A stretch of DNA of 64,000 nucleotides. Source: Nostoc sphaeroides (GTDB taxonomy: Bacteria > Cyanobacteriota > Cyanobacteriia > Cyanobacteriales > Nostocaceae). The notes under the pieces were generated by a model. That model searched no databases. It was not told where the DNA came from and saw only the letters and a program-made list of their open reading frames with translations. Positions 1 through 64,000 of this stretch are shown piece by piece. Within the stretch, counting starts at the first letter, position 1, and each line of letters opens with the position of its first letter. The stretch spans positions 181,501 to 245,500 of the forward strand of contig NZ_CP031941.1 of assembly GCF_003443655.1 (NCBI RefSeq), written 5' to 3'. The translations under genes and the position numbers were made by a program.

Positions 1-500
1 TCAGCGATGACGGCGTTAGAATGGCTAGCTTCAGTACTGCCTTTGAGAATTATACTATTGCCAGTTTTAATACAAAAACCTGCTGCGATCGCTCCTAAAT
101 CTGGAAACGCCTCATAAATAAATCCAATCACTCCCAAGGGCATTAACTGGGTGTAACTTTGGGAATCTTCCAGTTGATAATCAGCAGTTCTAACGCGCCG
201 CAGCGGATCTGATAATTCCCCCAACCGTTGTAAAATGTCCACGGTCATCTCTAGCCTTGTGGGAGTCAGCTTCAGCCAGTCTAATATCAACTCAGGCACT
301 GCCATTTCCCGACTGGCTTCTAAATCCAAGGTATTGGCTTCTAGAATGTCGTCAAATGAGCGCTCAAGGGCTTGTGCCATTGCCAGTACTGCACGACTCC
401 GATCTGCTCCCTTGGTGATCCCCAACTTTAGGGAAGCATGATAGGCGCGTTGGGCACTAGTAATTGGTTCGGGGTAATCATCCAAAACTTCAACAGTCAT
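1..500 (-). CDS. proA: Gamma-glutamyl phosphate reductase, N-terminal part (cut by window edge)
   Basis: ProA reduces gamma-glutamyl phosphate to glutamate semialdehyde with NADPH, the second step of proline synthesis, in the cytoplasm. I translated the minus strand from the ATG at 498-500 and it stays open for 166 codons to the window edge. The protein begins MTVEVLDDYPEPITSAQ and carries PLGVIGFIYEAFPD and KTGNSIILKGSTEASHSN, which match the cofactor-binding region of the family. The catalytic cysteine region lies beyond the edge. The upstream gene stops at 505, 4 bp away, so the two are probably co-transcribed. Identity is confident; the rest of the gene is not visible. Confidence 0.88.
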   Translation of the reverse strand, partial: MTVEVLDDYPEPITSAQRAYHASLKLGITKGADRSRAVLAMAQALERSFDDILEANTLDLEASREMAVPELILDWLKLTPTRLEMTVDILQRLGELSDPLRRVRTADYQLEDSQSYTQLMPLGVIGFIYEAFPDLGAIAAGFCIKTGNSIILKGSTEASHSNAVIA

Positions 501-504
501 TGAG

Positions 505-978
505 TTAACGTCTGTAGGTAAGCCAGACCATTAGCGCTGGCAGAATAGCCAATAGCACCGCCACCATTGCCCAAGCAACAATGCTGGAACTATTTGCCAA
601 TCGCAGCGCTAATGGCAGCCATATAATCACTAGCACGAAAATAATGCCAAGTGCTATAGGCAGATAGCTTTCTCCCAAGCGCGGATGGACAACATGCCAA
701 CTATTTCCCATCCAACGCCAAGCCCGCTTATAGGGATAGGTGGTAGAAAGCTGTTCTAGGACATGACCATTATCTTCTACTACAAAGATTTGCTGACAGC
801 GATCGCAACCAAATGCTTCTGTCAACGTAATCGGAATTAACTGACCCCGGCGACGACAGGGACAGGGGTATTCAGCATTGAAATCTATTTTTTCGGGTTT
901 TTGAGATTGCACAAGCGTTCTAGTAACTTGAGCGTGTTTTACACGAACTACGACAATATAATCTTTTGGTAAATGCAA
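505..978 (-). CDS. Small zinc-finger-like membrane protein, unknown function
   Basis: The 157-residue product is not one I can name. Residues 39-61 hold a CPC pair and a CDRC pair, which could bind one metal ion. Two hydrophobic stretches at about 105-125 and 132-153 look like a membrane hairpin, and the protein ends in a basic tail. The start is a TTG at 976-978, since no ATG lies in frame upstream; the exact start is therefore uncertain. It sits 4 bp before proA on the same strand, which suggests one transcript, but nothing in the sequence ties it to proline synthesis. Confidence 0.65.
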   Translation of the reverse strand: MHLPKDYIVVVRVKHAQVTRTLVQSQKPEKIDFNAEYPCPCRRRGQLIPITLTEAFGCDRCQQIFVVEDNGHVLEQLSTTYPYKRAWRWMGNSWHVVHPRLGESYLPIALGIIFVLVIIWLPLALRLANSSSIVAWAMVAVLLAILPALMVWLTYRR

Positions 979-1536
979 TAGAAGCTTCTGCTACTATAGA
1001 TTGCTCTCTTTATATACATATAATATTGCAAACAGTAGATGCAGGAGACTCTAAGTATCCTAATTTTCATATCAGTACGGAGTTTTTATTTTTAGTCTTT
1101 CCCCGAAGCTGACAATCTTATTTAAAATTTACTTCTACTAGATAAAATCTAGACAAAACTAGATTTTATTTGACATTTCAAAGGGAGCATAGGAGCGGTT
1201 ATCCCTTAAGGTCGAGACACGATTTAGCTATCCGTGCATAAGTTTCAAAATCTTTAGATGTATTTAACACTTCGGCTAGGCTCAGTGTGAAATCTTAGTC
1301 AGTACACTGCTGATATTTATGACATACATGAATCTGTTTAAGAGACTAATACCCTTGAATTCCCCCATAGTTTGAACAAGTTTTACTAGATGGGTAAAAT
1401 CTATTCCCAAATAAATAGTTCCACCATATCTAAATTACTTTATATTCTACCTATCTATGAAATTCATAAAAATTAGGAACGATTCACAGGAATACAGCAC
1501 GAATCGCTAAAAACTTCAATGCACCCTAAAAATACT
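979..1536. other. Intergenic stretch with no recognisable gene
   Basis: This AT-rich interval lies between the small membrane protein and the tRNA-Gly unit. I see no open frame with coding character, no tRNA or known RNA motif, and no clear repeat element. It should hold the promoter of the leftward membrane protein-proA unit, but I cannot place one with confidence. Confidence 0.5.
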
Positions 1537-1569
1537 AAACCTCTTGAGATTTTTAACTTCAAGAGGTTT
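1537..1569 (-). terminator. Hairpin downstream of tRNA-Gly
   Basis: AAACCTCTTGA at 1537-1547 pairs perfectly with TCAAGAGGTTT at 1559-1569 around an 11-nt loop. It lies directly downstream of the leftward tRNA gene and is followed by a T-rich tract on the minus strand. A factor-independent terminator is the simplest reading; it could work in both directions. Confidence 0.6.
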
Positions 1570-1577
1570 TAGTTGGA

Positions 1578-1649
1578 AGCGGGTGACGCGATTCGAACGC
1601 GCGACATTCACCTTGGCAAGGTGACGCTCTACCACTGAGCTACACCCGC
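1578..1649 (-). tRNA. tRNA-Gly (anticodon GCC)
   Basis: The minus strand folds as a complete cloverleaf. The acceptor arms are GCGGGTG and CACCCGC, the D arm contains AGCTCAGTGGTAGAGC, the anticodon loop is TTGCCAA, and the T arm contains GTTCGAATC. The anticodon GCC reads glycine codons GGC and GGU. The discriminator base is T, and the CCA end is not encoded, since the next bases are TCCA. A hairpin terminator follows. Confidence 0.96.
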
Positions 1650-1716
1650 AATCAATTGCCATATATCAATATCTCAGATTTATCCTTAATTGTCAACCTC
1701 TTTATTTATTAATTTG

Positions 1717-1758
1717 TCATTGGTCATTGGTCATTGGTCATTGGTCATTGGTCATTGG
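1717..1758. repeat. Heptamer tandem repeat (STRR), six TCATTGG units
   Basis: Six exact copies of TCATTGG run head to tail, followed by degenerate ATGACAAA/AATGACT units up to the end of ribH. Such short tandemly repeated repetitive sequences are typical of heterocyst-forming cyanobacteria. The array lies between the tRNA and the 3' end of ribH. Confidence 0.9.
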
Positions 1759-1791
1759 TGAATGACAAAGGACAAATGACTAATGACTCAT

Positions 1792-2370
1792 TTAGCCTAG
1801 TTCTTCTGACTCCGCAGTTAAATTGCCGATGCTGGCACTTTGAAAAGAGGCTGGCAAAGACTGGTTATTACGAGAATATGGCTCTGCCAGGTTAGAACGC
1901 AGTTGCCGCATGAGGCTTGCCATTTCTAGGGCATTCAGGGCATAATCCCAGCCATGATTACCTTTGATGCCTGCCCGTTCTAAGGCTTGCTGCATAGTGT
2001 CTACTGTCAAAATGCCAAAAATTACTGGCACTCCAGTTTGAAAGCTAGCGGCGGCGATACCTTTAGAAACTTCGGCTGATACATAATCAAAATGGGGTGT
2101 TTGCCCACGAATGACTGCACCTAGACAAATTACAGCATCATAACGATGGGAAAGTGCTAGTTGGCGAGCTACTAAAGGTACCTCAAAACTTCCTGGAACC
2201 CAAACATAGTCTACCTGATTACCTTGGGGGTTAGGATCTACACCGTGGCGTTTCAAGCAATCTTGACATCCCTCTAGCAGCTTTCCGGTAACTAGGTCAT
2301 TAAATCGACCAATCACCACTGCAAACCGGAAAGGCTCCGTTTGGGTAAAAGTTCCCTCGAAAACTGCCAT
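1792..2370 (-). CDS. ribH: 6,7-dimethyl-8-ribityllumazine synthase
   Basis: RibH condenses 5-amino-6-ribitylamino-uracil with dihydroxybutanone phosphate to form lumazine, the penultimate step of riboflavin synthesis. Residues 1-157 match the family closely: [20 protein letters not shown] near the N-terminus, the VPGSFEVP loop, [16 protein letters not shown] with the catalytic histidine, and [14 protein letters not shown] near the end. The protein has 192 residues against about 155 in the usual enzyme. The extra 35-residue tail is polar and low-complexity and ends close to an STRR array, so it may be a lineage-specific extension. psbZ lies upstream on the same strand. Confidence 0.95.
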
Positions 2371-2424
2371 GACTGCCTCTTAATCAACTATAGTTCTGGC
2401 CAATATACATTTCTTATTTAAATG

Positions 2425-2518
2425 TAGAGGAGCAGGAAAGCGCGGTTAAAAAAAGGAAATCGGAAAAAATTTCTCCTTTTATCCTTTGGTCTTTGACCTT
2501 GGCTTTTCTGCTCCTCTA
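2425..2518. repeat. Inverted repeat between psbZ and ribH
   Basis: TAGAGGAGCAGGAAAGC at 2425-2441 is answered by GCTTTTCTGCTCCTCTA at 2502-2518, with about 60 bp of purine-rich then pyrimidine-rich DNA between them. The arms could form a long hairpin in the psbZ transcript and reduce read-through into ribH, or mark a small MITE-like element. No encoded protein is evident. Confidence 0.55.
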
Positions 2519-2558
2519 GTTCTTATATTATGTGCCTGCGCCAGAGTGAAGCCGTCGC

Positions 2559-2747
2559 CTACACAACAAAAAAGTTTAACAAACCAACTAAAAATACCAA
2601 ACCAATCCAGGCGGCGGAACCAACCCAGAGTAACTTCTTAGATTCAACCCAATTTTGGGGAGTGGCGTAAGCTACGGGGACGCCAACAACCAGGACAAAA
2701 GACAATAGAACTAGGCTTATCAAGGCAAATTGGAATATTATGGTCAT
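2559..2747 (-). CDS. psbZ: Photosystem II reaction centre protein Z
   Basis: PsbZ (Ycf9) is a small thylakoid membrane subunit of photosystem II involved in stable core and antenna interaction. The 62-residue product begins [20 protein letters not shown], has two membrane spans (about 3-25 and 40-60) and keeps the [10 protein letters not shown] loop between them, as in other cyanobacteria and chloroplasts. I chose the ATG at 2745-2747 because GGGAG lies a suitable distance upstream; an in-frame ATG five codons earlier would swallow that ribosome-binding site. It is read toward ribH. Confidence 0.95.
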
Positions 2748-2898
2748 TTTTGATTCTCCCAATACAGCTAAATACTAAGGATAGAATATCCTTAAAGGGC
2801 GACACTGACACTTTCTTATTATTTTTAAGCTAGCAGAAATTGCAACATTTTAGCCATTTGTCCTTTGTCTAAGTACCAATGACTAATGACTCTTAACT

Positions 2899-5610
2899 AT
2901 GGATTTAATTCTTTGCCACACAACAGCAGATTTTGACGCACTAGGAGCAGCAGTAGGGTTAACGCGCCTACTACCGGGAAGTAAGATTGTGCTGACTGCC
3001 GGTTCTCACCCTCCTGTACGGGATTTTTTAGCATTGCATCGGGATGAATATCCGCTAATTGAACGCCGTTCGGTGAATCCAGAAAAAATTCGTTCTCTGA
3101 GTGTGGTGGATACGCAACAGCGCGATCGCTTGGGTAAAGCTGCTGAATGGTTAGATTTACCCAATCTGAAAGAAATTATAGTTTATGATCATCACTTAGG
3201 ACAAGAATCAGATATTTCTGCCACGCGATCGCATCTTTCCTCGGTAGGAGCCGCCACAACTTTAATTGTGGAGCAATTGCAACAACAGGAAATTTCCTTG
3301 ACTTCTGCTGAAGCCACGGTGATGGCTTTGGGTATCCACGTTGACACTGGCTCTTTGACTTATGATCAATCTACACCACGAGATGCCCTAGCTTTGGCTT
3401 GGTTGATGGAACAAGGTGCGAGTTTATCAGTAATTTCTACCTACCGTGACCCTGGCTTGTCTTTACAATTGCAGCAGTTATTAACTGAATCGCTGGAAAA
3501 TTTAGAATATCTTTGTCTACGCGGATATACGGTTGCTTGGGTAACTCTAAGAACTAAAAATTTTGTGCCTGGGTTATCGAGTTTGGCATCGCAACTCGTG
3601 GAATTAACCGAAATTGATGCCCTACTGTTGGCCAATGAATATGATTTGGATGAAAGTGATTCACGGTTAACTGTAATTGGGCGATCGCAAATTCCCAAAA
3701 CAAATCTTAACGTATTATTCCAACTTCTCGGTGGCGGCGGTCATTCACAAGCCGCATCGCTAAATCTAAGGGGAGTTGATTCAGAGGCAATATTAAAACA
3801 ACTTCTGGACGGGGTAAAAGCGCAAATTCCCCATCCTCTCACCGCAAGAGACTTGATGTCTTCTCCGGTTCGCACAATTCTACCTGAAACCACAATTGCC
3901 GAAGCCCAGCGCATTTTATTACGCTATGGACACTCTGGTTTATCTGTAGTCGATGCCCAAGGGCAACTAGTAGGTATTATTTCGCGCCGGGATCTTGATG
4001 TTGCGCTGCACCACGGATTTAGTCATGCGCCAGTTAAAGGCTACATGACCACAAATCTTAAAACGATCGCACCAGATACGACATTGCCACAAATTGAGTC
4101 GCTGATGGTGACTTATGATATCGGACGCTTACCAGTATTGGAGAATGAGCAGTTAGTTGGTCTGGTCACTCGTACTGATGTCTTGCGGGAATTACATCAA
4201 GAAAGGGATGAAGACGAAGAGGACGAGCAAAAATTCAAAATTCAAAATTCAAAATTCAAAATTTCTCTCAGCACTGAGTTACAAAATCGCCTTGCTCCGC
4301 AACTTTGGAAATTGCTCACCATAGCATCGCAAGAGTCAGAAAAACGGGGTTGGCATCTTTATCTTGTTGGGGGTGCAGTGCGGGATTTACTGCTAGCTGA
4401 AGCAGCATCGGGTACTTTGATGATTAAAGATATTGATCTTGTGGTTGATGGCTTTCACAAATCAGCAGATGTGGGTGCTGGTGTGGAATTAGCAAAGGCA
4501 CTTCAACAAGTTTACCCTGCGGCTCGTTTAGAAATCCACGGGGCTTTTCAAACTGCGGCTTTGCTGTGGCACAAAGACCCAGAATTAGATTCTCTATGGG
4601 TAGATATTGCCACCGCTAGAACAGAATTTTATCCTTATCCAGCAGCAAATCCAGAAGTTGAGGCGAGTTCTATTCGTCAAGACTTGTATCGTCGAGATTT
4701 TACCATCAATGCGATCGCCTTGCGCCTAACTACTCCCCGTGCTGGTGAATTACTCGATTTCTTTGGCGGATTACTAGATTTACAAGCCAAGCATATTCGG
4801 GTTTTACACCCCAACAGCTTTATCGAAGACCCCACCCGGATTTATCGTGGCGTGCGCTTTGCTGTGCGCTTTGGGTTTGAGATAGAACCGCAAACTGAAG
4901 AGTTTATCCGCTATGCCATCAATAGTGGTGTTTACGATCGCACTGCTCAAGAGAATAGCAAAACTCCAGCCCTGCAAACTAGACTGAAAACAGAATTAAA
5001 ACACATTCTAGAAGCGCCCTACTGGAAATCGGCTTTAGAGTTACTCGATAATTTAGGGGCATTGCAATGCATCCATCCTACCCTGAAGCTAGATGTAGAA
5101 CTGCTGCGGCAATTACGCTTACTAGAACGATGCTTGCGGCGATTTGATGCTGAACAAACTCTCATCCATTGGGAAATGCGCTTAGAAGCGTTAATCAACC
5201 ATCTAGCACCACAATATCGAGGGAAAGTAGCAAAAAATCTGCAACTGCAAGAGGATAGCATAAAACGCTTGCAAAACTTGGCTTCTGCCCAAACTGAAGT
5301 GAAGGAATCTTTGCCTAAGTGTCAAAGTCCCAGTCAAGTAGTGCAGTTGCTGCGACAGTACGATTTACCAATGCTAATTTTAATTGCTTTGCAAAGTCCG
5401 CGATCGCTTAGACATCAAATTTGGGAATATTTAACTGTTTTGGCTAATGTGCAGCCACTATTAAATGGCAATGATTTAAAGAAACTTGGTTATAAACCAG
5501 GGCCTCAATATCGGCAAATATTAGATGATATGCTTGATGCTACCTTGGATAGAGTAATTAAAGATAAGACTGAAGCTAGGGAGTTTTTAGCCAAGCATTA
5601 TCCTCATTAA
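2899..5610 (+). CDS. DHH phosphoesterase / CBS / CCA-adding tRNA nucleotidyltransferase fusion
   Basis: This 903-residue protein joins three modules. Residues 1-310 are a DHH-type phosphoesterase, with ADFDALGAA, a DHH at about 117 and [10 protein letters not shown] at about 275. Residues 318-435 are a pair of CBS domains that usually bind adenine nucleotides. Residues 470-900 are a class II CCA-adding enzyme or poly(A) polymerase, with [11 protein letters not shown] and the DIDLVVDG catalytic acids, followed by the RNA-binding helical part. It probably repairs tRNA 3' ends; the DHH part may degrade a small nucleotide or RNA. The architecture is known in cyanobacteria. A short repeat-encoded linker (about residues 444-455) separates the CBS and transferase modules. 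Confidence 0.9.
4228..4262 (+). repeat. ATTCAAA heptamer repeat inside a coding region
   Basis: The run AAATTCAAAATTCAAAATTC, continuing for two further units, lies inside the DHH/CBS/CCA-adding gene. It encodes a [11 protein letters not shown]-type peptide in the linker after the second CBS domain. The same kind of heptamer array is otherwise intergenic in Nostoc genomes. The frame is kept, so the protein tolerates it. Confidence 0.8.
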
Positions 5611-5635
5611 TTTATATTTCACACATCTAGTTTTT

Positions 5636-6220
5636 ATGCAAACACAAACACCGAAAAAATCCTACAGTCCAGAGGAATATTTACAACTAGAGGAGACATC
5701 AGAATGCAAAAATGAATATAGAGACGGGGAAATAATTCCTATGGCTGGTGGTACAACTAATCACAATGAAATTGCAGGTAATTTTTACGCCAATTTTAAA
5801 TTTACAATGCGGGGTAAAAATTACAAAATCTACATGGGTGATGTGAAATTGTGGATACAGCGTTATCGGATCTACACTTATCCTGATGTCATGGTTATTC
5901 AGGGAGAACCAATATATGAGGGAACTGGCACTACTACAGTCACCAATCCCATAATGATTGTGGAAGTATTATCTAAATCGACAGAGAATCACGATCGAAC
6001 TAATAAATTTAGATTTTATCGTTCTATTGCGACACTCAAAGAATATATTATGATTAATCAATATGAATATCTTGTTGAGCAGTTTAATAAAAATGCTGAA
6101 GGGCAATGGGTATTAACTGAATACGAATCAGTAGATGCTGTATTATCACTAAAATCAATAGGTTTTCAAATTTCCTTTAGCGATATTTATCAAGAAGTTA
6201 GTTTTGAAATACAAGAATAA
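5636..6220 (+). CDS. Uma2 family (DUF820) putative endonuclease
   Basis: The 194-residue protein has the Uma2 layout, a PD-(D/E)XK-like fold that is heavily expanded in cyanobacteria. Visible hallmarks are YLQLEETSECKNEYRDGEI near the N-terminus, a GGTTNHNEIAGN segment, PDVMVI at about 85 with a probable metal-binding aspartate, and IVEVLSKSTENHDRTNKF at about 110. It starts 25 bp after the preceding gene and converges with another Uma2 gene. The natural substrate of these proteins is unknown; an accessory or mobile-element-linked role is inference. Confidence 0.85.
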   Translation: MQTQTPKKSYSPEEYLQLEETSECKNEYRDGEIIPMAGGTTNHNEIAGNFYANFKFTMRGKNYKIYMGDVKLWIQRYRIYTYPDVMVIQGEPIYEGTGTTTVTNPIMIVEVLSKSTENHDRTNKFRFYRSIATLKEYIMINQYEYLVEQFNKNAEGQWVLTEYESVDAVLSLKSIGFQISFSDIYQEVSFEIQE

Positions 6221-6241
6221 TCATAATGCGATCGCAGTAAT

Positions 6242-6922
6242 CTAAATTGTATCTGGATCAATATTTAACTCGCGCAGTTTTGCTGCCAAACGTTCTGCCT
6301 TTTGTTCTGCTTGTTCTGCCGTTTCTTCAGGTGTTGGTACTAGTTGACCATCTCGTGTAAAAAACCGCAATAGTCCCTGATAAACTCCCAGATATAACCC
6401 TAGTTGATGACTCCATAAATATCCTTGCTCACTTGGTTGTAGAGGTTGATATTCTCCATCTACTAAATGAAATCCTGCAAATTCTTGTGTGTAAGGGTCA
6501 AACCAAAAATAATCGGGTGTGCGGAAGGTATCTTGATAAATTGTTTTCTTTAAACCTTTATCAGTATTCGCTGTTGAGTCAGACAAAATTTCTAAAATTA
6601 CATTCGGATATTTGCCATCTTCTTCCCAAACTACCCAACTTTTACGGGTTTTACGTTCAGTTCCGAACACTACAAAAAAGTCTGGCCCTCGGAAGTGTTC
6701 TGATTTGCGTTGGCGCGGACTGTAGTAGATAGTCAGATTTCCCGCCGCATAGAAATCATTTCTATCTCGCCACAACCATTCCAGACATGTTAAAAGTAGG
6801 ATTATTTGCCGTAAATGCAGTTCGCTTTCCAAGGGAGGTTCGTCACTATATAAATCACCAGGGGGAAATATAACATCTTGGCAGATGCCTTTTTGATCAT
6901 TTAATTCTTGAGCTATGGTCAT
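6242..6922 (-). CDS. Uma2 family (DUF820) putative endonuclease, long C-terminus
   Basis: The second Uma2-type protein (226 residues) is convergent with the first. It carries GPDFFVVFG, VVWEEDGKYPNVILEILSDS with the probable catalytic acids, and DYFWFDPYTQEFAGF. A final 40 residues rich in Glu, Ala and Gln (about 188-220) look like a short coiled coil, as seen in many cyanobacterial Uma2 proteins. It differs enough in sequence from its neighbour that recent tandem duplication is unlikely. Function is not established. Confidence 0.85.
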   Translation of the reverse strand: MTIAQELNDQKGICQDVIFPPGDLYSDEPPLESELHLRQIILLLTCLEWLWRDRNDFYAAGNLTIYYSPRQRKSEHFRGPDFFVVFGTERKTRKSWVVWEEDGKYPNVILEILSDSTANTDKGLKKTIYQDTFRTPDYFWFDPYTQEFAGFHLVDGEYQPLQPSEQGYLWSHQLGLYLGVYQGLLRFFTRDGQLVPTPEETAEQAEQKAERLAAKLRELNIDPDTI

Positions 6923-7012
6923 AGAATGGATACGGCATCAAGTAGTTATGGATTTATTTTAGCAGTTTTGTAGTTAGCGATCGCGTAGCGTACCGTAGGC
7001 GATCGCCTATTT

Positions 7013-7099
7013 TTAGGGTAAGGGTAAATAAACTATTCTGTCTTGATATTCATCGTCTTCTGATGCCAAAGTAGGTATTATTAATTCTTCTATATTTTC
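7013..7099 (-). pseudogene. Possible 3' remnant of a gene cut by a MITE
   Basis: Read leftwards from the edge of the adjacent MITE, one frame is open for 28 codons, ENIEELIIPTLASEDDEYQD and then RIVYLPLP, before a stop at 7013-7015. The acidic, protein-like composition suggests the tail of a gene whose 5' part is gone. The upstream DUF433 gene ends in a different frame, so this is not simply its continuation. I do not recognise the family, and a chance open frame is possible. Confidence 0.3.
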
Positions 7100-7268
7100 C
7101 AGGGCTATTTCATTCTCATATAGTTCGCCTCCAAATGAATTCACCTCTCTTATAGCGAAAATCTTCTTAAGACGACTGAGAAAAGTTTATAGTCCGTTTT
7201 AACGGACTTTAGCTATTAGCCCGGAACTTCAGTTCTGGGCGGTTTCTGTCTGCAACGAAATAGCCCTG
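7100..7268. mobile_element. MITE-like element, copy A (CAGGGCTATTTC inverted ends)
   Basis: Perfect 12-bp inverted ends, CAGGGCTATTTC at 7100-7111 and GAAATAGCCCTG at 7257-7268, bound 169 bp with no coding potential. Inside are several small palindromes, including GTCCGTTTTAACGGAC and CCGGAACTTCAGTTCTGG. The 9-mer TATATTTTC occurs at 7091-7099 and 7270-7278, which looks like a target-site duplication offset by one base. A related copy lies at 31980-32138. No transposase is present, so movement would depend on an enzyme elsewhere. Confidence 0.75.
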
Positions 7269-7607
7269 TTATATTTTCACGTTAGCTTGTCTTTCGATTC
7301 GGAGTTGGCGCAGTTTTTCTGACACTGGCGGCGGATTAAGCCTCTGTTCTTCTCGAATTCTATGACCGTGTTCTATCCAGTTTTTGATGTAAGCACTGAC
7401 AGTTTCTTTGTTTTGCAGATAATAAAGAATTGTTGCATATACTTGTTCTAAAGATATTGTTTGATAAATTTGGGCAATTTCTTCTGGAGAACGTCCACAA
7501 TCAATGTATTCATAAAGAATTGTTTCAATACCAATTCTTGAGTCTTTTAGTCTAATGTCTTCAGAAGAGAGAAAGTTGAAATACTCTGCGATATTTTTGG
7601 TAGACAT
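7269..7607 (-). CDS. DUF433-type antitoxin-like protein
   Basis: The 112-residue product contains a DUF433-like helical core at about 20-60: DSRIGIETILYEYIDCGRSPEEIAQIYQ. This family often acts as the antitoxin of DUF433/DUF5615 pairs, with a winged-helix-like DNA-binding part and a C-terminal toxin-binding tail, here RLNPPPVSEKLRQLRIERQA. The usual partner gene directly downstream is missing; instead the stop codon abuts a MITE and an unexplained remnant. The start at 7605-7607 is an ATG. The unit may be an orphan. Confidence 0.75.
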   Translation of the reverse strand: MSTKNIAEYFNFLSSEDIRLKDSRIGIETILYEYIDCGRSPEEIAQIYQTISLEQVYATILYYLQNKETVSAYIKNWIEHGHRIREEQRLNPPPVSEKLRQLRIERQANVKI

Positions 7608-7847
7608 AGATTAACCTATATTCATAGTTAGTTATTATATATAGTAATCTTTTTGTTCAAGCGATAAGCTTGACGGCATAGCGATCGCTTACCGCACTAC
7701 ATTAACGCTTTGCAAAAAAATGCGATCGCATTCTTAGCTAGCTAGATTAAATTGAAAATCTGTAGCTGGCTTTAAACAACAGCATAATTTACTATTAATA
7801 TGAGAATATATTGAGGATAAAGCATCCTACAATTCAAGGATGTGAGA

Positions 7848-8072
7848 CTATGCTGCATATCTAATAATCTCAACTTCTGCGCCATTATTAACAGCCACTT
7901 CTGCCCTTTCTAGGACTTGTTCAGTGATTGAATCACTTAAATAATATTCCCCACAGTTATCACAAACTTCTGCTGGAACTTTTTTAATTACAATAATACA
8001 GTCATCTCTTTCCAAGGTAACAGTTACTAAACCTGGTTGAGTTTCTCCGTGCTTGCAAATGACACATCTCAT
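7848..8072 (-). CDS. YgiT/MqsA-type zinc-finger antitoxin
   Basis: The 74-residue protein begins MRCVICKHGETQPG and has a second CDNC motif at about 37-40, so CxxC...CxxC could bind one zinc ion as in the N-terminal half of MqsA. The EYYLSDSITEQVLERAE segment follows. Its ATG overlaps the stop of the upstream DUF4258 gene by 4 bp, a layout typical of toxin-antitoxin operons with the toxin first. It lacks the C-terminal helix-turn-helix of full MqsA, so any DNA binding would need another domain. Confidence 0.8.
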   Translation of the reverse strand: MRCVICKHGETQPGLVTVTLERDDCIIVIKKVPAEVCDNCGEYYLSDSITEQVLERAEVAVNNGAEVEIIRYAA

Positions 8073-8353
8073 AATTTTTGTATCCTATTTCTAAAATCAT
8101 TTGACCAAATATTGGGGTCAGGAATATAAGCAGTTACTATATATCCTGTATCTGTAGATTCATCGTAGGAACATACGACATGAATTGGTTTACCTTCTAC
8201 AAAATCAAATATTAGATAACTGGGAAAGGGTGTGTCATCGAGATTTTCTTCTATTACTTCTCCATAAACGATTACAGATTCTACTTCCTTTTTACTTATT
8301 CGACGATAAAACATCTGTTGGATAGCATGACGGGAAAAACTAGATTCTGACAA
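8069..8353 (-). CDS. DUF4258 protein, probable toxin partner
   Basis: The 94-residue product has the DUF4258 signature: FSRHAIQQMFYRRISKKEVE near the start and IHVVCSYDESTDTGYIVTAYIPD near the end. DUF4258 proteins are small RelE-like folds commonly found beside YgiT-type zinc-finger antitoxins, as here. The two frames overlap by 4 bp (ATGA). An RNA-cleaving role is inferred from fold and context; no catalytic residue can be assigned by eye. Confidence 0.78.
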   Translation of the reverse strand: MSESSFSRHAIQQMFYRRISKKEVESVIVYGEVIEENLDDTPFPSYLIFDFVEGKPIHVVCSYDESTDTGYIVTAYIPDPNIWSNDFRNRIQKL

Positions 8354-8426
8354 TACATGAATATTTATTACAAACTTAATATAAAACTATGGTTTGATAA
8401 GGTGAACAGTTGAAAATGGATAGATT

Positions 8427-8591
8427 TTAAATCTTCTGGGCGTTATTAACTTTTTCTCCTGCTCTAATATCAGTTAAGTCATCATATACTGCTTGGGGTA
8501 TATTCACTTGACCATAAATATTTTCAAGCAAAGACAATTTATCTACCTTTGCTAAACTGCTAAGAGGTGAAGTATTACTAACAATAATCAT
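8427..8591 (-). pseudogene. Truncated DUF3368 PIN-domain toxin
   Basis: I translated the minus strand from the ATG at 8589-8591: MIIVSNTSPLSSLAKVDKLS is the classic N-terminus of DUF3368 PIN nucleases, with the first acidic position replaced by serine-asparagine as in that family. The frame stops after 54 codons, whereas full proteins have roughly 150-160 residues, so the catalytic core is lost. Its start overlaps the stop of the upstream UPF0175 gene (ATGA). This is a dead toxin with its antitoxin retained. Confidence 0.75.
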
Positions 8592-8833
8592 AGCCAACCT
8601 GTCTCTTGAAGAGTTTTAATATCTTCTTCAAACTCTTCTACATCATAGTGGATAGAGATATTACGTTGAGCAAGTAATTGTTGAAATTCTACATAATTCA
8701 TCTCAGCAATTTTACTGGCTTTACCTAGACTAACCCTTTCTTGTTGAAAAAGCATAACCGCAATTTCTACTAATAGTTCACTCGCTGTCATTCGACTAGA
8801 ATTTAGAATTTCATCAGAAATAGTTAAACTCAT
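8588..8833 (-). CDS. UPF0175 family antitoxin
   Basis: The 81-residue protein matches UPF0175: ELLVEIAVMLFQQERVSLGKASKIAEMNYVEFQQLLAQR forms the helix-turn-helix-like region and IHYDVEEFEEDIKTL the acidic C-terminus. UPF0175 proteins are commonly the antitoxin partners of DUF3368 PIN toxins, and here the truncated PIN gene starts within its stop codon. With the toxin broken, this may now be free to drift or may still regulate its own promoter. Confidence 0.82.
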   Translation of the reverse strand: MSLTISDEILNSSRMTASELLVEIAVMLFQQERVSLGKASKIAEMNYVEFQQLLAQRNISIHYDVEEFEEDIKTLQETGWL

Positions 8834-8994
8834 AATTTAATCTCCTTAAAAACAGCAAAATGTCTGCAAAATTAGCCCCGAAAATTACCCAAGATGAGCT
8901 AATTTGATCAAGCGAAACTGGTCTTAACCAAATATCTATTATAAACGATTATTTTACCTGTGTCCCTATCCTGAAAATCCTTATTCAGACATTT

Positions 8995-9216
8995 TCACGG
9001 CTGGATTAAAGATTCTTCAGACTGGCGATATTTAGTAATTAACTTACGTGTTTTTAGGGGTGAATAAAGCAGCATGGAAAGTGCGGGTAAACTGGTTCCT
9101 GTTAGTGCTAACAAAATGAATAGATTTAAAAAACCTGCTATTATTCCAGTTCCTACACTAGCTCCAAATCCTAATATTAGTAGTATCAGCACAGTTGTAA
9201 ATGAGTCTTCAGCCAA
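8995..9216 (-). CDS. Small hypothetical membrane protein
   Basis: The 73-residue frame has two hydrophobic stretches (about 7-28 and 29-50) and a basic, polar tail, SPLKTRKLITKYRQSEES. The only available start is TTG, and the frame stays open about 16 codons further upstream without an ATG, so this may be the tail of a decayed longer gene. The opposite-strand frame over the same bases is hydrophilic and unlike a protein. I do not recognise the family. Confidence 0.4.
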   Translation of the reverse strand: MAEDSFTTVLILLILGFGASVGTGIIAGFLNLFILLALTGTSLPALSMLLYSPLKTRKLITKYRQSEESLIQP

Positions 9217-9269
9217 ATCTATAAGCCAATACAGTTCAGTTAAAGATTTTTGGTACTGATTTTAAACCT

Positions 9270-9296
9270 GTAGACACGCGAAATTTCGCGTCTCTA
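9270..9296. repeat. Palindromic dispersed repeat (GACGCGAAATTTCGCGTC type)
   Basis: TAGACACGCGAAATTTCGCG and the following TCTCTA form a near-perfect palindrome. Variants recur at 28806-28828, 28854-28876, 34227-34245, 37061-37088, 38176-38198 and 46130-46175, mostly between genes. It can form a strong hairpin in either transcript. It is followed by a second common repeat, CTCTGCGTTCTCTGTGCCTC, at about 9377-9400. Confidence 0.75.
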
Positions 9297-9437
9297 GCAA
9301 GGTTTTTCGGCTTAACTGAACGGTATTGAGTTATAGGTGGAGGAAATTTCTATCAAAATTGCCCCTAAAAGTCTTCCTCTGCGTTCTCTGTGCCTCTGCG
9401 GTTAAAAATCTTAACGTATCATCTAGCGATCGCATAC

Positions 9438-9524
9438 CGCTATATTGGCGCAAACGGTTCTGGTAAATCGAGTCTGGTAAAGGCAATTTTAGGAATCAAT
9501 TCTATGAGACTGTTGGCGAATTGA
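9438..9524 (+). pseudogene. Fragment of an ABC-type ATPase (Walker A region)
   Basis: On the plus strand RYIGANGSGKSSLVKAILGI is encoded in one frame, followed by a stop 8 codons later. GANGSGKSS is a Walker A loop and the following helix resembles metal-uptake ABC transporter ATPases. There is no start, no upstream beta strand of the family, and nothing downstream, so this is an isolated relic. The remaining 9525-9803 interval holds a palindrome, AGTGCGTTTAAACGCACT, and no gene. Confidence 0.5.
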
Positions 9525-9803
9525 TAGGGGGTCTAACCCATCAGCCCCAATCCATCTTAATTTCAGTGCGTTTAAACGCACTTTAGCTATGAGCAATCAA
9601 TTTATTGCAGGGCGGGAAAGCAACGCAAAACCAGGATTTTAGGGATGGGGGGTTAAACAAGAAAGTAAATCGACCAACAGTATCTTCTATTCGCCAGGGC
9701 TGAACTAGCACATCACGTCACCCAAATCTATGACTCCGCAGCAGAAGCCGTAAAGCATACAGGCAAGTTATAATTCTCTTGCGGATCAACGTAACAAAAA
9801 TTT

Positions 9804-10130
9804 ATGAGTAACCCCCTTGTGCAAGCCTTTTTCGTAGGCAGAGCAGTAGCTGAAGTAGTTAATGAGCGTTTAGAGGTCGCTTTGACCGATGCTTTGAGTG
9901 ATCTGGGCAAATTTGATGCGGAAGCTAGAGAGCAGCTGCGCCAGTTTACAGACGAAGTTCTAGAGCGGGCAAATCGGGCAGCAGAAGCTGCTAATGGTGG
10001 ACAAAGTACCACAGGTACTAGACAAGGCACTTCTGATTCCGGTGACTTGCAAGCAGATATTGATGAATTACGAGCAGAAATTGCCCTGTTACGAACAGAA
10101 TTGCAACATTATCGTAGAACTTCTGCATAA
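9804..10130 (+). CDS. Conserved cyanobacterial coiled-coil protein (DUF6825-like)
   Basis: The 108-residue protein begins [20 protein letters not shown], then has an amphipathic helix (about 20-60), a Gly/Ser/Thr-rich linker (about 63-80) and a leucine-rich C-terminal coiled coil, [20 protein letters not shown] associate this N-terminus with a small thylakoid-associated protein family conserved in cyanobacteria and plastids, but I am not certain of the name. It has no signal peptide or membrane span. Its downstream neighbour encodes a UbiB-like kinase, separated by an STRR. Confidence 0.7.
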
Positions 10131-10215
10131 ATTTTAGTCATTAGTCATTAGTCATTAGTTATTGGTCAAAAATTATGCACAAATGACAAAGGACAAATGA
10201 CAAAGGACACTTCAA
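10131..10215. repeat. STRR array (TTAGTCA / GACAAAG heptamers)
   Basis: Three to four TTAGTCA units are followed by GACAAAGGACAAAT-type units. The array fills most of the gap between the coiled-coil gene and the UbiB-like gene. Confidence 0.8.
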
Positions 10216-10262
10216 AAAAAACAGTTTAGGAATCAAAGTGTCTTTTCTTTCAAGGAATTCGG

Positions 10263-11975
10263 TTGCAAACCAACGGTACACAAAAGTATATGGAACAAGG
10301 TTATTCAGATAAAGCATACCGTTGGAATCGGGAAAAATACTCTAGCAGACGGCGTTTTGTGGACATTTGGTCTTTTGTCTTGACCTTATTGTTCAAACTT
10401 TGGCGATACAACAAATCTTGGAGTTATCCGGGTGGTGTGACTGAGGCAAAGCAAGCCACAAGACGCAAAACCCAAGCGGTGTGGATTCGCAATACCCTGC
10501 TAGATTTAGGCCCAACCTTCATCAAAGTAGGGCAATTGTTTTCTACCCGTGCTGATATATTTCCAGTTGAATATGTAGAAGAACTAGCCAAGTTACAAGA
10601 CAAAGTACCGGCATTTAGCTATGAGCAAGTAGAAGCGACCATTGAGAGAGAACTAGGCAAGAAAATTCCTGAACTCTTCCATAATTTTGAACCGATTCCT
10701 TTGGCAGCTGCTAGCTTGGGGCAAGTACACAAAGCTGTGCTGCATAGTGGGGAATCGGTTGTTGTCAAGGTGCAACGTCCTGGATTAAAGAAGTTATTTG
10801 AAATAGATTTACAAATTCTTAAGGGAATTACCCGCTATTTTCAAAACCATCCCAAATGGGGACGGGGGCGAGATTGGTTAGGTATTTATGAAGAATGTTG
10901 TCGCATTCTTTGGGAAGAAATTGATTATCTCAACGAAGGCCGTAACGCTGATACTTTTCGCCGGAACTTTCGCGGCTACGATTGGGTGAACGTCCCAAAA
11001 GTATACTGGCGTTACGCCTCGTCTAGAGTGTTGACTTTAGAATATCTCCCTGGAATTAAAATTAGCCAATACGAAGCTTTAGAAGCAGCCGGTTTGGATC
11101 GAAAGGCGATCGCTCGTCAAGGCGCTCAAGCTTACTTACTACAATTACTCAATAGTGGCTTTTTCCACGCCGATCCTCACCCAGGCAATATTGCTATTAG
11201 TGCAACTGGTGCTTTGATATTCTACGATTTCGGCATGATGGGGCGGATTAAGTCAAATGTCCGTGAAGGACTAATGCAAACACTGTTTGGTATTGCCCAA
11301 AAAGATGGCGATCGCGTTGTCCAATCTCTAATCGATTTAGGCGCGATCGCCCCAACCGATGACATGGGCCCAGTCCGGCGTTCCGTCCAGTACATGCTGG
11401 ATCATTTCATGGATAAGCCTTTTGAAAACCAATCAGTAGCAGCAATTAGTGACGATCTTTACGAAATAGCTTATAATCAGCCATTTAGATTTCCAGCAAC
11501 CTTCACTTTTGTGATGCGAGCCTTTTCTACCTTAGAAGGGGTAGGCAAAGGTTTAGATCCAGAGTTTAACTTTATGGAAGTTGCCAAACCGTATGCAATG
11601 CAGCTTATGACCGATATGAATGGTTCTGAGGGGAATAGCTTTATTAACGAATTAAGTCGTCAAGCAGCTCAGGTAAGTAGTACCGCGTTTGGTCTACCAC
11701 GTAGATTAGAGGATACCTTAGAGAAGCTAGAACGGGGAGACATGCGCTTGCGCGTTCGGTCTATCGAAACTGAACGCCTATTACGCCGACAGAGCAGTAT
11801 TCAGCTCTCAATAAGCTATGCTCTGTTAATCAGTGCTTTCACCCTTTCAGCTACGATCTTAGTCGTTACCAATTATGCATGGTGGGCACTAGCGCCTGGT
11901 TTAATTGCAGCAGGGCTTTCAGTGATCCTAATCAGACTACTTTTACGCCTTGACCGTTACGATCGTATGTATTAA
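10263..11975 (+). CDS. ABC1/UbiB (AarF) family atypical kinase
   Basis: UbiB-like proteins are membrane-associated atypical kinases or ATPases linked to quinone and prenyl-lipid metabolism. The 570-residue protein has the hallmark KxGQ motif (FIKVGQLFSTRADIFP, about 80-95), an ALAAASLGQVH-like AAASLGQVHKAVL loop replacing the usual glycine-rich loop, VVVKVQRPG with the lysine, a catalytic FFHADPHPGNI and YDFGMMG. Two hydrophobic helices lie near the C-terminus (about 518-562). I chose the TTG at 10263 because AAGGA lies 6 bp upstream; an ATG nine codons later lacks such a site. A PP2C phosphatase gene follows 18 bp downstream. Confidence 0.9.
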   Translation: MQTNGTQKYMEQGYSDKAYRWNREKYSSRRRFVDIWSFVLTLLFKLWRYNKSWSYPGGVTEAKQATRRKTQAVWIRNTLLDLGPTFIKVGQLFSTRADIFPVEYVEELAKLQDKVPAFSYEQVEATIERELGKKIPELFHNFEPIPLAAASLGQVHKAVLHSGESVVVKVQRPGLKKLFEIDLQILKGITRYFQNHPKWGRGRDWLGIYEECCRILWEEIDYLNEGRNADTFRRNFRGYDWVNVPKVYWRYASSRVLTLEYLPGIKISQYEALEAAGLDRKAIARQGAQAYLLQLLNSGFFHADPHPGNIAISATGALIFYDFGMMGRIKSNVREGLMQTLFGIAQKDGDRVVQSLIDLGAIAPTDDMGPVRRSVQYMLDHFMDKPFENQSVAAISDDLYEIAYNQPFRFPATFTFVMRAFSTLEGVGKGLDPEFNFMEVAKPYAMQLMTDMNGSEGNSFINELSRQAAQVSSTAFGLPRRLEDTLEKLERGDMRLRVRSIETERLLRRQSSIQLSISYALLISAFTLSATILVVTNYAWWALAPGLIAAGLSVILIRLLLRLDRYDRMY

Positions 11976-11993
11976 TTGTTGCAAAAATAATTT

Positions 11994-12719
11994 ATGAAAC
12001 TTAATTTCACGGGTTTTAGCGATCCGGGACTTATTCGTTCTAATAATCAGGATGCTTATTATATCGACCCACAAGGGCGGTTTTTTGTTGTAGCCGATGG
12101 TATGGGTGGTCATGCGGGAGGTGAGGAAGCAAGTCGGATTGCCACTACGGAAATTCAAGCCTATTTGCTGGCAAATTGGCAATCTCCTAAGTCTTCCCAA
12201 GAATTGCTAGAGCAAGCTTTGTGGGGTGCGAATGAAGCGATTTTGCACGATCAGCAAAATCATCCCGAACGCGCCGACATGGGTACAACGGTTGTAGCAG
12301 TAATTTTTCGCGCCCCAGAGACGCCCTGGTGCGCTCATGTTGGCGATTCGCGGCTGTATCGCTTCCGAGAATCGCACTTAGAACAAGTAACAGAAGACCA
12401 CACTTGGGTAGCACGGGCAATCAAAATCGGTGACATCACCTTAGATGAAGCACGATCGCATCCTTTTCGTCATGTACTATCGCGCTGTTTAGGACGTGAA
12501 GACTTGCATCAAATTGATGTGCAACCACTAGATGTAAAAGCTGGCGATCGCTTCCTGTTATGTAGTGATGGTCTAACAGAAGAACTTGTCGAACACAAGA
12601 TTGCTAGCTGTCTCCAAGACACTCCTTGGCTTGATAAAGCCGCCATCTCTCTAGTTGAGGCTGCCAAAGACCAAGGAGGGCACGATAACATCACAGTTAT
12701 CATCGTCTCACTCGACTAA
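11994..12719 (+). CDS. PP2C-type protein serine/threonine phosphatase
   Basis: The 241-residue protein is a compact PP2C enzyme that removes phosphate from Ser/Thr using two metal ions. Motifs run in the usual order: GLIRSNNQDAYYI, VVADGMGGHAGGEEAS with metal-binding Asp, GTTVVAVIF, HVGDSRLYRFR, FLLCSDGLTEEL and GGHDNITVIIVSL. It is soluble and has no extra domain. It starts 18 bp after the UbiB-like kinase gene, so the two are likely co-transcribed; a shared substrate is possible but only inferred. Two Hanks kinases in this window could supply its phosphoprotein substrates. Confidence 0.95.
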   Translation: MKLNFTGFSDPGLIRSNNQDAYYIDPQGRFFVVADGMGGHAGGEEASRIATTEIQAYLLANWQSPKSSQELLEQALWGANEAILHDQQNHPERADMGTTVVAVIFRAPETPWCAHVGDSRLYRFRESHLEQVTEDHTWVARAIKIGDITLDEARSHPFRHVLSRCLGREDLHQIDVQPLDVKAGDRFLLCSDGLTEELVEHKIASCLQDTPWLDKAAISLVEAAKDQGGHDNITVIIVSLD

Positions 12720-12723
12720 ATAG

Positions 12724-12816
12724 TTATTGGTTATTGGTCACTTGTACTGAGCGGTGCCGAAGTATTGGTCATTGGTCACTTGTACTGAGCGGTGCCGAAG
12801 TATTGGTCATTGGTTA
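12724..12816. repeat. STRR carrying two inserted small dispersed repeats
   Basis: ATTGGTC heptamers are interrupted twice by an identical unit of about 24 bp, CTTGTACTGAGCGGTGCCGA then AGTA. The same unit, slightly changed, sits inside other STRRs at 53408 and 56020. This nesting fits the small dispersed repeats described in Nostoc punctiforme. Confidence 0.8.
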
Positions 12817-12988
12817 AGAGTTACCAGCTATTGGACAAAGGACAAATAACAAATGACAAATCTGGTAGATATACTCAGCAATTTGTTCAGCATGAGCATT
12901 TTTACTTTTTACAATTTGATACAAATATTTTTAGCCTCCAAAGTGACTTAAAAGAGGGTAAATTTGCATAAATTGGTAGATTTACATC

Positions 12989-13018
12989 TTGCACGTCATA
13001 AGGTAAAGCGACTATAAT
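12989..13018 (+). promoter_or_regulatory. Sigma-70 type promoter, probably for nblA
   Basis: TTGCAC (12989-12994) and TATAAT (13013-13018) are separated by 18 bp on the plus strand. The next convincing gene on this strand is nblA at 13454. I do not see a clean NtcA site (GTA-N8-TAC) at the right place. Confidence 0.5.
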
Positions 13019-13453
13019 TCACGCTTATTACCATCCATTCTCCAACCTCCTTAAAGTCCAATCCTCCAAAGCTTTCTCCATATTGGGCGGAGACAGCATC
13101 TTAGTTTTTCTCAAACAGGGAAACTATGTAGGATTCAGGACAAAATTTGCTCATCTCCTCAAAGGAGAGTTATGCAAAGCAAAAAGGAATCAAGAGGTAG
13201 TTATACCTATCCAAGACCAAAAAGAGAATATTTTCCGGAATATGGCTTGGCTGACTTGGGTGGTATATCAGTAGGATTAGGTGCAAGATATCAGAGCAGA
13301 AAAAGTCCACACTTCGGATGTGGGCAATGTGTCAAACACTTGTTATCTTTCTTAATACGGAGGAACAAATGTTGGACAGATATCAGTCCAATTCTCCCAT
13401 TTGGACTTCTGTAAGCGATATCACCTTTACTCGTTGTTTTTTCGGAGTTAATT
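13019..13453 (+). other. Long leader upstream of nblA
   Basis: About 435 bp separate the likely promoter from nblA. Short frames here (for example 13083-13274) have no recognisable protein character. The DNA contains small hairpins: CCACACTTCGGATGTGG at 13307-13323 and GGACAGATATCAGTCC at 13374-13389. A long untranslated leader or additional promoters are both possible. Confidence 0.45.
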
Positions 13454-13651
13454 ATGAACCAACCAATGAAACTATCCTTGGAACAGCAATTCAGCATCTG
13501 CTCATTTGCTACTCAGGTGCAAAATATGAGCCACGATCAAGCTAAAGACTTTTTAGTAAAGCTCTATGAGCAAATGGTCGTGCGCGAGGCAACTTATCAA
13601 GAGCTTCTTAAGCACCAGTGGGGCTTAGATTCCGGTTCCACTATGGCATAG
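13454..13651 (+). CDS. nblA: Phycobilisome degradation protein NblA
   Basis: NblA tags phycobilisomes for proteolysis by linking phycobiliproteins to a Clp chaperone during nitrogen or other starvation. The 65-residue product has the family core almost intact: KLSLEQQFSICSFATQVQNM, DQAKDFLVKLYEQMVVREATY and QELLKHQWGL. GGAG lies about 8 bp upstream of the ATG and fixes the start. The gene is monocistronic, behind a long leader. Its presence confirms a phycobilisome-bearing cyanobacterium. Confidence 0.94.
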   Translation: MNQPMKLSLEQQFSICSFATQVQNMSHDQAKDFLVKLYEQMVVREATYQELLKHQWGLDSGSTMA

Positions 13652-14115
13652 AGTCGTTCTACTGTCGCAGTGGGCGACCTCCTTCTCTTGCTTGGTTCCA
13701 AGGAGGAAAACAGCTGGGGATGTCGGGGCGTCAACTTCGATAACTAATTTTGCAAAGGTTGGACAAAAATTAAATTAAAAAAACTAACAAGGAGTAAACT
13801 TTTCGACGATACATCTGCTAGAGTCTAAACTTACTTTAATTTTGTAGTACAAATCTACTTTTGGCTTTAGACAGACTTCCTTTTGCTTCGTCTAGTGTGA
13901 GAATTAACCTGCGTAAATTTACAATCCACCGGAATATAAACACAGAAGGATTGAGAGAGAATTTAAATAGCCGTGATTTGGCAGCTAGTTTTTTCACTCT
14001 TTATACATCTAACTAGAAGTTACATCTTTATATATATTTTGTTTATAAAAGTTTACATTATTCCAGAAATCACCCCTTAGTTACATATAAGACATGTAAC
14101 ATAAAGAAATTATTT
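13652..14115. other. Intergenic stretch after nblA, no gene seen
   Basis: The interval between nblA and the convergent kinase gene is AT-rich. CCTCCTT (13678-13684) and AAGGAGG (13700-13706) could form a terminator-like stem just after nblA, without a clear T-run. Otherwise I see no gene, tRNA or repeat. Confidence 0.45.
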
Positions 14116-15669
14116 TTAGCTGGAAAGATCGTATGGAGAATCTGTATCAATACTTTCCAGTTTTGCGAGAATTTGAGGCTTAATCTTTTCGTACTCACTT
14201 TTGAGTAAGCTTTTACTAATTTGCGGGTCGGCAGAAGATATCAATGTGTTGCTCATAGCAATCCACTCTTGCAGTCGTTGGCGCTGGGCAGAAGCGACGC
14301 TGGAAAGTAAGATATGGGTACAGCGATTTGGTGTTTCTCGTGCAAAGAACAACAGACGATAATAACCTGTGTGCTTTAGTAACCGGGCAATTTCAAGACC
14401 TAGACTGGTTTTGAGATCGAGGTAGTAAGGTAACCATTTAGCGCCATGTTTGCGGTTGTAGATGACAGTAATCCATAGCAGTATGGGATGGGGAACAGAG
14501 ATGAAGAGAAATTGGTTATAGCGGGTACAGAGTAAGCGCTTTTGAATTTCCTCTTGCGGTAGCATCACCCACAAAGCTGGTAAAACCTCCCCATTGGTAT
14601 AAATGGGCTGGGGAAAGACAATATCGGCAACTGGTTTATTGTCAGGCCAGGAAATGCCACGAGCGATTTCATCATTTGACGAGGAAACCCGCGAATCGCC
14701 TTTTGTCTTTTGTTCAAGCTCATTGCTCACTCTAGTAGCAGGAACTAGCGCCTGGCTATCTTGCTTAATTTTGCGTGAATGCTCAGGCTTTTCTAGAGAT
14801 GCTAAAACTTTGAGGATTTCAGTGATACTTTGGGGGCGATCGCGTGGTACTTTAGCTAGACAACCCATCACCAAATTTTCGATTTCTTTTGGTAATTCTA
14901 ATCGTGGCGCAACCTCAGCAAAAGAACGTGGTTTTTGATAGTGATGTGTTTTATACCATGCTCCAAAAGAGTGAATCTGTGGCACCAGTGGCATTTTGCC
15001 TGTGAGCATCTCAAACATCATGACGCCCAAACTATAAATATCAGAACGATTGTCTAATTCTTTACCCTCCATCTGTTCGGGAGAAGAATAAGCCAATGTC
15101 CCCAAATAGAATTTTGTATGGTCGCCATCTGACTGTAATAATTTAGCAATACCAAAATCTAGAACCTTGACCAATTCTCCGAAACTGGGATCTTCAATCA
15201 CCAGCATATTGCTTGGCTTGACATCGCGATGGATAATTGGGCAAATATGTCCCTCAACTGGGATGCCATCATGAGCGCACTGTAAGCCCAGGCTGAGTTG
15301 ACGCGCCATACTCAAAAATCTTGGTAAAGGCAGCCGTTCCTTGCGAATAATATTGTTCAGGCTTTGTCCTTGTAGGTATTCCATGACGTAGAACGGGGTG
15401 TTATTGTCATCTACGCCATAGTCCATGACTCGGACAATGTGGATGCTTTTTTGCCCTAGTAAAGCACAGGTTTTTGCTTCTCGCTCAAAGCGGTCTTGCA
15501 ATCGCATCTTTTCATTTTGGATTGATAGCGCCAGAAATTTAACCGCAACCGGTACACCTCCCAACAAAGTATCTTTAGCACGATAAACCCGACCCATTGC
15601 TCCAGTACCGATTAACTCCTGGAGTTGGTAGCGTTTGCTTAGTAAGCGACCAATGTTGGGGTCTGACAT
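14116..15669 (-). CDS. Hanks-type serine/threonine protein kinase
   Basis: The start at 15667-15669 gives 517 residues beginning MSDPNIGRLLSKRYQLQELI; a longer frame adds 27 residues without kinase character. Residues 12-275 are a complete kinase domain: IGTGAMGRVYRAKD, VAVKFL with the lysine, ICPIIHRDVKPSNML, KVLDFGIAKL and YSSPEQMEGKELDNRSDIYSLG. A linker of low complexity follows, then about 170 residues (AlWVMLPQEEI onward) that I do not recognise. There is no membrane span, so it should be cytoplasmic. Autophosphorylation and control of unknown targets are inferred from the family. Confidence 0.93.
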   Translation of the reverse strand: MSDPNIGRLLSKRYQLQELIGTGAMGRVYRAKDTLLGGVPVAVKFLALSIQNEKMRLQDRFEREAKTCALLGQKSIHIVRVMDYGVDDNNTPFYVMEYLQGQSLNNIIRKERLPLPRFLSMARQLSLGLQCAHDGIPVEGHICPIIHRDVKPSNMLVIEDPSFGELVKVLDFGIAKLLQSDGDHTKFYLGTLAYSSPEQMEGKELDNRSDIYSLGVMMFEMLTGKMPLVPQIHSFGAWYKTHHYQKPRSFAEVAPRLELPKEIENLVMGCLAKVPRDRPQSITEILKVLASLEKPEHSRKIKQDSQALVPATRVSNELEQKTKGDSRVSSSNDEIARGISWPDNKPVADIVFPQPIYTNGEVLPALWVMLPQEEIQKRLLCTRYNQFLFISVPHPILLWITVIYNRKHGAKWLPYYLDLKTSLGLEIARLLKHTGYYRLLFFARETPNRCTHILLSSVASAQRQRLQEWIAMSNTLISSADPQISKSLLKSEYEKIKPQILAKLESIDTDSPYDLSS

Positions 15670-15901
15670 AGAGAATTTGAATCCAAAAGCAGGTTGTAAG
15701 TGTTTAGGAAGAAAAGTGCATTGAAACTGATATCTGATTATTGCGCCCATAAATCAATGACTTTCTAGGCTCATACCGTAAGGCAGTTATTCAGATCAAA
15801 CAAGCAGAAAGGGTAGATTTATAATGACGCTTTGTACCATTTTGCACTTTCATTGTGGTGTAATTTTAGTTTGCCCAATTTTGACTAAATAGATTACTCT
15901 A

Positions 15902-16112
15902 TGCCCATTGGTGTCAACTTAACGTAAAAGCCAGCCTAGACAGACCTTTGCTCGATTGCCTCGTTGCCTCGTTAAGAGTCTCTGACTGGGAATGCCATCC
16001 TAAAGGCTCCGCCTCCCTTTCTGGCGGCAAAGCCGCAACGATCGGCATTTCCAGCCGGAGGCTGGAAACGAGATTTGAAAAGGGTTTTAGCTTAAGTTGA
16101 CACCTATGGGCA
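15902..16112. mobile_element. MITE-like element with GGTGTCAACTTAA inverted ends
   Basis: TGCCCATTGGTGTCAACTTA (from 15902) and the reverse complement of the right end (16085-16112) agree at 25 of 28 positions. The 211-bp body holds short repeats (CCAGCCGGAGGCTGG and similar) but no coding frame. The ends resemble those of an insertion sequence, so it is probably a non-autonomous derivative. A distant single end, GAAGTTGACACTAATACACGG-like, lies at about 51461. Confidence 0.65.
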
Positions 16113-16149
16113 CTGCCGTGCCCCTATGGGTGTACCTCACGTAAACGAG
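16110..16149. repeat. Dispersed repeat GGCACTGCCGTGCC ... CCTCACGTAAACGAG
   Basis: The repeat abuts the right end of the MITE at 15902-16112. An inverted, diverged copy lies at 44599-44639. It contains the palindrome GGCACTGCCGTGCC. No function is evident. Confidence 0.65.
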
Positions 16150-16251
16150 AACTGCATAGGGATAATTAAACATAAGTAGCTAAACAAAATTAACTACACA
16201 AAATTAAGCTATAGCAATCCGATTTGATTTCTGAATCACTTGTAGAGGTAA

Positions 16252-16281
16252 GGGACTGGGGATTGGGGACTGGGGACTGGG
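16252..16281. repeat. STRR array (GGGGACT heptamers)
   Basis: Four GGGACTGGGGATTGG-type heptamer units run head to tail. The rest of 16150-16420 is AT-rich intergenic DNA without a gene. Confidence 0.75.
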
Positions 16282-16420
16282 AAGAAAGAATAAAGGTGTA
16301 CTGAGTTTTGTTCAAAAATCAAATATGAGTCCTATATGAAACCCTTATCTACACTAGAATCTCATGTGTAAATAATTCTGTGCGATTACTTACTTATTGC
16401 CTTACCAGGTTTTTGACCAA

Positions 16421-16650
16421 ATAATTATTAATTCATAATTCATAATTCATAAATTTTAAAATGGGTACAGCAGCCCACAATGAATTTTTAAATCAGTGGT
16501 CAAAAAGACAGCGGAGCATTTCTTAGCTCCCACTGATAGCGCCGGCGGCAAGCGAGTCCTCGTACCCTTACTCTTAAGCAAGCTACGCTTTTAGCCTCTC
16601 GTAGAGAGCGTCTTTAAATTATGAATTATGAATTATCAATTATCAATTAG
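16421..16650. repeat. Inverted-repeat block bounded by ATTCATA / TATGAAT heptamers
   Basis: TAATTCATAATTCATAATTC (about 16429-16448) and ATTATGAATTATGAATTATC (about 16618-16637) form complementary STRR arms around about 160 bp. The interior includes SDR-like pieces (AAGCAAGCTACGCTTTTAGC and GTAGAGAGCG). It behaves like a composite repeat rather than a gene. Confidence 0.6.
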
Positions 16651-16715
16651 TTTGACCTTCAGGTTGATTCTGACTACGTAAGGATGGATTATTTTTTGAG
16701 GAAAAGATGATAGTA

Positions 16716-17729
16716 CTAATTGGTAGTTTTTCGTTCTCTTTGTATGTTATAAGAAATCTCAAAAACTGATTTATTACCCATCACATAGTATTGAATCCGA
16801 CGTTCGATAATATTGTTCAATCGGGAAATAAAATCATAAAAGAAGTACGGATTTTTAGCCATTTCTGTCAATGCTTTTAGCCATTTACCTTCCTTGAGAG
16901 GCTCTACAACTTGAAGGTAAGCTAGATGTTTTTTATACACTGAATTATTATAAGACATAGCACGCATTAAAGCTGGATTTTTTTTCACAACTTCTTGTTG
17001 CATGAAAGAATTACTAGCATTCAAATATTGATTTAGACGTGACAATTGGCTTTTATGTACAAGAGATCCGGGGCGTGAGCGGTAAAAATAATAGGGTTTT
17101 GGCTCAAGGAAAAAGCGAGCTCCTTTGATTAAGCATTTCATATCAATCCAAAAATCTTGACCCATCCTGATGGCATCATCGTACTCGATGCCGTGCTTAA
17201 CCAGAAATTCTCGTTTGAATAGAGGCTTACTTATACCAAGATGCAACCCTGGTTGTCCATAGATATCAGTTTCTACAAAATAAACGATATCAATTTGGAG
17301 AATATTATCTATACGTTCTTCACTTTCTTGAATCAATGTGCTCCAAGGAGATGTTTCGCCATCGTTGATTAAATAAAGATCGTCAGCAATCATATCTGCA
17401 TTTTTTTCATTTGCCAGTGACACAAGCTTGGACAATCTTTCGGGAGCATACCAATCATCTGAATCAAGCACAGCAATCCATTCTCCTTGGGCTGCTCTAA
17501 GGGCACGATTACGCGCAGCAGCAGCCCCAAGGTTTTCTTGATTAACTATTACTTTGAGACGTGGGTCAGTAAAACTTTTAGCGACTTCTACAGTTTTATC
17601 AGTTGAAGCATCATCGACTATGATAACTTCAATATCTGTGAGCGTTTGCTCTAAAACTGACTCTATTGCCTTCGCAAGATAAGCTTCAGTATTGTAAGCA
17701 GGGATAATTACAGAGACTTTAGGATTCAT
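16716..17729 (-). CDS. Family 2 glycosyltransferase
   Basis: The 337-residue protein is an inverting GT-A glycosyltransferase, likely making an exopolysaccharide or envelope glycan. Residues 4-110 hold VSVIIPAYNTEAYLAKAIES, IEVIIVDDASTDKTVEVAK, NLGAAAARNRAL and WIAVLDSDDWY, where the DSD is the nucleotide-sugar/metal site. The C-terminal half is specific and not informative. There is no membrane span at the C-terminus. It stands alone, flanked on both sides by repeats, so transfer is possible but not shown. Confidence 0.9.
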   Translation of the reverse strand: MNPKVSVIIPAYNTEAYLAKAIESVLEQTLTDIEVIIVDDASTDKTVEVAKSFTDPRLKVIVNQENLGAAAARNRALRAAQGEWIAVLDSDDWYAPERLSKLVSLANEKNADMIADDLYLINDGETSPWSTLIQESEERIDNILQIDIVYFVETDIYGQPGLHLGISKPLFKREFLVKHGIEYDDAIRMGQDFWIDMKCLIKGARFFLEPKPYYFYRSRPGSLVHKSQLSRLNQYLNASNSFMQQEVVKKNPALMRAMSYNNSVYKKHLAYLQVVEPLKEGKWLKALTEMAKNPYFFYDFISRLNNIIERRIQYYVMGNKSVFEISYNIQRERKTTN

Positions 17730-17940
17730 AAAACTGGACTCCAGACTACACGGTTCGGTAAAAACACTAAAAGTCTAACGATAATTTGATAATTTCTTAT
17801 TTAGTATACAACTCAGTAGGTCAGCAAGAATAAACGATGACTCCTTAAGATCAGGCATGAGACATTGGGCGTTGAGGAAGCAGTGCATTGGCATTGTTTG
17901 AGCGGCAAGCTTCCAGCCTAGACGGACAGCAGCGCTACCT

Positions 17941-18387
17941 TTAGGTTGACTGACGCTCTAAGCTAACTTCCATTGTGTTAGTTAAAAAATGACCAGCCAA
18001 AATGCCACTACTGAGGTAATATCTATCTTCTGAAATTCGGTGTAGGGTTTCAAAGCCACTACGACGCTGACGATCGCCTATTACCCAATAACGCTGCACA
18101 ATAGTATCTAAACCAATCCAGCCTTCACCTTCAATCTGCCCCAAAATACTATGCTGGAGTAAAAAAGTATACTGACGCTCTCCCTCATGCAGCCGCCCCT
18201 TGTATTGTAGAGATATTTCTGAGCGATCGCTACCAGGAAATATCAGTTTTGTAGCCATAGTAAACCAGTTATCTCGGTTCCAAGCTACCAAGGTCATACC
18301 CTTGACACTGATTGGCATACCATTACGTTCCAGCCAATTTCCTTGCATTGTCCAGCGTCCTGGTTCCAATAAAAAAGTATGAGCCAC
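17941..18387 (-). CDS. Conserved hypothetical protein, possible lipocalin-like fold
   Basis: The 148-residue protein is rich in aromatic residues and alternating beta-like segments: FLLEPGRWTMQGNWLERNG, NWFTMATKLIFPGSDRSEIS, WIGLDTIVQRYWVIG and FETLHRISEDRYYLSSGIL. The pattern suggests an antiparallel beta barrel of the calycin type, but that is a guess from strand spacing. I do not recognise a named family. No signal peptide or membrane span is seen. It precedes the anmK remnant on the same strand but 115 bp downstream of it. Confidence 0.7.
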   Translation of the reverse strand: MAHTFLLEPGRWTMQGNWLERNGMPISVKGMTLVAWNRDNWFTMATKLIFPGSDRSEISLQYKGRLHEGERQYTFLLQHSILGQIEGEGWIGLDTIVQRYWVIGDRQRRSGFETLHRISEDRYYLSSGILAGHFLTNTMEVSLERQST

Positions 18388-18502
18388 CTTATATATTCCC
18401 TGTCTTGATCGAGTGCCACCAAGACTATAGTTATAGCAGTGCTAAGTTGTGTTAGCGATAGCGGGGCGTTGAGCCGGTGTTGAGAAGAAATTTTTATCTT
18501 GT

Positions 18503-19769
18503 TTATTGTTCGTGTCTTAGCACTGAGTACTGACTTTGGTGAATTTCTCCCAAAAGCACTTCTTGAGATGCCCCAGTCGCAGTAGGTAAGTTGCCAGGAA
18601 TACCCAAATGTCGCCAGTAGGCTAAAATTGCAAAGGCGATCGCTTCTTTAAAATCTGCACTCAAACCAACTTCATCTGTAGTCAAGACTGGTATTGATGG
18701 CAACAACAATTCTAATCGACGTTTCAAATACAGATTGCGACTACCACCGCCACATAATAGTACCCTTTGTGGCATTTCCGGCAAAAAAGTGCGGTAACTA
18801 TGAACAATTGAAGCAGCTGTAAGTTCCGTGAGAGTTGCCAGTACGTCGGCAGCATTGAGTTGGTACGCTTGGGTATCTTTTAAACACTCATGCAGGTAGG
18901 TAACACCAAATAACTCTCTTCCAGTGGATTTGGGCGGCGGCAGATGAAAATAGTCTTGGTTGAGCCATTGTTCTACCAATGGATGGCAAGGAGTACCACT
19001 GGCTGCCCAATTGCCATTTTCATCGTAAGTTTTAGCACCAGCGCTTAAATGCTCCACCGCTAGATCCAACAGACTATTTCCTGGGCCAGTATCCCAAGCG
19101 CGAATTTTTGAGAGCCAGTCGCCATGCCGAGGCGGAATATAAGCAACATTACCGATACCACCAATGTTTTGAATACAACGCCCTTCTTCAGGATGACTGA
19201 GTAAATAGGCATCTACTCTAGGTACGAGAGGCGCACCATGACCACCAATAGCGATATCAGCAACGCGAAAGTTGCTCACAGTTGTAATGCCCGTAAGATG
19301 GGCAATTAATGCACCGCGCCCTAGTTGGAGACTGTAACCCAAGGGAGTGCTGTTAGCGGTAGCGGGGCGTTGAGCCAGTGAGGAGTTAGAAATTAAAATT
19401 TCTCTCCTCCCCTGCTCCCCTGCTCCCCCAGGTGGTCGATGATAAACTGTTTGACCGTGGGAGCCAATGAGAGTGGCTGGCTGATGACCAAGTTGAATAT
19501 TTTGGGCGGCTTGGGCAAAAACTTGAGCGATTCGCATCATCTATTTCTGCCAATTCTGCCATTGAGATGGCAACGCCTGCACCAACTGCCAATATTCTTT
19601 CTCTGAGTTCGGCTGGATAAGGATATGTCGCCCCAGCCAGCAACTCAATTTTGAGATCCAATTCTGTACCAGAAATCTCTACCAACGCAGCGTCTATGCC
19701 ATCTACGGATGTGCCACTAATTAAACCGATAACGCGAGTAGAGACAGCAGTTTCTTCGGTTGGATGCAT
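18503..19769 (-). pseudogene. anmK: Anhydro-N-acetylmuramic acid kinase, frameshifted
   Basis: AnmK phosphorylates and opens 1,6-anhydro-N-acetylmuramic acid during peptidoglycan recycling. The first frame (ATG at 19767-19769) gives [20 protein letters not shown] and runs to AELAEIDD; the true continuation, [20 protein letters not shown], lies in another frame from about 19540. One extra base near 19534-19540 explains it. The second frame holds [32 protein letters not shown] and [10 protein letters not shown], all family motifs. After HRPP about 27 residues encoded by an STRR plus another repeat are inserted. The gene is either inactive or hit by a sequencing error; the rest is well conserved. 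Confidence 0.85.
19340..19440. repeat. Repeat inserted in the anmK coding region
   Basis: GGGGAGCAGGGGAGCAGGGG-type heptamers (on the minus strand) and a unit containing AGCGGTAGCGGGGCGTTGAG lie between the HRPP and YSLQLG motifs. A close relative of the second unit occurs just outside the gene at 18450-18485. In other AnmK proteins these motifs are nearly adjacent, so the peptide is an insertion. Confidence 0.75.
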
Positions 19770-19854
19770 TGATAAAGATTCTTTTGTTGATTGCAAGAGG
19801 TAGTTTAACAGTTATCAGTTACCACTAAACAGTTATCAGTTAAGATAATTGGGT

Positions 19855-19979
19855 TTAACAAGTGGTAGGGGTTTAAGTCCCCTGCTTCTATCAAGCAGCG
19901 CGAATTGAATGCCTAAATCTAAATCCCCGTCACAAAACGTAATTACGAATTGCGAATTGCGAATTGCGAATTGTTTTAA
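19855..19979 (+). repeat. Dispersed repeat of about 125 bp, copy 1
   Basis: The block runs from TTAACAAGTGGTAGGGG through TCAAGCAGCGCGAATTGAAT and ACGTAATTACGAATTG to four GCGAATT heptamers and TTGTTTTAA. Two inverted copies lie at 55996-56142 and 62041-62195. This is the copy without nested small repeats. Confidence 0.85.
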
Positions 19980-20480
19980 CTCCCCGACTAGATCGGGGTT
20001 AATTGATAAGTGATTAGTGGTGAGTCACTGATGCAATCGGTTGTCAGATAGAGATTGTGCAGTTAATTACTCTAGCATTATAAAGAAAAACCAAGGTAAT
20101 CTTGATCGTGAGGTTGAAAAACTATTCAGCCAAGGGATAAGCACAGGTTTTCAAGAAATTGGCATAGCATAATGCCTCATGTTTTCTTGACCTATAACCC
20201 TAAAAATATGAAATGCCTGCGAATCGCAAAATGGCACTTTTTATAAATAAAGCTTGTTTACAATTTAGCACTGATAACTTTGCGCTTTCTACATAAAGCG
20301 ATAAACATCACAGAACATAATATCAGTGATTACCCTCTAAATAAAGTCCAATAACTTAAATTTTCATCTAAGTATAATCAAATAAAAAAAGTAGTAATCT
20401 CTCTGATGTTGGAATCTAGAATCACATCCCACAATGAGGCATGAACACGAAATATTTTAAAAACGAGAAGGATTTGTCAA
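19980..20480. other. Intergenic stretch before the PEP-CTERM gene
   Basis: The 500 bp are AT-rich and hold no convincing frame. CTCCCCGACTAGATCGGGG at 19981-19999 can form a hairpin at the edge of the repeat. GAGAAGG at about 20464-20470 is a good ribosome-binding site for the following gene. I could not place a promoter firmly. Confidence 0.45.
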
Positions 20481-21296
20481 ATGAAAAGTCTTTTAATTAA
20501 GTCTGCGATCGCTTCTACTGTCGTTTTGTATTTAGCTACTTTTACCCGCCCTGTAATGGCTGCGTCTTTTACGATATCAATAGAAGATGCAGGCAAACAA
20601 ATTGCAAATTACTCAAATCTTGATAGTTATAGTTATCATGTACAAAATTTTGATGCTTCAACACTAAAAACAGGTTACAGTGCAACAGGCTTTCAATGGA
20701 CTGGTGTTGGTAGCTATACGAATACTCTAATCGTGGATAAAAACGTATATGGTGGGGCTGGTGGAACAGGCAAATATTTTGATGTAGACTCGAAAATATC
20801 GGGTAACGATAAGGACGGTAAACCAAATCAAACGTTTTCCACCTTAACTTTGGCAACCGAACAAAAGTACTTTGGACTTTGGTGGTCTGCAGGAGACGCC
20901 AATAACGTACTTGAATTTTATTCAAAAGGTAATCTTGTAGAAAAAATTACTACTGCTGATGTCGCTAGTTATATCGGAAAGCTAGCAAATTCAGGCGGCT
21001 ACAAGGGTAATCCTAATTTGCAAAAAGATAATAATACTACAGAACCCTATGCGTTCATCAACTTCTACGATGTTGCCGGAACTTTTGATCAGGTTAAATT
21101 CACCAATATTGGCGGAACTGGTTTTGAATCAGATAATCACACAGTCGCCACTGGTTACAAGAGTATCACCGGTAATGTCATTAGAGCAGTTCCTGAGTCT
21201 TCTTCTGTATTAGGAGTTTTTGCGATTGGTTTTGTGGGTGCTACTTCAGTTCTGACTCGTGGAGTCAAGAAAAAGTCAGTTTTACAATTGTCATAA
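20481..21296 (+). CDS. PEP-CTERM sorting-domain protein, exported
   Basis: The 271-residue protein has a signal peptide (about 1-27, LLIKSAIASTVVLYLATFT then cleavage near MAA-S). The body is a beta-rich, Gly/Asn/Thr-rich domain with no catalytic motif I know. The C-terminus is a PEP-CTERM signal: VPESSSVLGVFAIGFVGATS with a basic end, RGVKKK. Such proteins are processed by exosortase and often end up in the envelope or exopolysaccharide. No exosortase gene is in the window. Function is unknown. Confidence 0.88.
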   Translation: MKSLLIKSAIASTVVLYLATFTRPVMAASFTISIEDAGKQIANYSNLDSYSYHVQNFDASTLKTGYSATGFQWTGVGSYTNTLIVDKNVYGGAGGTGKYFDVDSKISGNDKDGKPNQTFSTLTLATEQKYFGLWWSAGDANNVLEFYSKGNLVEKITTADVASYIGKLANSGGYKGNPNLQKDNNTTEPYAFINFYDVAGTFDQVKFTNIGGTGFESDNHTVATGYKSITGNVIRAVPESSSVLGVFAIGFVGATSVLTRGVKKKSVLQLS

Positions 21297-21757
21297 GTAG
21301 AGTCTAAGCCACGAAGTCTCCTACAAAACCAGGCTCCACATTCCCGTAACGTGCTGTAGGCAGGATTTCCAAATTTCCGATAACAATTGAATATTAAATA
21401 CAAGTTAGGGCGAGCTTACTTCCGGTAGGTTCGCCCTAATCCTTTGATTTAGGATTGTTATAGAAATACCTTGGTAGGGGTACAATGCTTGTCTGACAAT
21501 TCAGCGGTATCTGGAAAACCTCTCTCTAAATCTCTCTCCTCTTAGGAGAGAGACTTTGAATTTTTCCCCTTCGTCGGGAAGGGGGTTAGGTCAATCGTTG
21601 GCTTTTGCACATAACGTGAAAAGTCAGCAATGCTTATCGGTATCAACTTGAGCAATGACGAATGGAATTTGCGGAATTTAGGGGCACACAAACAAAGCCC
21701 ACTTCTTAAGAATCGATATGATAGAAAAGTAGATAAAACTTCAAAAATATTTATCGA
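21297..21757. other. Intergenic stretch with common Nostoc repeats
   Basis: Between the PEP-CTERM gene and the transporter I see no gene. GCGAGCTTACTTCCGGTAGG and the nearby TTCGCCCTAATC can pair partly (GGGCGA/TCGCCC, 21408-21436) and may end the upstream transcript. CTCTCTCCTCTTAGGAGAGA at 21533-21552 is a palindrome inside a common dispersed repeat that ends at about 21592. Confidence 0.5.
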
Positions 21758-23173
21758 ATGGTGCTTCAATCATCTGGCTTGTCCAAGGTCAAAGACTCCA
21801 TAACACAGAAAATCTTCTTGGGTAATGAACCTAATGCAGAGTTAATTGCAATTCTCACCGTTTATTTTGTCCAAGGAATTTTAGGATTATCGCGTCTAGC
21901 CGTGAGCTTTTTCCTTAAAGATGAACTGCTGCTGAGTCCCGTCGAGGTGTCGGCACTGTTGGGAATTGTCTTCCTACCTTGGATGATCAAGCCGGTGTTT
22001 GGTTTCATCTCTGATGGCTTGCCTATATTTGGCTATCGTCGGCGTCCTTATTTGATTTTATCGGGGATACTAGGAACTGCTTCTTGGGCGAGTCTGGCCA
22101 CAATAGTTCATACTAGCTGGGCAGCTACATTAGCGATCGCTCTTGGTTCTCTTAGTGTTGCCATGAGTGATGTCATAGTTGACTCACTGGTTGTGGAACG
22201 AGCTAGAGGCGAATCCCTAGCAAAAGCCGGTTCATTACAATCTCTGTGCTGGGGTGCTTCTGCGATCGGAGGTTTAATAACAGCATACTTTAGTGGTCTG
22301 CTGCTGCAATACCTTACTAGCCGTACCGTCTTTGGAATAACCGCCTTATTCCCTCTCATCGTCTCAGGGGTAGCTTGGTTAATTGCTGAATCCCCAGTTA
22401 GCAAAGATGCTGAAGATAGTAATCAGACCAACCCTTTACCAATCAAACATCAACTGGGGCAGCTACGCCAAGCCATTAGCCAAAAAACAATCTGGCTACC
22501 AACGGCGTTTATCTTCATCTGGCAAGCTACCCCAAATGCTGACTCAGCCTTTTTCTACTTCGCTACCAACGAACTCCACTTTGAACCAGAATTTTTGGGG
22601 CGGGTGCATTTGGTGACAAGTTTCGCTTCTTTAGCAGGTGTTTGGATTTTTCAACGTTTCCTCAAAAGCATCCCTTTTCGCGTAATTTTTGCTTGGAGTA
22701 CTGTCCTTTCCTCAATTTTGGGGATGACGATGCTGTTGTTAGTGACTCACACAAACAGGCTATTGGGTATAGATGACCACTGGTTTAGTTTGGGTGATAG
22801 CCTGATTCTCTCTGTAATGGGGAAAATTGCCTTTATGCAAGTGATGGTTCTAGCAGCAAGGCTTTGTCCCTCTGGTGTGGAAGCGACATTATTTGCCCTG
22901 TTAATGTCGGTGTTTAATTCAGCAGGAACGGTTTCCCATGCACTTGGGGCATTAATTACCTATTGGCTGGGCATCACTGCAACGAACTTTGAATCACTTT
23001 GGCTATTGGTGCTAATTACTAACCTCAGCACGCTGTTACCCCTACCATTTATCAACTGGCTACCTGCTGCTGAGGAACAAACTGAGACATCCATTGATGG
23101 TGAAGAAGGGTTTTTGCCAGATTTGATGTCTGAGTTGGTACTGAGAGAACCAGAGTCGAAAATAGTCGAATAG
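21758..23173 (+). CDS. BT1/folate-biopterin family membrane transporter
   Basis: The 471-residue protein is a 12-span carrier of the folate-biopterin transporter family in the major facilitator superfamily. The signature is near the start: FVQGILGLSRLAVSFFLKDE, VSALLGIVFLPWMIKPVFGF and ISDGLPIFGYRRRPYLIL. A homologue in Synechocystis transports folate, but substrates vary in the family (biopterin, amino acids, others). It is expected in the inner membrane. It is followed, 120 bp downstream, by the carotenoid oxygenase gene on the same strand; they could share a transcript. Confidence 0.88.
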   Translation: MVLQSSGLSKVKDSITQKIFLGNEPNAELIAILTVYFVQGILGLSRLAVSFFLKDELLLSPVEVSALLGIVFLPWMIKPVFGFISDGLPIFGYRRRPYLILSGILGTASWASLATIVHTSWAATLAIALGSLSVAMSDVIVDSLVVERARGESLAKAGSLQSLCWGASAIGGLITAYFSGLLLQYLTSRTVFGITALFPLIVSGVAWLIAESPVSKDAEDSNQTNPLPIKHQLGQLRQAISQKTIWLPTAFIFIWQATPNADSAFFYFATNELHFEPEFLGRVHLVTSFASLAGVWIFQRFLKSIPFRVIFAWSTVLSSILGMTMLLLVTHTNRLLGIDDHWFSLGDSLILSVMGKIAFMQVMVLAARLCPSGVEATLFALLMSVFNSAGTVSHALGALITYWLGITATNFESLWLLVLITNLSTLLPLPFINWLPAAEEQTETSIDGEEGFLPDLMSELVLREPESKIVE

Positions 23174-23293
23174 TGTAATAAATCTCGCACTAAGTCGAGG
23201 TGGTTTCCTGCCTTCGCGTTGTACTAAAGTTACAAAAAAACCTTTTTAGCTGTTACATCTTTTCGTCCAAAATAACAAGAAAAAACAAAGTAT

Positions 23294-24790
23294 ATGCATT
23301 TAAAAAGTCAAGAAAGCCAAGTTGCAGAAAAATCCTACACCCGTGCAGACTGGCAAGGAGGATATCAATCTCTAACCCAAGAGTTTGATTATTGGATTGA
23401 TGATATAGAAGGGCAAATTCCCACAGAGTTACAAGGTACGCTGTTTAGAAATGGCCCCGGTTTGCTGGATGTGAATGGGCAACCTCTTCATCACCCATTT
23501 GATGGGGATGGGATGATTAGCAAAATTACCTTTATTAATGGTCGTGCCCATTTTCGCAACCGCTTTGTCCGCACAACTGGCTATTTGGCAGAGCAAAAGG
23601 CGGGAAAAATTCTCCATCGCGGTACTTTTGGTACTCAAAAACCCGGCGGTTGGCTAGCTAATATTTTTGACTTCAATCTTAAAAATATCGCCAATACAAA
23701 TGTTATCTATTGGGGTGGGAAACTGCTAGCAATGTGGGAAGCGGCGGAACCATATCGCCTCGATCCTTATACTCTTGAAACACTGGGAAATGAATATTTT
23801 AATGGTGCTTTGTCAGCAGGTGAAGCTTTCGCTGCACATCCCCGTGTGGAAAATAATTGTTACCAAGATGGGGGCGCACCTTGCCTGGTAAATTTCTCGA
23901 TTAAGCCAGGATTATCTACCACAATTACTATTTTTGAGCTAAATCCATCGGGTGAAATTATCAGACAGCACGCTCATAGTGTTCCAGGTTTCTGTTTCAT
24001 TCACGATTTTGTTATTACTCCCAATTACTGCATCTTCTTTCAAAATCCTGTTACCTTTAATCCTATACCTTTCGCTTTGGGAATACGTGCGGCGGGAGAA
24101 TGTATTAAATTTCAGCCAAATCAGCCAACTCAAATTTTAATTATTCCCCGCTTTCCTAAAGAAGGGCAAGAAGAGATAAAATTTCTCGAAACTCAATCTG
24201 GTTTTGTCTTCCACCATGTTAATGCTTTTGAGGTAGGAGAGGAAGTTTTGATTGACTCCATTTGTTACCAAAATTTGCCAGAAGTGGAACCCGAAAGCGA
24301 TTTTCGACAAATTGATTTTGAAGCTTCTTCACCTGGGCAACTTTGGCGATTTTCTCTGAATCTAAAGGATGGAACAGTCGGGCGGGAGTTGATCGATGGC
24401 CGTTGTTGTGAATTTCCCACTATACATCCGGCGAATGTGGGACGCCCTTATCGATATCTATATATAGGTGCGGCTCATGCGGAAACTGGTAATGCTCCCT
24501 TACAAGCATTGCTAAAAATTGATTTAGAGTCTCTTGAAAGACAATTTTGGAGTGCTGCACCCCGTGGTTTTGTTGGTGAACCGATTTTTGTCCCGCGCCC
24601 AGGTTCTGAAAAAGAAGATGATGGTTGGGTATTAGCTTTGGTTTATGATGCTACCTATCACCGTTCAGATTTGGTAATTTTGGATGCTAGTGATTTCTCT
24701 AAAGGAGCGATCGCTCGCCTACATCTCAAGCATCATATTCCCTATGGTTTGCATGGAAGCTTTACTTCTGAGGTTTTTGGGGAAATTTGA
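23294..24790 (+). CDS. Carotenoid cleavage oxygenase (RPE65/CCD family)
   Basis: The 498-residue protein is a non-haem iron oxygenase that cleaves carotenoids or apocarotenoids. FRNGPGLLDVNGQPLHHPFD and GDGMISKITF near residues 50-75 are hallmarks. The four iron-binding histidines can be assigned to AAHPRVENN, FCFIHDFVITPNY, FVFHHVNAFE and, near the C-terminus, PYGLHGSFT. The length is typical of the cyanobacterial enzymes that act on apocarotenals or bicyclic carotenoids, but the substrate cannot be read from sequence. The gene ends 4 bp from the convergent kdpD end. Confidence 0.93.
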   Translation: MHLKSQESQVAEKSYTRADWQGGYQSLTQEFDYWIDDIEGQIPTELQGTLFRNGPGLLDVNGQPLHHPFDGDGMISKITFINGRAHFRNRFVRTTGYLAEQKAGKILHRGTFGTQKPGGWLANIFDFNLKNIANTNVIYWGGKLLAMWEAAEPYRLDPYTLETLGNEYFNGALSAGEAFAAHPRVENNCYQDGGAPCLVNFSIKPGLSTTITIFELNPSGEIIRQHAHSVPGFCFIHDFVITPNYCIFFQNPVTFNPIPFALGIRAAGECIKFQPNQPTQILIIPRFPKEGQEEIKFLETQSGFVFHHVNAFEVGEEVLIDSICYQNLPEVEPESDFRQIDFEASSPGQLWRFSLNLKDGTVGRELIDGRCCEFPTIHPANVGRPYRYLYIGAAHAETGNAPLQALLKIDLESLERQFWSAAPRGFVGEPIFVPRPGSEKEDDGWVLALVYDATYHRSDLVILDASDFSKGAIARLHLKHHIPYGLHGSFTSEVFGEI

Positions 24791-24794
24791 TCGC

Positions 24795-25952
24795 CTATTT
24801 GGGTGAAACCATTTTTTCGCTGGCAATAATATGCAAATCAATATTTTTGAGCAAGCGGACTAATTTTTGCGTCAAAGATCCTTTGAGGAGCATTTGCCAG
24901 CGCGATCGCTGACTCTCTCCAATTACAATTTGGGTAATCCGATATTTCTCGGCAACTTGGGCGATCGCATTTGCTACGTTACTGTTGGTAACACGAATAA
25001 AACTACCTTCAAATTCCTTACACAATTTCTCACAAGTGTGGATGTGTAAGCTTTCCTCTTTGGTGAGGAAGCGTTCTGGATCGGCGACAAATAAGGTATA
25101 AAGCGGCGCGTTCATGTAGTTAGCTAGCCTCGCACCCCGCCGTAACAACTGCACTGAGTTGGGATAAGTGGATACACACACCAAAACCCGCTCGTGAATA
25201 TTACAAAATTGCCCATTGGGGGTAGTAGCGATCGCATTTTCTTCCACGTTGTCTGCCACTTCCCGCAAAGCCAATTCCCGCAAAGCAATCAGGTTACGGC
25301 GTTGAAAAAAATTATCGAGAGATTGTTGGATTTTTTCTGGTGCGTAAATCTTGCCTTCTAATAACCGTTCTTGCAATGTTTCCGGTGTGACATCTATTAC
25401 CACTATTTCATCTGCTTCATCCAGAATCCTGTCAGGAACACGCTCACGGACGACTACGCCTGTAATTCTAGCTACTAAGTCATTGAGACTTTCCAAATGT
25501 TGCACATTCATTGTGGAGTAGACATCAATACCTGCTGCTAAAACTACTTCTACATCTTCGTAACGTTTTTCGCGCGGGGAACCAGGGACATTGGTATGGG
25601 CAAGTTCATCGATTAAGACTAATTGGGGCGATCGCTTTAAAATTGCATCTGTATCCATATCCGTCAGCGTCAACTCACCGCGAGGATATTCCTTACGGGG
25701 TACAATTTCCAGTCCCTCTCCCTTCTCAGCTGTCTCCTTGCGTCCGTGGGTTTCTAAAAGCCCAACGACAACATCAAGCCCTTCGTGTTTAAGTGCGTGT
25801 CCCTCTTCCAGCATCCGGTAAGTTTTGCCTACTCCAGGAGCCATGCCAATAAATATTTTATGCTTACCCCGCCGTCGTACCGGATAAAGCGAGTAACTTG
25901 CAGAATTTAAAGGTACAGTGCCAGCTGAACCAGTCTTACTATTATCTGACAT
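24795..25952 (-). CDS. kdpD: Short KdpD sensor protein lacking the kinase part
   Basis: KdpD normally senses low potassium and phosphorylates KdpE. This 385-residue version holds only the cytoplasmic N-terminal part: the KdpD domain with Walker A GMAPGVGKTYRMLEEG and LVLIDELAHTNVPGSPREKR, then a universal-stress-protein domain ending KLVRLLKNIDLHIIASE. The four-span membrane region and the histidine kinase are absent. Short KdpD proteins are known in Anabaena, where they replace the full sensor. I chose the ATG at 25950-25952 because the longer frame is translated STRR DNA. It ends the kdp operon, 99 bp after kdpC. Confidence 0.93.
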   Translation of the reverse strand: MSDNSKTGSAGTVPLNSASYSLYPVRRRGKHKIFIGMAPGVGKTYRMLEEGHALKHEGLDVVVGLLETHGRKETAEKGEGLEIVPRKEYPRGELTLTDMDTDAILKRSPQLVLIDELAHTNVPGSPREKRYEDVEVVLAAGIDVYSTMNVQHLESLNDLVARITGVVVRERVPDRILDEADEIVVIDVTPETLQERLLEGKIYAPEKIQQSLDNFFQRRNLIALRELALREVADNVEENAIATTPNGQFCNIHERVLVCVSTYPNSVQLLRRGARLANYMNAPLYTLFVADPERFLTKEESLHIHTCEKLCKEFEGSFIRVTNSNVANAIAQVAEKYRITQIVIGESQRSRWQMLLKGSLTQKLVRLLKNIDLHIIASEKMVSPK

Positions 25953-25956
25953 TTGA

Positions 25957-26016
25957 AAATAGGGAGTAGGGAGTGGGGAGTAGGGAGTGGGGAGTGGGGG
26001 AGCAGGGGGAGAATAA
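25957..26016. repeat. STRR array (GGGAGTA/GGGAGTG) between kdpC and kdpD
   Basis: GGGAGTAGGGAGTGGGGAGT and further heptamers occupy most of the 99-bp gap. The array is in frame with kdpD and would wrongly extend it at the N-terminus if an earlier start were assumed. Confidence 0.85.
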
Positions 26017-26051
26017 CTAATGACAAATGACAAATGCCCAATTTACTGATT

Positions 26052-26645
26052 TTACTGACGAGAAAAATCTTGCACGTCAAGAGCATAATTCAATCGGAGA
26101 ACATTGACTCCCGGTTCGCCAAAAATCCATAAAAATCTGTCATCAGTATACTTATTAATTAAACGTAAAATCTCATCTTCTTTTACTCCCCGCGCACCAG
26201 CAACCCGCGTCAATTGCTGCCGTGCTGCTTTCAAGGAAATATGCGGGTCTAAACCAGAGCCAGAGGTATAAATCATATCAGCGATCGGTTGAAGATTTTC
26301 CTCTCGCAATTTATCTGCCTCTTCTAAAATCCGTTTTAGTAATTCTGGATTGCTTGCAGCGAGATTGCTCGCTCCAGATATGCCAGTTGGCTTGGCTTTT
26401 TTGCCTTGGCTATATCTAACAGTACTGGGACGAGAATGGAAATATCGCTCAGATGTGAACACTTGACCAATCAAAGCTGAACCAATTGGTTCACCATTTT
26501 GACCCAGCTTGATGCTGCCGTCAGCTTGATCAGGGAAAAAAACTTGACCCACTACAAGGATTATCAGAGGATAGATGATTGCAGTCAACAACCAAAGCAT
26601 TAGAGTTATAAAAATTGCTCTGATAGTTTCTCGAATAATAGCCAT
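26052..26645 (-). CDS. kdpC: Potassium-transporting ATPase subunit C
   Basis: KdpC is the single-span accessory subunit of the Kdp high-affinity potassium pump and raises ATP affinity. The 197-residue protein has one N-terminal membrane span (about 9-32) and then family motifs GSALIGQVFTSERYFHSRPS, SGASNLAASNPELLKRI, YTSGSGLDPHISLKAARQQ and FGEPGVNVLRLNYALD. It starts 44 bp after kdpB and belongs to the leftward kdpABCD operon. Confidence 0.96.
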   Translation of the reverse strand: MAIIRETIRAIFITLMLWLLTAIIYPLIILVVGQVFFPDQADGSIKLGQNGEPIGSALIGQVFTSERYFHSRPSTVRYSQGKKAKPTGISGASNLAASNPELLKRILEEADKLREENLQPIADMIYTSGSGLDPHISLKAARQQLTRVAGARGVKEDEILRLINKYTDDRFLWIFGEPGVNVLRLNYALDVQDFSRQ

Positions 26646-26689
26646 AAAAAGTTTTCCAATTACTGATAATATTTTATTTTTTACTATTC

Positions 26690-28786
26690 TTAAGCCAAGC
26701 CTACAACTGTAATCAGTAAATCTATCAACTTAATGGCGATAAACGGCGCAATCACCCCACCTAAGCCATAAATTAAGATATTGCGTTGCAGTAGCTGATT
26801 AGCTGTCAGCGGACTAAACCGTACACCCTTCAATGCCAACGGAATAAAAGCGGGAATAATCAAAGCATTATAAATCAACGCTGATAGAACAGCAGAATTA
26901 GGGCTAGTTAAATTCATAAAATTCAAGCTTTGCAAATTAGCCGCGACAAATATCACTGGGATAATCGCAAAGTATTTAGCAATATCATTAGCGATGGAAA
27001 ATATCGTCAATGCCCCACGAGTAATTAATAATTGTTTACCAATGCTAATAATATCGATCAGCTTTGTGGGATCGGAGTCTAAATCTACCATGTTGGCAGC
27101 TTCTTTTGCAGCTTGCGTGCCTGTATTCATGGCAACGCCGACGTTAGCTTGGGCTAATGCGGGGGCATCATTAGTTCCATCTCCTGTCATGGCAACTAGT
27201 TTACCTGCTGCTTGTTCTTTCTTAATGACGCTGATTTTGTCTTCTGGTGTGGCTTCAGCGATGAAGTCATCAACTCCAGCTTCTTGGGCAATGACAGAAG
27301 CTGTAATCCCGTTGTCTCCAGTTACCATGATGGTATGCACTCCCATCCGTCGCAGTGCAAGAAAGCGATCGCGGATACCAGGTTTAACTATATCTTTGAG
27401 ATAAACAATTCCATAGATTTCGTTATCTAGGCTAACTGCTAGGGGTGTACCTCCCAGGCGAGAAACTCGTTCGTAGGTAGCATCCAATTCTGGCGTATCG
27501 CGTCCGTTGCGGGAACGAACAAATTCTTTAATGGCTTCTACTGCTCCCTTTCTCGCCTCATACCCACCAGGCAAGTTTGTACCACTCATCCGTGTTTTGG
27601 CAGAAAAATCAACTCCTTCTGCGTGGTTGAAGTCGAAATCAAACCTTGCGCCTAACTTTTCTGCCAGTCGCGCAATAGATTTACCTTCTGGTGTATTGTC
27701 AAAGACACTAGCCGCCCACGCAACATTAGCAATTTCTGATATTGAATGACCGTTGATCGGAATAAACTCTTCCGCCAAACGGTTGCCGAGGGTAATTGTA
27801 CCTGTTTTATCCAGAACTAAAGTGTTGATATCTCCACAAGCTTCGACTGCTCGTCCTGAAGTGGCAATAACGTTAAATTGGGCAACTCGATCCATCCCAG
27901 CAATACCGATTGTACTTAGTAAGCCGCCAATAGTTGTAGGAATTAATGCTACTAATAGGGCAATTAAAACTGGTACGCTAACTGGACTGTTGACATAGTA
28001 AGCAAGTGCGGGCAGAGTTACTACAACTAACAAAAACACTAAGCTGAGAACTGCCAGCAATACTGTCAGAGCAATTTCATTGGGTGTTTTGCTGCGTTCT
28101 GCCCCTTCTACTAAGACAATCATCCTGTCAATAAAGCCTTTACCTGGGTCATGAGTGATGCGGATAATTAGCTCATCTGAGATAATCCGCGTCCCACCAG
28201 TGACGGAACTGGCAACGTCGGAACCTGATTCTTTTAATACTGGTGCGGATTCGCCAGTAATTGCCGATTCATCCACTGAGGCGATGCCCATGATTACCTC
28301 GCCATCGGCGGGAATGATATCGCCAGCAATAACGTAGATGTTATCGCCCTGTCTAAGGCTGGTGGATGAAACTTCACTAATTATGCCGTCAGCAGCAAGT
28401 TTTTTAGCGATCGCTTCTGATTTCGTTAATCGCAAGGCATCGGCTTGGGCTTTACCCCGCCCTTGGGCAATTGCTTCGGCAAAATTGGCAAACCAAACTG
28501 TAAAGAATAAAATTCCCGATAACAAACCGTTGAAAACTTGCGGGTTCTTTTGCAGGGCTGGGCCAAATAGGTTGGGATCAATTGTTAGCAATAAAATGAT
28601 GATTGTCCCCACCCAAACCACAAATATCACTGGATTTTTGATTGCATACTTAGGGTTGAGCTTGACAAAAGCATCTTTCATTGCCCTTAAGTACAGCCAC
28701 TTATTAATTGTTTTGGCCTTTTTACGTGCTTGGCGGCGATCGCCAGAACGAGGATTTGTCCGTCTAGCTTTGAAGTTAGTTCCCAC
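26690..28786 (-). CDS. kdpB: Potassium-transporting P-type ATPase subunit B
   Basis: KdpB is the ATP-hydrolysing subunit of the Kdp pump. All P-type ATPase signatures are present: ITGESAPVLKESG, the phosphorylation loop LDKTGTITLGN, TGDNGITA and MTGDGTNDAPALAQANVG, with several membrane spans. The frame stays open upstream through repeat DNA, so I chose the GTG at 28784-28786, giving 698 residues (VGTNFKARRTNPRSGDRRQA). That length fits the family; no strong ribosome-binding site is visible. A gap of over 900 bp separates it from kdpA, which is unusual. Confidence 0.95.
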   Translation of the reverse strand: MGTNFKARRTNPRSGDRRQARKKAKTINKWLYLRAMKDAFVKLNPKYAIKNPVIFVVWVGTIIILLLTIDPNLFGPALQKNPQVFNGLLSGILFFTVWFANFAEAIAQGRGKAQADALRLTKSEAIAKKLAADGIISEVSSTSLRQGDNIYVIAGDIIPADGEVIMGIASVDESAITGESAPVLKESGSDVASSVTGGTRIISDELIIRITHDPGKGFIDRMIVLVEGAERSKTPNEIALTVLLAVLSLVFLLVVVTLPALAYYVNSPVSVPVLIALLVALIPTTIGGLLSTIGIAGMDRVAQFNVIATSGRAVEACGDINTLVLDKTGTITLGNRLAEEFIPINGHSISEIANVAWAASVFDNTPEGKSIARLAEKLGARFDFDFNHAEGVDFSAKTRMSGTNLPGGYEARKGAVEAIKEFVRSRNGRDTPELDATYERVSRLGGTPLAVSLDNEIYGIVYLKDIVKPGIRDRFLALRRMGVHTIMVTGDNGITASVIAQEAGVDDFIAEATPEDKISVIKKEQAAGKLVAMTGDGTNDAPALAQANVGVAMNTGTQAAKEAANMVDLDSDPTKLIDIISIGKQLLITRGALTIFSIANDIAKYFAIIPVIFVAANLQSLNFMNLTSPNSAVLSALIYNALIIPAFIPLALKGVRFSPLTANQLLQRNILIYGLGGVIAPFIAIKLIDLLITVVGLA

Positions 28787-28799
28787 TTGATTTATGAAT

Positions 28800-28885
28800 A
28801 AAGTTAGAAGAGACGCGATGAATCGCGTCTGTACAAGAGTATTGTGGAGACGCGATAAATCGCGTCTGTACAAGAGTTAGGAGTT
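28800..28885. repeat. Two GACGCGAT-AATCGCGTC palindromes upstream of kdpB
   Basis: AGACGCGATGAATCGCGTCT and AGACGCGATAAATCGCGTCT, each followed by GTACAAGAGT, lie in tandem and are followed by GTTAGGA heptamers. Both can form hairpins in the kdpA-kdpB transcript. Confidence 0.8.
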
Positions 28886-28967
28886 AGGAGTTAAGAGTAG
28901 CGCTGTCAAGGTGAATCTTGTTTTCATAACTAGCTTCTGAACTCAAGACGCTTGGGTTAAGCAGAAT

Positions 28968-29044
28968 CGTAGGTTGGGTTGAGGAACGGAACCCAACATT
29001 TTCAGTGGTTTGTTGGGTAACACTAAAGTTCAACCCAACCTACG
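28968..29044 (-). mobile_element. Small MITE-like repeat with GTAGGTTGGGTTGA ends, copy 1
   Basis: CGTAGGTTGGGTTGA and TCAACCCAACCTACG bound 77 bp containing ACCCAACATTTTCAGTGG. An inverted copy at 57612-57691 shares both ends and the middle. It is a common dispersed element in cyanobacterial genomes. Confidence 0.75.
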
Positions 29045-29079
29045 CAGTTTTTAGTTTTTGTCGCTAACTGAACTGTATT

Positions 29080-29328
29080 GTCTCTGAACTCGGAAGTTGA
29101 GCCTCTGAACTCGGAAGTTGAGCCTCTGAACTCGGAAGTTGAGCCTCTGAACTCGGAAGTTGAGCCTCTGAACTCGGAAGTTGAGCCTCTGAACTCGGAA
29201 GTTGAGCCTCTGAACTCGGAAGTTGAGCCTTTGAACTCGGAAGTTGAGCCTTTGAACTCGGAAGTTGAGCCTTTGAACTCGGAAGTTGAGCCTCTGAACT
29301 CGGAAGTTGAGCCTTTGAACTCGGAATT
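29080..29328. repeat. 21-bp minisatellite, 11 full copies plus one partial
   Basis: The unit GCCTCTGAACTCGGAAGTTG followed by A repeats without indels; copies 8, 9, 10 and 12 read TTTG in place of TCTG. Because the unit is a multiple of three and lacks stops, both strands are open here: LNSEVEP on the plus strand and LPSSEAQ on the minus. Both frames need a TTG start and have no visible ribosome-binding site. Coding is possible but unlikely. It lies in the kdpA-kdpB gap. Confidence 0.95.
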
Positions 29329-29729
29329 GTCAAAATTCTAAAAGAACAACTGAAGATTTTGTTTAAGCGAATATGAAATTTAAGCTACATATCACCTTGA
29401 CATGGTTAGAGTTAGGAGTTATTTGGAACTTCTAATATAGAAAAGATCCAATTTGTAAAGTGCGTTATAACGCACTATCTGATGAAGGTGTATTACGCGA
29501 TCGCTAATACACCCTACGAAACCGGATAATTTAACGCAATGTGCAACTTATTCTTAGAACCCCGCTTCCATTTGAAAAGTCGATAGGCTTTGATTCTTGC
29601 TCCCCAACGCTACAAGGGTTGGCGTTGGGGGTTAGGTTTGAGATAAAGTCGCACACAACGTTAATTTATTTTTTAGTATTCTCTTAATATCCCCAACTTA
29701 TAACTCATAACTCATAACTCATAAATTTT

Positions 29730-31415
29730 CTAACTGCCAGATGCTAGTTTCATCCCCTCGGCTATGGGGCCTAAAGCCAGAACGGGAAAGAAAGTCAATA
29801 CTCCCAAAACCAATGTCACTCCAGCAGTGATACCAGTAAATACTAGAGAATCCGTTCTTAGAGTACCAGGGGTTTCAGGAACTGGTTGTTTACGAGACAT
29901 GCCGTCAGCTAACAAAAGGATAGCAATTATCGGAATGTAGCGTCCTCCGATGAGGCTAACTATTGTACTCAAGTTCCACCACAGGGTATTATCTTTCAAC
30001 CCTTCTAAGCCGGAGCCATTATTTGCTGCTGCTGAGGCGTATTCATAAACTACTTGAGAAATACCGTGATAACCAGCGTTGCTAATTCCAGATAGGGAGA
30101 TGGGATAAGCCAAGGCGATCGCACTGGGAATCAAAACTAAAATTGGGTGAATCAACAGCACGACGCTGGCGAGAACGATTTCTCGCTTTTCAATTTTGCG
30201 CCCTAAAAACTCTGGGGTGCGCCCTGCCAGTAGTCCAGTTAGGAATACTGTGAGAATTAAGTAAATAAATAGGTAAGCTGTTCCAGTTCCCTGTCCACCC
30301 CAGATAACCTGAATAAACAAGTTGAAGAGAGTCGAAAATATTCCTGGCGGCATTAAAGAATCGTGCATCCCATTCACAGCACCAGACATTGTAGCGGTAG
30401 TCATAACTGCCCAAAATGCCGTTTGTGCCCACCCAAATCGAACTTCTTTACCCTCTAAATTGGGCTGATCTAATCCAAAGGCGTTATTAACAAGGGGATT
30501 ACCTTGGAGTTCTCCTACGGCTGTCACTCCCACCAGAACTACAAAAATCACAAAAACCATCCAGAAAAGTAGCCAAGCTTGCTTGATGTTGTTGGCAAAT
30601 ATACCGTAAGTGTAAATCAAGGCTGCTGGTATAGAAATCATGGCGATCATTTCTATCAAGTTAGAAGCACCATTGGGATTTTCAAAAGGATGGGCTGAGT
30701 TTACGCTAAAAAAGCCTCCGCCGTTCTCGCCCAAAAGTTTGATCATTTCAAAGGATGCCACGGGGCCTCTGGCAATATATTGCGTTCCACCTTCTAAGGT
30801 TCTCAGAACCAGAGTCTCTTTTAATGTTTGTGGTACACCTGCTACAAGTAAGGCGATCGCTCCAATAATCGAAATCGGCAGCAAGATTCGCGTAATTCCA
30901 CGCACAAGATCGACGTAAAAGTTCCCCAATTTTCTCCCTGTCAACCCGCGAATAAAAGCAATTCCCACGGCTAACCCGGTGGCTGCGGAGGTAAACATCA
31001 AAAAGCCTAAAGCCGCTACCTGGCTAAAATAGCTTAAAGTTGTCTCACCAGCATAATGTTGCTGGTCGGTATTCGTCACAAAGGAAATAGTTGTGTGCAG
31101 TAATACATCCCATTTGATAGCACCTAAACCGTTAGGATTCCAGGGCAAGAGTCTCTGAAAATATATCAGTAAATAGACTGAGATACCCATGATTAAGTTA
31201 GTAAAAATTACAGCCCGGATATACTGCAAACCCCTCATATCATCTTTCCTGCGGACACCCGCTAGTACGAACATACTTCGCTCTATGGGGTTCATCAAAA
31301 AATCAAGCAGTGTTCTTTCTCCCAAGAAGACACGCGCTATGTATTTACCCAGTAACGGAGTGATTGCTATGACAATACATAGCGTTAAGCCAATTTGCAA
31401 AAAACCTTGTCCCAT
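29730..31415 (-). CDS. kdpA: Potassium-transporting ATPase subunit A
   Basis: KdpA is the potassium-conducting subunit of the Kdp pump. The start at 31413-31415 gives 561 residues beginning [20 protein letters not shown]; a TTG five codons earlier is less likely. About ten membrane spans are visible. Filter-like loops include [33 protein letters not shown] and [16 protein letters not shown], as in the family. It is the first gene of the leftward kdp operon, but the next gene begins about 940 bp downstream after a repeat-filled gap. Confidence 0.96.
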
Positions 31416-31618
31416 ATATTTCGCGCTCAATTAAATTTAAGTACTAGCAAGCCAATTCTTAGAAATAACAGATTAACTGTTGAGGTATTTGATTTCGAGG
31501 GATTTGGTGATATCTCATGTCACCGTCATTTTTAAATCTAGATTTAGTATTTTCAGTTATTATTATCCAGATATTTATTAATTTTCTTGTTAAGAATATT
31601 TAATTTTTTATTATTAAC
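31416..31618 (-). promoter_or_regulatory. Intergenic region expected to hold the kdp promoter
   Basis: This very AT-rich stretch lies immediately upstream of kdpA on the minus strand. I cannot place -35 and -10 boxes with confidence. No KdpE gene is in the window, so the regulator that binds here is unknown. Confidence 0.3.
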
Positions 31619-31794
31619 AGGACTTACGCACTGTACAAAATAACTATCTTGTGTACCAACGTAAATACGTTGTTTCAGGCTTTTGTCTATCACCCTTGAT
31701 TGGGCGCGATCGCCAAAATATCATTGAAAAATCTAGCTATAAGCCTTGAAAATTATACCTGCTATTTTGGCTTTTCTGTCAATGCGTAAGTCCT
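31619..31794. mobile_element. MITE-like element with AGGACTTACGCA inverted ends
   Basis: AGGACTTACGCA at 31619-31630 and TGCGTAAGTCCT at 31783-31794 are perfect 12-bp inverted ends of a 176-bp non-coding element. ACCAACGTAAATACGTTGTT inside is a smaller palindrome. Flanks are TTAAC and AATTAA, compatible with a short AT-rich target. Ends of this kind are widespread in cyanobacteria. Confidence 0.75.
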
Positions 31795-31979
31795 AATTAA
31801 TTCATTTATCTCACTAGCTAGGATTATTTGTTTATACAATACATTATCGAAGTTTGCTACTTTCAAAGAATATAAACATCCCAGAGAATTTTAGTAAAGG
31901 GATTACGGATTCGGAAGGTTGTGGTAAATACTCCACCCCTGGAGGGGAACTACTTAGCCCCCAATCTTCAGTTAACCAA

Positions 31980-32138
31980 GGCTATTTCATTCTCATCTAG
32001 CCCGCCTCAGAATGAATTCTGAGTCTAATAGCGAAAGTCGTCTAAAGACGACTGAGAAAAGGTTATAGCCCTTTTTAACGGACTTTAGCAAGAGAGGAAC
32101 TTTAGTTCTGGGCGGTTTATGTCTAGAACGAAATAGCC
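31980..32138. mobile_element. MITE-like element, copy B of the 7100-7268 family
   Basis: GGCTATTTC at 31980-31988 and GAAATAGCC at 32130-32138 bound about 159 bp. The interior follows copy A in order: AATAGCGAAAGTCGTCTAAA, GACGACTGAGAAAAG, a run ending AACGGACTTTAGC, and TTCTGGGCGGTTT. AGTCGTCTAAAGACGACT is a perfect palindrome here but is decayed in copy A. The rest of 31795-32294 has no gene. Confidence 0.75.
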
Positions 32139-32294
32139 CTATCAATCCCCAGTCACGGTTTTTGGATCTGGACAATCAGAATTTTCGGGTTAATGGTCGA
32201 GTTAAATTTGCAGATATAGATTGCAGCTAAATCATAATCGCTGAATTAAATACTTGTAAAGATTGTAGGATAACGATTTTTTAGTAAATCAGAA

Positions 32295-33398
32295 ATGAAG
32301 AGATTAAATCGATTAGTGGCTATGAAAGAAGCTATAAACGAGCGTGGAGAGACTTATGGGCTAATAGCGATCGCCTTTGCGATCGTGATAGTCTTGGAAT
32401 ATTTAACACCACCTGAGTACGTATTTGGCTACCTCTACACAGGGACGATTTTGTTAGCAGATTCACGATTAAATCGGGGTGCTGTATTGGGGATCACTCT
32501 TGCAGCTACGGGATTAACATTATTGAATTTGTTTATTCCTGGAAGAGAAATAGTTCATCTCCCAACCTTGGCAAATAGGTTGATTGCAGTTTTGGCGTTG
32601 GTGGTAACAGGTTGGTTAAGCGATCGCAACCACCGCAATGAAGAAGCGATCGCTTATACGCAAGCACAATTACGCTCTCAAGAACAACTAGCTACCATGC
32701 GTGAAGATTTTGTTTCTACCCTAACCCATGATTTGAAAACACCCTTATTAGGAGCAATTGAAACGCTGAAATATTTGCAAAATGAGCAATTTGGTGAAAT
32801 TACGCCAATGCAAGCCAAAGTTTTACAAACAATGGCTCGTAGTCATCGGAGTACACTGCAATTAGTCCAAACGCTTTTAGATGTATACCGCAATGATGCC
32901 GAAGGGCTGAAACTACAGTTATCACCTGTTAATTTGGCAACTGTGGCGGAGGAGGTAATCGCCACCCTGACTGAACTAGCGAGAACGCGCCAGGTTTATA
33001 TTTCTCTCCACTATGGGGAATCAGATTTTCGCAGCTTTATTTGGGTAAACGGTGATCCTTTGCAACTGGGGCGAGTCTTCACCAATCTCCTGAGTAATGG
33101 CATAAACCATACCCCTCGTGGCGGTAAAGTAGAAGTAGTACTTGAAAGTTATTCTAGCGATCAAGTAGTAAAAATACTCGATACTGGTTCCGGCATTACC
33201 GAAGAAGAGTTACCCCACTTGTTTGAAAGATTTTATCAAGGACATAGCGATCGCCACGTCTGTGGATCTGGACTAGGGCTTTATTTGACCAGGCAAATTA
33301 TTACCGCTCATGGGGGTACAATTTGGGCAGAGAATCGCTCACCACGAGGCGCACTCTTTGGTTTCCGCCTCCCAGCTTGTCCACCACCGGGGAGATGA
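32295..33398 (+). CDS. Membrane sensor histidine kinase
   Basis: The 367-residue protein has three or four membrane spans at about 20-110, a short coiled linker, then HisKA (EDFVSTLTHDLKTPLLGAIE, His at about 145) and HATPase_c with NLLSNGINHTPRGG, ILDTGSGI and GSGLGLYLTRQII. It has no extracytoplasmic sensor domain, so the signal is likely sensed in or near the membrane. The LuxR-type regulator 147 bp downstream is its probable partner. It lies divergently from kdpA; a role in potassium control is only a suggestion. Its last codons and stop run into an STRR. Confidence 0.93.
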   Translation: MKRLNRLVAMKEAINERGETYGLIAIAFAIVIVLEYLTPPEYVFGYLYTGTILLADSRLNRGAVLGITLAATGLTLLNLFIPGREIVHLPTLANRLIAVLALVVTGWLSDRNHRNEEAIAYTQAQLRSQEQLATMREDFVSTLTHDLKTPLLGAIETLKYLQNEQFGEITPMQAKVLQTMARSHRSTLQLVQTLLDVYRNDAEGLKLQLSPVNLATVAEEVIATLTELARTRQVYISLHYGESDFRSFIWVNGDPLQLGRVFTNLLSNGINHTPRGGKVEVVLESYSSDQVVKILDTGSGITEEELPHLFERFYQGHSDRHVCGSGLGLYLTRQIITAHGGTIWAENRSPRGALFGFRLPACPPPGR

Positions 33399-33540
33399 GG
33401 GGCAGGGGGCAGGGGGAGCAGGGGGAGATGTGGTTCGACTTCGCTCACCAACCGGGAGATGAGGGGGCAGGGGAGCAGGAGGAGAATTCATAACTCATAA
33501 CTCCTAACTCCTAACTCCTAACTAATGACTAATGACTAAT
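33385..33540. repeat. STRR cluster with a nested small dispersed repeat
   Basis: GGGGCAGGGGGCAGGGGGAG-type units, then GTGGTTCGACTTCGCTCACC (an SDR-like unit), then more G-rich heptamers and TAACTCC/TAATGAC units fill the gap between the kinase and its regulator. The block begins at the 3' end of the kinase gene. Confidence 0.8.
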
Positions 33541-33545
33541 AATAA

Positions 33546-34220
33546 ATGACGAAAATCTTACTTGTTGAAGATGATGAATTATTTCGGCTTGGGCTGCGGA
33601 TGCGGTTGCAACAAGAAACCAGTTTGGAGATTGTCGCAGAGGCAGAAGATGGGGAACAAGCTGTAGAATTAGCAAATCACTATCCCCTGGATTTGGTCTT
33701 GCTGGATATAGGTTTACCGGGAATTGGCGGAATTGAGGCTTGTCGCCAAATCAAGCAGAAGCACCCAAATTTACCAATTCTTGTTTTAACCTCTCGTTCT
33801 GAAAAACCCCTGATTTCGCGGTTAATTGCCGCCGGAGCGCAAGGTTACTGCCTCAAAGGTATTCCGGCTGAGTCTCTGATATTAGCAGTGCGATCGGTTG
33901 CAGCAGGGGCTTCTTGGTGGGATCAAACGGCAACCACAGAAATTAGAGCAGCTTTTGAGGGCAATTCTACTATGGTGCTGCCTGCAAAAACTGAGGAATC
34001 TTTAGAAAATCCCCTAACCAAGCGGGAGCAAGAAATTTTGGCACTCGTAGCAACTGGCAAAAGCAATCAAGAAATTGCCGAGGTTCTCTACATTGCCCCT
34101 GGTACAGTGCGGGTTCATGTCCATACTATTTTACAGAAACTAGAAGTACGCGATCGCACTCAAGCCGCAGTCTTAGCTATCCAAAAAGGATTAGTAGCAC
34201 CAGAATTGTTGATTAATTAA
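33546..34220 (+). CDS. NarL/LuxR-family response regulator
   Basis: The 224-residue protein has a receiver domain (ILLVEDDELFRLGLRMRL, with the phosphoacceptor Asp in LVLLDIGLPGIGG and Lys in GYCLKGI) and a C-terminal LuxR helix-turn-helix, LTKREQEILALVATGKSNQE and IAEVLYIAPGTVRVHVHTIL. It should bind DNA when phosphorylated. The kinase gene just upstream is the obvious partner. Its targets are not evident. Confidence 0.94.
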   Translation: MTKILLVEDDELFRLGLRMRLQQETSLEIVAEAEDGEQAVELANHYPLDLVLLDIGLPGIGGIEACRQIKQKHPNLPILVLTSRSEKPLISRLIAAGAQGYCLKGIPAESLILAVRSVAAGASWWDQTATTEIRAAFEGNSTMVLPAKTEESLENPLTKREQEILALVATGKSNQEIAEVLYIAPGTVRVHVHTILQKLEVRDRTQAAVLAIQKGLVAPELLIN

Positions 34221-34380
34221 TTAGTAGAGACGCGAAATTTCCCAACTGTATTGGATTCACTCTGAATTTATTTAAGTATAAATACAATTGTTTGGCTACT
34301 TTTAAAAGTATAAATTTGTATCATCTTAGAAAAATATAACTAGAACATAGCTTAGTTTTTCTAGGGTGTACTTGGTCATA

Positions 34381-34593
34381 TACCCCTCTTCTGTCACTCT
34401 CCGAAAACATTTGCCTTTTCTAAAATCTAGAGCTTTTGTATAGCAAGCGATGTCTACGACGGGCTACGCCTACGCGCGATTCTTTTCTAATAAGAAATAC
34501 AAGACCTATTTTTTTTCTAATAGTATAGCTTGTATTGATTGCCTCATGAGGCTTCTAGCGATCGCCCTCCCGGAGAGTGACAGAAGAGGGGTA
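34381..34593. mobile_element. MITE-like element with perfect 23-bp inverted ends
   Basis: The 23 bp at 34381-34403 (TACCCCTCTTCTGTCACTCT then CCG) are perfectly complementary to 34571-34593. The 213-bp element carries an SDR-like unit, CGATGTCTACGACGGGCTAC, also seen reversed at about 56235. A frame across it (34450-34704) has no protein character. Perfect ends suggest recent movement. Confidence 0.8.
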
Positions 34594-34780
34594 ACCAGTA
34601 TAAATATTGCACTTTTTCCCAATCAAGAAGAGGTTTTGTTGTCAATTCGATTTGGGAATGGAAGCGAATGGCTCAACATTCGCTTCCTATTTAGTGCTGG
34701 GTGACAAACACTAACAAGCTAAATGTTTAGAGCCAACAAGTATTTTATTCAATCTAAAGTTTTATTAAAGGACGAGAATT

Positions 34781-37030
34781 ATGACGTTAAAAGAAGCAAG
34801 CACAAATATTGTTTTTATAGATACAGCAGTTATTGATTACCAAAGCCTGCTAGCTGGTATCATACTCGGCAGTGAAGTTGTTATCCTTGACCATAATCAA
34901 GATGCTTTAACACAAATCACCGAGTTTCTCGCAGGACGTAAATCCAATTCGGTTCAATCAGTTCACATTGTCTCCCACGGCGGCGTGGGGAGTTTGCAAT
35001 TAGGGTCAACTGACCTCAACCTCACCAACCTGAATAGCTACACAAATCAGTTACAAAAGTGGAGAAATGCTTTAACTGATAATGTTGACATTCTACTTTA
35101 TGGCTGTGATGTGGCAAGTGGAGAAGGCACGAAATTTGTACAGCTTTTTAGCCAAATTACTGGAGCAGATGTCGCCGCTTCCACCGACAAAACAGGAAGT
35201 GCAGCGTTAGGTGGCAACTGGGATTTAGAGGTGAAGACGGGAAAAATTGAGGCTAATTTGGCATTTCAGCCTGAAGTAATACAGGCTTACAACTCTATCC
35301 TGCCAGCGAGTTTTACTGGCATATCCTACTCTCAAAACTTTAACTCCTTAGCTAATTCTGGAACATCTATTCCTTGGGCTGATGATTCAACCATTGCGGG
35401 TTGGTACGCGACAAGAACAATTTACGACGCTGGTATTGGCAGTGATAACACAGATGGATTGTACAGTTTTGGTTCGACTTCTGCGACTGAGCGATCGCTT
35501 GGTTCAATAGCTTCTGGTACTACAGGAACTATTTACTATGGGTTACGCCTTACAAACAACACAGGTTCACCGATTACTGCGTTGAAAGTCGGTTACACAG
35601 GTGAACAATGGCGTAATGGTAATAACCTATCACAGCAAGAGCTGAACTTTAGCTATCAAACTGGGTTAACTCTCACAAGCCTAACAACAGGAACATGGAA
35701 ACCTGTAACATCGTTGGATTTTACTGGGCCAATTGCAACTGCAACACCAGGTTCCCTAGATGGGAATGCGGCTGCAAATCGAGTTTCCATAACACCTATA
35801 GTTTTTAACCTAGCTACCCCAATAGTTCCAGGCGAAGAGATTATATTACGTTGGGAAGACCTCAATGACGCAGGCTTTGATCATGGGTTTGCGATCGACG
35901 ATGTTTCTGTTATTAGTGCTAACGATTTAATTCAATACGCAATTTCTACTAATACCCTAACTTTGACTGAAGGTAATAGCGGCACTCAATCTGTTACCTT
36001 TACCGTTGCCCGCAGTGGTGGTATTGGTGTAGCAAGTACAGTGGATTATGCCATTACTGGCACAGCAATTTTTGATAGTGACTATAAGAGCATTCTAATT
36101 AGAAGTGGAGAAATTAGTCAAGTTGGTGAGTTTATAGATAGTGATTTATCCGGGACTTTAAACTTCGACATTGGGGAAAAGACAAAGACAATTACAGTTG
36201 ATATTTTAGCTGACAAACAATTTGAACTCGATGAAAACATTAGTGTCACCTTGAGTAACCCCAACCTGACAGCTGCGCCGCAAAGTTCCACAATTGCTGC
36301 CAGTTTAGCTACAGTAGATATCATCAACGATGATCAGCAACCCACTATCGGTATTTCGGATGTCTTGCTCTCTGAAGGCAACGCAGGCTTACCAACTAAT
36401 GGCAAGTTTAACGTTACTCTTTCCAATGCCAGCTATCAGCAGGTGATTGTCAATTACAACACTAATGATGGCACTGCTAAAGTTTCTGACCTTGATTATA
36501 ATTCTGGGCTGGGGACACTCATTTTCAATCCTGGCGAAACTCTCAAAACCGTTAGCTTTGGCATTAAAGGCGATGACAAACCAGAAGCCAATGAGACGTT
36601 TTCTGTCAATCTGTTTGGTGCCTCAAACGCTACGATTACCGATAGCCTGGGAGTTGCTACTATCATTAATGATGACATTAACCAAATTCCCAGTATCAAG
36701 ATTTCCAATGTCTCGGTCGCCGAAGGCAGCACAGGTATGATAACTAACGTAAACTTTGCCGTTACCCTTTCCAATGCTATCTATCAACAGGTTATTGTCA
36801 ATTACAGTACGAGCGATCGCACTGCCAAAACTTCTGACTCTGATTACAATTCCGGAATGGGGGCAATTATTTTTAACCCTGGCGAAACCAGCAAAATTCT
36901 AAGCATTGGTGTCAGAGGTGATAGAAAAGTTGAAGGTAACGAGACATTTTTTGTCAATCTCTATGGTGCAGCAAACGCCATATTCGCTAATAACCAAGGA
37001 GTCGCTACTATCATAAATGATGACCGCTAA
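34781..37030 (+). CDS. DUF4347 and Calx-beta repeat protein, probably secreted
   Basis: The 749-residue protein opens with DUF4347 (about 9-170): IVFIDTAVIDYQSLLAG, VQSVHIVSHGGVGSLQLG, VDILLYGCDVASGEG and GGNWDLEVKTGKIE. A beta-rich middle domain (about 175-375) follows, then three Calx-beta domains (about 385-505, 520-633, 637-749) with YxSGxGTLIFNPGET and DDxxPEANETFSV motifs that bind calcium. The last two Calx-beta units are very alike, which suggests recent duplication. No signal peptide is seen; such proteins in cyanobacteria are often large adhesins exported by type I secretion. The His-Gly and Gly-Cys motifs of DUF4347 resemble a caspase-like dyad. Confidence 0.85.
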   Translation: MTLKEASTNIVFIDTAVIDYQSLLAGIILGSEVVILDHNQDALTQITEFLAGRKSNSVQSVHIVSHGGVGSLQLGSTDLNLTNLNSYTNQLQKWRNALTDNVDILLYGCDVASGEGTKFVQLFSQITGADVAASTDKTGSAALGGNWDLEVKTGKIEANLAFQPEVIQAYNSILPASFTGISYSQNFNSLANSGTSIPWADDSTIAGWYATRTIYDAGIGSDNTDGLYSFGSTSATERSLGSIASGTTGTIYYGLRLTNNTGSPITALKVGYTGEQWRNGNNLSQQELNFSYQTGLTLTSLTTGTWKPVTSLDFTGPIATATPGSLDGNAAANRVSITPIVFNLATPIVPGEEIILRWEDLNDAGFDHGFAIDDVSVISANDLIQYAISTNTLTLTEGNSGTQSVTFTVARSGGIGVASTVDYAITGTAIFDSDYKSILIRSGEISQVGEFIDSDLSGTLNFDIGEKTKTITVDILADKQFELDENISVTLSNPNLTAAPQSSTIAASLATVDIINDDQQPTIGISDVLLSEGNAGLPTNGKFNVTLSNASYQQVIVNYNTNDGTAKVSDLDYNSGLGTLIFNPGETLKTVSFGIKGDDKPEANETFSVNLFGASNATITDSLGVATIINDDINQIPSIKISNVSVAEGSTGMITNVNFAVTLSNAIYQQVIVNYSTSDRTAKTSDSDYNSGMGAIIFNPGETSKILSIGVRGDRKVEGNETFFVNLYGAANAIFANNQGVATIINDDR

Positions 37031-37060
37031 ACCTTTGACTTTTAGCTCTCGATAAACCTT

Positions 37061-37088
37061 GTAGAAACGCGAAATTTCGCGTCTCTAC
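37061..37088. terminator. Palindromic repeat between convergent genes, supplies the priA stop
   Basis: GTAGAAACGCGAAATTTCGC and GTCTCTAC form a strong hairpin between the Calx-beta gene (ends 37030) and priA (ends 37085). The TAG stop of priA is made from the CTA at 37085-37087, inside the repeat. It can act as a bidirectional terminator, though no T-run follows. Confidence 0.55.
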
Positions 37089-39682
37089 ATTATATTTAAT
37101 GGGTCTACATCTATTGTCAAGCTAACAGATGAAGGACAAAGCGATCGCACTTCTTCCCAATCTGGCAATTGTGGTAAAGCATCGGGGGCAAATTTAATCA
37201 ATATCTGCCAGCGATAACGATTAGCTACCCGCAAAATACTTGCTGGTGCTGGGCCTAATATCTCGAATTCTTCTTCTGTACTCAAGGTTGTGGCAATTAT
37301 TTGCGCGGTGTTTTGCACTTGAATGGGATCGAGACTACTTAAGCGCAATAAAATTAACCGCCCATAAGGGGGATAATTGAGGGCTTGGCGTTGTTCTAAT
37401 TCAGCTTGGGAGAAAGAGTGATAATCGTGCGATCGCACTGCTGCAATTACCTGATGTTCTGTAGTATAAGTTTGTACAATCACCCTCCCCGGATCATCGC
37501 CTCTACCAGCACGTCCAGCGACTTGAGTCAAGGTTTGAAATGCCCGTTCACTGGCGCGATAATCTGATAAATTTAGCAATCCATCGGCGGCGACAACGCC
37601 CACAAGTGTCACTTGTGGTAAATCTAATCCTTTGGTGAGCATTTGCGTACCGACTAATAAATCTGCTTCGCCGTTGGCAAATTGGGTGAGTAGGGTACGG
37701 TGTGAGCCTTTGTTACGAGTGGTATCGCTATCAAAACGAATCAAGCGTAACTCTGGGAATTGTCGCGCTAGTTCTTGCGTTACTCGCTGAGTACCGCTAC
37801 CGAAAAATTTCAGGTAAGGGGAACTACAATCGGGGCAGAATTTGGGGTGCGATCGCGCATAGTTACAATAATGGCAGCGCAATAATTCCGGTGCTTTTTC
37901 TTCGGTGTGGTGATACGCTAACGACACGTCACAGTAAGGACATTCCAATACATATCCACAACTGCGGCAAGATACAAAAGTACTGTGTCCCCGCCGATGG
38001 ATAAATAAAATTCCCTGTTGTTTTCTCTCTTGCAACTGTTGCAAAGCAACTTGGAGCGATCTACTAAATATAGAACGATTTCCCTGCTGCAACTCTTGCC
38101 GCATATCGACTATTTCCACCGGCGGTAAAGGGCGGGAGTTGATGCGTTCGGGGAGTGAGAGGTAAAGAGTAGAGACGCGATTAATCGCGTCTGTACAAGA
38201 GTTATGAGTTACGAATTCTTCCCCTGCTCCCCCTGCCCCCTGCCTCCTCACGCTTACCCAACTCTCTAACGAGGGCGTCGCGGAACCTAACACTAAGGGG
38301 CAATTTTCTAACTCTGCTCGCCACTGGGCGACGGTACGGGCGTGGTAGGTGGGTATGGGGGAGTCTTGTTTAAAACTGCTATCGTGTTCTTCATCTAAAA
38401 TAATTAAACCCAGGTTGGGCAAAGGGGCGAAAACTGCACTGCGCGTACCAATGACAACTTGAGGTTCTCCTGTGAGCATTTGTCGCCAAGTGTCGTAACG
38501 TTCACCATCGGAGAGGGCGCTGTGATAGACGCTGACTTTATTACCAAAACGGGCGCGAAAACGATCGGTTAGCTGGGGTGTTAGTCCAATTTCGGGGACT
38601 AAAACAAGGGCGGATTTGCCGACTTTGAGGAGAGGTGCGATCGCTTGCAAATATACTTCGGTTTTTCCTGAACCTGTCACCCCATGCAATAAAACTTCAG
38701 CAAATCCATCTAGTGTTTGGATTGTTTCTAAGGCGCTAGCTTGAGCAACAGTTAAAGATTTAGCCCCATCGCCTGCTAATGCTGGCCCCTGTTCGGTTCG
38801 CAATACTTCCCGTTCTTCGATGACGATGTAACCTTTTTGTGCCAACGTTTTGAGTATAGAAGAACTAGCATTGCAAATTTGTAGTAATTCATTTTGCCAC
38901 AACTCTCCACCATGCCGCCGCAGCACTTCTAAAATCTCTCTTTGGCGAGTAGTTAAGTCGTGGTCAATTGTACCTGTAAGCGTGACTGCTTTTTGCAACT
39001 TTGGTCGAGTTAATCGCGGTGGTTCTAAGTAGCTTTCTACTAAACCAAATCGCAGCAACTCCCGAATTCCTCGATAGGCAGATTTGACTTTTTGTTGGAT
39101 GTAGACAAAACTGTAATCTCCCGCCGGTTGCCCTTGTAAAATTTCCCAAACTTGCCGTGCAGTAGGAGTCAAAAAAGCCAAAGGATCAGCAGATCCTAGT
39201 AAATAACGACTCCCCTCCGCTCCTCTGCCCCCCTGCCCCCCTGCCCCCCCGCCTCCAACAAGGCGGATGCGGCGCTGCGATCGCCCCAGTAACCCTGGTG
39301 GCAGAGCAACCCGGATTACTTGAATTAGGGGCGTATAGTAATATGCAGCAACTCGATTGAGTAATTCCCAATAAGCACTTGGGAAAAATCCAACGCTGAC
39401 TATATCTTCTACTTCCCGGATTTTTTCTGGTGGTAAATCGACATTTGGTTGTGCCAGTAACCGAATTGCGATCGCTCCTAATTGTTGTGCCCCAAATGGC
39501 ACGCTCAAAATATCCCCTGGTTTTATTTCTAACTGGGCTGGCAATCGATAAGTAAATAGTCCTGTACTTCCGGGACAGTCTACCAGTACTTCAACCCACC
39601 TATTAACAGTTATACCTGACTTGTATGATTCACTAGGTTCAGATACTAATAAAGGAGATAATTTTACGTCATTAATATACAT
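37085..39682 (-). CDS. priA: Primosomal protein N' (replication restart helicase)
   Basis: PriA restarts stalled replication forks as a 3'-to-5' helicase. The 865-residue protein has the N-terminal DNA-binding domain (VEVLVDCPGSTGLFTYRLP), Walker A GVTGSGKTEVYLQAI, DEEHDSSFKQDSP, and a zinc-binding block CRSCGYVLECPYCDVSLAYH and CHYCNYARSHPKFCPDC. The helicase C-terminal QVAGRAGRGDDPGRV motif is intact. Two low-complexity insertions, at about residues 142-159 and 477-504, are translated repeat DNA. All catalytic motifs remain, so it is probably functional. Its stop lies in a palindromic repeat. Confidence 0.94.
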   Translation of the reverse strand: MYINDVKLSPLLVSEPSESYKSGITVNRWVEVLVDCPGSTGLFTYRLPAQLEIKPGDILSVPFGAQQLGAIAIRLLAQPNVDLPPEKIREVEDIVSVGFFPSAYWELLNRVAAYYYTPLIQVIRVALPPGLLGRSQRRIRLVGGGGAGGQGGRGAEGSRYLLGSADPLAFLTPTARQVWEILQGQPAGDYSFVYIQQKVKSAYRGIRELLRFGLVESYLEPPRLTRPKLQKAVTLTGTIDHDLTTRQREILEVLRRHGGELWQNELLQICNASSSILKTLAQKGYIVIEEREVLRTEQGPALAGDGAKSLTVAQASALETIQTLDGFAEVLLHGVTGSGKTEVYLQAIAPLLKVGKSALVLVPEIGLTPQLTDRFRARFGNKVSVYHSALSDGERYDTWRQMLTGEPQVVIGTRSAVFAPLPNLGLIILDEEHDSSFKQDSPIPTYHARTVAQWRAELENCPLVLGSATPSLESWVSVRRQGAGGAGEEFVTHNSCTDAINRVSTLYLSLPERINSRPLPPVEIVDMRQELQQGNRSIFSRSLQVALQQLQERKQQGILFIHRRGHSTFVSCRSCGYVLECPYCDVSLAYHHTEEKAPELLRCHYCNYARSHPKFCPDCSSPYLKFFGSGTQRVTQELARQFPELRLIRFDSDTTRNKGSHRTLLTQFANGEADLLVGTQMLTKGLDLPQVTLVGVVAADGLLNLSDYRASERAFQTLTQVAGRAGRGDDPGRVIVQTYTTEHQVIAAVRSHDYHSFSQAELEQRQALNYPPYGRLILLRLSSLDPIQVQNTAQIIATTLSTEEEFEILGPAPASILRVANRYRWQILIKFAPDALPQLPDWEEVRSLCPSSVSLTIDVDPLNIM
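38171..38252. repeat. Repeat insertion in priA (palindrome plus G-rich STRR)
   Basis: AGAGACGCGATTAATCGCGT and CTGTACAAGAGTTATGAG are followed by C-rich heptamers CCCCCTGCCCCCTGCC. Read through in frame it adds a peptide such as VTHNSCTDAINRVSTLY. The same palindrome lies between kdpA and kdpB. Confidence 0.8.
39208..39258. repeat. Second repeat insertion in priA (CCCCCTG heptamers)
   Basis: CCTCTGCCCCCCTGCCCCCC and neighbouring units encode a Gly-rich stretch, GGGGAGGQGGRGAEG, on the minus strand. It sits between the N-terminal domain and the next conserved segment, LLGSADPLAFLTP. Confidence 0.8.
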
Positions 39683-40481
39683 AGTTTCTGACTTTATAGT
39701 TAGATATTTACCTCACATAGCTGGTTAAAAGTAACCTAGCTTAATTAAGTCTAATTTTTTATTTTGTTAGACTTAAATGGTATTTCCCAATACTGTTATC
39801 CTTCATAATACTTGATAAGTTTCCTCTTATGTAATCTACTAGACAAATTCGTATCAACTGTACATGCAATAAATATTTGGTACCCACTATACAAATAAAA
39901 CCATGTCAGCCCTTCCTGCAACAGTTGCTCCATCTACTAAATAGGGAGTAGCCTTTATCCGCCTATCGATAGATATTCAACCCTTTCTGTATATGAGATG
40001 CTTTTATACAAATAAGAATATCTTGAAATTAAGCTGCCATTATTATAATTTCTCTCATCTGGGTAAATTGAAATCAGGAATGCATAACTCCAGCACCAAG
40101 TTTTTAATTTATCCAGTGATTTCCAAGAGATAAACATTAAAAATATTTATAAAAATATATGAAAGTTTAAGATATTTGGATGGTTAGCTGAGAATTCTAT
40201 GTTTGTTAAGGTTGAGAAAGTTTGAGGGGGTTTGACATATTTGGTAATTAAGAAAAAAATGAAGAATATAATCTGTTAGGAGCCTGAGAAGAAAGTTTTG
40301 TTGGGTGCGAAGGCCAGTTTAGTTATAGGTTGTATCTAACTGTAACGTATATGTGTTAGGTAGATGCCGATTTTCATTCCTGAAGAAAAATTAGCATAAG
40401 CCTGAATTTCGCTATATAAACGGGTGCATTCGTCCCTTAGGGAAAACTACCAAGCCTCAAAGGAGTAGCTGTAACTAAATT
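39683..40481. other. Long upstream region of the sigma factor gene
   Basis: About 800 bp of AT-rich DNA separate divergent priA and the sigma factor gene. Short frames here lack protein character. TATATAAACGGG at about 40412-40423 could be part of a promoter, and AAAGGAG (40458-40464) is a ribosome-binding site for the start at 40482. I see no repeat element. Confidence 0.45.
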
Positions 40482-41654
40482 ATGTACCAAACAAAGCAAC
40501 AATCCCTAAAGGAAACTATGAATATTGTTGAATTAGGAGAAATGGAAATACTGGAGAACACTGCTGATATTGAAGAACCATTACTCGATATTTTAGAAGC
40601 AGTGGCAGATGAAGAACCTCCAATTGTAGTAGAAAATCTGGAATCAGACGAACGCGACGGGGATGATATGGCTGCGGCTCGTCCTTCGGGATACAATAAA
40701 ACCGAGCATGATGATGCCGTCGGCGCGTTTTTTAAAGAAATGGCGCGTTATCCCCTTCTAAAAGCTGATGAAGAGGTAGAGTTAGCGCGGCGAGTTAGGT
40801 TTCTAGAAGAAGTTAGGGAATTACAAGCAGCCTTAGAATTAAAACTGGGACAGGAACCTAGCAAGGTAGAGGTGGCTTCCGAGCTAGAAATGACGGAAAA
40901 GCAATTAGAAAGTCGCTTGTATCAAGGTAGAGTAGCGAAACGCAAAATGATTCGCTCGAATCTGAGATTGGTAGTTTCTATTGCTAAACGATACCTAAAT
41001 CGGGGAGTGCCTTTCCTGGATTTAATTCAAGAAGGAGCGATGGGTTTAAATCGCGCTACAGAAAAGTTTGATCCAGATAAAGGATATAAGTTTTCTACTT
41101 ACGCCTATTGGTGGATTAGACAAGCGATTACCAGGGCGATCGCTAACGATGCGCGGACAATTCGGCTACCTATTCATATTGTTGAAAAGCTTAACAAGCT
41201 AAAAAAAGCACAACGAGAACTCAAGCAAAAACTTTGTCGCAATCCTACCGAAGGAGAAATGGCAGAAAGTTTGGAAATTAGTGTGCAACAACTACGCCAG
41301 CTACAACAACTACGGCGTCAAGCACTTTCTCTCAACCACCGTGTAGGTAAAGAAGAAGACACGGAATTAATGGATTTGCTAGAAGATGAAGATAACCTGT
41401 CTCCAGAAGCAAAAATGAATGAAAACATGATGCGTCAGGAGATTTGGGAAGTCTTGGGTGACGTGTTAACTCCACGGGAGAAAGATGTAATTTCTCTGCG
41501 GTATGGTTTGACAACCAGCGAACCCTGTACCTTAGAAGAAGTTGGCAACATGTTCAATCTTTCTCGTGAGCGAGTGCGACAAATTCAAAGCAAAGCCATG
41601 CGAAAATTGCGCCGTCCCCACATAGCCAAACGTTTAAAAGGTTGGTTGATTTAA
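40482..41654 (+). CDS. sigC: Group 2 sigma-70 factor, SigC-like
   Basis: The 390-residue protein is a primary-like but non-essential sigma factor. An acidic N-terminus (1-70) precedes region 1.2 (DDAVGAFFKEMARYPLLKAD), region 2 (NLRLVVSIAKRYLNRGVPFL, GYKFSTYAYWWIRQAI), region 3 and region 4 (LTPREKDVISLRYGL, LEEVGNMFNLSRERVRQIQS). The GAFFKEMARYPLL form of region 1.2 is what I associate with SigC of cyanobacteria; the group assignment is firm, the letter less so. The first ATG at 40482 has a ribosome-binding site; a second is at codon 13. The region 2 sequence reads GAMGLNRATEKFDP where GLIRA is usual. Confidence 0.9.
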   Translation: MYQTKQQSLKETMNIVELGEMEILENTADIEEPLLDILEAVADEEPPIVVENLESDERDGDDMAAARPSGYNKTEHDDAVGAFFKEMARYPLLKADEEVELARRVRFLEEVRELQAALELKLGQEPSKVEVASELEMTEKQLESRLYQGRVAKRKMIRSNLRLVVSIAKRYLNRGVPFLDLIQEGAMGLNRATEKFDPDKGYKFSTYAYWWIRQAITRAIANDARTIRLPIHIVEKLNKLKKAQRELKQKLCRNPTEGEMAESLEISVQQLRQLQQLRRQALSLNHRVGKEEDTELMDLLEDEDNLSPEAKMNENMMRQEIWEVLGDVLTPREKDVISLRYGLTTSEPCTLEEVGNMFNLSRERVRQIQSKAMRKLRRPHIAKRLKGWLI

Positions 41655-41978
41655 TTACATCTACGAAGATAGATTAGCTTCATTAACGAACATGGATCAA
41701 ATAAAGTGCAAAACTTTAAATCTAGGATGGTGCGTTACGCTACGCGATAATGCACCCTACTAGATTTTAGGTGCGTTAGGACAAATGCGCTTAACACACC
41801 TTACAAAAGTTGCTCTTTATTAAATCCACATGCCTCATGAATGAAGGCCAAGTACTATCTTGTAAATTGCATAAACAGGGCGTTTTGTACCTTTTTTCAG
41901 CTTTTTTTTAATCATTAGTCAAAAAAACTTGCACAGTTGCCTATAGACTATGGACTATCAACTATAGACTATAGACTA
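41655..41978. other. Intergenic stretch with short repeats
   Basis: GATGGTGCGTTACGCTACGC and GATAATGCACCCTACTAG (about 41728-41765) are parts of a common dispersed repeat. CTATAGA/CTATGGA heptamers at 41941-41976 form an STRR that runs up to the start of the following gene. No gene is seen. Confidence 0.55.
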
Positions 41979-42485
41979 ATGACTTTGCATAGCAATTTGA
42001 TTGTGCGTTTTGCTGAACCAACTGATTACAGCGTACTGTTTAAATTAATTCAGGGGCTGGCTGAGTATGAAAAATTATCTCACGCTGTCACTGGCAATGC
42101 TCTCGAACTTAAAGAGCATTTATTTGGAGCGCACAAATATATAGAAGCGATTTTAGCAGAATCTGCGGGTCAAGCTGTTGGTTTTGCCCTATTTTTTCAT
42201 AATTATTCAACATTTCTGACTAAGCCAGGAATTTATCTGGAAGACTTATTTGTTTTACCAGAATATCGTAGGCAAGGTATTGGTAAGGCTCTCCTGACTA
42301 AATTAGCTCAGATAGCTGTAGAACGTGATTGTGGGCGCTTAGAGTGGAGTGTGTTGGATTGGAACGAATCAGCCCAAGAATTCTACCGTAGTATGGGAGC
42401 ATCTATATTAGATGATTGGCGAATTTGTCGTGTTACAGGAGATGCGCTTACTGAGTTAGGGGCTGTTAAAAGAATTCACAATTGA
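41979..42485 (+). CDS. GNAT family N-acetyltransferase
   Basis: The start ATG at 41979 gives 168 residues; the longer frame from a TTG would translate the adjoining STRR. FLTKPGIYLEDLFVLPEYRR, GIGKALLTKLAQIA and CGRLEWSVLDWNESAQEFY show the acetyl-CoA binding motif A and motif B of a GNAT enzyme, close to the diamine (spermidine/putrescine type) acetyltransferase-like subgroup. It acts in the cytoplasm. The substrate is not predictable by eye. It is likely monocistronic. Confidence 0.9.
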   Translation: MTLHSNLIVRFAEPTDYSVLFKLIQGLAEYEKLSHAVTGNALELKEHLFGAHKYIEAILAESAGQAVGFALFFHNYSTFLTKPGIYLEDLFVLPEYRRQGIGKALLTKLAQIAVERDCGRLEWSVLDWNESAQEFYRSMGASILDDWRICRVTGDALTELGAVKRIHN

Positions 42486-42544
42486 TAAATTGAGAATGAC
42501 GCTCTTACCTTGCTAACGTAATTCCTAATAATAGCAGTAAGCAA

Positions 42545-42583
42545 GTTCGTAGTAAGGACTTTAGTCCTTATTTTTAAGGGACT
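42545..42583. repeat. Dispersed repeat GTTCGTAGTAAGGACTTTAGTCC
   Basis: GTTCGTAGTAAGGACTTTAG with the palindrome GGACTTTAGTCC, then AAGGGACTT. A longer copy lies at 51389-51440. It can form small hairpins. Confidence 0.75.
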
Positions 42584-42631
42584 TCCAAATAAAAAATACT
42601 CAAAAAACTGGGGAAAAAACTCTCTTTTCCT

Positions 42632-42748
42632 TATTCTTCTGTGTTCTCTGTGTCTCTGTGGTTCGTTTATTTGGATAATTTAAACCATACTTAAATACAA
42701 AAAAGAAAAACGAACCACAAAGAACGCAAAGGACACAAAGAAAGAAGA
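42632..42748. repeat. Inverted pair of the TCTGTGTTCTCTGTGTCTCT repeat
   Basis: TTCTTCTGTGTTCTCTGTGT with CTCTGTGGTTCGTTT (42634-42667) is complementary in large part to AAACGAACCACAAAGAACGC with AAAGGACACAAAGAAAG (42708-42744). The arms flank 40 bp upstream of petJ. Single copies of related sequence lie at about 9377 and 48335. Confidence 0.7.
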
Positions 42749-42888
42749 AGTTAAGAGGGTTTAGTGCAGCATCAAAAAACTTGATAGCGAAGTTTGACAG
42801 CTTGTCATTTGACTATAGCAGCACCTCAACTGACAATTATGGAGGATATCGCAGCGAATAAGCTATTATTGGAGAGAGAGAACACGAA

Positions 42889-43224
42889 ATGAAAAAAATT
42901 ATTACAGTGATGCTGTTAGGCATAGCAATCTTTACTTTTGCCTTCAGTAGTCCAGCTTTGGCAGCAGATGCTGTTAGTGGAGCTAAAGTATTTAGTGCTA
43001 ATTGTGCCTCTTGTCATGCGGGAGGGAAAAATCTGGTTAATGCTGCCAAAAGCCTGAAGAAAGCGGATTTGGAAAAGTATGGTTTGTACTCAGCAGACAA
43101 GATTATTGCTCAGGTTACAAAAGGTAAAGGTGCTATGCCCGCCTTCGGCAACCGTTTGAAGGCTGACAAAATTGAAGATGTAGCTGCTTATGTGCTTTCA
43201 CAAGCAGATAAGGACTGGAAGTAG
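42889..43224 (+). CDS. petJ: Cytochrome c6 (soluble c-type cytochrome)
   Basis: Cytochrome c6 carries electrons in the thylakoid lumen from cytochrome b6f to photosystem I or cytochrome oxidase. The 111-residue precursor has a signal peptide cleaved after ALA (ALAADAVSG, about residue 25). The mature part has the haem site CASCH at about 41-45 and the methionine ligand in [20 protein letters not shown] just upstream is the ribosome-binding site. A terminator-like hairpin follows at 43394. In many cyanobacteria petJ responds to copper; no regulatory site is obvious here. Confidence 0.96.
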
Positions 43225-43393
43225 ACTAAAATAAGCTGTTACGCATTTAACTTGAACATTTACATGAAGGCTGATGACCGATGACTGATGACTGATAACC
43301 GAAAACCTGTCAACAGTTAACAGTTAACGACCGTAAAGAGTGTTTATACAATTTAGGCGCACATCAGCTTATCACTTCAGTAATTAACAATTT

Positions 43394-43421
43394 GCGGGGC
43401 TTTTTGTCCCGCTAATTTTAG
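43394..43421 (+). terminator. Hairpin terminator downstream of petJ
   Basis: GCGGGGC (43394-43400) pairs with GTCCCGC (43406-43412) around a TTTTT loop, followed by TAATTTTAG. It lies 170 bp after petJ and before the TPR gene. The interval between also holds GATGACTGATGACTGATAAC heptamers. Confidence 0.5.
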
Positions 43422-43551
43422 TGTTGCCGAAATTGTCAAATAGGATGCTTTTACCAATTTTGGATTTTAGATTTTGAATTTTGGATTAAGGTTTTTACAA
43501 AAAGACTGTTCCAAGAATATCAAACAATACTCCCTATCCTCATTTGGTATT

Positions 43552-44475
43552 ATGAGTTATTTGTGGCGATTATTTCTCAGTGTAGTTATTGCTTTACCGC
43601 TTACTTTTCTGACTTTACCGGCACATTCAGCACCCATTTTAATTACCCAAATTACAGCAAGTAACTTCTTGGAATTGGGTATAGATAAGATGCGGCGGGG
43701 TAATTACCAGGAAGCAATAGAGAATTTTAACCAGGCAATTGACGTTGAGAAAGATTTTGCTGTAGCTTATAGCGATCGCTGTCTAGCTGATCTCCAATTA
43801 CAAGATTACCATCAAGCTGTCACAGATTGTACTCAAGCCATAAATTTTGCACCGGATAACTCTGAGGCTTATCTGAACCGGGGAGTAGCACACTACAGAC
43901 AAGGGGATTATCCTGCTGCCATTGTCGATCTTAATCGAGCGATCGCACTTAAACCATCCGATTTTCGAGCTTACTACAATCGAGGGCTAGCCCGTGCTGG
44001 TGATGGGAAAGATTCTGAGGCAATTCTTGACTTTAATTTAGCTTTAACTCAAATTAAGAGAATCAGCAGCTTATTACTTGCAGATATCTACAATGACAGA
44101 GGTTTAGCGCATTTTGCCTTGCAAGATATCCAAGCAGCCATGCTCGACTTTAATCTAGCAATTCGTCTCAATGCTAACGATTATAGAGCGTACTTTAACC
44201 GGGCTTGTGCTTGCGGCAGAAATGGAGATAACTTTGGTGCAGTGCGTGATTTTTCTCAAGTTATCAGACTTAACCCCAGCAATGCCCAAGCTTATGTTAA
44301 TCGGGGAATAGCTCAATATCGCTTAGGATATCATTTAGGAGCGATCGCTGATATGCAAAAAGCATCTAAGTACTTTGAAAACCAAGGAAAAAAAGTTGCC
44401 TACGAAAAAACTCTTGATTTACTAAAGAGTTTGCGACAACAAATTTCGTCTGTAACGGAAATTGCTCTTTTCTAA
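43552..44475 (+). CDS. Exported tetratricopeptide repeat protein
   Basis: I chose the ATG at 43552, which gives 307 residues beginning MSYLWRLFLSVVIALPLTFL, a clear signal peptide; the longer frame adds 26 residues of non-coding character. Seven or so TPR units follow, for example AIENFNQAIDVEKDFAVAYS, AVTDCTQAINFAPDNSEAYL and AIVDLNRAIALKPSDFRAYY. TPR arrays bind other proteins, here presumably in the periplasm or lumen. The partner is unknown. The spacing of units is regular, and there is no other domain. Confidence 0.88.
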   Translation: MSYLWRLFLSVVIALPLTFLTLPAHSAPILITQITASNFLELGIDKMRRGNYQEAIENFNQAIDVEKDFAVAYSDRCLADLQLQDYHQAVTDCTQAINFAPDNSEAYLNRGVAHYRQGDYPAAIVDLNRAIALKPSDFRAYYNRGLARAGDGKDSEAILDFNLALTQIKRISSLLLADIYNDRGLAHFALQDIQAAMLDFNLAIRLNANDYRAYFNRACACGRNGDNFGAVRDFSQVIRLNPSNAQAYVNRGIAQYRLGYHLGAIADMQKASKYFENQGKKVAYEKTLDLLKSLRQQISSVTEIALF

Positions 44476-44486
44476 TAGTGTAAGAG

Positions 44487-44598
44487 TTATACAGGGTATC
44501 CACCAGCTTGAAAAATCTGTTCGGCGGTTAAATTTAATTCGGGGAAAAGAGGTGAGATAATGCGTAGTTTACCGCCGCAGGCATCGCTACCTTGAAAC
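44487..44598 (-). pseudogene. C-terminal remnant of a Uma2 family protein
   Basis: On the minus strand one frame reads GSDACGGKLRIISPLFPELN and LTAEQIFQAGGYPV before a stop at 44487-44489. Sequences like LFPELxLTAEQIF are common at the C-terminus of Uma2 (DUF820) proteins. The 5' part is replaced by the repeat at 44599-44639. It is probably a gene cut by a repeat insertion. Confidence 0.45.
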
Positions 44599-44639
44599 TC
44601 GTTTACGTGAGGTACACCCGTAGGAGCACGGCAGTGCCG
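44599..44639. repeat. Dispersed repeat CTCGTTTACGTGAGG ... GGCAGTGCC
   Basis: It is an inverted, diverged copy of the repeat at 16110-16149. It marks the breakpoint of the Uma2 remnant. Confidence 0.65.
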
Positions 44640-44655
44640 CCCTTACACCTCGATA

Positions 44656-44851
44656 TATAATGTTGTACCGCATCTGAATGGGAACCGCTATATATGGACT
44701 TAAACATTTTTGAGGGAGAAACAAGCCTCAAGCCCATGCAGGGTAAGGTCAATACACCAAATCCTCAAAAATTCCCCAAACCCAGATATATCAATTAACC
44801 AAGCAAAACGATGTCAAAGTCTATCTTTATACAGGCTTGAGGCTCTTTTTT
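44656..44851 (+). ncRNA. Candidate structured RNA with terminal stem and U-run
   Basis: TATAAT at 44656-44661 could be a -10 box, although no good -35 is present. ATTTTTGAGG (44706-44715) pairs perfectly with CCTCAAAAAT (44763-44772). In the loop, AGCCTCAAGCC (44724-44734) is complementary to GGCTTGAGGCT (44834-44844), which is directly followed by CTTTTTT. The two long stems cross, so either a pseudoknot or two alternative folds are possible. The second stem with the U-run looks like a terminator. I do not recognise a known RNA family, and no protein is encoded. Confidence 0.35.
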
Positions 44852-45339
44852 AGGTATTTTTTGTCCAAGCCCTACTAGCTGTAAAGTTATGAAAATACAG
44901 AGGTAAAATAAAATATAGATAGATGACGATCGCCGATTCTAGGGTATATCGGAAGCTTTGCGCTAAACGCTCTTTTGCCGTTGTGCAGAAGACACCTCTA
45001 CTTTTGCTGGAGCAATCCTGCCTAAGCAAGTGACTTGGTTGAATCAAGAATCGAGCGTGTCTTTAGACCTGAGAGTGTCATTTCTCCAAACTCTTGCTGT
45101 CTTGGTCGGTAAAGATTAACATAATCTGTGGGCAGACAGCAATATGTCCTCAAACCAACCCTGACAACAGTGAAAAACCCTTGGGCTGTGTAGTTTCGAT
45201 TCTGTTTAGCGTCAGTTAAGTTTATCTGCATGTAGTGACTTAAGACCATTACCTGCTAGGGTTATAAATCAGCACAGACTAGACTATAGTATAAACAATT
45301 TACCCAAAACTCTTTCCAGCTTTAAAATCAGAGGTATCA
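44852..45339. other. Intergenic stretch, no convincing gene
   Basis: Two overlapping minus-strand frames (45022-45249 and 44850-45047) are open, one with an ATG and one with a TTG. Their translations have mixed composition and no motif I know. I leave them uncalled. No repeat is evident. Confidence 0.4.
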
Positions 45340-46035
45340 ATGATTATAACTAATTTTAGCAAACAAAGAAATGAATTTAAGGAACCTAAAATACTCAAAG
45401 CTAAACCACATTGGCAAGGGCAAAATTTGAGCGATACTTCTGTCAAAGGTAAAGATACTAAGACGGAAGATACAGCACCTGATAGTTCTATTTTAAATAA
45501 CTTGAATCGTGGTCGAGTTGCTATTTTTATTGATGGCTTAAGCCTATTTCATACAGCTTTACAACTCGGTATAGAAATTGACTACGTTAAATTGCTTTAT
45601 CATTTAACCAATGGTTCAAGACTGTTGCGTGCTTTCTTCTATACTGGGGTTGATATCAGCAATGAAAAGCAACAGGGTTTTCTATTGTGGATGCGTCGTA
45701 ATGGCTATCGTGTAGTGGCCAAAGAGCTAGTTCTGGCAGCAGAAAATTTTAAAAAATCAAATCTGAACGTAGAAATTGCTGTAGACATGATAACTTTAGC
45801 CCCTTATTATGATACTGCGGTTTTAGTCAGTGGCGATGGGGATCTAGCATACGCTGTGAACGCCGTCAGCAGAATGGGGGTTCGGGTGGAAGTGGTGAGT
45901 CTACAAAATACCACTAGTGAAAGTTTGATTGATGTTGCTGACTGCTTCATTGACCTCGATAGTATTAAAGCACACATTCAAAAAGATTCTAATGTTGGCT
46001 ATAGTTATCGCACGCCGTCAAATTCAAACCTTTAA
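45340..46035 (+). CDS. NYN (LabA/DUF88) domain protein, putative RNase
   Basis: The 231-residue protein has a polar N-terminal 50 residues and a NYN domain at about 55-205: GRVAIFIDGLSLFHTALQLG, KELVLAAENFKKSNLNVEIA, VDMITLAPYYDTAVLVSGDG and MGVRVEVVSLQ. The spaced aspartates (FIDG, VDMI, SGDGD) are the metal-binding set of PIN-like nucleases. LabA of Synechococcus, a member of this family, affects clock output; whether this is its counterpart is unclear. It is a single-gene unit with a MITE downstream. Confidence 0.88.
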   Translation: MIITNFSKQRNEFKEPKILKAKPHWQGQNLSDTSVKGKDTKTEDTAPDSSILNNLNRGRVAIFIDGLSLFHTALQLGIEIDYVKLLYHLTNGSRLLRAFFYTGVDISNEKQQGFLLWMRRNGYRVVAKELVLAAENFKKSNLNVEIAVDMITLAPYYDTAVLVSGDGDLAYAVNAVSRMGVRVEVVSLQNTTSESLIDVADCFIDLDSIKAHIQKDSNVGYSYRTPSNSNL

Positions 46036-46073
46036 AACTCTTGTTAAAGGTAGGTAAACTTCCCCCACAGCAT

Positions 46074-46207
46074 ACTAGTGGTCTGTCTCATTAATTCTGA
46101 TTGATTAGTTTGTTACCAAAACCCTGTAAAGACGCGTTAGCGTAGCGGGACGAAGTACAATTTCGCGTCTCTATAACCCAGCAAAATTAATGGGACAGAC
46201 CACTAGT
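46074..46207. mobile_element. MITE-like element with ACTAGTGGTCTGTC ends and a nested repeat
   Basis: The 23-bp ends (46074-46096 and 46185-46207) match at 22 positions and begin ACTAGTGGTCTGTC. The 134-bp element carries the GACGCGAAATTTCGCGTC palindrome, itself split by GTTAGCGTAGCGGGACGAAG, an SDR-like unit. This is a three-level nest. It lies between the NYN gene and the OmpR-type regulator gene. Confidence 0.8.
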
Positions 46208-46247
46208 CCCCAGTTCTATTTGCGTATTTTGCTCGTCCCTAATTGAA

Positions 46248-46958
46248 ATGGATATTTTAATCGTTGAAGATGAACCAGAAATTGCTCATTTAATCGAACT
46301 CTCTTTAGAAAAAGAAGGATTTTTTTGTCGCACTAGCCGTGATGGCATGAATGCTTTGCGAATGTTTCAGGAGCAACCACCTGATTTAATCATTCTAGAT
46401 TTAATGATTCCTGGTTTGGATGGGTTAGAAGTTTGTGCGAGAATTCGCCAGAAACCAGGTGCAAAAGATCCTTATATTTTAATGCTTACGGCTAAGGGTG
46501 AGGAAATCGATCGCGTCATTGGTCTGTCTACTGGTGCTGACGATTACATGGTAAAACCCTTTAGCCCTAGAGAGTTGGTAGCTAGGGTGCGGGCACTATT
46601 GCGGCGTAGCCTCCGCCAAGGGGGACAACATCAAGTCAATCGTACCCAACATTTTATTGTCGATGTAGACCAGCGCACTGCCAGTCGTCAGATGGATTCC
46701 AAAGAGGTTGAGATTTTGGACTTAACTACCCTAGAATTTAACTTGCTAACTACCTTTGTCAGCAATCCTGGTCGAGTTTGGAACCGCACTCAACTAATTG
46801 ATAAACTTTGGGGAGATAACTTTTTTGGCGATGAACGAGTGGTGGATACTCATGTAGCTCGGTTGCGAAAAAAGATTGAGCCTGATTCGGCAAATCCTAC
46901 TTTTATTAAAACTGTTGTTGGGGTGGGCTATAAATTTGAAGATTCTCTGGTAGGGTAA
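46248..46958 (+). CDS. OmpR/PhoB-family response regulator
   Basis: The 236-residue protein has a receiver domain (ILIVEDEPEIAHLIELSLEK, phosphoacceptor in DLIILDLMIPGLDG, Lys in MVKPFSPRELVARVRALLRR) and a winged-helix domain (LTTLEFNLLTTFVSNPGRVW, VVDTHVARLRKKIEPD, TVVGVGYKF). Its cognate kinase gene starts 5 bp after its stop. The pair forms an operon. Targets are unknown. Confidence 0.95.
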   Translation: MDILIVEDEPEIAHLIELSLEKEGFFCRTSRDGMNALRMFQEQPPDLIILDLMIPGLDGLEVCARIRQKPGAKDPYILMLTAKGEEIDRVIGLSTGADDYMVKPFSPRELVARVRALLRRSLRQGGQHQVNRTQHFIVDVDQRTASRQMDSKEVEILDLTTLEFNLLTTFVSNPGRVWNRTQLIDKLWGDNFFGDERVVDTHVARLRKKIEPDSANPTFIKTVVGVGYKFEDSLVG

Positions 46959-46963
46959 ATCTT

Positions 46964-48052
46964 ATGAAAATGGGGCTGAGAGAGCGCCTATTTCTCTCCC
47001 ACTTAGTAGTAATGCTCGTGGGGGTAGCTAGTCTGGTTAGCATCAGCAAAATCTCTTCCCCTCGCTTGTTTGTCTTGCATTTGGAACGATTAGAAAATCA
47101 GGGGTTCAACTTAATCAATGTTCGTACTAAATTGGTTACAGGATTTGAACTTGCTTGGCAACGAAGCACTATTTGGTCAGTGTTAGTTGGCACCACCGCC
47201 GCCGGAGGTTTGAGTTACTGGGTGTCCAGACGGATTATGCGGCGGTTGACCGAGATGGAACAAATTACCCAAAAATTTGCTGCTGGTCAGATGGATGCAC
47301 GACTACCGATGTCTGATATTCCAGAACTTAATGGACTGGGTGCTAGTTTCAACCGGATGGCAGCCAGTTTAGAAGGGGTAGAAGCGCGGCGGCGAGAAGT
47401 GATTGGAGACATGACCCATGAGTTACGAACACCGTTAACAGTGGTGCGTGGTTACTTGGAGGAACTGGCTGATGGGGAAATTGAAGCGTCTCCTGAAATT
47501 TATCGGCGTTTAGCTAGAGAAACTAGGCGCTTAGAGCGATTGGTGAACGATTTACAAGAACTGTCTAAGGCAGAAGCTGGTTATTTGCCAATTAATATCC
47601 AACTGGTAAATCTGCGTCCGTTGTTAGAGTCGTTAGTGGAGAAATTCACCGACCAGCTGTTGGAGGATGGGCCTGTTCTGGTATTGCAATGTCCATCTGT
47701 ACTGCCTCCTGTATTAGCAGATATTGACCGCACAGAACAGGTGTTGGTTAATTTGCTGGGTAATGCAGTGCGTTACACGAATGAAGGTTCAATTACTATT
47801 CGTGTTGCGATTGAAGCTTCTCAACTCTCGATTGCCGTTATAGATACAGGTATTGGTATCGCTCCAGAAAATTTCCCCCATGTGTTTGAGCGCTTCTGGC
47901 GAGCCGATCAGTCGCGCGATCGCCATTCGGGAGGTACTGGTATTGGCTTAACTATTTCCCGTCGTTTAGTTGAACTACAAGGCGGTCAGATTCAGGTAGA
48001 AAGCGAGTTGGGAGTTGGCAGTACGTTTCGGTTTTTTCTGCCTTTAGCTTGA
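46964..48052 (+). CDS. HAMP-containing sensor histidine kinase
   Basis: The 362-residue protein has two membrane spans (about 10-28 and 68-88) around a short periplasmic loop, HAMP (about 88-140, RRIMRRLTEMEQITQKFAAG), HisKA with GDMTHELRTPLTVVRGYLEE, and HATPase_c with NLLGNAVRYTNEG, VIDTGIGIAPENF and GTGIGLTISRRLVE. It resembles BaeS-type kinases that sense envelope stress. The response regulator gene is immediately upstream. The signal is unknown. Confidence 0.95.
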   Translation: MKMGLRERLFLSHLVVMLVGVASLVSISKISSPRLFVLHLERLENQGFNLINVRTKLVTGFELAWQRSTIWSVLVGTTAAGGLSYWVSRRIMRRLTEMEQITQKFAAGQMDARLPMSDIPELNGLGASFNRMAASLEGVEARRREVIGDMTHELRTPLTVVRGYLEELADGEIEASPEIYRRLARETRRLERLVNDLQELSKAEAGYLPINIQLVNLRPLLESLVEKFTDQLLEDGPVLVLQCPSVLPPVLADIDRTEQVLVNLLGNAVRYTNEGSITIRVAIEASQLSIAVIDTGIGIAPENFPHVFERFWRADQSRDRHSGGTGIGLTISRRLVELQGGQIQVESELGVGSTFRFFLPLA

Positions 48053-48156
48053 GATAAAGGATTGACACAATGTAGTCACTGCTGTGTCATACCCAATTGC
48101 TAATTTAAAAGTATCCAAAGTCTTTGTTTTTTGTGAATGCCGAGATTTTGAGTATT

Positions 48157-48252
48157 ATGTCTACTTTTATTTTGGCTGCTTTTTTGATTAGTTTACTCAG
48201 TGCTTCGGGTTATGCTGCGATCGCCTACCTGTTCCCTCAAAATCGTTCCTAA
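48157..48252 (+). CDS. Candidate 31-residue single-span membrane protein
   Basis: The frame MSTFILAAFLISLLSASGYA then AIAYLFPQNRS encodes one hydrophobic helix followed by a short polar tail, the typical shape of small thylakoid subunits. I could not match it to a known photosystem or cytochrome b6f subunit. No strong ribosome-binding site is visible. It lies 105 bp after the histidine kinase gene on the same strand. Confidence 0.45.
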   Translation: MSTFILAAFLISLLSASGYAAIAYLFPQNRS

Positions 48253-48304
48253 GACTGAGCAATTGACACTCTCTTGCTATTTTTGTTTTACCCAGTTTCA
48301 ATCT

Positions 48305-48568
48305 CTAATAGGGATTGGAAAGAGAAGATTTAAACGCAGAGGAACGGCGGAGGTTAACGCAGAGGAACGCAAAGTAAAAACTAATATAATCACCATATTT
48401 CGCATACTCTCCTATATGGATCGTAGCTAACGGGGTAATAATACCACTAGACCCATCCTGAGTAGAAGATTGCGAGTCTGCAATGGCGTAAGGATTTTTC
48501 CCACCCACTAACATTACTGCGATGCCTACGGCGGCAAGCAACGCAACTACAGCTATTTGAACTCGCAT
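48305..48568 (-). CDS. Small membrane-anchored protein with repeat-derived tail
   Basis: The first 60 residues look like a real protein: MRVQIAVVALLAAVGIAVML is a signal anchor, then GGKNPYAIADSQSSTQDGSS and TPLATIHIGEYAKYGDYIS. The last 25 residues, FAFLCVNLRRSSAFK and on, are translated from the common CTTTGCGTTCCTCTGCG-type repeat (48320-48375), so the original 3' end is probably lost. I do not recognise the family. Confidence 0.45.
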   Translation of the reverse strand: MRVQIAVVALLAAVGIAVMLVGGKNPYAIADSQSSTQDGSSGIITPLATIHIGEYAKYGDYISFYFAFLCVNLRRSSAFKSSLSNPY

Positions 48569-48776
48569 ATTGAAAATTCATTAGTGTTATTAAGTTTACA
48601 ACATAGAACGGATATTTTGTGCGTAAGTTTTATATTCACCTGGGTCTGAATCCCCATCTGAGGTAAAATGTAAAAGCCCTTTGCATTCTGCCTTCTTCAA
48701 CGTTTCAGAATGTTACTTTAAATATTATAAAATAAAGGGGAACAAACAAATTTATTTAGATTCTAAGATAAGTTTT

Positions 48777-49685
48777 ATGAAAATAGCATATATAATCTTA
48801 GCGCATAATTATCCCCAACAATTGGGGCGTCTTCTTTCTAAATTGAATAGAGATGATGTTTCATTTTTTATCCATATAGATCAAAAAGCAGATAGTAAAA
48901 TATATGATCATATATGGACTCAATTTAATGACTTTAAGAATGTGTTTTTTATCAAGAGATATAATTCAGGATGGGGAAGTTTTGATGCTGTTAGAGCTAC
49001 TCTTGAAGGAATAAAATTAATAATCGAAACAGGTACTTACTTTGATTATGTTATTCACTTATCTGGTCAAGATTATTTGATAAAGTCCAATACAGAAATA
49101 CGTAAATTTCTCCAAAATAATCAAGGCAGAGAATTTATCGAATATTTCCCGCTACCTTGTAGTAAATGGAGAGGTGGTGGCTTGAGAAGAATAGAATATT
49201 GGCACATTCGTTGGAAAAATGATTATTTTTGTATTCCTGAAAAACAGGAATTTAAATCTCCTATTGCATCTTTTTTTTATTCATTTTTGATTTTGCTTTT
49301 ACCTAAAAAACGCAAATTTAGTAAAGGGTTTGCTCTTTATGGAGGTTCTGCATTTTGGTGCTTAACCGGAGAATGTGTAAAGTATATAAATGATTTTGTC
49401 AAACAAAACCCTAAGTTTGTTAATCGTTTTAATTACACTTTACTGGCAGATGAGCTATTTTACCAAATACTTATTTTAAATTCACCTTTTAAAGATAAGG
49501 TAGTTAACGATCACATGAGATATATAGACTGGGGTGACGTTAATGCCTATCATCCAAGAATTTTAGAGAAACAGGATATTGAAAAAATCAGGCAATCAGA
49601 AAAATTATTCGCTAGAAAGTTTGATACAAGTAAAGACTCGGATATATTAGATATGTTAGATGAAATGATATTATTAAATAAATAG
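48777..49685 (+). CDS. Core-2/I-branching type beta-1,6-GlcNAc transferase family protein (GT14)
   Basis: The start at 48777 gives 302 residues: MKIAYIILAHNYPQQLGRLL, FFIHIDQKAD, HLSGQDYLIKSNTEIRKFL and YGGSAFWCLTGECVKYI are hallmarks of the GT14 family. It is a soluble sugar transferase in capsule or glycan synthesis. The gene is markedly more AT-rich than its neighbours, with runs such as AAATTTAGTAAAGGG, which suggests horizontal origin. An oxidoreductase gene starts 14 bp downstream, and the two are likely co-transcribed. Confidence 0.88.
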   Translation: MKIAYIILAHNYPQQLGRLLSKLNRDDVSFFIHIDQKADSKIYDHIWTQFNDFKNVFFIKRYNSGWGSFDAVRATLEGIKLIIETGTYFDYVIHLSGQDYLIKSNTEIRKFLQNNQGREFIEYFPLPCSKWRGGGLRRIEYWHIRWKNDYFCIPEKQEFKSPIASFFYSFLILLLPKKRKFSKGFALYGGSAFWCLTGECVKYINDFVKQNPKFVNRFNYTLLADELFYQILILNSPFKDKVVNDHMRYIDWGDVNAYHPRILEKQDIEKIRQSEKLFARKFDTSKDSDILDMLDEMILLNK

Positions 49686-49699
49686 GAAATTGTATAAGG

Positions 49700-50815
49700 A
49701 TGGGAGTAAATGATGATATGATTGGGATTGCGATCGCAGGCACTGGATTTGGTCAAAAAGTCCACATCCCTGGATTCCAAGCACATCCTCAAACTGAGGT
49801 AGTTGCTGTTTATCATCGAGATATAAATAAAGCTAAAGCCATAGCAGAATCCCATAATATCGCCCACGCCTCCGACTCACTTACAGATATTGTGGCATTG
49901 CCAGAAGTGCAAGCAGTCAGCATCTCGACGCCGCCTTTTTTGCACTATGAAATGGCAAAAACCGTCTTGCAAGCTGGGAAACATTTATTATTAGAAAAAC
50001 CGACAACTTTAAATGCAGTTGAGGCTAAAGAACTTTATCAGTTAGCTAAAGAAAAAGGTGTTATTGCGACTGTAGATTTTGAATTTCGCTTTGTACCAGG
50101 ATGGCAGTTGTTTGCTGAATTATTGTCAGAAGATTATGTGGGAAAGTTGCGCCTAATTAAAATCGATTGGTTGGGTTCTTCTCGTGCTGATACTTCACGC
50201 CCTTGGAATTGGTATTCTGACCAGGAGAAAGGAGGCGGTGCATTGGGATCTTTGGGTTCCCACGCCTTCGATTACATTCACTGGTTATTCGGGCCAGTCC
50301 GTAGATTAAACGCCCATTTAACCACTGCTATTCCTACACGAGTTGACCCTGTTAGTGGGGAATCTAAGCCAGTGAATACAGATGACAACTGTATATTAAC
50401 ACTGGAATTAGCAGATGGTACACCTTGCCAACTTTCTATCAGTGCGGTGGTTCATGCACCAAGAACTCATTGGGTAGAAGTATATGGCGATCGCGGTACA
50501 TTAATTGTGGGCAGTGAAAATCAAAAAGATTATATACATGGTTTTCGTGTTTGGGCTTCCCAGCTAGGTAAACCTTTGACAGAAATAGAAATACCAAATC
50601 GATTAATTTTTCCGAACAATTATGCTGATGGGCGCATTTCGGCATTTATCCGCGTAGTAGACCAATGGGTACAAGGAATTAACCACAATCAGGAAATTAT
50701 ACCATCGCTGCGAGAAGGAATTTATTCTCAGTTGTTGATGGATTTATCCCATGAATCTCATGCAAAAGCGAGTTGGGTAGATGTACCAAGCTTGGAAGAA
50801 TTTCTTCGCAACTAG
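49700..50815 (+). CDS. Gfo/Idh/MocA family oxidoreductase
   Basis: The 371-residue protein has an N-terminal NAD(P)-binding Rossmann fold (IGIAIAGTGFGQKVHIPGFQ, VQAVSISTPPFLHYEMAKTV, LLEKPTTLNAVEAKEL with the EKP motif) and a C-terminal substrate domain (GGGALGSLGSHAFDYIHWLF, with the catalytic H). It probably oxidises or reduces a sugar or nucleotide sugar. The preceding glycosyltransferase gene suggests a glycan pathway. An HNH gene follows 7 bp after the stop. Confidence 0.92.
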   Translation: MGVNDDMIGIAIAGTGFGQKVHIPGFQAHPQTEVVAVYHRDINKAKAIAESHNIAHASDSLTDIVALPEVQAVSISTPPFLHYEMAKTVLQAGKHLLLEKPTTLNAVEAKELYQLAKEKGVIATVDFEFRFVPGWQLFAELLSEDYVGKLRLIKIDWLGSSRADTSRPWNWYSDQEKGGGALGSLGSHAFDYIHWLFGPVRRLNAHLTTAIPTRVDPVSGESKPVNTDDNCILTLELADGTPCQLSISAVVHAPRTHWVEVYGDRGTLIVGSENQKDYIHGFRVWASQLGKPLTEIEIPNRLIFPNNYADGRISAFIRVVDQWVQGINHNQEIIPSLREGIYSQLLMDLSHESHAKASWVDVPSLEEFLRN

Positions 50816-50822
50816 AGATAAA

Positions 50823-51068
50823 ATGAGCAAAACTCCCCGGATTCGTATCCCGCCGGAAGTAAAAAAATACGTTTTTCAACGTGACAAATACCAATGTCAA
50901 AGCTGCGGTAAAACTACTATAGAAACTAACCTCAGCATTGACCATATCATTCCCCTCGCCCGTGGCGGTCAAAATGATATCAGCAATTTACAAACCCTGT
51001 GTCTTAACTGCAACCAGCAGAAAACAGACAACATTGATCCCCGCTTCCGGCGATATTTTGAGCTTTAG
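50823..51068 (+). CDS. Small HNH endonuclease
   Basis: The 81-residue protein starts at ATG 50823 and is a stand-alone HNH domain. VFQRDKYQCQSCGK gives the first CxxC, LSIDHIIPLARGGQNDISNL the catalytic His and Asn, and LCLNCNQQKTDN the second CxxC. It binds a zinc ion and nicks DNA in general; the biological role here is unknown. It is probably translated from the same transcript as the oxidoreductase (7 bp gap). Confidence 0.92.
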   Translation: MSKTPRIRIPPEVKKYVFQRDKYQCQSCGKTTIETNLSIDHIIPLARGGQNDISNLQTLCLNCNQQKTDNIDPRFRRYFEL

Positions 51069-51104
51069 GTTAGGATCGGATGGGCTATTAGTTTCTGATT
51101 ATCT

Positions 51105-51350
51105 ATGCCACAAAATCACAATAGCAATTCCCTAAGATTTCTCAATATTAGAACTACAATTTTCTACCTCTTCCCTGTCATAGCTGTTTTAATAGTAGCC
51201 TTTCCCTGGTTATATGAGATTAAAACGAAAGCTGGGATCGATATATCACCTGGACGCCATGCAGGAACCTTTTTTGAGAAACATACCCACGGACTCTTCA
51301 AATGTGAGTGGCTTTATCCCTACCATTGCGATCGCTCCCACGTTAAGTAA
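51105..51350 (+). CDS. Small hypothetical membrane protein
   Basis: The 81-residue frame has one membrane span (about 18-42, TIFYLFPVIAVLIVAFPWLY) and a polar, aromatic-rich tail with two cysteines, HTHGLFKCEWLYPYHC. An ATG opens it, 36 bp after the HNH gene. I do not recognise the family. The composition is protein-like, so I list it with moderate confidence. Confidence 0.5.
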   Translation: MPQNHNSNSLRFLNIRTTIFYLFPVIAVLIVAFPWLYEIKTKAGIDISPGRHAGTFFEKHTHGLFKCEWLYPYHCDRSHVK

Positions 51351-51388
51351 TATCATGTCTGGTTAATCAAGCTGAATAAAAAATTTTC

Positions 51389-51440
51389 GTTCGTAGTAAG
51401 GACTTTAGTCCTGGCTTGGGGGACTGAAGTCCCCACTAAA
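51389..51440. repeat. Dispersed repeat GTTCGTAGTAAGGACTTTAGTCC, long copy
   Basis: GTTCGTAGTAAGGACTTTAG and TCCTGG are followed by GGGGGACTGAAGTCCCC and ACTAAA. Two adjacent palindromes, GGACTTTAGTCC and GGGGACTGAAGTCCCC, can form hairpins between the convergent small membrane gene and the GH57 gene. A shorter copy is at 42545-42583. Confidence 0.75.
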
Positions 51441-51494
51441 AACTGGTTATTATAGCTGAAGTTGACACTAATACACGGCTGTGCGCCGCTACAT

Positions 51495-54275
51495 CTATCC
51501 CAACTGACTTGAGATCATGCTGACATCAACGGCTAACTTTTTGCCCAACTTGAGCAACTGAAGACAGTGATTATCTGCTTCATTATCAAGGCTAGTTATA
51601 CACACCGGCGCTATCTGACTTTGCAGACAACTAAAGTATAGTTCCTGCGATCGCTGTAGGGAAACATCAATATTTAGTTGATCCCCGACATCAATCAATC
51701 GTTCTAATAGTTGGATATCTGCATTAAAACTACCATTGGCATCGTGCAACAATTGCCAAAGCGATCGCGCAATTAACTGTTCTAACATCTGCTTACCGTC
51801 GGGAATATTCAGCCGACAACGCAGATGTTTTGCTTCAGTAGCGATCGCCTCTAATTCTAAGATGTGACTCCAACTCTTTTGGGGATCAGCGATATCTTGC
51901 TCTAGCGATCGTAATGTCATCAGACAGCGATGCCCTAAAGCAATATCTGCTGCAACCTGCAACTCTTGCGGTACTGCGATTTCATCTCGATGAAACGCCA
52001 TCAGCACACCATAATTATCACGGTACGCTTGGGTATACAACTGTCCTAAACGTGTCAGTGTTTCCTCACTCAGCAGCCGCATAATCCGGTGGCGTTCTTC
52101 AGCAAATAGATTCTGTAAGCTGAAAGCCTCTTCGCCAAATAGCTGTGTCATCGCCAAGATGGTATGAGCCGCGCTAGCTTGTTTTAGCGCCCCAAACAGT
52201 TTTTCTTTTAATTGGCTGTAGTCACGCCGCCCGGTAAATTGCTGAATGCCGCAGTGGAAATCCCAGCCTCCCAAATGCAGAACCGCAAATACCAAATGCT
52301 CACTTTCCCAAGTAATCTCTGATACCAGCTTTAAATTTCCTACAGCTAGAGTTAGCGATCCCATCCGTTGCATTTGGTAATCTAACTCATTAGCAGCGTA
52401 GCAATAAACCTTTTTGTGGTAACGCTGAGGCTGTTTATCAGCAGCATCTTTTCTCGGTAACGAATTGTGCGCCTCTGCTGGTTTCTGATTGGTAAATAGG
52501 GAAGTAATGGCGTAATGGGCTGCTACTTGCTTAAAGCCAAGTTGGGCAGTTAACACCAGTTGTCGATAAATTTCCCCACCGTGTTTGAACTGATCCACAT
52601 TACTGGGGGCTAAACCAAGACGTTTGACGAAGCCTTTTTCCAACTGCACACCAGCCACATCCCCTGCCAATTCCAAAGCACGGGCGGCGTAGCGCAGAAT
52701 TTGTGTCCCCTCTGGACGGGAAATTTCTTCAAAAAACCAACCGCAACTAGTGAACATCAACAAAGCGTGACGCTGCATTTCTAATAGGCGCAAAGCGTCT
52801 ACTTGTTCGGCTGCGGTTAGTTTGTGGGTTTGATGACGGGCGAGAAAACGGTTGACATTGGTAGCAGAGCGATCGCGCAATACTTGGATATATTCATCTC
52901 GTGCTAGCCAGGGATCACGGAATAACTGCTTACCATGTTCTGCATACACCTCAGTTAGCTGATCCCGCAGCCAATTTAGGGAATCTCGCAAGGGACGACG
53001 CCATTTCTGATGCCAAACACCACCTTCCCCACCGCAACCACAGTCATCCTCCCATCTGCCGACACCGTGGGCGCAACTCCAGGCTGTGACTGACTTTAAT
53101 TCCACTTCCCAACCAGGAGAATTTAAGCTGAGGTAATGGGCGAAGTTCGTTACCGTCCAACCCTGTTGAGGAAACTCTTTAGTAAAGGCGTAGGCTAAAG
53201 TTTTCTCAGTTCCCTTTTTGTGGTGTCCGAAGGTTTCACCATCTGTCGCCACAGAAATCAACTGTGCCAGACGATGATCCCCACGCACCGCCGAACCGAT
53301 ACGTCCGGCAAAGTGACTAGAATTATAAACGACATCACTAAAACCCATATCCCGCGATATCGGGCCATCGTAGAAGAAGATATCAATATAAGGGGGGGAG
53401 TGGGGACTTGTACTGAGCGAAGCCGAAGTAGTGGGGAGTGGGGAGTGGTTACTATCCCCATTCCCTACTCCCAATTCCCTACTCCCTTCTTTGATCGCAC
53501 TCAGAGGTGAAGATGAAGTGTTTAGTGTGGGCTTCAAATAACAACGGTAGGGACGGGTAGAATCAATCTGACTACCGCCGACTTCGATCCATTCAGAATG
53601 GGGATGATCTTGAGTGGGGAGGGGACGGCAACGCAATGCTTGAGACGGTGCAAGGACAATGAAGCGAATACCCTCAGCAACTAGAGCTTCTAAGGTTGCG
53701 TAGTCTACAGCAGTTTCTGCTAGCCACATCCCTTCGGGATCACGACCAAAGCGGGAGCGGAAGTCTTCTTTACCCCAGCGAATTTGGGTATATTTGTCGC
53801 GTTCATTCGCCAGAGGCATGATGATGTGATTGTATACTTGCGCGATCGCATTGCCGTGACCATGCAAGCGATCGCTACTCTTAGCATCCGCCTCTAAAAT
53901 ACGCTGATAAACCTCCACATCGTAGCGTTCTAGCCACGACATCAGCGTTGGCCCGATATTAAAACTGAAATACTCATAATTGTTGACGATCCCCACCACT
54001 TCGCCTTGGTCATTTAAGACTCTGGCAAAGGCATTTGGACGATAGCATTCCCAGTGAATCCGCTCATTCCAGTCATGGAAAGGTGCAGCGCTCGGTTGGC
54101 GTTCAATTGCGTCCAGATAAGGGTTTTCCCTTGGTGGCTGATAAAAATGACCATGCACCGTCACATAAACACCATTAGCCTTGCTCAGGGGATCGGTTTC
54201 TTTAGTGTTATTAGGATCTGAATGTAATGTTAACGTTGAGCCAGAGCTAGCTGGCATTTGGGCAGCAGAAGTCAT
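51495..54275 (-). CDS. GH57/DUF3536 family glycoside hydrolase-like protein
   Basis: The 926-residue protein begins the GH57 fold at about residue 32 (VYVTVHGHFYQPPRENPYLD), with EGMWLAETAVDYATLEALVA at about 180 holding a probable catalytic acid, and FFYDGPISRDMGFSDVVYNS and SVATDGETFGHHKKGTEKTL at about 300-350 holding another (TDGETFGHH). The long C-terminus is DUF3536. Such enzymes act on alpha-glucans, perhaps branching or amylolytic; the specificity is not readable. Residues about 259-294 (GSRELGVGNGDSNHSPLPTT...) are repeat-derived. Otherwise the frame is intact. Confidence 0.88.
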   Translation of the reverse strand: MTSAAQMPASSGSTLTLHSDPNNTKETDPLSKANGVYVTVHGHFYQPPRENPYLDAIERQPSAAPFHDWNERIHWECYRPNAFARVLNDQGEVVGIVNNYEYFSFNIGPTLMSWLERYDVEVYQRILEADAKSSDRLHGHGNAIAQVYNHIIMPLANERDKYTQIRWGKEDFRSRFGRDPEGMWLAETAVDYATLEALVAEGIRFIVLAPSQALRCRPLPTQDHPHSEWIEVGGSQIDSTRPYRCYLKPTLNTSSSPLSAIKEGSRELGVGNGDSNHSPLPTTSASLSTSPHSPPYIDIFFYDGPISRDMGFSDVVYNSSHFAGRIGSAVRGDHRLAQLISVATDGETFGHHKKGTEKTLAYAFTKEFPQQGWTVTNFAHYLSLNSPGWEVELKSVTAWSCAHGVGRWEDDCGCGGEGGVWHQKWRRPLRDSLNWLRDQLTEVYAEHGKQLFRDPWLARDEYIQVLRDRSATNVNRFLARHQTHKLTAAEQVDALRLLEMQRHALLMFTSCGWFFEEISRPEGTQILRYAARALELAGDVAGVQLEKGFVKRLGLAPSNVDQFKHGGEIYRQLVLTAQLGFKQVAAHYAITSLFTNQKPAEAHNSLPRKDAADKQPQRYHKKVYCYAANELDYQMQRMGSLTLAVGNLKLVSEITWESEHLVFAVLHLGGWDFHCGIQQFTGRRDYSQLKEKLFGALKQASAAHTILAMTQLFGEEAFSLQNLFAEERHRIMRLLSEETLTRLGQLYTQAYRDNYGVLMAFHRDEIAVPQELQVAADIALGHRCLMTLRSLEQDIADPQKSWSHILELEAIATEAKHLRCRLNIPDGKQMLEQLIARSLWQLLHDANGSFNADIQLLERLIDVGDQLNIDVSLQRSQELYFSCLQSQIAPVCITSLDNEADNHCLQLLKLGKKLAVDVSMISSQLG
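53394..53500. repeat. STRR plus small dispersed repeat inserted in the GH57 gene
   Basis: GGGGAGTGGGGACTTGTACT continues with GAGCGAAGCCGAAGTA and then GTGGGGAGTGGGGAGTGG and similar heptamers. The SDR unit is the same as in 12724-12816. The whole stretch is a multiple of three and adds roughly 35 residues to the enzyme. Confidence 0.85.
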
Positions 54276-54869
54276 GTATATTTATCCAAAACAAAAAACT
54301 TGCAGTTGCACCGAAAACATTGTGCGTAAACCTTACTACAATAGTTTGAACACAAAATCCGGTATAAATAACAACTATAGAATACCAATTAAATTTTCGA
54401 CAAGGCGGTTTCATTGTAGTGGGAAATCTGCGTTATCGCACAGCCCTTTCCCTGAAGGCTTAAAGTAATTAGCCATTGAACAAAGCCTCAGTTAGGGGTT
54501 TTCTTTTCTTGGGCGTCAATCAAAATTTTAATTGTCTTTTAATATATTAAACCCCATTTTTGATGTAATCTTCTGGCTCAAATTCATACTTTTGCTACAA
54601 AATATTACGAAAACTTATTATATCGCAATCTTATTTTACACAACATCCGCAGCCGTGAACGGAAAACAGTAAAATCTCTGAATTGGTCTACAGACGGTTG
54701 AGAGTATCCTATGGGAGTGAGGATTTAGAAGTGAAGAGTGAAGAGTGAGGATTAAGAAGTGAAGAGTGATTAGAAGTTTTACTCCTAACTCATAACTCCT
54801 AACTCATAACTCATAACTCATAACTCCTAACTCATAACTCCGTAAAATACCCTCAACTCAAGACAATAA
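54276..54869. other. Intergenic stretch with a long STRR
   Basis: The first 440 bp upstream of the GH57 gene are AT-rich and hold no gene. From about 54729 to 54842, GAAGAGTGAAGAGTGAGGAT-type units and then CATAACTCCTAACTCATAAC heptamers run up to the antiporter gene. Confidence 0.65.
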
Positions 54870-55961
54870 ATGTCAACTAAAAACATTATTCTTCTGGTTT
54901 TATTACTATTTATCCCAGTTTCCCTAGCAGCCCACTTTCTGGAATGGGGAGAATTGACAGTTTTCATTACAGCTGGATTAGCAATTCTGCCCTTAGCAGC
55001 TTGGATGGGTACAGCCACAGAAGAAATTGCTGTTGTAGTGGGGCCATCGTTAGGGGGCTTGTTAAACGCCACCTTTGGCAATGCTACGGAATTAATCATC
55101 GCCCTAGTGGCGCTGAACGCTGGGTTAATAGATGTAGTGAAAGCCAGTATCACGGGATCGATTATTAGCAACTTACTACTGGTGATGGGTTTTTCCATGC
55201 TTTTGGGGGGATTACGCTACAAAGAACAGACATTTCAGCCAATTGTGGCGCGGGTGAATGCTGATTCGATGAATTTAGCCGTGATTGCCATTTTGATGCC
55301 AACGGCGATGAATTACACGTCTCAAGGAATTAACGAAGAAACACTGCAAAATTTTTCTATTGCTGTTGCTGTAGTATTAATTCTGGTTTATGCTCTAACA
55401 CTGCTATTTTCAATGAAAACCCACTCCTATCTTTATGATGTGGGTGTAGCGGAGACAGAAGAAGAGGAAACCCCTCACGCGAAACCAAATATGATGTTGT
55501 GGGTTGGTGTCTTGCTAGTATGTACCTTACTAGTGGCACTTGAGTCAGAAATGCTAGTAGATTCTCTGGAAGTGGCCACATCTCAGCTAGGTTTGACGGC
55601 GCTGTTTACAGGGGTAATTTTGGTTCCTATCGTTGGTAACGCGGCTGAACACGCCACAGCAGTCACCGTGGCGATGAAAAATAAGATGGATCTTTCCCTT
55701 TCGGTAGCAGTGGGATCAAGTATGCAGATTGCCTTATTTGTTGCTCCCGTGTTGGTGATAGCAGGGCGGGTATTAGGTAAACCAATGGATTTGGATTTCC
55801 AACCCTTTGAATTAGTAGCTGTGGTTGCGTCAGTCTTGATTGCAAACAGTATCAGTTCTGATGGTAAGTCCAATTGGTTAGAAGGTACTTTATTATTAGC
55901 TGCCTATACAGTGTTGGGGTTCGCCTTCTACTTCCATCCAGTTATAGAAGGTATCGGGTAG
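54870..55961 (+). CDS. Calcium/proton exchanger (CaCA superfamily)
   Basis: The 363-residue protein is a membrane antiporter with about eleven spans in two homologous halves. The conserved acidic motifs are GGLLNATFGNATELIIALVA (about 62-82) and VGNAAEHATAVTVAMKNKMD (about 252-272), with an acidic linker AETEEEETPHAKP between halves. It should export calcium from the cytoplasm in exchange for protons, as in the CAX family. It lies alone, with an STRR upstream and a dispersed repeat downstream. Confidence 0.93.
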   Translation: MSTKNIILLVLLLFIPVSLAAHFLEWGELTVFITAGLAILPLAAWMGTATEEIAVVVGPSLGGLLNATFGNATELIIALVALNAGLIDVVKASITGSIISNLLLVMGFSMLLGGLRYKEQTFQPIVARVNADSMNLAVIAILMPTAMNYTSQGINEETLQNFSIAVAVVLILVYALTLLFSMKTHSYLYDVGVAETEEEETPHAKPNMMLWVGVLLVCTLLVALESEMLVDSLEVATSQLGLTALFTGVILVPIVGNAAEHATAVTVAMKNKMDLSLSVAVGSSMQIALFVAPVLVIAGRVLGKPMDLDFQPFELVAVVASVLIANSISSDGKSNWLEGTLLLAAYTVLGFAFYFHPVIEGIG

Positions 55962-55995
55962 TACCGCAAGGCGGAAGTCAGCCCCTTTAGGGAAG

Positions 55996-56142
55996 TTAAA
56001 ACAATTCGCAATTCGCAATACCTCGACTTCGCTCGGCACAAGTTCGCAATTCGCAATTACGTTTTGTGACGGGGATTTAGACCCCGACACTTTCACGCGC
56101 TGCTTGATAGAAGCTCTTGACTTAAACCCCTACCACTTGTTA
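55996..56142 (-). repeat. Dispersed repeat, copy 2, with a nested small repeat
   Basis: It is an inverted relative of 19855-19979: TTAAAACAATTCGCAATTCG, ATTACGTTTTGTGACGGGG and CCCCTACCACTTGTTAA are all shared. An SDR of about 24 bp, ACCTCGACTTCGCTCGGCAC followed by AAG, interrupts the ATTCGCA heptamers at about 56020-56042. After it, 56143-56329 carries AGTAGTGCGACGCCGAATAG and another SDR-like unit, and no gene. Confidence 0.85.
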
Positions 56143-56329
56143 AAAGTCAAAAGTTTTATATATCAAGGCTTTTGCAAGTTTTAAAATGGTAGCTTGATTT
56201 CCGCCGCGCTGTATTAGTTAGTAGTGCGACGCCGAATAGCCCGTCGTAGACATCGCTCATATAACGAATTCGCGGAAGTCTCCACCCTCAACGCCAGTAA
56301 AATAAAGAGATATAAGAGCGATCGCCTAT

Positions 56330-57469
56330 ATGAGCTACTGCCTTAATCCCCATTGTCCCAAGCCGGAAAATCCTCATGATGTCAAGTTTTGCCGGACTTG
56401 TGGTTCCAAGTTACTCCTCAAAGAACGTTACCGTGCTATCAAACCAATTGGACAAGGTGGTTTTGGCAAAACCTTCTTAGCTGTGGATGAAGATAAACCC
56501 TCAAAACCACGCTGCGTAATTAAGCAATTTTATCCCCAAGCCCAAGGCACTAACACTCTTGCCAAAGCCGTAGAGTTATTTAACCAAGAAGCTGTGCAGT
56601 TAGATGAATTGGGCAAACATCCTCAAATTCCCGAACTACTGGCATATTTTACCCAAGAAGACCGGCAGTATCTTGTACAAGAATTTATCGACGGGCAAAA
56701 CTTAGCCCAGGAATTAGCACATAGAGGTGCTTTCAATGAAATCCAAATCCGGCAACTATTAAATGATTTATTGTCAGTATTGCAATTTTGTCATGCTAGA
56801 CACGTAATTCACCGCGATATTAAGCCAGAAAATATTATTTTACGTAGCGGTGATAGCAAACTAGTATTAGTAGATTTTGGTGCTGCTAAATCTGCCACTG
56901 GCGCCGCCTTAAATCAAACTGGTACAAGTATTGGTAGTCCAGAATATGTTGCCCCTGAACAAATGAGAGGTAGGGCTGTATTTGCCAGTGATATTTACAG
57001 TTTGGGTGCGACTTGTATTAATTTATTAACTAAGCGATCGCCCTTCGATTCATACAATACCAACAACGATACTTGGGTTTGGCAGCAATACTTGAAAACT
57101 CCTGTTAGTAATCAGTTGATTCGCATTCTCAACAAGATGTTAGAAAGTATTCCAATTCGGCGTTATCAAACAGTAGATGAAGTTTTCAAAGACTTAAATC
57201 AACAGTCGCAAGTAGCAGCCACGCCAGCGATTGCAGCAAAACCTATCCCTCAATCGCCACCCAATTCTCCACCTGCTTTTGTATCGCCATCTCCTAGTCA
57301 AGTTGATCTAGAATTAGAACAAATGAAAACCCAGTTTTTGGGTAGTAACAAACCTCAACCAAATAAAATACAACCACCAAACCCTACATCTGGGACTACT
57401 AGTAAAAATAAAATAGATGAAGAATTAGAAGAGCTAAAAGCCAAATATCTTGGTAATAACAATCCTTAA
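56330..57469 (+). CDS. Zinc-ribbon serine/threonine protein kinase
   Basis: The 379-residue protein opens with a four-cysteine ribbon (YCLNPHCPKPENPHDVKFC then RTCGSK), followed by a complete kinase domain (about 32-285): IGQGGFGKTFLAVDED, CVIKQFYPQ, VIHRDIKPENIILR, LVDFGAAKSA and SPEYVAPEQMRGRAVFASD. A Pro/Ser-rich linker follows. Two similar C-terminal motifs, LELEQMKTQFLGSN and EELEELKAKYLGNN, may be docking helices. This domain order is common in filamentous cyanobacteria. The kinase is cytoplasmic. It converges with the PstS-like gene. Confidence 0.94.
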   Translation: MSYCLNPHCPKPENPHDVKFCRTCGSKLLLKERYRAIKPIGQGGFGKTFLAVDEDKPSKPRCVIKQFYPQAQGTNTLAKAVELFNQEAVQLDELGKHPQIPELLAYFTQEDRQYLVQEFIDGQNLAQELAHRGAFNEIQIRQLLNDLLSVLQFCHARHVIHRDIKPENIILRSGDSKLVLVDFGAAKSATGAALNQTGTSIGSPEYVAPEQMRGRAVFASDIYSLGATCINLLTKRSPFDSYNTNNDTWVWQQYLKTPVSNQLIRILNKMLESIPIRRYQTVDEVFKDLNQQSQVAATPAIAAKPIPQSPPNSPPAFVSPSPSQVDLELEQMKTQFLGSNKPQPNKIQPPNPTSGTTSKNKIDEELEELKAKYLGNNNP

Positions 57470-57611
57470 CATCATTTAGCCTAAATTATTTTCTTCTTTA
57501 AGTCATTAAAGAGGGTTAATTAAGCCCAGACCTGATGTATGAGAATCAAAACTTCATCAAGTGAGGCTTATATATTAAAAATTTACTACGTTAGTCAAAA
57601 ACCATAAACTG

Positions 57612-57691
57612 CGTAGGTTGGGTTGAACTTTAGTGTTACCCAACAAACCACCGAAAATAAATGTTGGGTTTCGTTCCTCAACCCAACCTAC
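57612..57691 (+). mobile_element. Small MITE-like repeat with GTAGGTTGGGTTGA ends, copy 2
   Basis: CGTAGGTTGGGTTGA and TCAACCCAACCTAC bound an 80-bp element that is the inverse of 28968-29044, sharing AACTTTAGTGTTACCCAACA inside. It lies between two convergent genes and could form a hairpin. Confidence 0.75.
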
Positions 57692-57727
57692 AATTCTACA
57701 ATTCTCGTTAATCGTCCTCTAGATTAA

Positions 57728-58609
57728 TTAATTTTCCAGTATCATAGCTTGCTGCCCTTGAGGCGAAGTTGCATAGCCTAAGAAAGCTTGAACTCCAGGG
57801 CTAGCAGGGTTTTTATAGACATAAAACAGTTGCCGTTGATAGGGATAACTACTTGCATCGGGAGTCAATCCATCAATTGGAACAAATCGTACTGTTTGTT
57901 GATTGGCAACCTGTGCAAAGGTTGCATAGCCAATGCCATCAGTTCCTAAAGCTTGGAGTAGAGGAGTTGTGGCATCTCGTGGTAGTGTTGCAATGTTTGA
58001 TGTTGTGCCAAAATTAGCTCCCTTCAACACTATTTCCTGAAATGCTTGATGCGTTCCACTAATTGCCGGTCGATTAATGACTCGGATAGTTCCACTGTTA
58101 CCACCTACGGCTGACCAGTTGTTAATTTTGCCCTGAAAAATATCTGCTACTTGGGCGCTAGTTAATCCTTGATTAAAAGGATTTGCTTTACCAACCACAA
58201 GCGCGATCGCATCTTTTGTCACAGACACCGCCATCAATCCCTGACTTTGTTCTTGTGCAGTTAGCGATCGCGATACCGCCGCAATATCTGCTCTACCGGC
58301 TATCAAATCCGCGATCCCATTTTGAGAACCATTAGCACTAGTGACAACATTTGTCCCAGGAAACTGCCTCTCAAAAGCTCTTTTGAGATTTTGGTTAATT
58401 GTCACCATGCTCGTAGATCCGTCTATTCTCACAGTAGTACCGCTTGCTACTGAACTTGGGGGCGAAAAAGTCGAATTACCAGCAGAGGGTGTATTAACTG
58501 AAGGGGTAACATTACCTGGCCTGATTACAAAGAACCAGTAACCACCACCGATTAAAGCTAGAAAAATCAGGATAAAAACAATTGGAGGAGGAGCGCTTTT
58601 TTGACTCAT
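57728..58609 (-). CDS. PstS-like periplasmic substrate-binding protein
   Basis: The 293-residue protein has an N-terminal membrane anchor (about 8-28, PPIVFILIFLALIGGGYWFF), a Ser/Thr/Pro-rich linker and a phosphate-binding-type PBP fold: VRIDGSTSMVTINQNLKRAF, GSQNGIADLIAGRADIAAVS, FQGKINNWSAVGG and ISGTHQAFQEIVL. It keeps the IDGSTSM and SGTH ligand loops of the family. No permease or ATPase gene is near, so it may sense rather than transport. It starts 6 bp after the PspA-like gene on the same strand. Confidence 0.88.
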   Translation of the reverse strand: MSQKSAPPPIVFILIFLALIGGGYWFFVIRPGNVTPSVNTPSAGNSTFSPPSSVASGTTVRIDGSTSMVTINQNLKRAFERQFPGTNVVTSANGSQNGIADLIAGRADIAAVSRSLTAQEQSQGLMAVSVTKDAIALVVGKANPFNQGLTSAQVADIFQGKINNWSAVGGNSGTIRVINRPAISGTHQAFQEIVLKGANFGTTSNIATLPRDATTPLLQALGTDGIGYATFAQVANQQTVRFVPIDGLTPDASSYPYQRQLFYVYKNPASPGVQAFLGYATSPQGQQAMILEN

Positions 58610-58615
58610 AACTTT

Positions 58616-59329
58616 TTACTCTGGTAATTTTTCAAGACTCGATTCACTTAACATTTGCAAACGACGAGAAACTTCATCATCTACAGTCATGCGTTCTATT
58701 TCAGCCTGAAGTTTTTCAGTTGGGTTTTCAGAGATTTCAGCTAAAGCGCCTGTTTGGAAATTTCGGCGTTCAACTGCACTTTTAGCTTTTTCAAAGTCAC
58801 TTTTTGCTGAACCAATATCAAATTCATTATTGACTTTGGCAATCATCGCTAGTGCTTCATTCACCTCTGACATATCTTTCATATTTTGCATATCAGCTTT
58901 GTAGGTTTCTAGCTTCATGCGCTCCCGGTTCAGTTTGTCTTTAGAAGCATTTACAGATGTCTCAGCTTGTTTGACCATTTCCTCCAATTTAGGTAAAATT
59001 TGCTCTGTCTGAATTGCCTTAGCCATTGCCATCCTTGCTGCTTCTGGATTACCACTGCGCTGGGCAATATTTGCTTGCTGCTCCAAAGTCCGTAATTCTT
59101 TAACTTTTGTCTCGTATTTATTTTTGGCTGTTTTGTAAGAACCTTCTTGCATAGCAACAGCTTGAGCTAGCTTTTGTACCGATTCTTGCATTGATTGCAG
59201 TGATTCTTCAGCTACGGCTACAGCTACCTTACCACCAGATTCTACCGGCATTCCCCATAGCCAATTCCAAGTACCAACTATAGTTCTTCCTGCTTTTTCA
59301 CCCATTAACCAGTACATAGCTTTTTTCAT
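58616..59329 (-). CDS. PspA/IM30-like coiled-coil protein
   Basis: The 237-residue protein is mainly alpha-helical. AEESLQSMQESVQKLAQAVA starts a long coiled coil, with MAKAIQTEQILPKLEEMVKQ and KLNRERMKLETYKADMQNMK further on, and DIGSAKSDFEKAKSAVERRN resembles the PspA hairpin. PspA/IM30 proteins bind and protect membranes as ESCRT-III-like assemblies. The N-terminus (KKAMYWLMGEKAGRTIVGTW) is not the usual amphipathic helix, so this is a divergent paralogue. The PstS-like gene follows 6 bp downstream. Confidence 0.8.
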   Translation of the reverse strand: MKKAMYWLMGEKAGRTIVGTWNWLWGMPVESGGKVAVAVAEESLQSMQESVQKLAQAVAMQEGSYKTAKNKYETKVKELRTLEQQANIAQRSGNPEAARMAMAKAIQTEQILPKLEEMVKQAETSVNASKDKLNRERMKLETYKADMQNMKDMSEVNEALAMIAKVNNEFDIGSAKSDFEKAKSAVERRNFQTGALAEISENPTEKLQAEIERMTVDDEVSRRLQMLSESSLEKLPE

Positions 59330-59383
59330 ACATTACACCTATTTCACTAAGATCGGATACGGCAAGTTTTATGCTTGCGACTC

Positions 59384-59502
59384 TTATTAGATTTACATCC
59401 AGTATTTTTAGTTTTATGAAATGAGTGAGTACAAATGGCACGAAAATAAACGTAAATCCTTGAGCTAAGAGGCTTTGGGATTTTAGCTTAACTTCATGCC
59501 AT
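59384..59502 (-). promoter_or_regulatory. Upstream box shared by the PspA-like and RTX genes, copy 1
   Basis: The 39 bp at 59384-59422 match 61749-61787 at 31 positions, with ATTTCATAAA and ATGTAAAT (minus strand) invariant. A second shared block, TTAGCTTAACTxxxTGCCAT, lies at 59482-59502 and again at 61891-61911. Each pair lies upstream of a leftward gene. Their role is unknown; a common promoter or operator is likely. Confidence 0.45.
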
Positions 59503-59519
59503 AATTTATAGAGTCCGAT

Positions 59520-59561
59520 CGCACCAAAGAATTAAAACCTGTTAAAAAGTTCTTTGGTGCG
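59520..59561. terminator. Perfect hairpin downstream of the RTX gene
   Basis: CGCACCAAAGAA at 59520-59531 pairs perfectly with TTCTTTGGTGCG at 59550-59561 around an 18-nt loop. It lies between the end of the RTX gene and the PspA-like unit, both read leftwards. There is no T-run, so it may act as a processing or regulatory hairpin. Confidence 0.5.
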
Positions 59562-59603
59562 ATTGCGTGTTGTTTTTAGCTTGTTTACCCTGGAGAATTT
59601 TTT

Positions 59604-61400
59604 CTACACAAAGGTAAAGGCACTACTAGAGATATTCAAATCTAGCGATACATTTTGCAAAAGGCCAATCACTTCACCTCTGGCTATTACTCCAGGATCG
59701 TAAATTAGTACAGCATCAGTCGTGCCAGTGGCAGAAGTAAAGAGGTCTAAGCTATAGAAATCCCTTGAGCCTTTGAGTTCAATAAAATCTTGATTGAAGT
59801 CAAAGTCAGTAATTAGGGCATAGTCAGACTCCCCTGTAGTCAAAGACTGACCATCATCGTAGTAGACAAAACTACTATCCCCAAGGACGAAGGTATCGCT
59901 ACCGGATGAACCGGTTAAAATATCAACTTCACCAGTACCAAATCCCAGTCCATTCTCCACTCCAATCAGGCGATCGCTACCTTCACCGCCATCAAGAGAA
60001 TCGTTCCCCAATCCAGCGATGAGAGTGTCTGTTCCGGCTTCACCACTGATAATGTCATTACCATTGCGGCCAAAGATGCGATCGCTACCTTCACCACCAG
60101 AGATAGAGTCGTCGCCATCACCACTATCTATAATGTCATTGCCATTTCCACCACTGATAATGTCATTATCATTACGGCCAAAGATGCGATCGCTACCTTC
60201 ACCACCAGAGATGGAGTCGATGCCTTCGCCACCATCAATAATGTCGTTGCCATTCCCACCACTGAGAATGTCATCATCATTGCCGCCAAAGATGCGATCG
60301 CTACCTTCACCACCAGAGATAGAGTCGATGCCTTCACCACCATCAATGTTGTCGTCACCATTCCCACCACTGATGGTGTCATTGCCTATTTCTCCATTAA
60401 GGCGATCGCTACCTTTACCACCATCAATGTTGTCGTTGCCATCTCCACCGGATATATCATCCCGGCCTCCATTACCGATTAAAATGTCATTGCCAGCATC
60501 ACCAAAAATCAAATCTTCACCACTTCCTCCTTCCACGGTATCCTGACCATTGCCGCCACTAATTAGGTCATTGCAGCTACCACCGAAAATTTTGTCATTA
60601 CCGCCAAGTCCTTCCAGGACATCATTGCCACCTAAACCGAAAATGATTTCACGGCTGTTAGAACCTGTCAATACATCGTCATTTTGACTCCCTCTCAAAG
60701 TGGGTGGAGGAGTCAAAGCAAAATTAACTATCTGCTGTAGTTCTTCTGAACTTATCCCTGCCAATGCATCCAACTCAAGGGATGTTAAATCTGCTGCTTT
60801 AGCCAGTGCTGTCGCTTGATCAGAATTTTGAGCCGCAAAATGCATCACAATCTGGGTTTCACCAGGAGCTAAAGTGAGATTGTATGCAAAATTAACGTTA
60901 TCAAAGTTCAAAGATGCAGCATCAGGTCTAAGACTTCCATTTTCCCCTGCTATTACATGCACTAGCGTAGGGTCGCCTCCACCATCAAAATCATCGGTAA
61001 CCAGCCAGTTATCGTCTGTGTTAAAGACATTATCACCACTAGAAGTGCTAACTAAAACAGTTGAATCGTCAGAACCGAGATTAGTATTGAGGTTAACTGT
61101 GTAATTGACCGTTGCAGAACTAGTATTTGTGACAATTTCGAGAAATCTAGCCCAAGACTGGTCTTCTGGCACATATATTTTCCGCTGCACTTGCACTTGA
61201 TCAATGAAAACTGGCTCGATAACTACTTCTCGTCCGTTATCCTCGGTTTGAGCAGTATTCAAGAAAGGGAAGAAGTTATTTAAAATGAGTCCACCATCGT
61301 AGGCATCAACAGTGCCATTATTAATATTCCCATCTCCTTGGATATCCCAACGAAATCCAGAAGAATCGAATAAATCAGTAGGTAAAAAAATCTCTGACAT
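59604..61400 (-). CDS. RTX (hemolysin-type calcium-binding repeat) protein, secreted
   Basis: The 598-residue protein has an N-terminal 250-residue beta-rich domain (FRWDIQGDGNINNGTVDAYD suggests a dockerin-like or EF-type loop) and then about 20 nonapeptide repeats (265-470) such as GGNGNDIIDGGEGIDSISGG that bind calcium in a beta-roll. The last 110 residues follow a YALITDFDFNQDFIELKGSR motif common at the C-terminus of such proteins. There is no signal peptide; export by type I secretion is likely, though no transporter genes are here. Function is unknown. Confidence 0.92.
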   Translation of the reverse strand: MSEIFLPTDLFDSSGFRWDIQGDGNINNGTVDAYDGGLILNNFFPFLNTAQTEDNGREVVIEPVFIDQVQVQRKIYVPEDQSWARFLEIVTNTSSATVNYTVNLNTNLGSDDSTVLVSTSSGDNVFNTDDNWLVTDDFDGGGDPTLVHVIAGENGSLRPDAASLNFDNVNFAYNLTLAPGETQIVMHFAAQNSDQATALAKAADLTSLELDALAGISSEELQQIVNFALTPPPTLRGSQNDDVLTGSNSREIIFGLGGNDVLEGLGGNDKIFGGSCNDLISGGNGQDTVEGGSGEDLIFGDAGNDILIGNGGRDDISGGDGNDNIDGGKGSDRLNGEIGNDTISGGNGDDNIDGGEGIDSISGGEGSDRIFGGNDDDILSGGNGNDIIDGGEGIDSISGGEGSDRIFGRNDNDIISGGNGNDIIDSGDGDDSISGGEGSDRIFGRNGNDIISGEAGTDTLIAGLGNDSLDGGEGSDRLIGVENGLGFGTGEVDILTGSSGSDTFVLGDSSFVYYDDGQSLTTGESDYALITDFDFNQDFIELKGSRDFYSLDLFTSATGTTDAVLIYDPGVIARGEVIGLLQNVSLDLNISSSAFTFV

Positions 61401-62040
61401 ATTTTGCTCCTTGTTTTTGTTCAGTAAATTTTCTGTATTGTGGACAAGTGGTACGCTCGATTAGCGTAAATCTTCGAGAATGCAGACTTTTCGGTACTAG
61501 TATGAAGAGTAAGCGCTCAGGGTAGTAATGAGAGAATAAGGCTTTCAGGCGATCAAATCAGTTGATTTAGCCTCCTGCGTTCAAACTTAGGGACTTAACA
61601 GTGCGTCGCTACTACCGCGAACAAACCGTTGTATGAACCTAATTAGACTAGATTTAATCTGAATCAATCCAGGTCAATTTCAGATCATTATCTAACTGAA
61701 CTCAATTTGAGATTGACATTGATGCCTTATCTATGCTGTTAATGACAGCTATTTTATTTACATCAAGTATTCCTATCTTTATGAAATTATTTACTCCAAA
61801 AGCTAAGATCCCCAACTTCTTAGAGAAGTCAGGCATCTTGTTGTTCACGGCAAAATCAAGGAAAATATTTCATATAAAAGCGTTTTGGGCTTTAGCTTAA
61901 CTGCGTGCCATTCGCTGATGAATTTTCTCTAGCAAGAGTAATAAAAACTTGTTGATATTTGTAACATTCACACGTAATAAGTCAATTAAAAATCAGGTAA
62001 ACTCAAGCAGCAAAAGCTTTATTGTCTTTCAGGTAAGCAA
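61401..62040. promoter_or_regulatory. Divergent intergenic region between RTX and sigma-like genes
   Basis: The second copy of the shared box lies here: 61749-61787 (ATTTTATTTACATCAAGTAT and TTTATGAAAT) and 61880-61911. It is about 350 bp upstream of the RTX start and on the same strand sense as copy 1. GGAGCAAAATATG at the RTX start gives its ribosome-binding site. I see no gene. Confidence 0.45.
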
Positions 62041-62195
62041 TTAAAACAATTCGCAATTCGCAATTCGCAATTCGCAATTACGTTTTGTGTTAGCGAAGCG
62101 TTAGCGAGTCTGCGAGCGTCCGGGGATTTAGATTTAGGCATTCAATTCGCACTGCTTGATAGAAGCAGGGGACTTAAACCCCCACCACTTGTTAA
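62041..62195 (-). repeat. Dispersed repeat, copy 3, with a nested small repeat
   Basis: It is an inverted copy of 19855-19979 with the same ends (TTAAAACAATTCGCAATTCG and CCCCACCACTTGTTAA). A unit of about 30 bp, TTAGCGAAGCGTTAGCGAGT and TCTGCGAGCGTC, interrupts the GTTTTGTG-CGGGG junction at about 62090-62120. It ends 33 bp before the sigma-like gene. Confidence 0.85.
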
Positions 62196-62227
62196 CAGCG
62201 CCATAGCAGCTTGGGAGCAAAACCGTT

Positions 62228-62962
62228 GTGGATGAACAACTTAAAAAACTGATTGATGAGGTATGCTGCTACCCAGACCCCAGTCTAGAAAGGCAGAAAG
62301 CATTAAATAGACTGCTGATGGTGATTCAACAACTCCCTGGCATTTATAAGTCTGGACACCAAGACTATTTAGAAGCCTTAAATCAAACTTGGGAATGGGT
62401 GAGCCGGAAGATTTGCTCTTTTGAAGCGCGTTCACGAAGTGACTCCGTTCGCGTAGCGTCCCGAAGGGAAGGAGTATCGCCTTCTTTCCAACAAAGCCTA
62501 GTAATCTGGATTAATGGCTATCTCAAGTGGCGCATTAAAGATTTATATCTACCAGATAGCAATTATACCATCAGTTTAGACAGGCTTACCCGTAACGATG
62601 AGGGTGACGAAACAACCCTGCTCAATATTTTGCCAGACCGTCAGTCACAAACTATTTCTTTAGATTTGCTGGATATCAAAATTGCCCAAATCCAGGAAAC
62701 TGAGCGTCAATGCCTTGGTAAACGCATCTGGCAATATATTGAGCAAGACGAAGAGGGTAAATTAACAGCTAGTCATCCCCGCAAAAATCCAGAATGCCAT
62801 TGTCACTTATTGGCAATGCGCTTACTTCTGAAAGAACCACCTCATAAAATCGCCGATATTGCTAGAGAGTTAAATATAAGCAATCAAACTCTCTACTCCC
62901 ACTGGAAGAAAAATTGTCTTCCCCTGTTAAGAGAAATTGGTATGAATTTCGGATCTGACTAA
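62228..62962 (+). CDS. Sigma-70-like protein of an operon with DUF1822 and a CHAT-like gene
   Basis: The 244-residue protein reads like a divergent extracytoplasmic-type sigma factor. QTWEWVSRKICSFEA and SLVIWINGYLKWRIKDLYLP resemble region 2, and LLKEPPHKIADIARELNISN with QTLYSHWKKNCLPLLREIG resembles a region 4 helix-turn-helix. It starts with GTG; GGGAG lies about 11 bp upstream. About 18 residues (RSRSDSVRVASRREGVSP) are repeat-encoded. Its stop overlaps the start of the DUF1822 gene. It may direct transcription of the neighbouring genes, but sigma activity is not proven. Confidence 0.75.
   Translation: MDEQLKKLIDEVCCYPDPSLERQKALNRLLMVIQQLPGIYKSGHQDYLEALNQTWEWVSRKICSFEARSRSDSVRVASRREGVSPSFQQSLVIWINGYLKWRIKDLYLPDSNYTISLDRLTRNDEGDETTLLNILPDRQSQTISLDLLDIKIAQIQETERQCLGKRIWQYIEQDEEGKLTASHPRKNPECHCHLLAMRLLLKEPPHKIADIARELNISNQTLYSHWKKNCLPLLREIGMNFGSD
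62426..62481. repeat. Dispersed repeat inserted in the sigma-like gene
   Basis: GCGCGTTCACGAAGTGACTC and CGTTCGCGTAGCGTCCCGAA with GGGAAGG form a palindrome-rich SDR-type unit common in Nostoc genomes. Read in frame it gives an Arg/Ser-rich peptide between the two halves of the apparent region 2. The frame continues normally afterwards. Confidence 0.75.
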
Positions 62963-63867
62963 TGACTAACACACAACCACATCTTTTAAGTGTCCCTCTC
63001 CCCCAAAATGCCCACCGTTGGGCTGAGGAATTTGCCACCCAGCAAGATAACCCCCAAAAGGGAAAACAAGTTTATCTGAATACTTTGGCTGTTTATGCCG
63101 TTCACAGTTATCTCAAATGGCTGAACATTGAGACAGCACTAAATCAAGGCGACAGTTGGCATCGTGGTTTAAGGGCGATTTTTGATGTTGCTGATTTAGT
63201 CTTGCCGGGTGTTGGTAAGCTTGAATGTCGTCCAGTGTTACCGGGTGAAACTGCTATAGTGTTGCCTCCAACTATGACACAAGAACGCATTGGTTATGTA
63301 GGAGTTCAGTTTAGTCAGCAATTAGATTACGTAGAATTACTGGGATTTCTCCCAGCAAGGGAGATGAATGAATCACCAGCAATACTGCAAATAGCACAAC
63401 TGCAATCATTTGATTCTCTTTTGGAAATTATCCATAGGCGAACGCGATTAATAAATCTGCGTCAATGGGTTACGGGAATCTTTGAGCAAGATTGGCAACC
63501 CCCAGAGTTAGTGTTTGCTAACAATTTCAGAAGCAGTAGCACAATGACTCGCCCTTCAACTAACTCTATCAGTCGGGCAAAGGCGATTAAATTGGAAAGC
63601 CAACTACTGTTGTTAGTGCAGTTAACTCCCACAGATAGCGAAGTTTTTGATATTCGCCTACGAATTTATCCAGGTGATGATGCGATTCATCTACCACCAG
63701 ATTTACAACTGATTGTTGTTGATGAAGCCGGAAACACTGGCATGGAAGCGCAAGCAAGAAGTGCAGATGACTGGATGCAACTAGAGTTTAGCTGCCAGCA
63801 CGAGGAAAAATTCAGTGTCAAAATAGTGTTAGGAGAAACAAGTCTGATGGAAGAGTTTGTTGTTTAA
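62962..63867 (+). CDS. DUF1822 family protein
   Basis: The 301-residue protein opens with LLSVPLPQNAHRWAEEFATQ and GKQVYLNTLAVYAVHSYLKW, the DUF1822 hallmark. The middle has KLECRPVLPGE and YVGVQFSQQLDYVELLGFLP; the C-terminus is beta-rich (LRIYPGDDAIHLPPDLQLIV). No membrane span or catalytic motif is seen. The family is known almost only from cyanobacteria, and its function is unknown. Its ATG overlaps the last base of the sigma-like stop codon, so the two are translationally linked. Confidence 0.88.
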   Translation: MTNTQPHLLSVPLPQNAHRWAEEFATQQDNPQKGKQVYLNTLAVYAVHSYLKWLNIETALNQGDSWHRGLRAIFDVADLVLPGVGKLECRPVLPGETAIVLPPTMTQERIGYVGVQFSQQLDYVELLGFLPAREMNESPAILQIAQLQSFDSLLEIIHRRTRLINLRQWVTGIFEQDWQPPELVFANNFRSSSTMTRPSTNSISRAKAIKLESQLLLLVQLTPTDSEVFDIRLRIYPGDDAIHLPPDLQLIVVDEAGNTGMEAQARSADDWMQLEFSCQHEEKFSVKIVLGETSLMEEFVV

Positions 63868-63888
63868 GACAAACAAAAGGAGACAGGA

Positions 63889-64000
63889 ATGGCGATCGTC
63901 AAGTTGAAACTCAGACGCAATTCAACAGATGGATTTTTGGTAATTCTAACAGCGAAGAACTTGGATGAAGAAACAGAAGGATTTTTGCCTCCGTTACCAC
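63889..64000 (+). CDS. N-terminus of a CHAT-type protein (cut by window edge)
   Basis: The visible 37 codons read MAIVKLKLRRNSTDGFLVIL and TAKNLDEETEGFLPPLP. AGGAGACAGG precedes the ATG and fits a ribosome-binding site. Cyanobacterial CHAT proteins in such operons begin with a short beta-strand-rich segment of this kind ending in LPP, but the CHAT catalytic domain, if present, lies beyond the edge. The call is from context and this N-terminal resemblance only. It follows DUF1822 by 21 bp. Confidence 0.5.
   Translation, partial: MAIVKLKLRRNSTDGFLVILTAKNLDEETEGFLPPLP

Follow-up and report, generated by a model that had tools for sequence, protein, structure and literature searches.

A putative anti-sigma factor role for DUF1822 in a sigma-like/DUF1822/CHAT receptor operon of Nostoc sphaeroides

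Three genes on the plus strand of the Nostoc sphaeroides genome (6.7 Mb), in the order sigma-like / DUF1822 / gene 3, form an operon in which the DUF1822 protein is probably an anti-sigma factor. They lie at the end of the stretch of DNA that was analysed, here called the window, which is 64,000 nucleotides long and covers positions 181,501-245,500 of its contig. The reading that we favour, as a fairly probable one, is regulated proteolysis through a single receptor: ligand binding would activate a CHAT protease, the protease would cut DUF1822 and the cut would release a sigma factor. Soluble DUF1822, as an anti-sigma factor, would use its N-domain to hold, and presumably inhibit, the ECF-like sigma factor encoded in the same operon. 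Binding of a ligand to the extracytoplasmic PstS-like domain of gene 3, the place of which is taken by CHASE2 or Peripla_BP_6 in sister systems, would then switch on the CHAT cysteine protease, predicted to face the cytoplasm. This protease would cut DUF1822, perhaps within the flexible linker before its Ig-like domain, and the cleaved protein would free the sigma factor to act. The ligand may be phosphate or another oxyanion, which is a guess from the type of binding domain.

The operon is real. An earlier note on this DNA had described the three genes as tightly packed, and the layout confirms this: one base is common to the stop codon of the sigma-like gene and the start codon of the DUF1822 gene (TAATG), and 21 bp separate the end of DUF1822 from the start of gene 3. 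Read past the window edge, gene 3 encodes 711 aa and ends at window position 66024, 2,024 bp outside the window. The features of the locus are as follows.

57728-58609, minus strand: 293-aa PstS-like binding protein, a homologue of the gene 3 sensor domain; context (profile scan)
58616-59329, minus strand: PspA/IM30-like protein, 237 aa; context (profile scan)
61994-62015, plus strand: conserved element CAGGTAAACTCAAGCAGCAAAA upstream of the sigma-like gene (alignment)
62228-62962, plus strand: probable sigma-70/ECF-like protein, 244 aa, GTG start, with region-2-like and region-4-like parts (hhalign comparison of its family with four sigma proteins from this genome)
62432-62476, plus strand: 15-residue in-frame repeat insert within the sigma-like gene, missing or shorter in most orthologues (alignment)
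62962-63867, plus strand: 301-aa DUF1822 protein, a putative anti-sigma factor (Pfam, AF2 model, anti-sigma context of homologues)
62962-63396, plus strand: N-domain of DUF1822 (residues 1-145), which would bind sigma (homology to gut-type proteins; co-variation with sigma)
63526-63561, plus strand: DUF1822 linker, approximately residues 189-200, of low confidence and variable length, candidate cleavage region (pLDDT; insertions)
63568-63864, plus strand: Ig-like beta sandwich of DUF1822, residues 203-301 (AF2 model and structure comparisons)
63889-64000, plus strand: first 37 codons of gene 3, a predicted EACC2-CHAT - TM - PBP_like_2 receptor protease of 711 aa (Pfam; dyad; TM-like segment)

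The PstS-like and PspA/IM30-like genes are likewise found upstream on the opposite strand in 11 of 20 loci of close relatives.

The gene order recurs above what we would judge to be chance from the counts. Among 20 loci from named genomes of close relatives, 19 DUF1822 matches were found, with a sigma-like gene directly upstream in 18 and a CHAT gene directly downstream in 17 (truncated at a contig end in locus L010); the exceptions are L023, which is without CHAT, L024, in which neither neighbour was recognised, and L025, which gave no DUF1822 match. A broad set of 60 loci, with at most two per genome, was taken from the better-scoring matches of a search across the phylum and is thus not a random sample. 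Its 62 DUF1822 matches have a sigma-like gene directly upstream in 55 cases (median gap 24 bp). In 40 cases EACC2-CHAT is encoded by one of the three genes that follow on the same strand, both neighbours are present in 36, and DUF928 occurs 16 times. Because the upstream genes of L071, L109 and L112 were called sigma-like by profiles for which L071 and L112 had supplied the seeds, and two proteins of this sub-type matched no sigma family when scanned, the counts are also given without it, as 52/62 for the sigma-like gene and 35/62 for both. The expectation of the earlier note, set out beforehand, that DUF1822 would be found repeatedly beside sigma-like and CHAT genes is borne out by either set of counts. 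Where no sigma-like gene was called, the nearest upstream gene on the same strand encodes a TPR-CHAT protein (L061, L069) or a product of similar size (L068), the match is a short second DUF1822 ORF (L090, L101), or no sigma gene was found at all (L080, L086).

The sigma-like neighbours fall into a short class, to which the window protein belongs (22 of 62 matches, CHAT present in 21), and a long class (33 of 62, CHAT present in 15). The lone short-class member without CHAT, L066, is followed by a double trypsin-like protease, the start of which, judged by eye, resembles that of a secreted protein. An M48 metallopeptidase gene takes third place on a Pseudanabaena plasmid, after a gap of 610 bp. 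Plasmid C of Trichormus variabilis ATCC 29413 has a sister operon (AVA_RS28195-28190-28185), and its receptor matches CHAT and no named sensor domain. Scanning of seven long-class proteins gave five above the TIGR02937 cut-off (55-110 bits against 42.9), and the two that failed are those of the L071/L112 sub-type. In five plasmid records, the upstream gene is named by RefSeq as a sigma-70 family factor three times and as a hypothetical protein twice. The idea that the pairs of long sigma protein and DUF1822 correspond to HetZ and PatU3 is not favoured by the long class, which scores mostly as sigma-70.

The sigma-like protein of the window is probably, on slender evidence, a sigma factor, and one that is only remotely sigma-like. 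It passed no curated sigma model of Pfam or NCBIfam and had no NCBIfam match; HTH_7 (24.8 against a cut-off of 23.8) was the sole pass among the 14 Pfam families listed, and Sigma70_r4_2 fell below its cut-off (17.3 against 25.7). Five of six short-class relatives scanned likewise had no NCBIfam match, and the sixth, from L066, reached 39.5 bits for TIGR02937, the cut-off being 42.9. The assignment draws on profile-profile comparison by hhalign, in which the family of the window protein aligned across both regions with four sigma proteins that this genome encodes (probability 91, P 1e-6), while the controls gave 0.0 for DUF1822 and 1.2 for CHAT; scores were poor against the long sigma class (3.8) and the gut-type sigma proteins described below (22.5). 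The sigma alignment, searched against PDB sequences, returned six matches, all with E of at least 0.16 and none named as a sigma factor. The AF2 model is poor (pLDDT 59.5), and its top two Foldseek matches, both transcription-initiation complexes, have E values near 1 and were set aside as evidence of sigma identity.

For gene 3, the suggestion of a CHAT domain, made by the earlier note from 37 residues, proved right for the full protein: Pfam CHAT (PF12770) matches residues 103-344 with 49.6 bits against a cut-off of 24. PBP_like_2 (PF12849) matches residues 429-678 with 102 bits against a cut-off of 27, and a score of 138.4 bits falls short of the 206.6-bit threshold of the PstS subfamily TIGR02136; the nearest solved relative of this sensor is Sll0540, followed by phosphate-binding proteins. 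A single hydrophobic segment begins at residue 396 and is immediately preceded by lysines, an arrangement that fits a CHAT domain inside and a binding domain outside the cell. Gene 3 probably encodes a cysteine protease, judging from a conserved His-Cys pair. This dyad, H235/C280, is invariant in all 19 aligned PBP-type sequences, its own and two tandem copies counted, and G234-H235 and N278-S279-C280 do not vary in any of 40 diverse receptors; a rigid text pattern for the pair missed some rows (e.g., L102, L103, L106), which alignment recovers. Assignment of gene 3 and its relatives to EACC2 rests on their shared N-terminal conservation together with the gene neighbourhood.

The sensor parts of these receptors are diverse. 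Pfam found CHAT in all of 40 diverse receptors, CHASE2 in 20, Peripla_BP_6 in 9 and nSTAND1 in 3, two of which also carry WD40. When 57 of 60 receptors were labelled from their tails alone, with the split ORFs of L063 and L078 taken out of the set, 20 were of the CHASE2 type, 19 PBP_like_2, 9 Peripla_BP_6, 3 nSTAND and 6 other, and 51 of 57 have a TM-like segment behind CHAT. In a tree of the CHAT part, which carries a warning of long branches that meet, the PBP_like_2 type forms one clade (100/100), and CHASE2 and nSTAND each require at least two changes on well-supported branches, which is a modest indication of sensor swapping.

CHASE2 and Peripla_BP_6 are sensor domains of ordinary signalling, and their prevalence bears on an unlikely alternative, in which the CHAT protein would cut itself as the effector or alarm of a conflict system, serving immunity or cell death, and the sigma-like and DUF1822 proteins would provide an additional transcriptional output. 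It follows what Kaur 2021 (PMC8195603) proposed for EACC2 systems, and it agrees with the nSTAND1 sensors and with the presence of copies on plasmids, of which 7 out of 19 records are predicted to be conjugative. Against it stand not only the CHASE2 and Peripla_BP_6 sensors counted above among the 40 receptors (20 and 9), but also a PADLOC scan of four proteins, in which no family scored better than E 0.009, and a search of phage records with DUF1822, which gave no match.

The window DUF1822 protein scores 217 bits with its Pfam family, the sole family listed at E values up to 1, and its AF2 model (pLDDT 82.8) consists of an alpha/beta part and a beta sandwich. For the window protein, the label of TPR protein that DUF1822 carries in Kaur 2021 (PMC8195603) was rejected on these grounds, and DUF1822 is probably an anti-sigma factor instead. 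Only 3 of 82 DUF1822 proteins have a TM-like segment. Insertions of up to 81 aa occur after residue 198 among its relatives, and those of the long members look helical. The HxxxCxxC zinc-finger motif was not found in the 301 residues of the window protein, a PDB sequence search gave no match, and Foldseek with the model returned nothing at E 0.001 or better. Of the 50 matches listed by Foldseek and the 50 by VIA-align, none was named Csx30; VIA-align barely covered residues 1-198. The family is widespread: among 386 genomes drawn from across the phylum, 240 have a match at E up to 0.001 and 226 have one above the curated cut-off, with matches to the N-domain alone counted.

The link to anti-sigma factors comes from distant homologues. 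The phylum search gave single, weaker DUF1822 matches in many genomes of 1.5-2.5 Mb outside the photosynthetic class, which are presumed to be gut Vampirovibrionia/Gastranaerophilales and are here called gut-type; the claim of the earlier note that the domain is specific to cyanobacteria thus fails for its N-domain in the strict sense, these homologues being of the same phylum. Their profile matches the DUF1822 N-domain with probability 97.8 and P 1e-12, and this domain opens a protein of 766-1294 aa (one ends at residue 495, at a contig end). The set comprises 23 loci from the better matches, three of five in a first batch and 20 of 20 in a second. L158 (in genome G339), partial at a contig start, was excluded, as was L159 (in genome G016), where long overlapping ORFs are present, the profiles built for this analysis gave neither a DUF1822 nor a sigma match, and the DUF1822 match is likely spurious. 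The HxxxCxxC motif is found at residues 198-204 in 8 of the 23 proteins and is missing in 15, most of which keep a D-x-(D/E) pattern at the same stretch that may represent a zinc-free anti-sigma helix. One of two gut-type proteins scanned exceeded the cut-off of zf-HC2 (28.1 against 22.2), which is an anti-sigma zinc finger. A sigma-like gene lies within 300 bp downstream in 21 of 23 loci, the exceptions being L193, which is cut, and L161, and both of the neighbouring sigma proteins that were scanned exceed the TIGR02937 cut-off (45.7 and 65.1 against 42.9).

The gut-type proteins also speak for a second alternative, somewhat less probable again than the conflict system, in which DUF1822 would inhibit the sigma factor and release it by a conformational or partner-switching step, with CHAT docking on it and not cutting. 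Most of these homologues bring a TM-like segment of their own (exactly one in 20 of 23), and a scan of five gut-type loci for CHAT gave no match. In addition, 22 of the 62 DUF1822 matches of the broad set are without an EACC2-CHAT neighbour, which indicates that the pair of sigma factor and DUF1822 can exist without CHAT. However, a protein that docks and does not cut is at variance with a catalytic dyad that is invariant in every one of the 40 receptors compared.

Co-variation of evolutionary distances was analysed by a mirror-tree approach in 23 short-class loci, without L078, which has a mis-cut CHAT row, and L106. With the C-domain controlled for, sigma distances follow those of the DUF1822 N-domain (partial r 0.67), and with the N-domain controlled for, they do not follow those of the C-domain (partial r 0.02, jackknife -0.03 to 0.10). 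This contrast persists with equal numbers of columns; since the loci are related and not independent, the p-values are rough. CHAT distances also correlate with the N-domain (0.67; C-domain 0.35), and because CHAT follows this domain as strongly as sigma does, the co-variation neither proves contact with sigma nor marks a docking site of the protease. It agrees with, and is not proof of, the N-domain being the side that faces sigma.

In a third alternative, the sigma factor would itself be the target of CHAT, which would either activate or destroy it, and DUF1822 would be an adaptor or co-activator. Such proteolytic control without an anti-sigma factor is proposed for ECF54 in a review, the available text of which places CHAT genes near these sigma factors and describes no anti-sigma factor for them. 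A partial correlation of 0.41 between sigma and CHAT given the DUF1822 N-domain, obtained with a 25-locus set that includes L078 and L106, points in the same direction. This explanation is nevertheless quite improbable, as in the gut-type loci the DUF1822 N-domain has an anti-sigma motif of the zinc-finger type and sigma genes as its neighbours. That the grouping reflects nothing other than incidental operon packing has a negligible chance, with a sigma-like gene directly upstream in 55/62 (or 52/62) and 18/19 matches and no supporting point found.

The favoured pathway of ligand-induced cleavage is close to the suggestion of the earlier note of a signal-dependent protease coupled to its own transcription, which survives in its first half: DUF1822 is likely the target of the protease and the inhibitor of sigma, and autoregulation is not supported by a scan for the conserved upstream element. 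The degenerate pattern of this element, CAGGTAAACTCAAGCAGCAAAA, matches the genome without mismatch at this site alone, and the genome scan gave no other match with 0-1 mismatches and three with two. Autoregulation by the sigma factor through the element gains no support from these matches, which yield no regulon; the element might be a leader, or a different kind of promoter.

If the favoured reading is right, it would supply a function for DUF1822, a family present in 240/386 genomes sampled, would replace the vague notion of a "caspase conflict system" by a signal pathway that can be tested, and would extend the control of sigma factors by CHAT proteins, already known in type III-E CRISPR, to direct signalling by membrane receptors. 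A broader proposition, for which we see an even balance of probabilities, is that DUF1822 constitutes a new anti-sigma family in the phylum. Its gut-type form would lie within a single membrane protein, in some cases next to a zinc finger, and its cyanobacterial form would be soluble and cut by receptor-caspases with varied sensors (PstS-like, CHASE2, Peripla_BP_6, nSTAND), making up a large class comparable to two-component systems.

Among known systems, this operon belongs to the neighbourhood type of Kaur 2021 (PMC8195603), in which a protein with an N-terminal alpha+beta part, a caspase-type domain and a variable C-terminal part is encoded beside ECF sigma and DUF1822 genes; the accessible part of that work gives DUF1822 no anti-sigma role, and the sensor here is a PstS-like domain. 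The earlier note had called the system uncharacterised, which is apt insofar as no biochemistry was found in the open-licence literature and inapt insofar as a single sentence of Kaur 2021 already mentions the neighbourhood. What is new is DUF1822 as a probable anti-sigma factor, which was not found stated in the open-licence literature as far as its available text extends. Searches of that literature for CHASE2 with a CHAT domain, and for CHAT, CHASE2, cyanobacteria and sigma factor together, found no paper.

The CASP/Craspase system resembles the proposed pathway in combining a CHAT protease, a sigma inhibitor and an ECF sigma factor in one locus. According to the available part of the report on it, Csx29 (TPR-CHAT) cleaves Csx30, an inhibitor of CASP-sigma, and cleavage relieves the sigma factor (Strecker 2022, PMC10028731). 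Cas7-11 and target RNA control the protease there, whereas a fused membrane sensor is proposed here, and no sequence relation was found between Csx30 and DUF1822. In type III CRISPR, the accessible text on CalpL-CalpT-CalpS likewise describes a sensor-protease, an anti-sigma factor and an ECF sigma factor (PMC11417357), an arrangement shared with the proposed pathway, although CalpL is a Lon protease with a SAVED sensor for cA4 and its signal is cytoplasmic. In Anabaena, HetF, a CHAT-TM-TPR protein that sits at the divisome, cleaves PatU3, which limits HetZ, as described in the available portions of two papers (PMC12288457, PMC8406250). The likeness lies in a CHAT-TM protein, found in a filamentous cyanobacterium, that cuts an inhibitor of a transcription regulator; HetF differs in its TPR part and its divisome location. 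HetF is present in the genome studied here, and its CHAT similarity to gene 3 is weak: gene 3 matches the HetF model NF045509 with E values of 2.5e-4 and 8.8e-4 (19.4 and 18.8 bits), not passing the cut-off of 1200, and three DUF1822-linked CHAT proteins match this model weakly. Systems of the RseA-DegS and RsiW type connect an envelope signal, a protease, an anti-sigma factor and an ECF sigma factor, and their anti-sigma factor spans the membrane. In contrast, in the Nostoc operon it is the predicted protease, and not the putative anti-sigma factor, that has the membrane segment.

Upstream of the operon and on the opposite strand, a pair of genes encoding PstS-like and PspA/IM30-like proteins occupies window positions 57728-59329, and the pair is retained in 11 of the 20 close-relative loci (L006-L025). 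In the window, a gene for an RTX calcium-binding repeat protein (59604-61400) separates the PspA-like gene from the sigma gene; the PspA-like and sigma genes are direct neighbours in several of the close relatives, among them L006, L008 and L009.

The sigma-like gene itself carries a 15-codon in-frame repeat at 62432-62476, within its region-2-like part. Alignment of the orthologues revealed that the insert at this site is 15, about 8, or 0-1 residues long, and a genome search recovered two more copies of the 25-base core of the repeat, each with two mismatches.

Close relatives L011 and L012 have a single sigma-DUF1822 pair followed by tandem duplicated CHAT-PBP receptors, and at another locus (L005:2645-12942) one sigma-like gene is apparently common to two divergent DUF1822-CHAT-CHASE2-DUF928 operons. 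A sigma-like paralogue without DUF1822 was observed at L132:7002-7652, with a DUF2330 gene and an apparent near-copy of that gene nearby. At two small-genome loci (L157:1-2959 and L160:1-2896), a protein of 965-986 amino acids, with zinc-ribbon-like CxxC motifs at its start, is encoded next to the gut-type sigma gene.

The DUF1822 gene also occurs on cyanobacterial plasmids (L141-L145), where it follows a sigma-like or unnamed gene and is itself followed by genes for different products:

L142 and L144 (plasmid), CHAT protein
L143 (plasmid), CHASE2 protein
L145 (plasmid), M48 peptidase
L141 (plasmid), DUF6717 protein

Among the plasmid records with a match, 7 of 19 are predicted to be conjugative.
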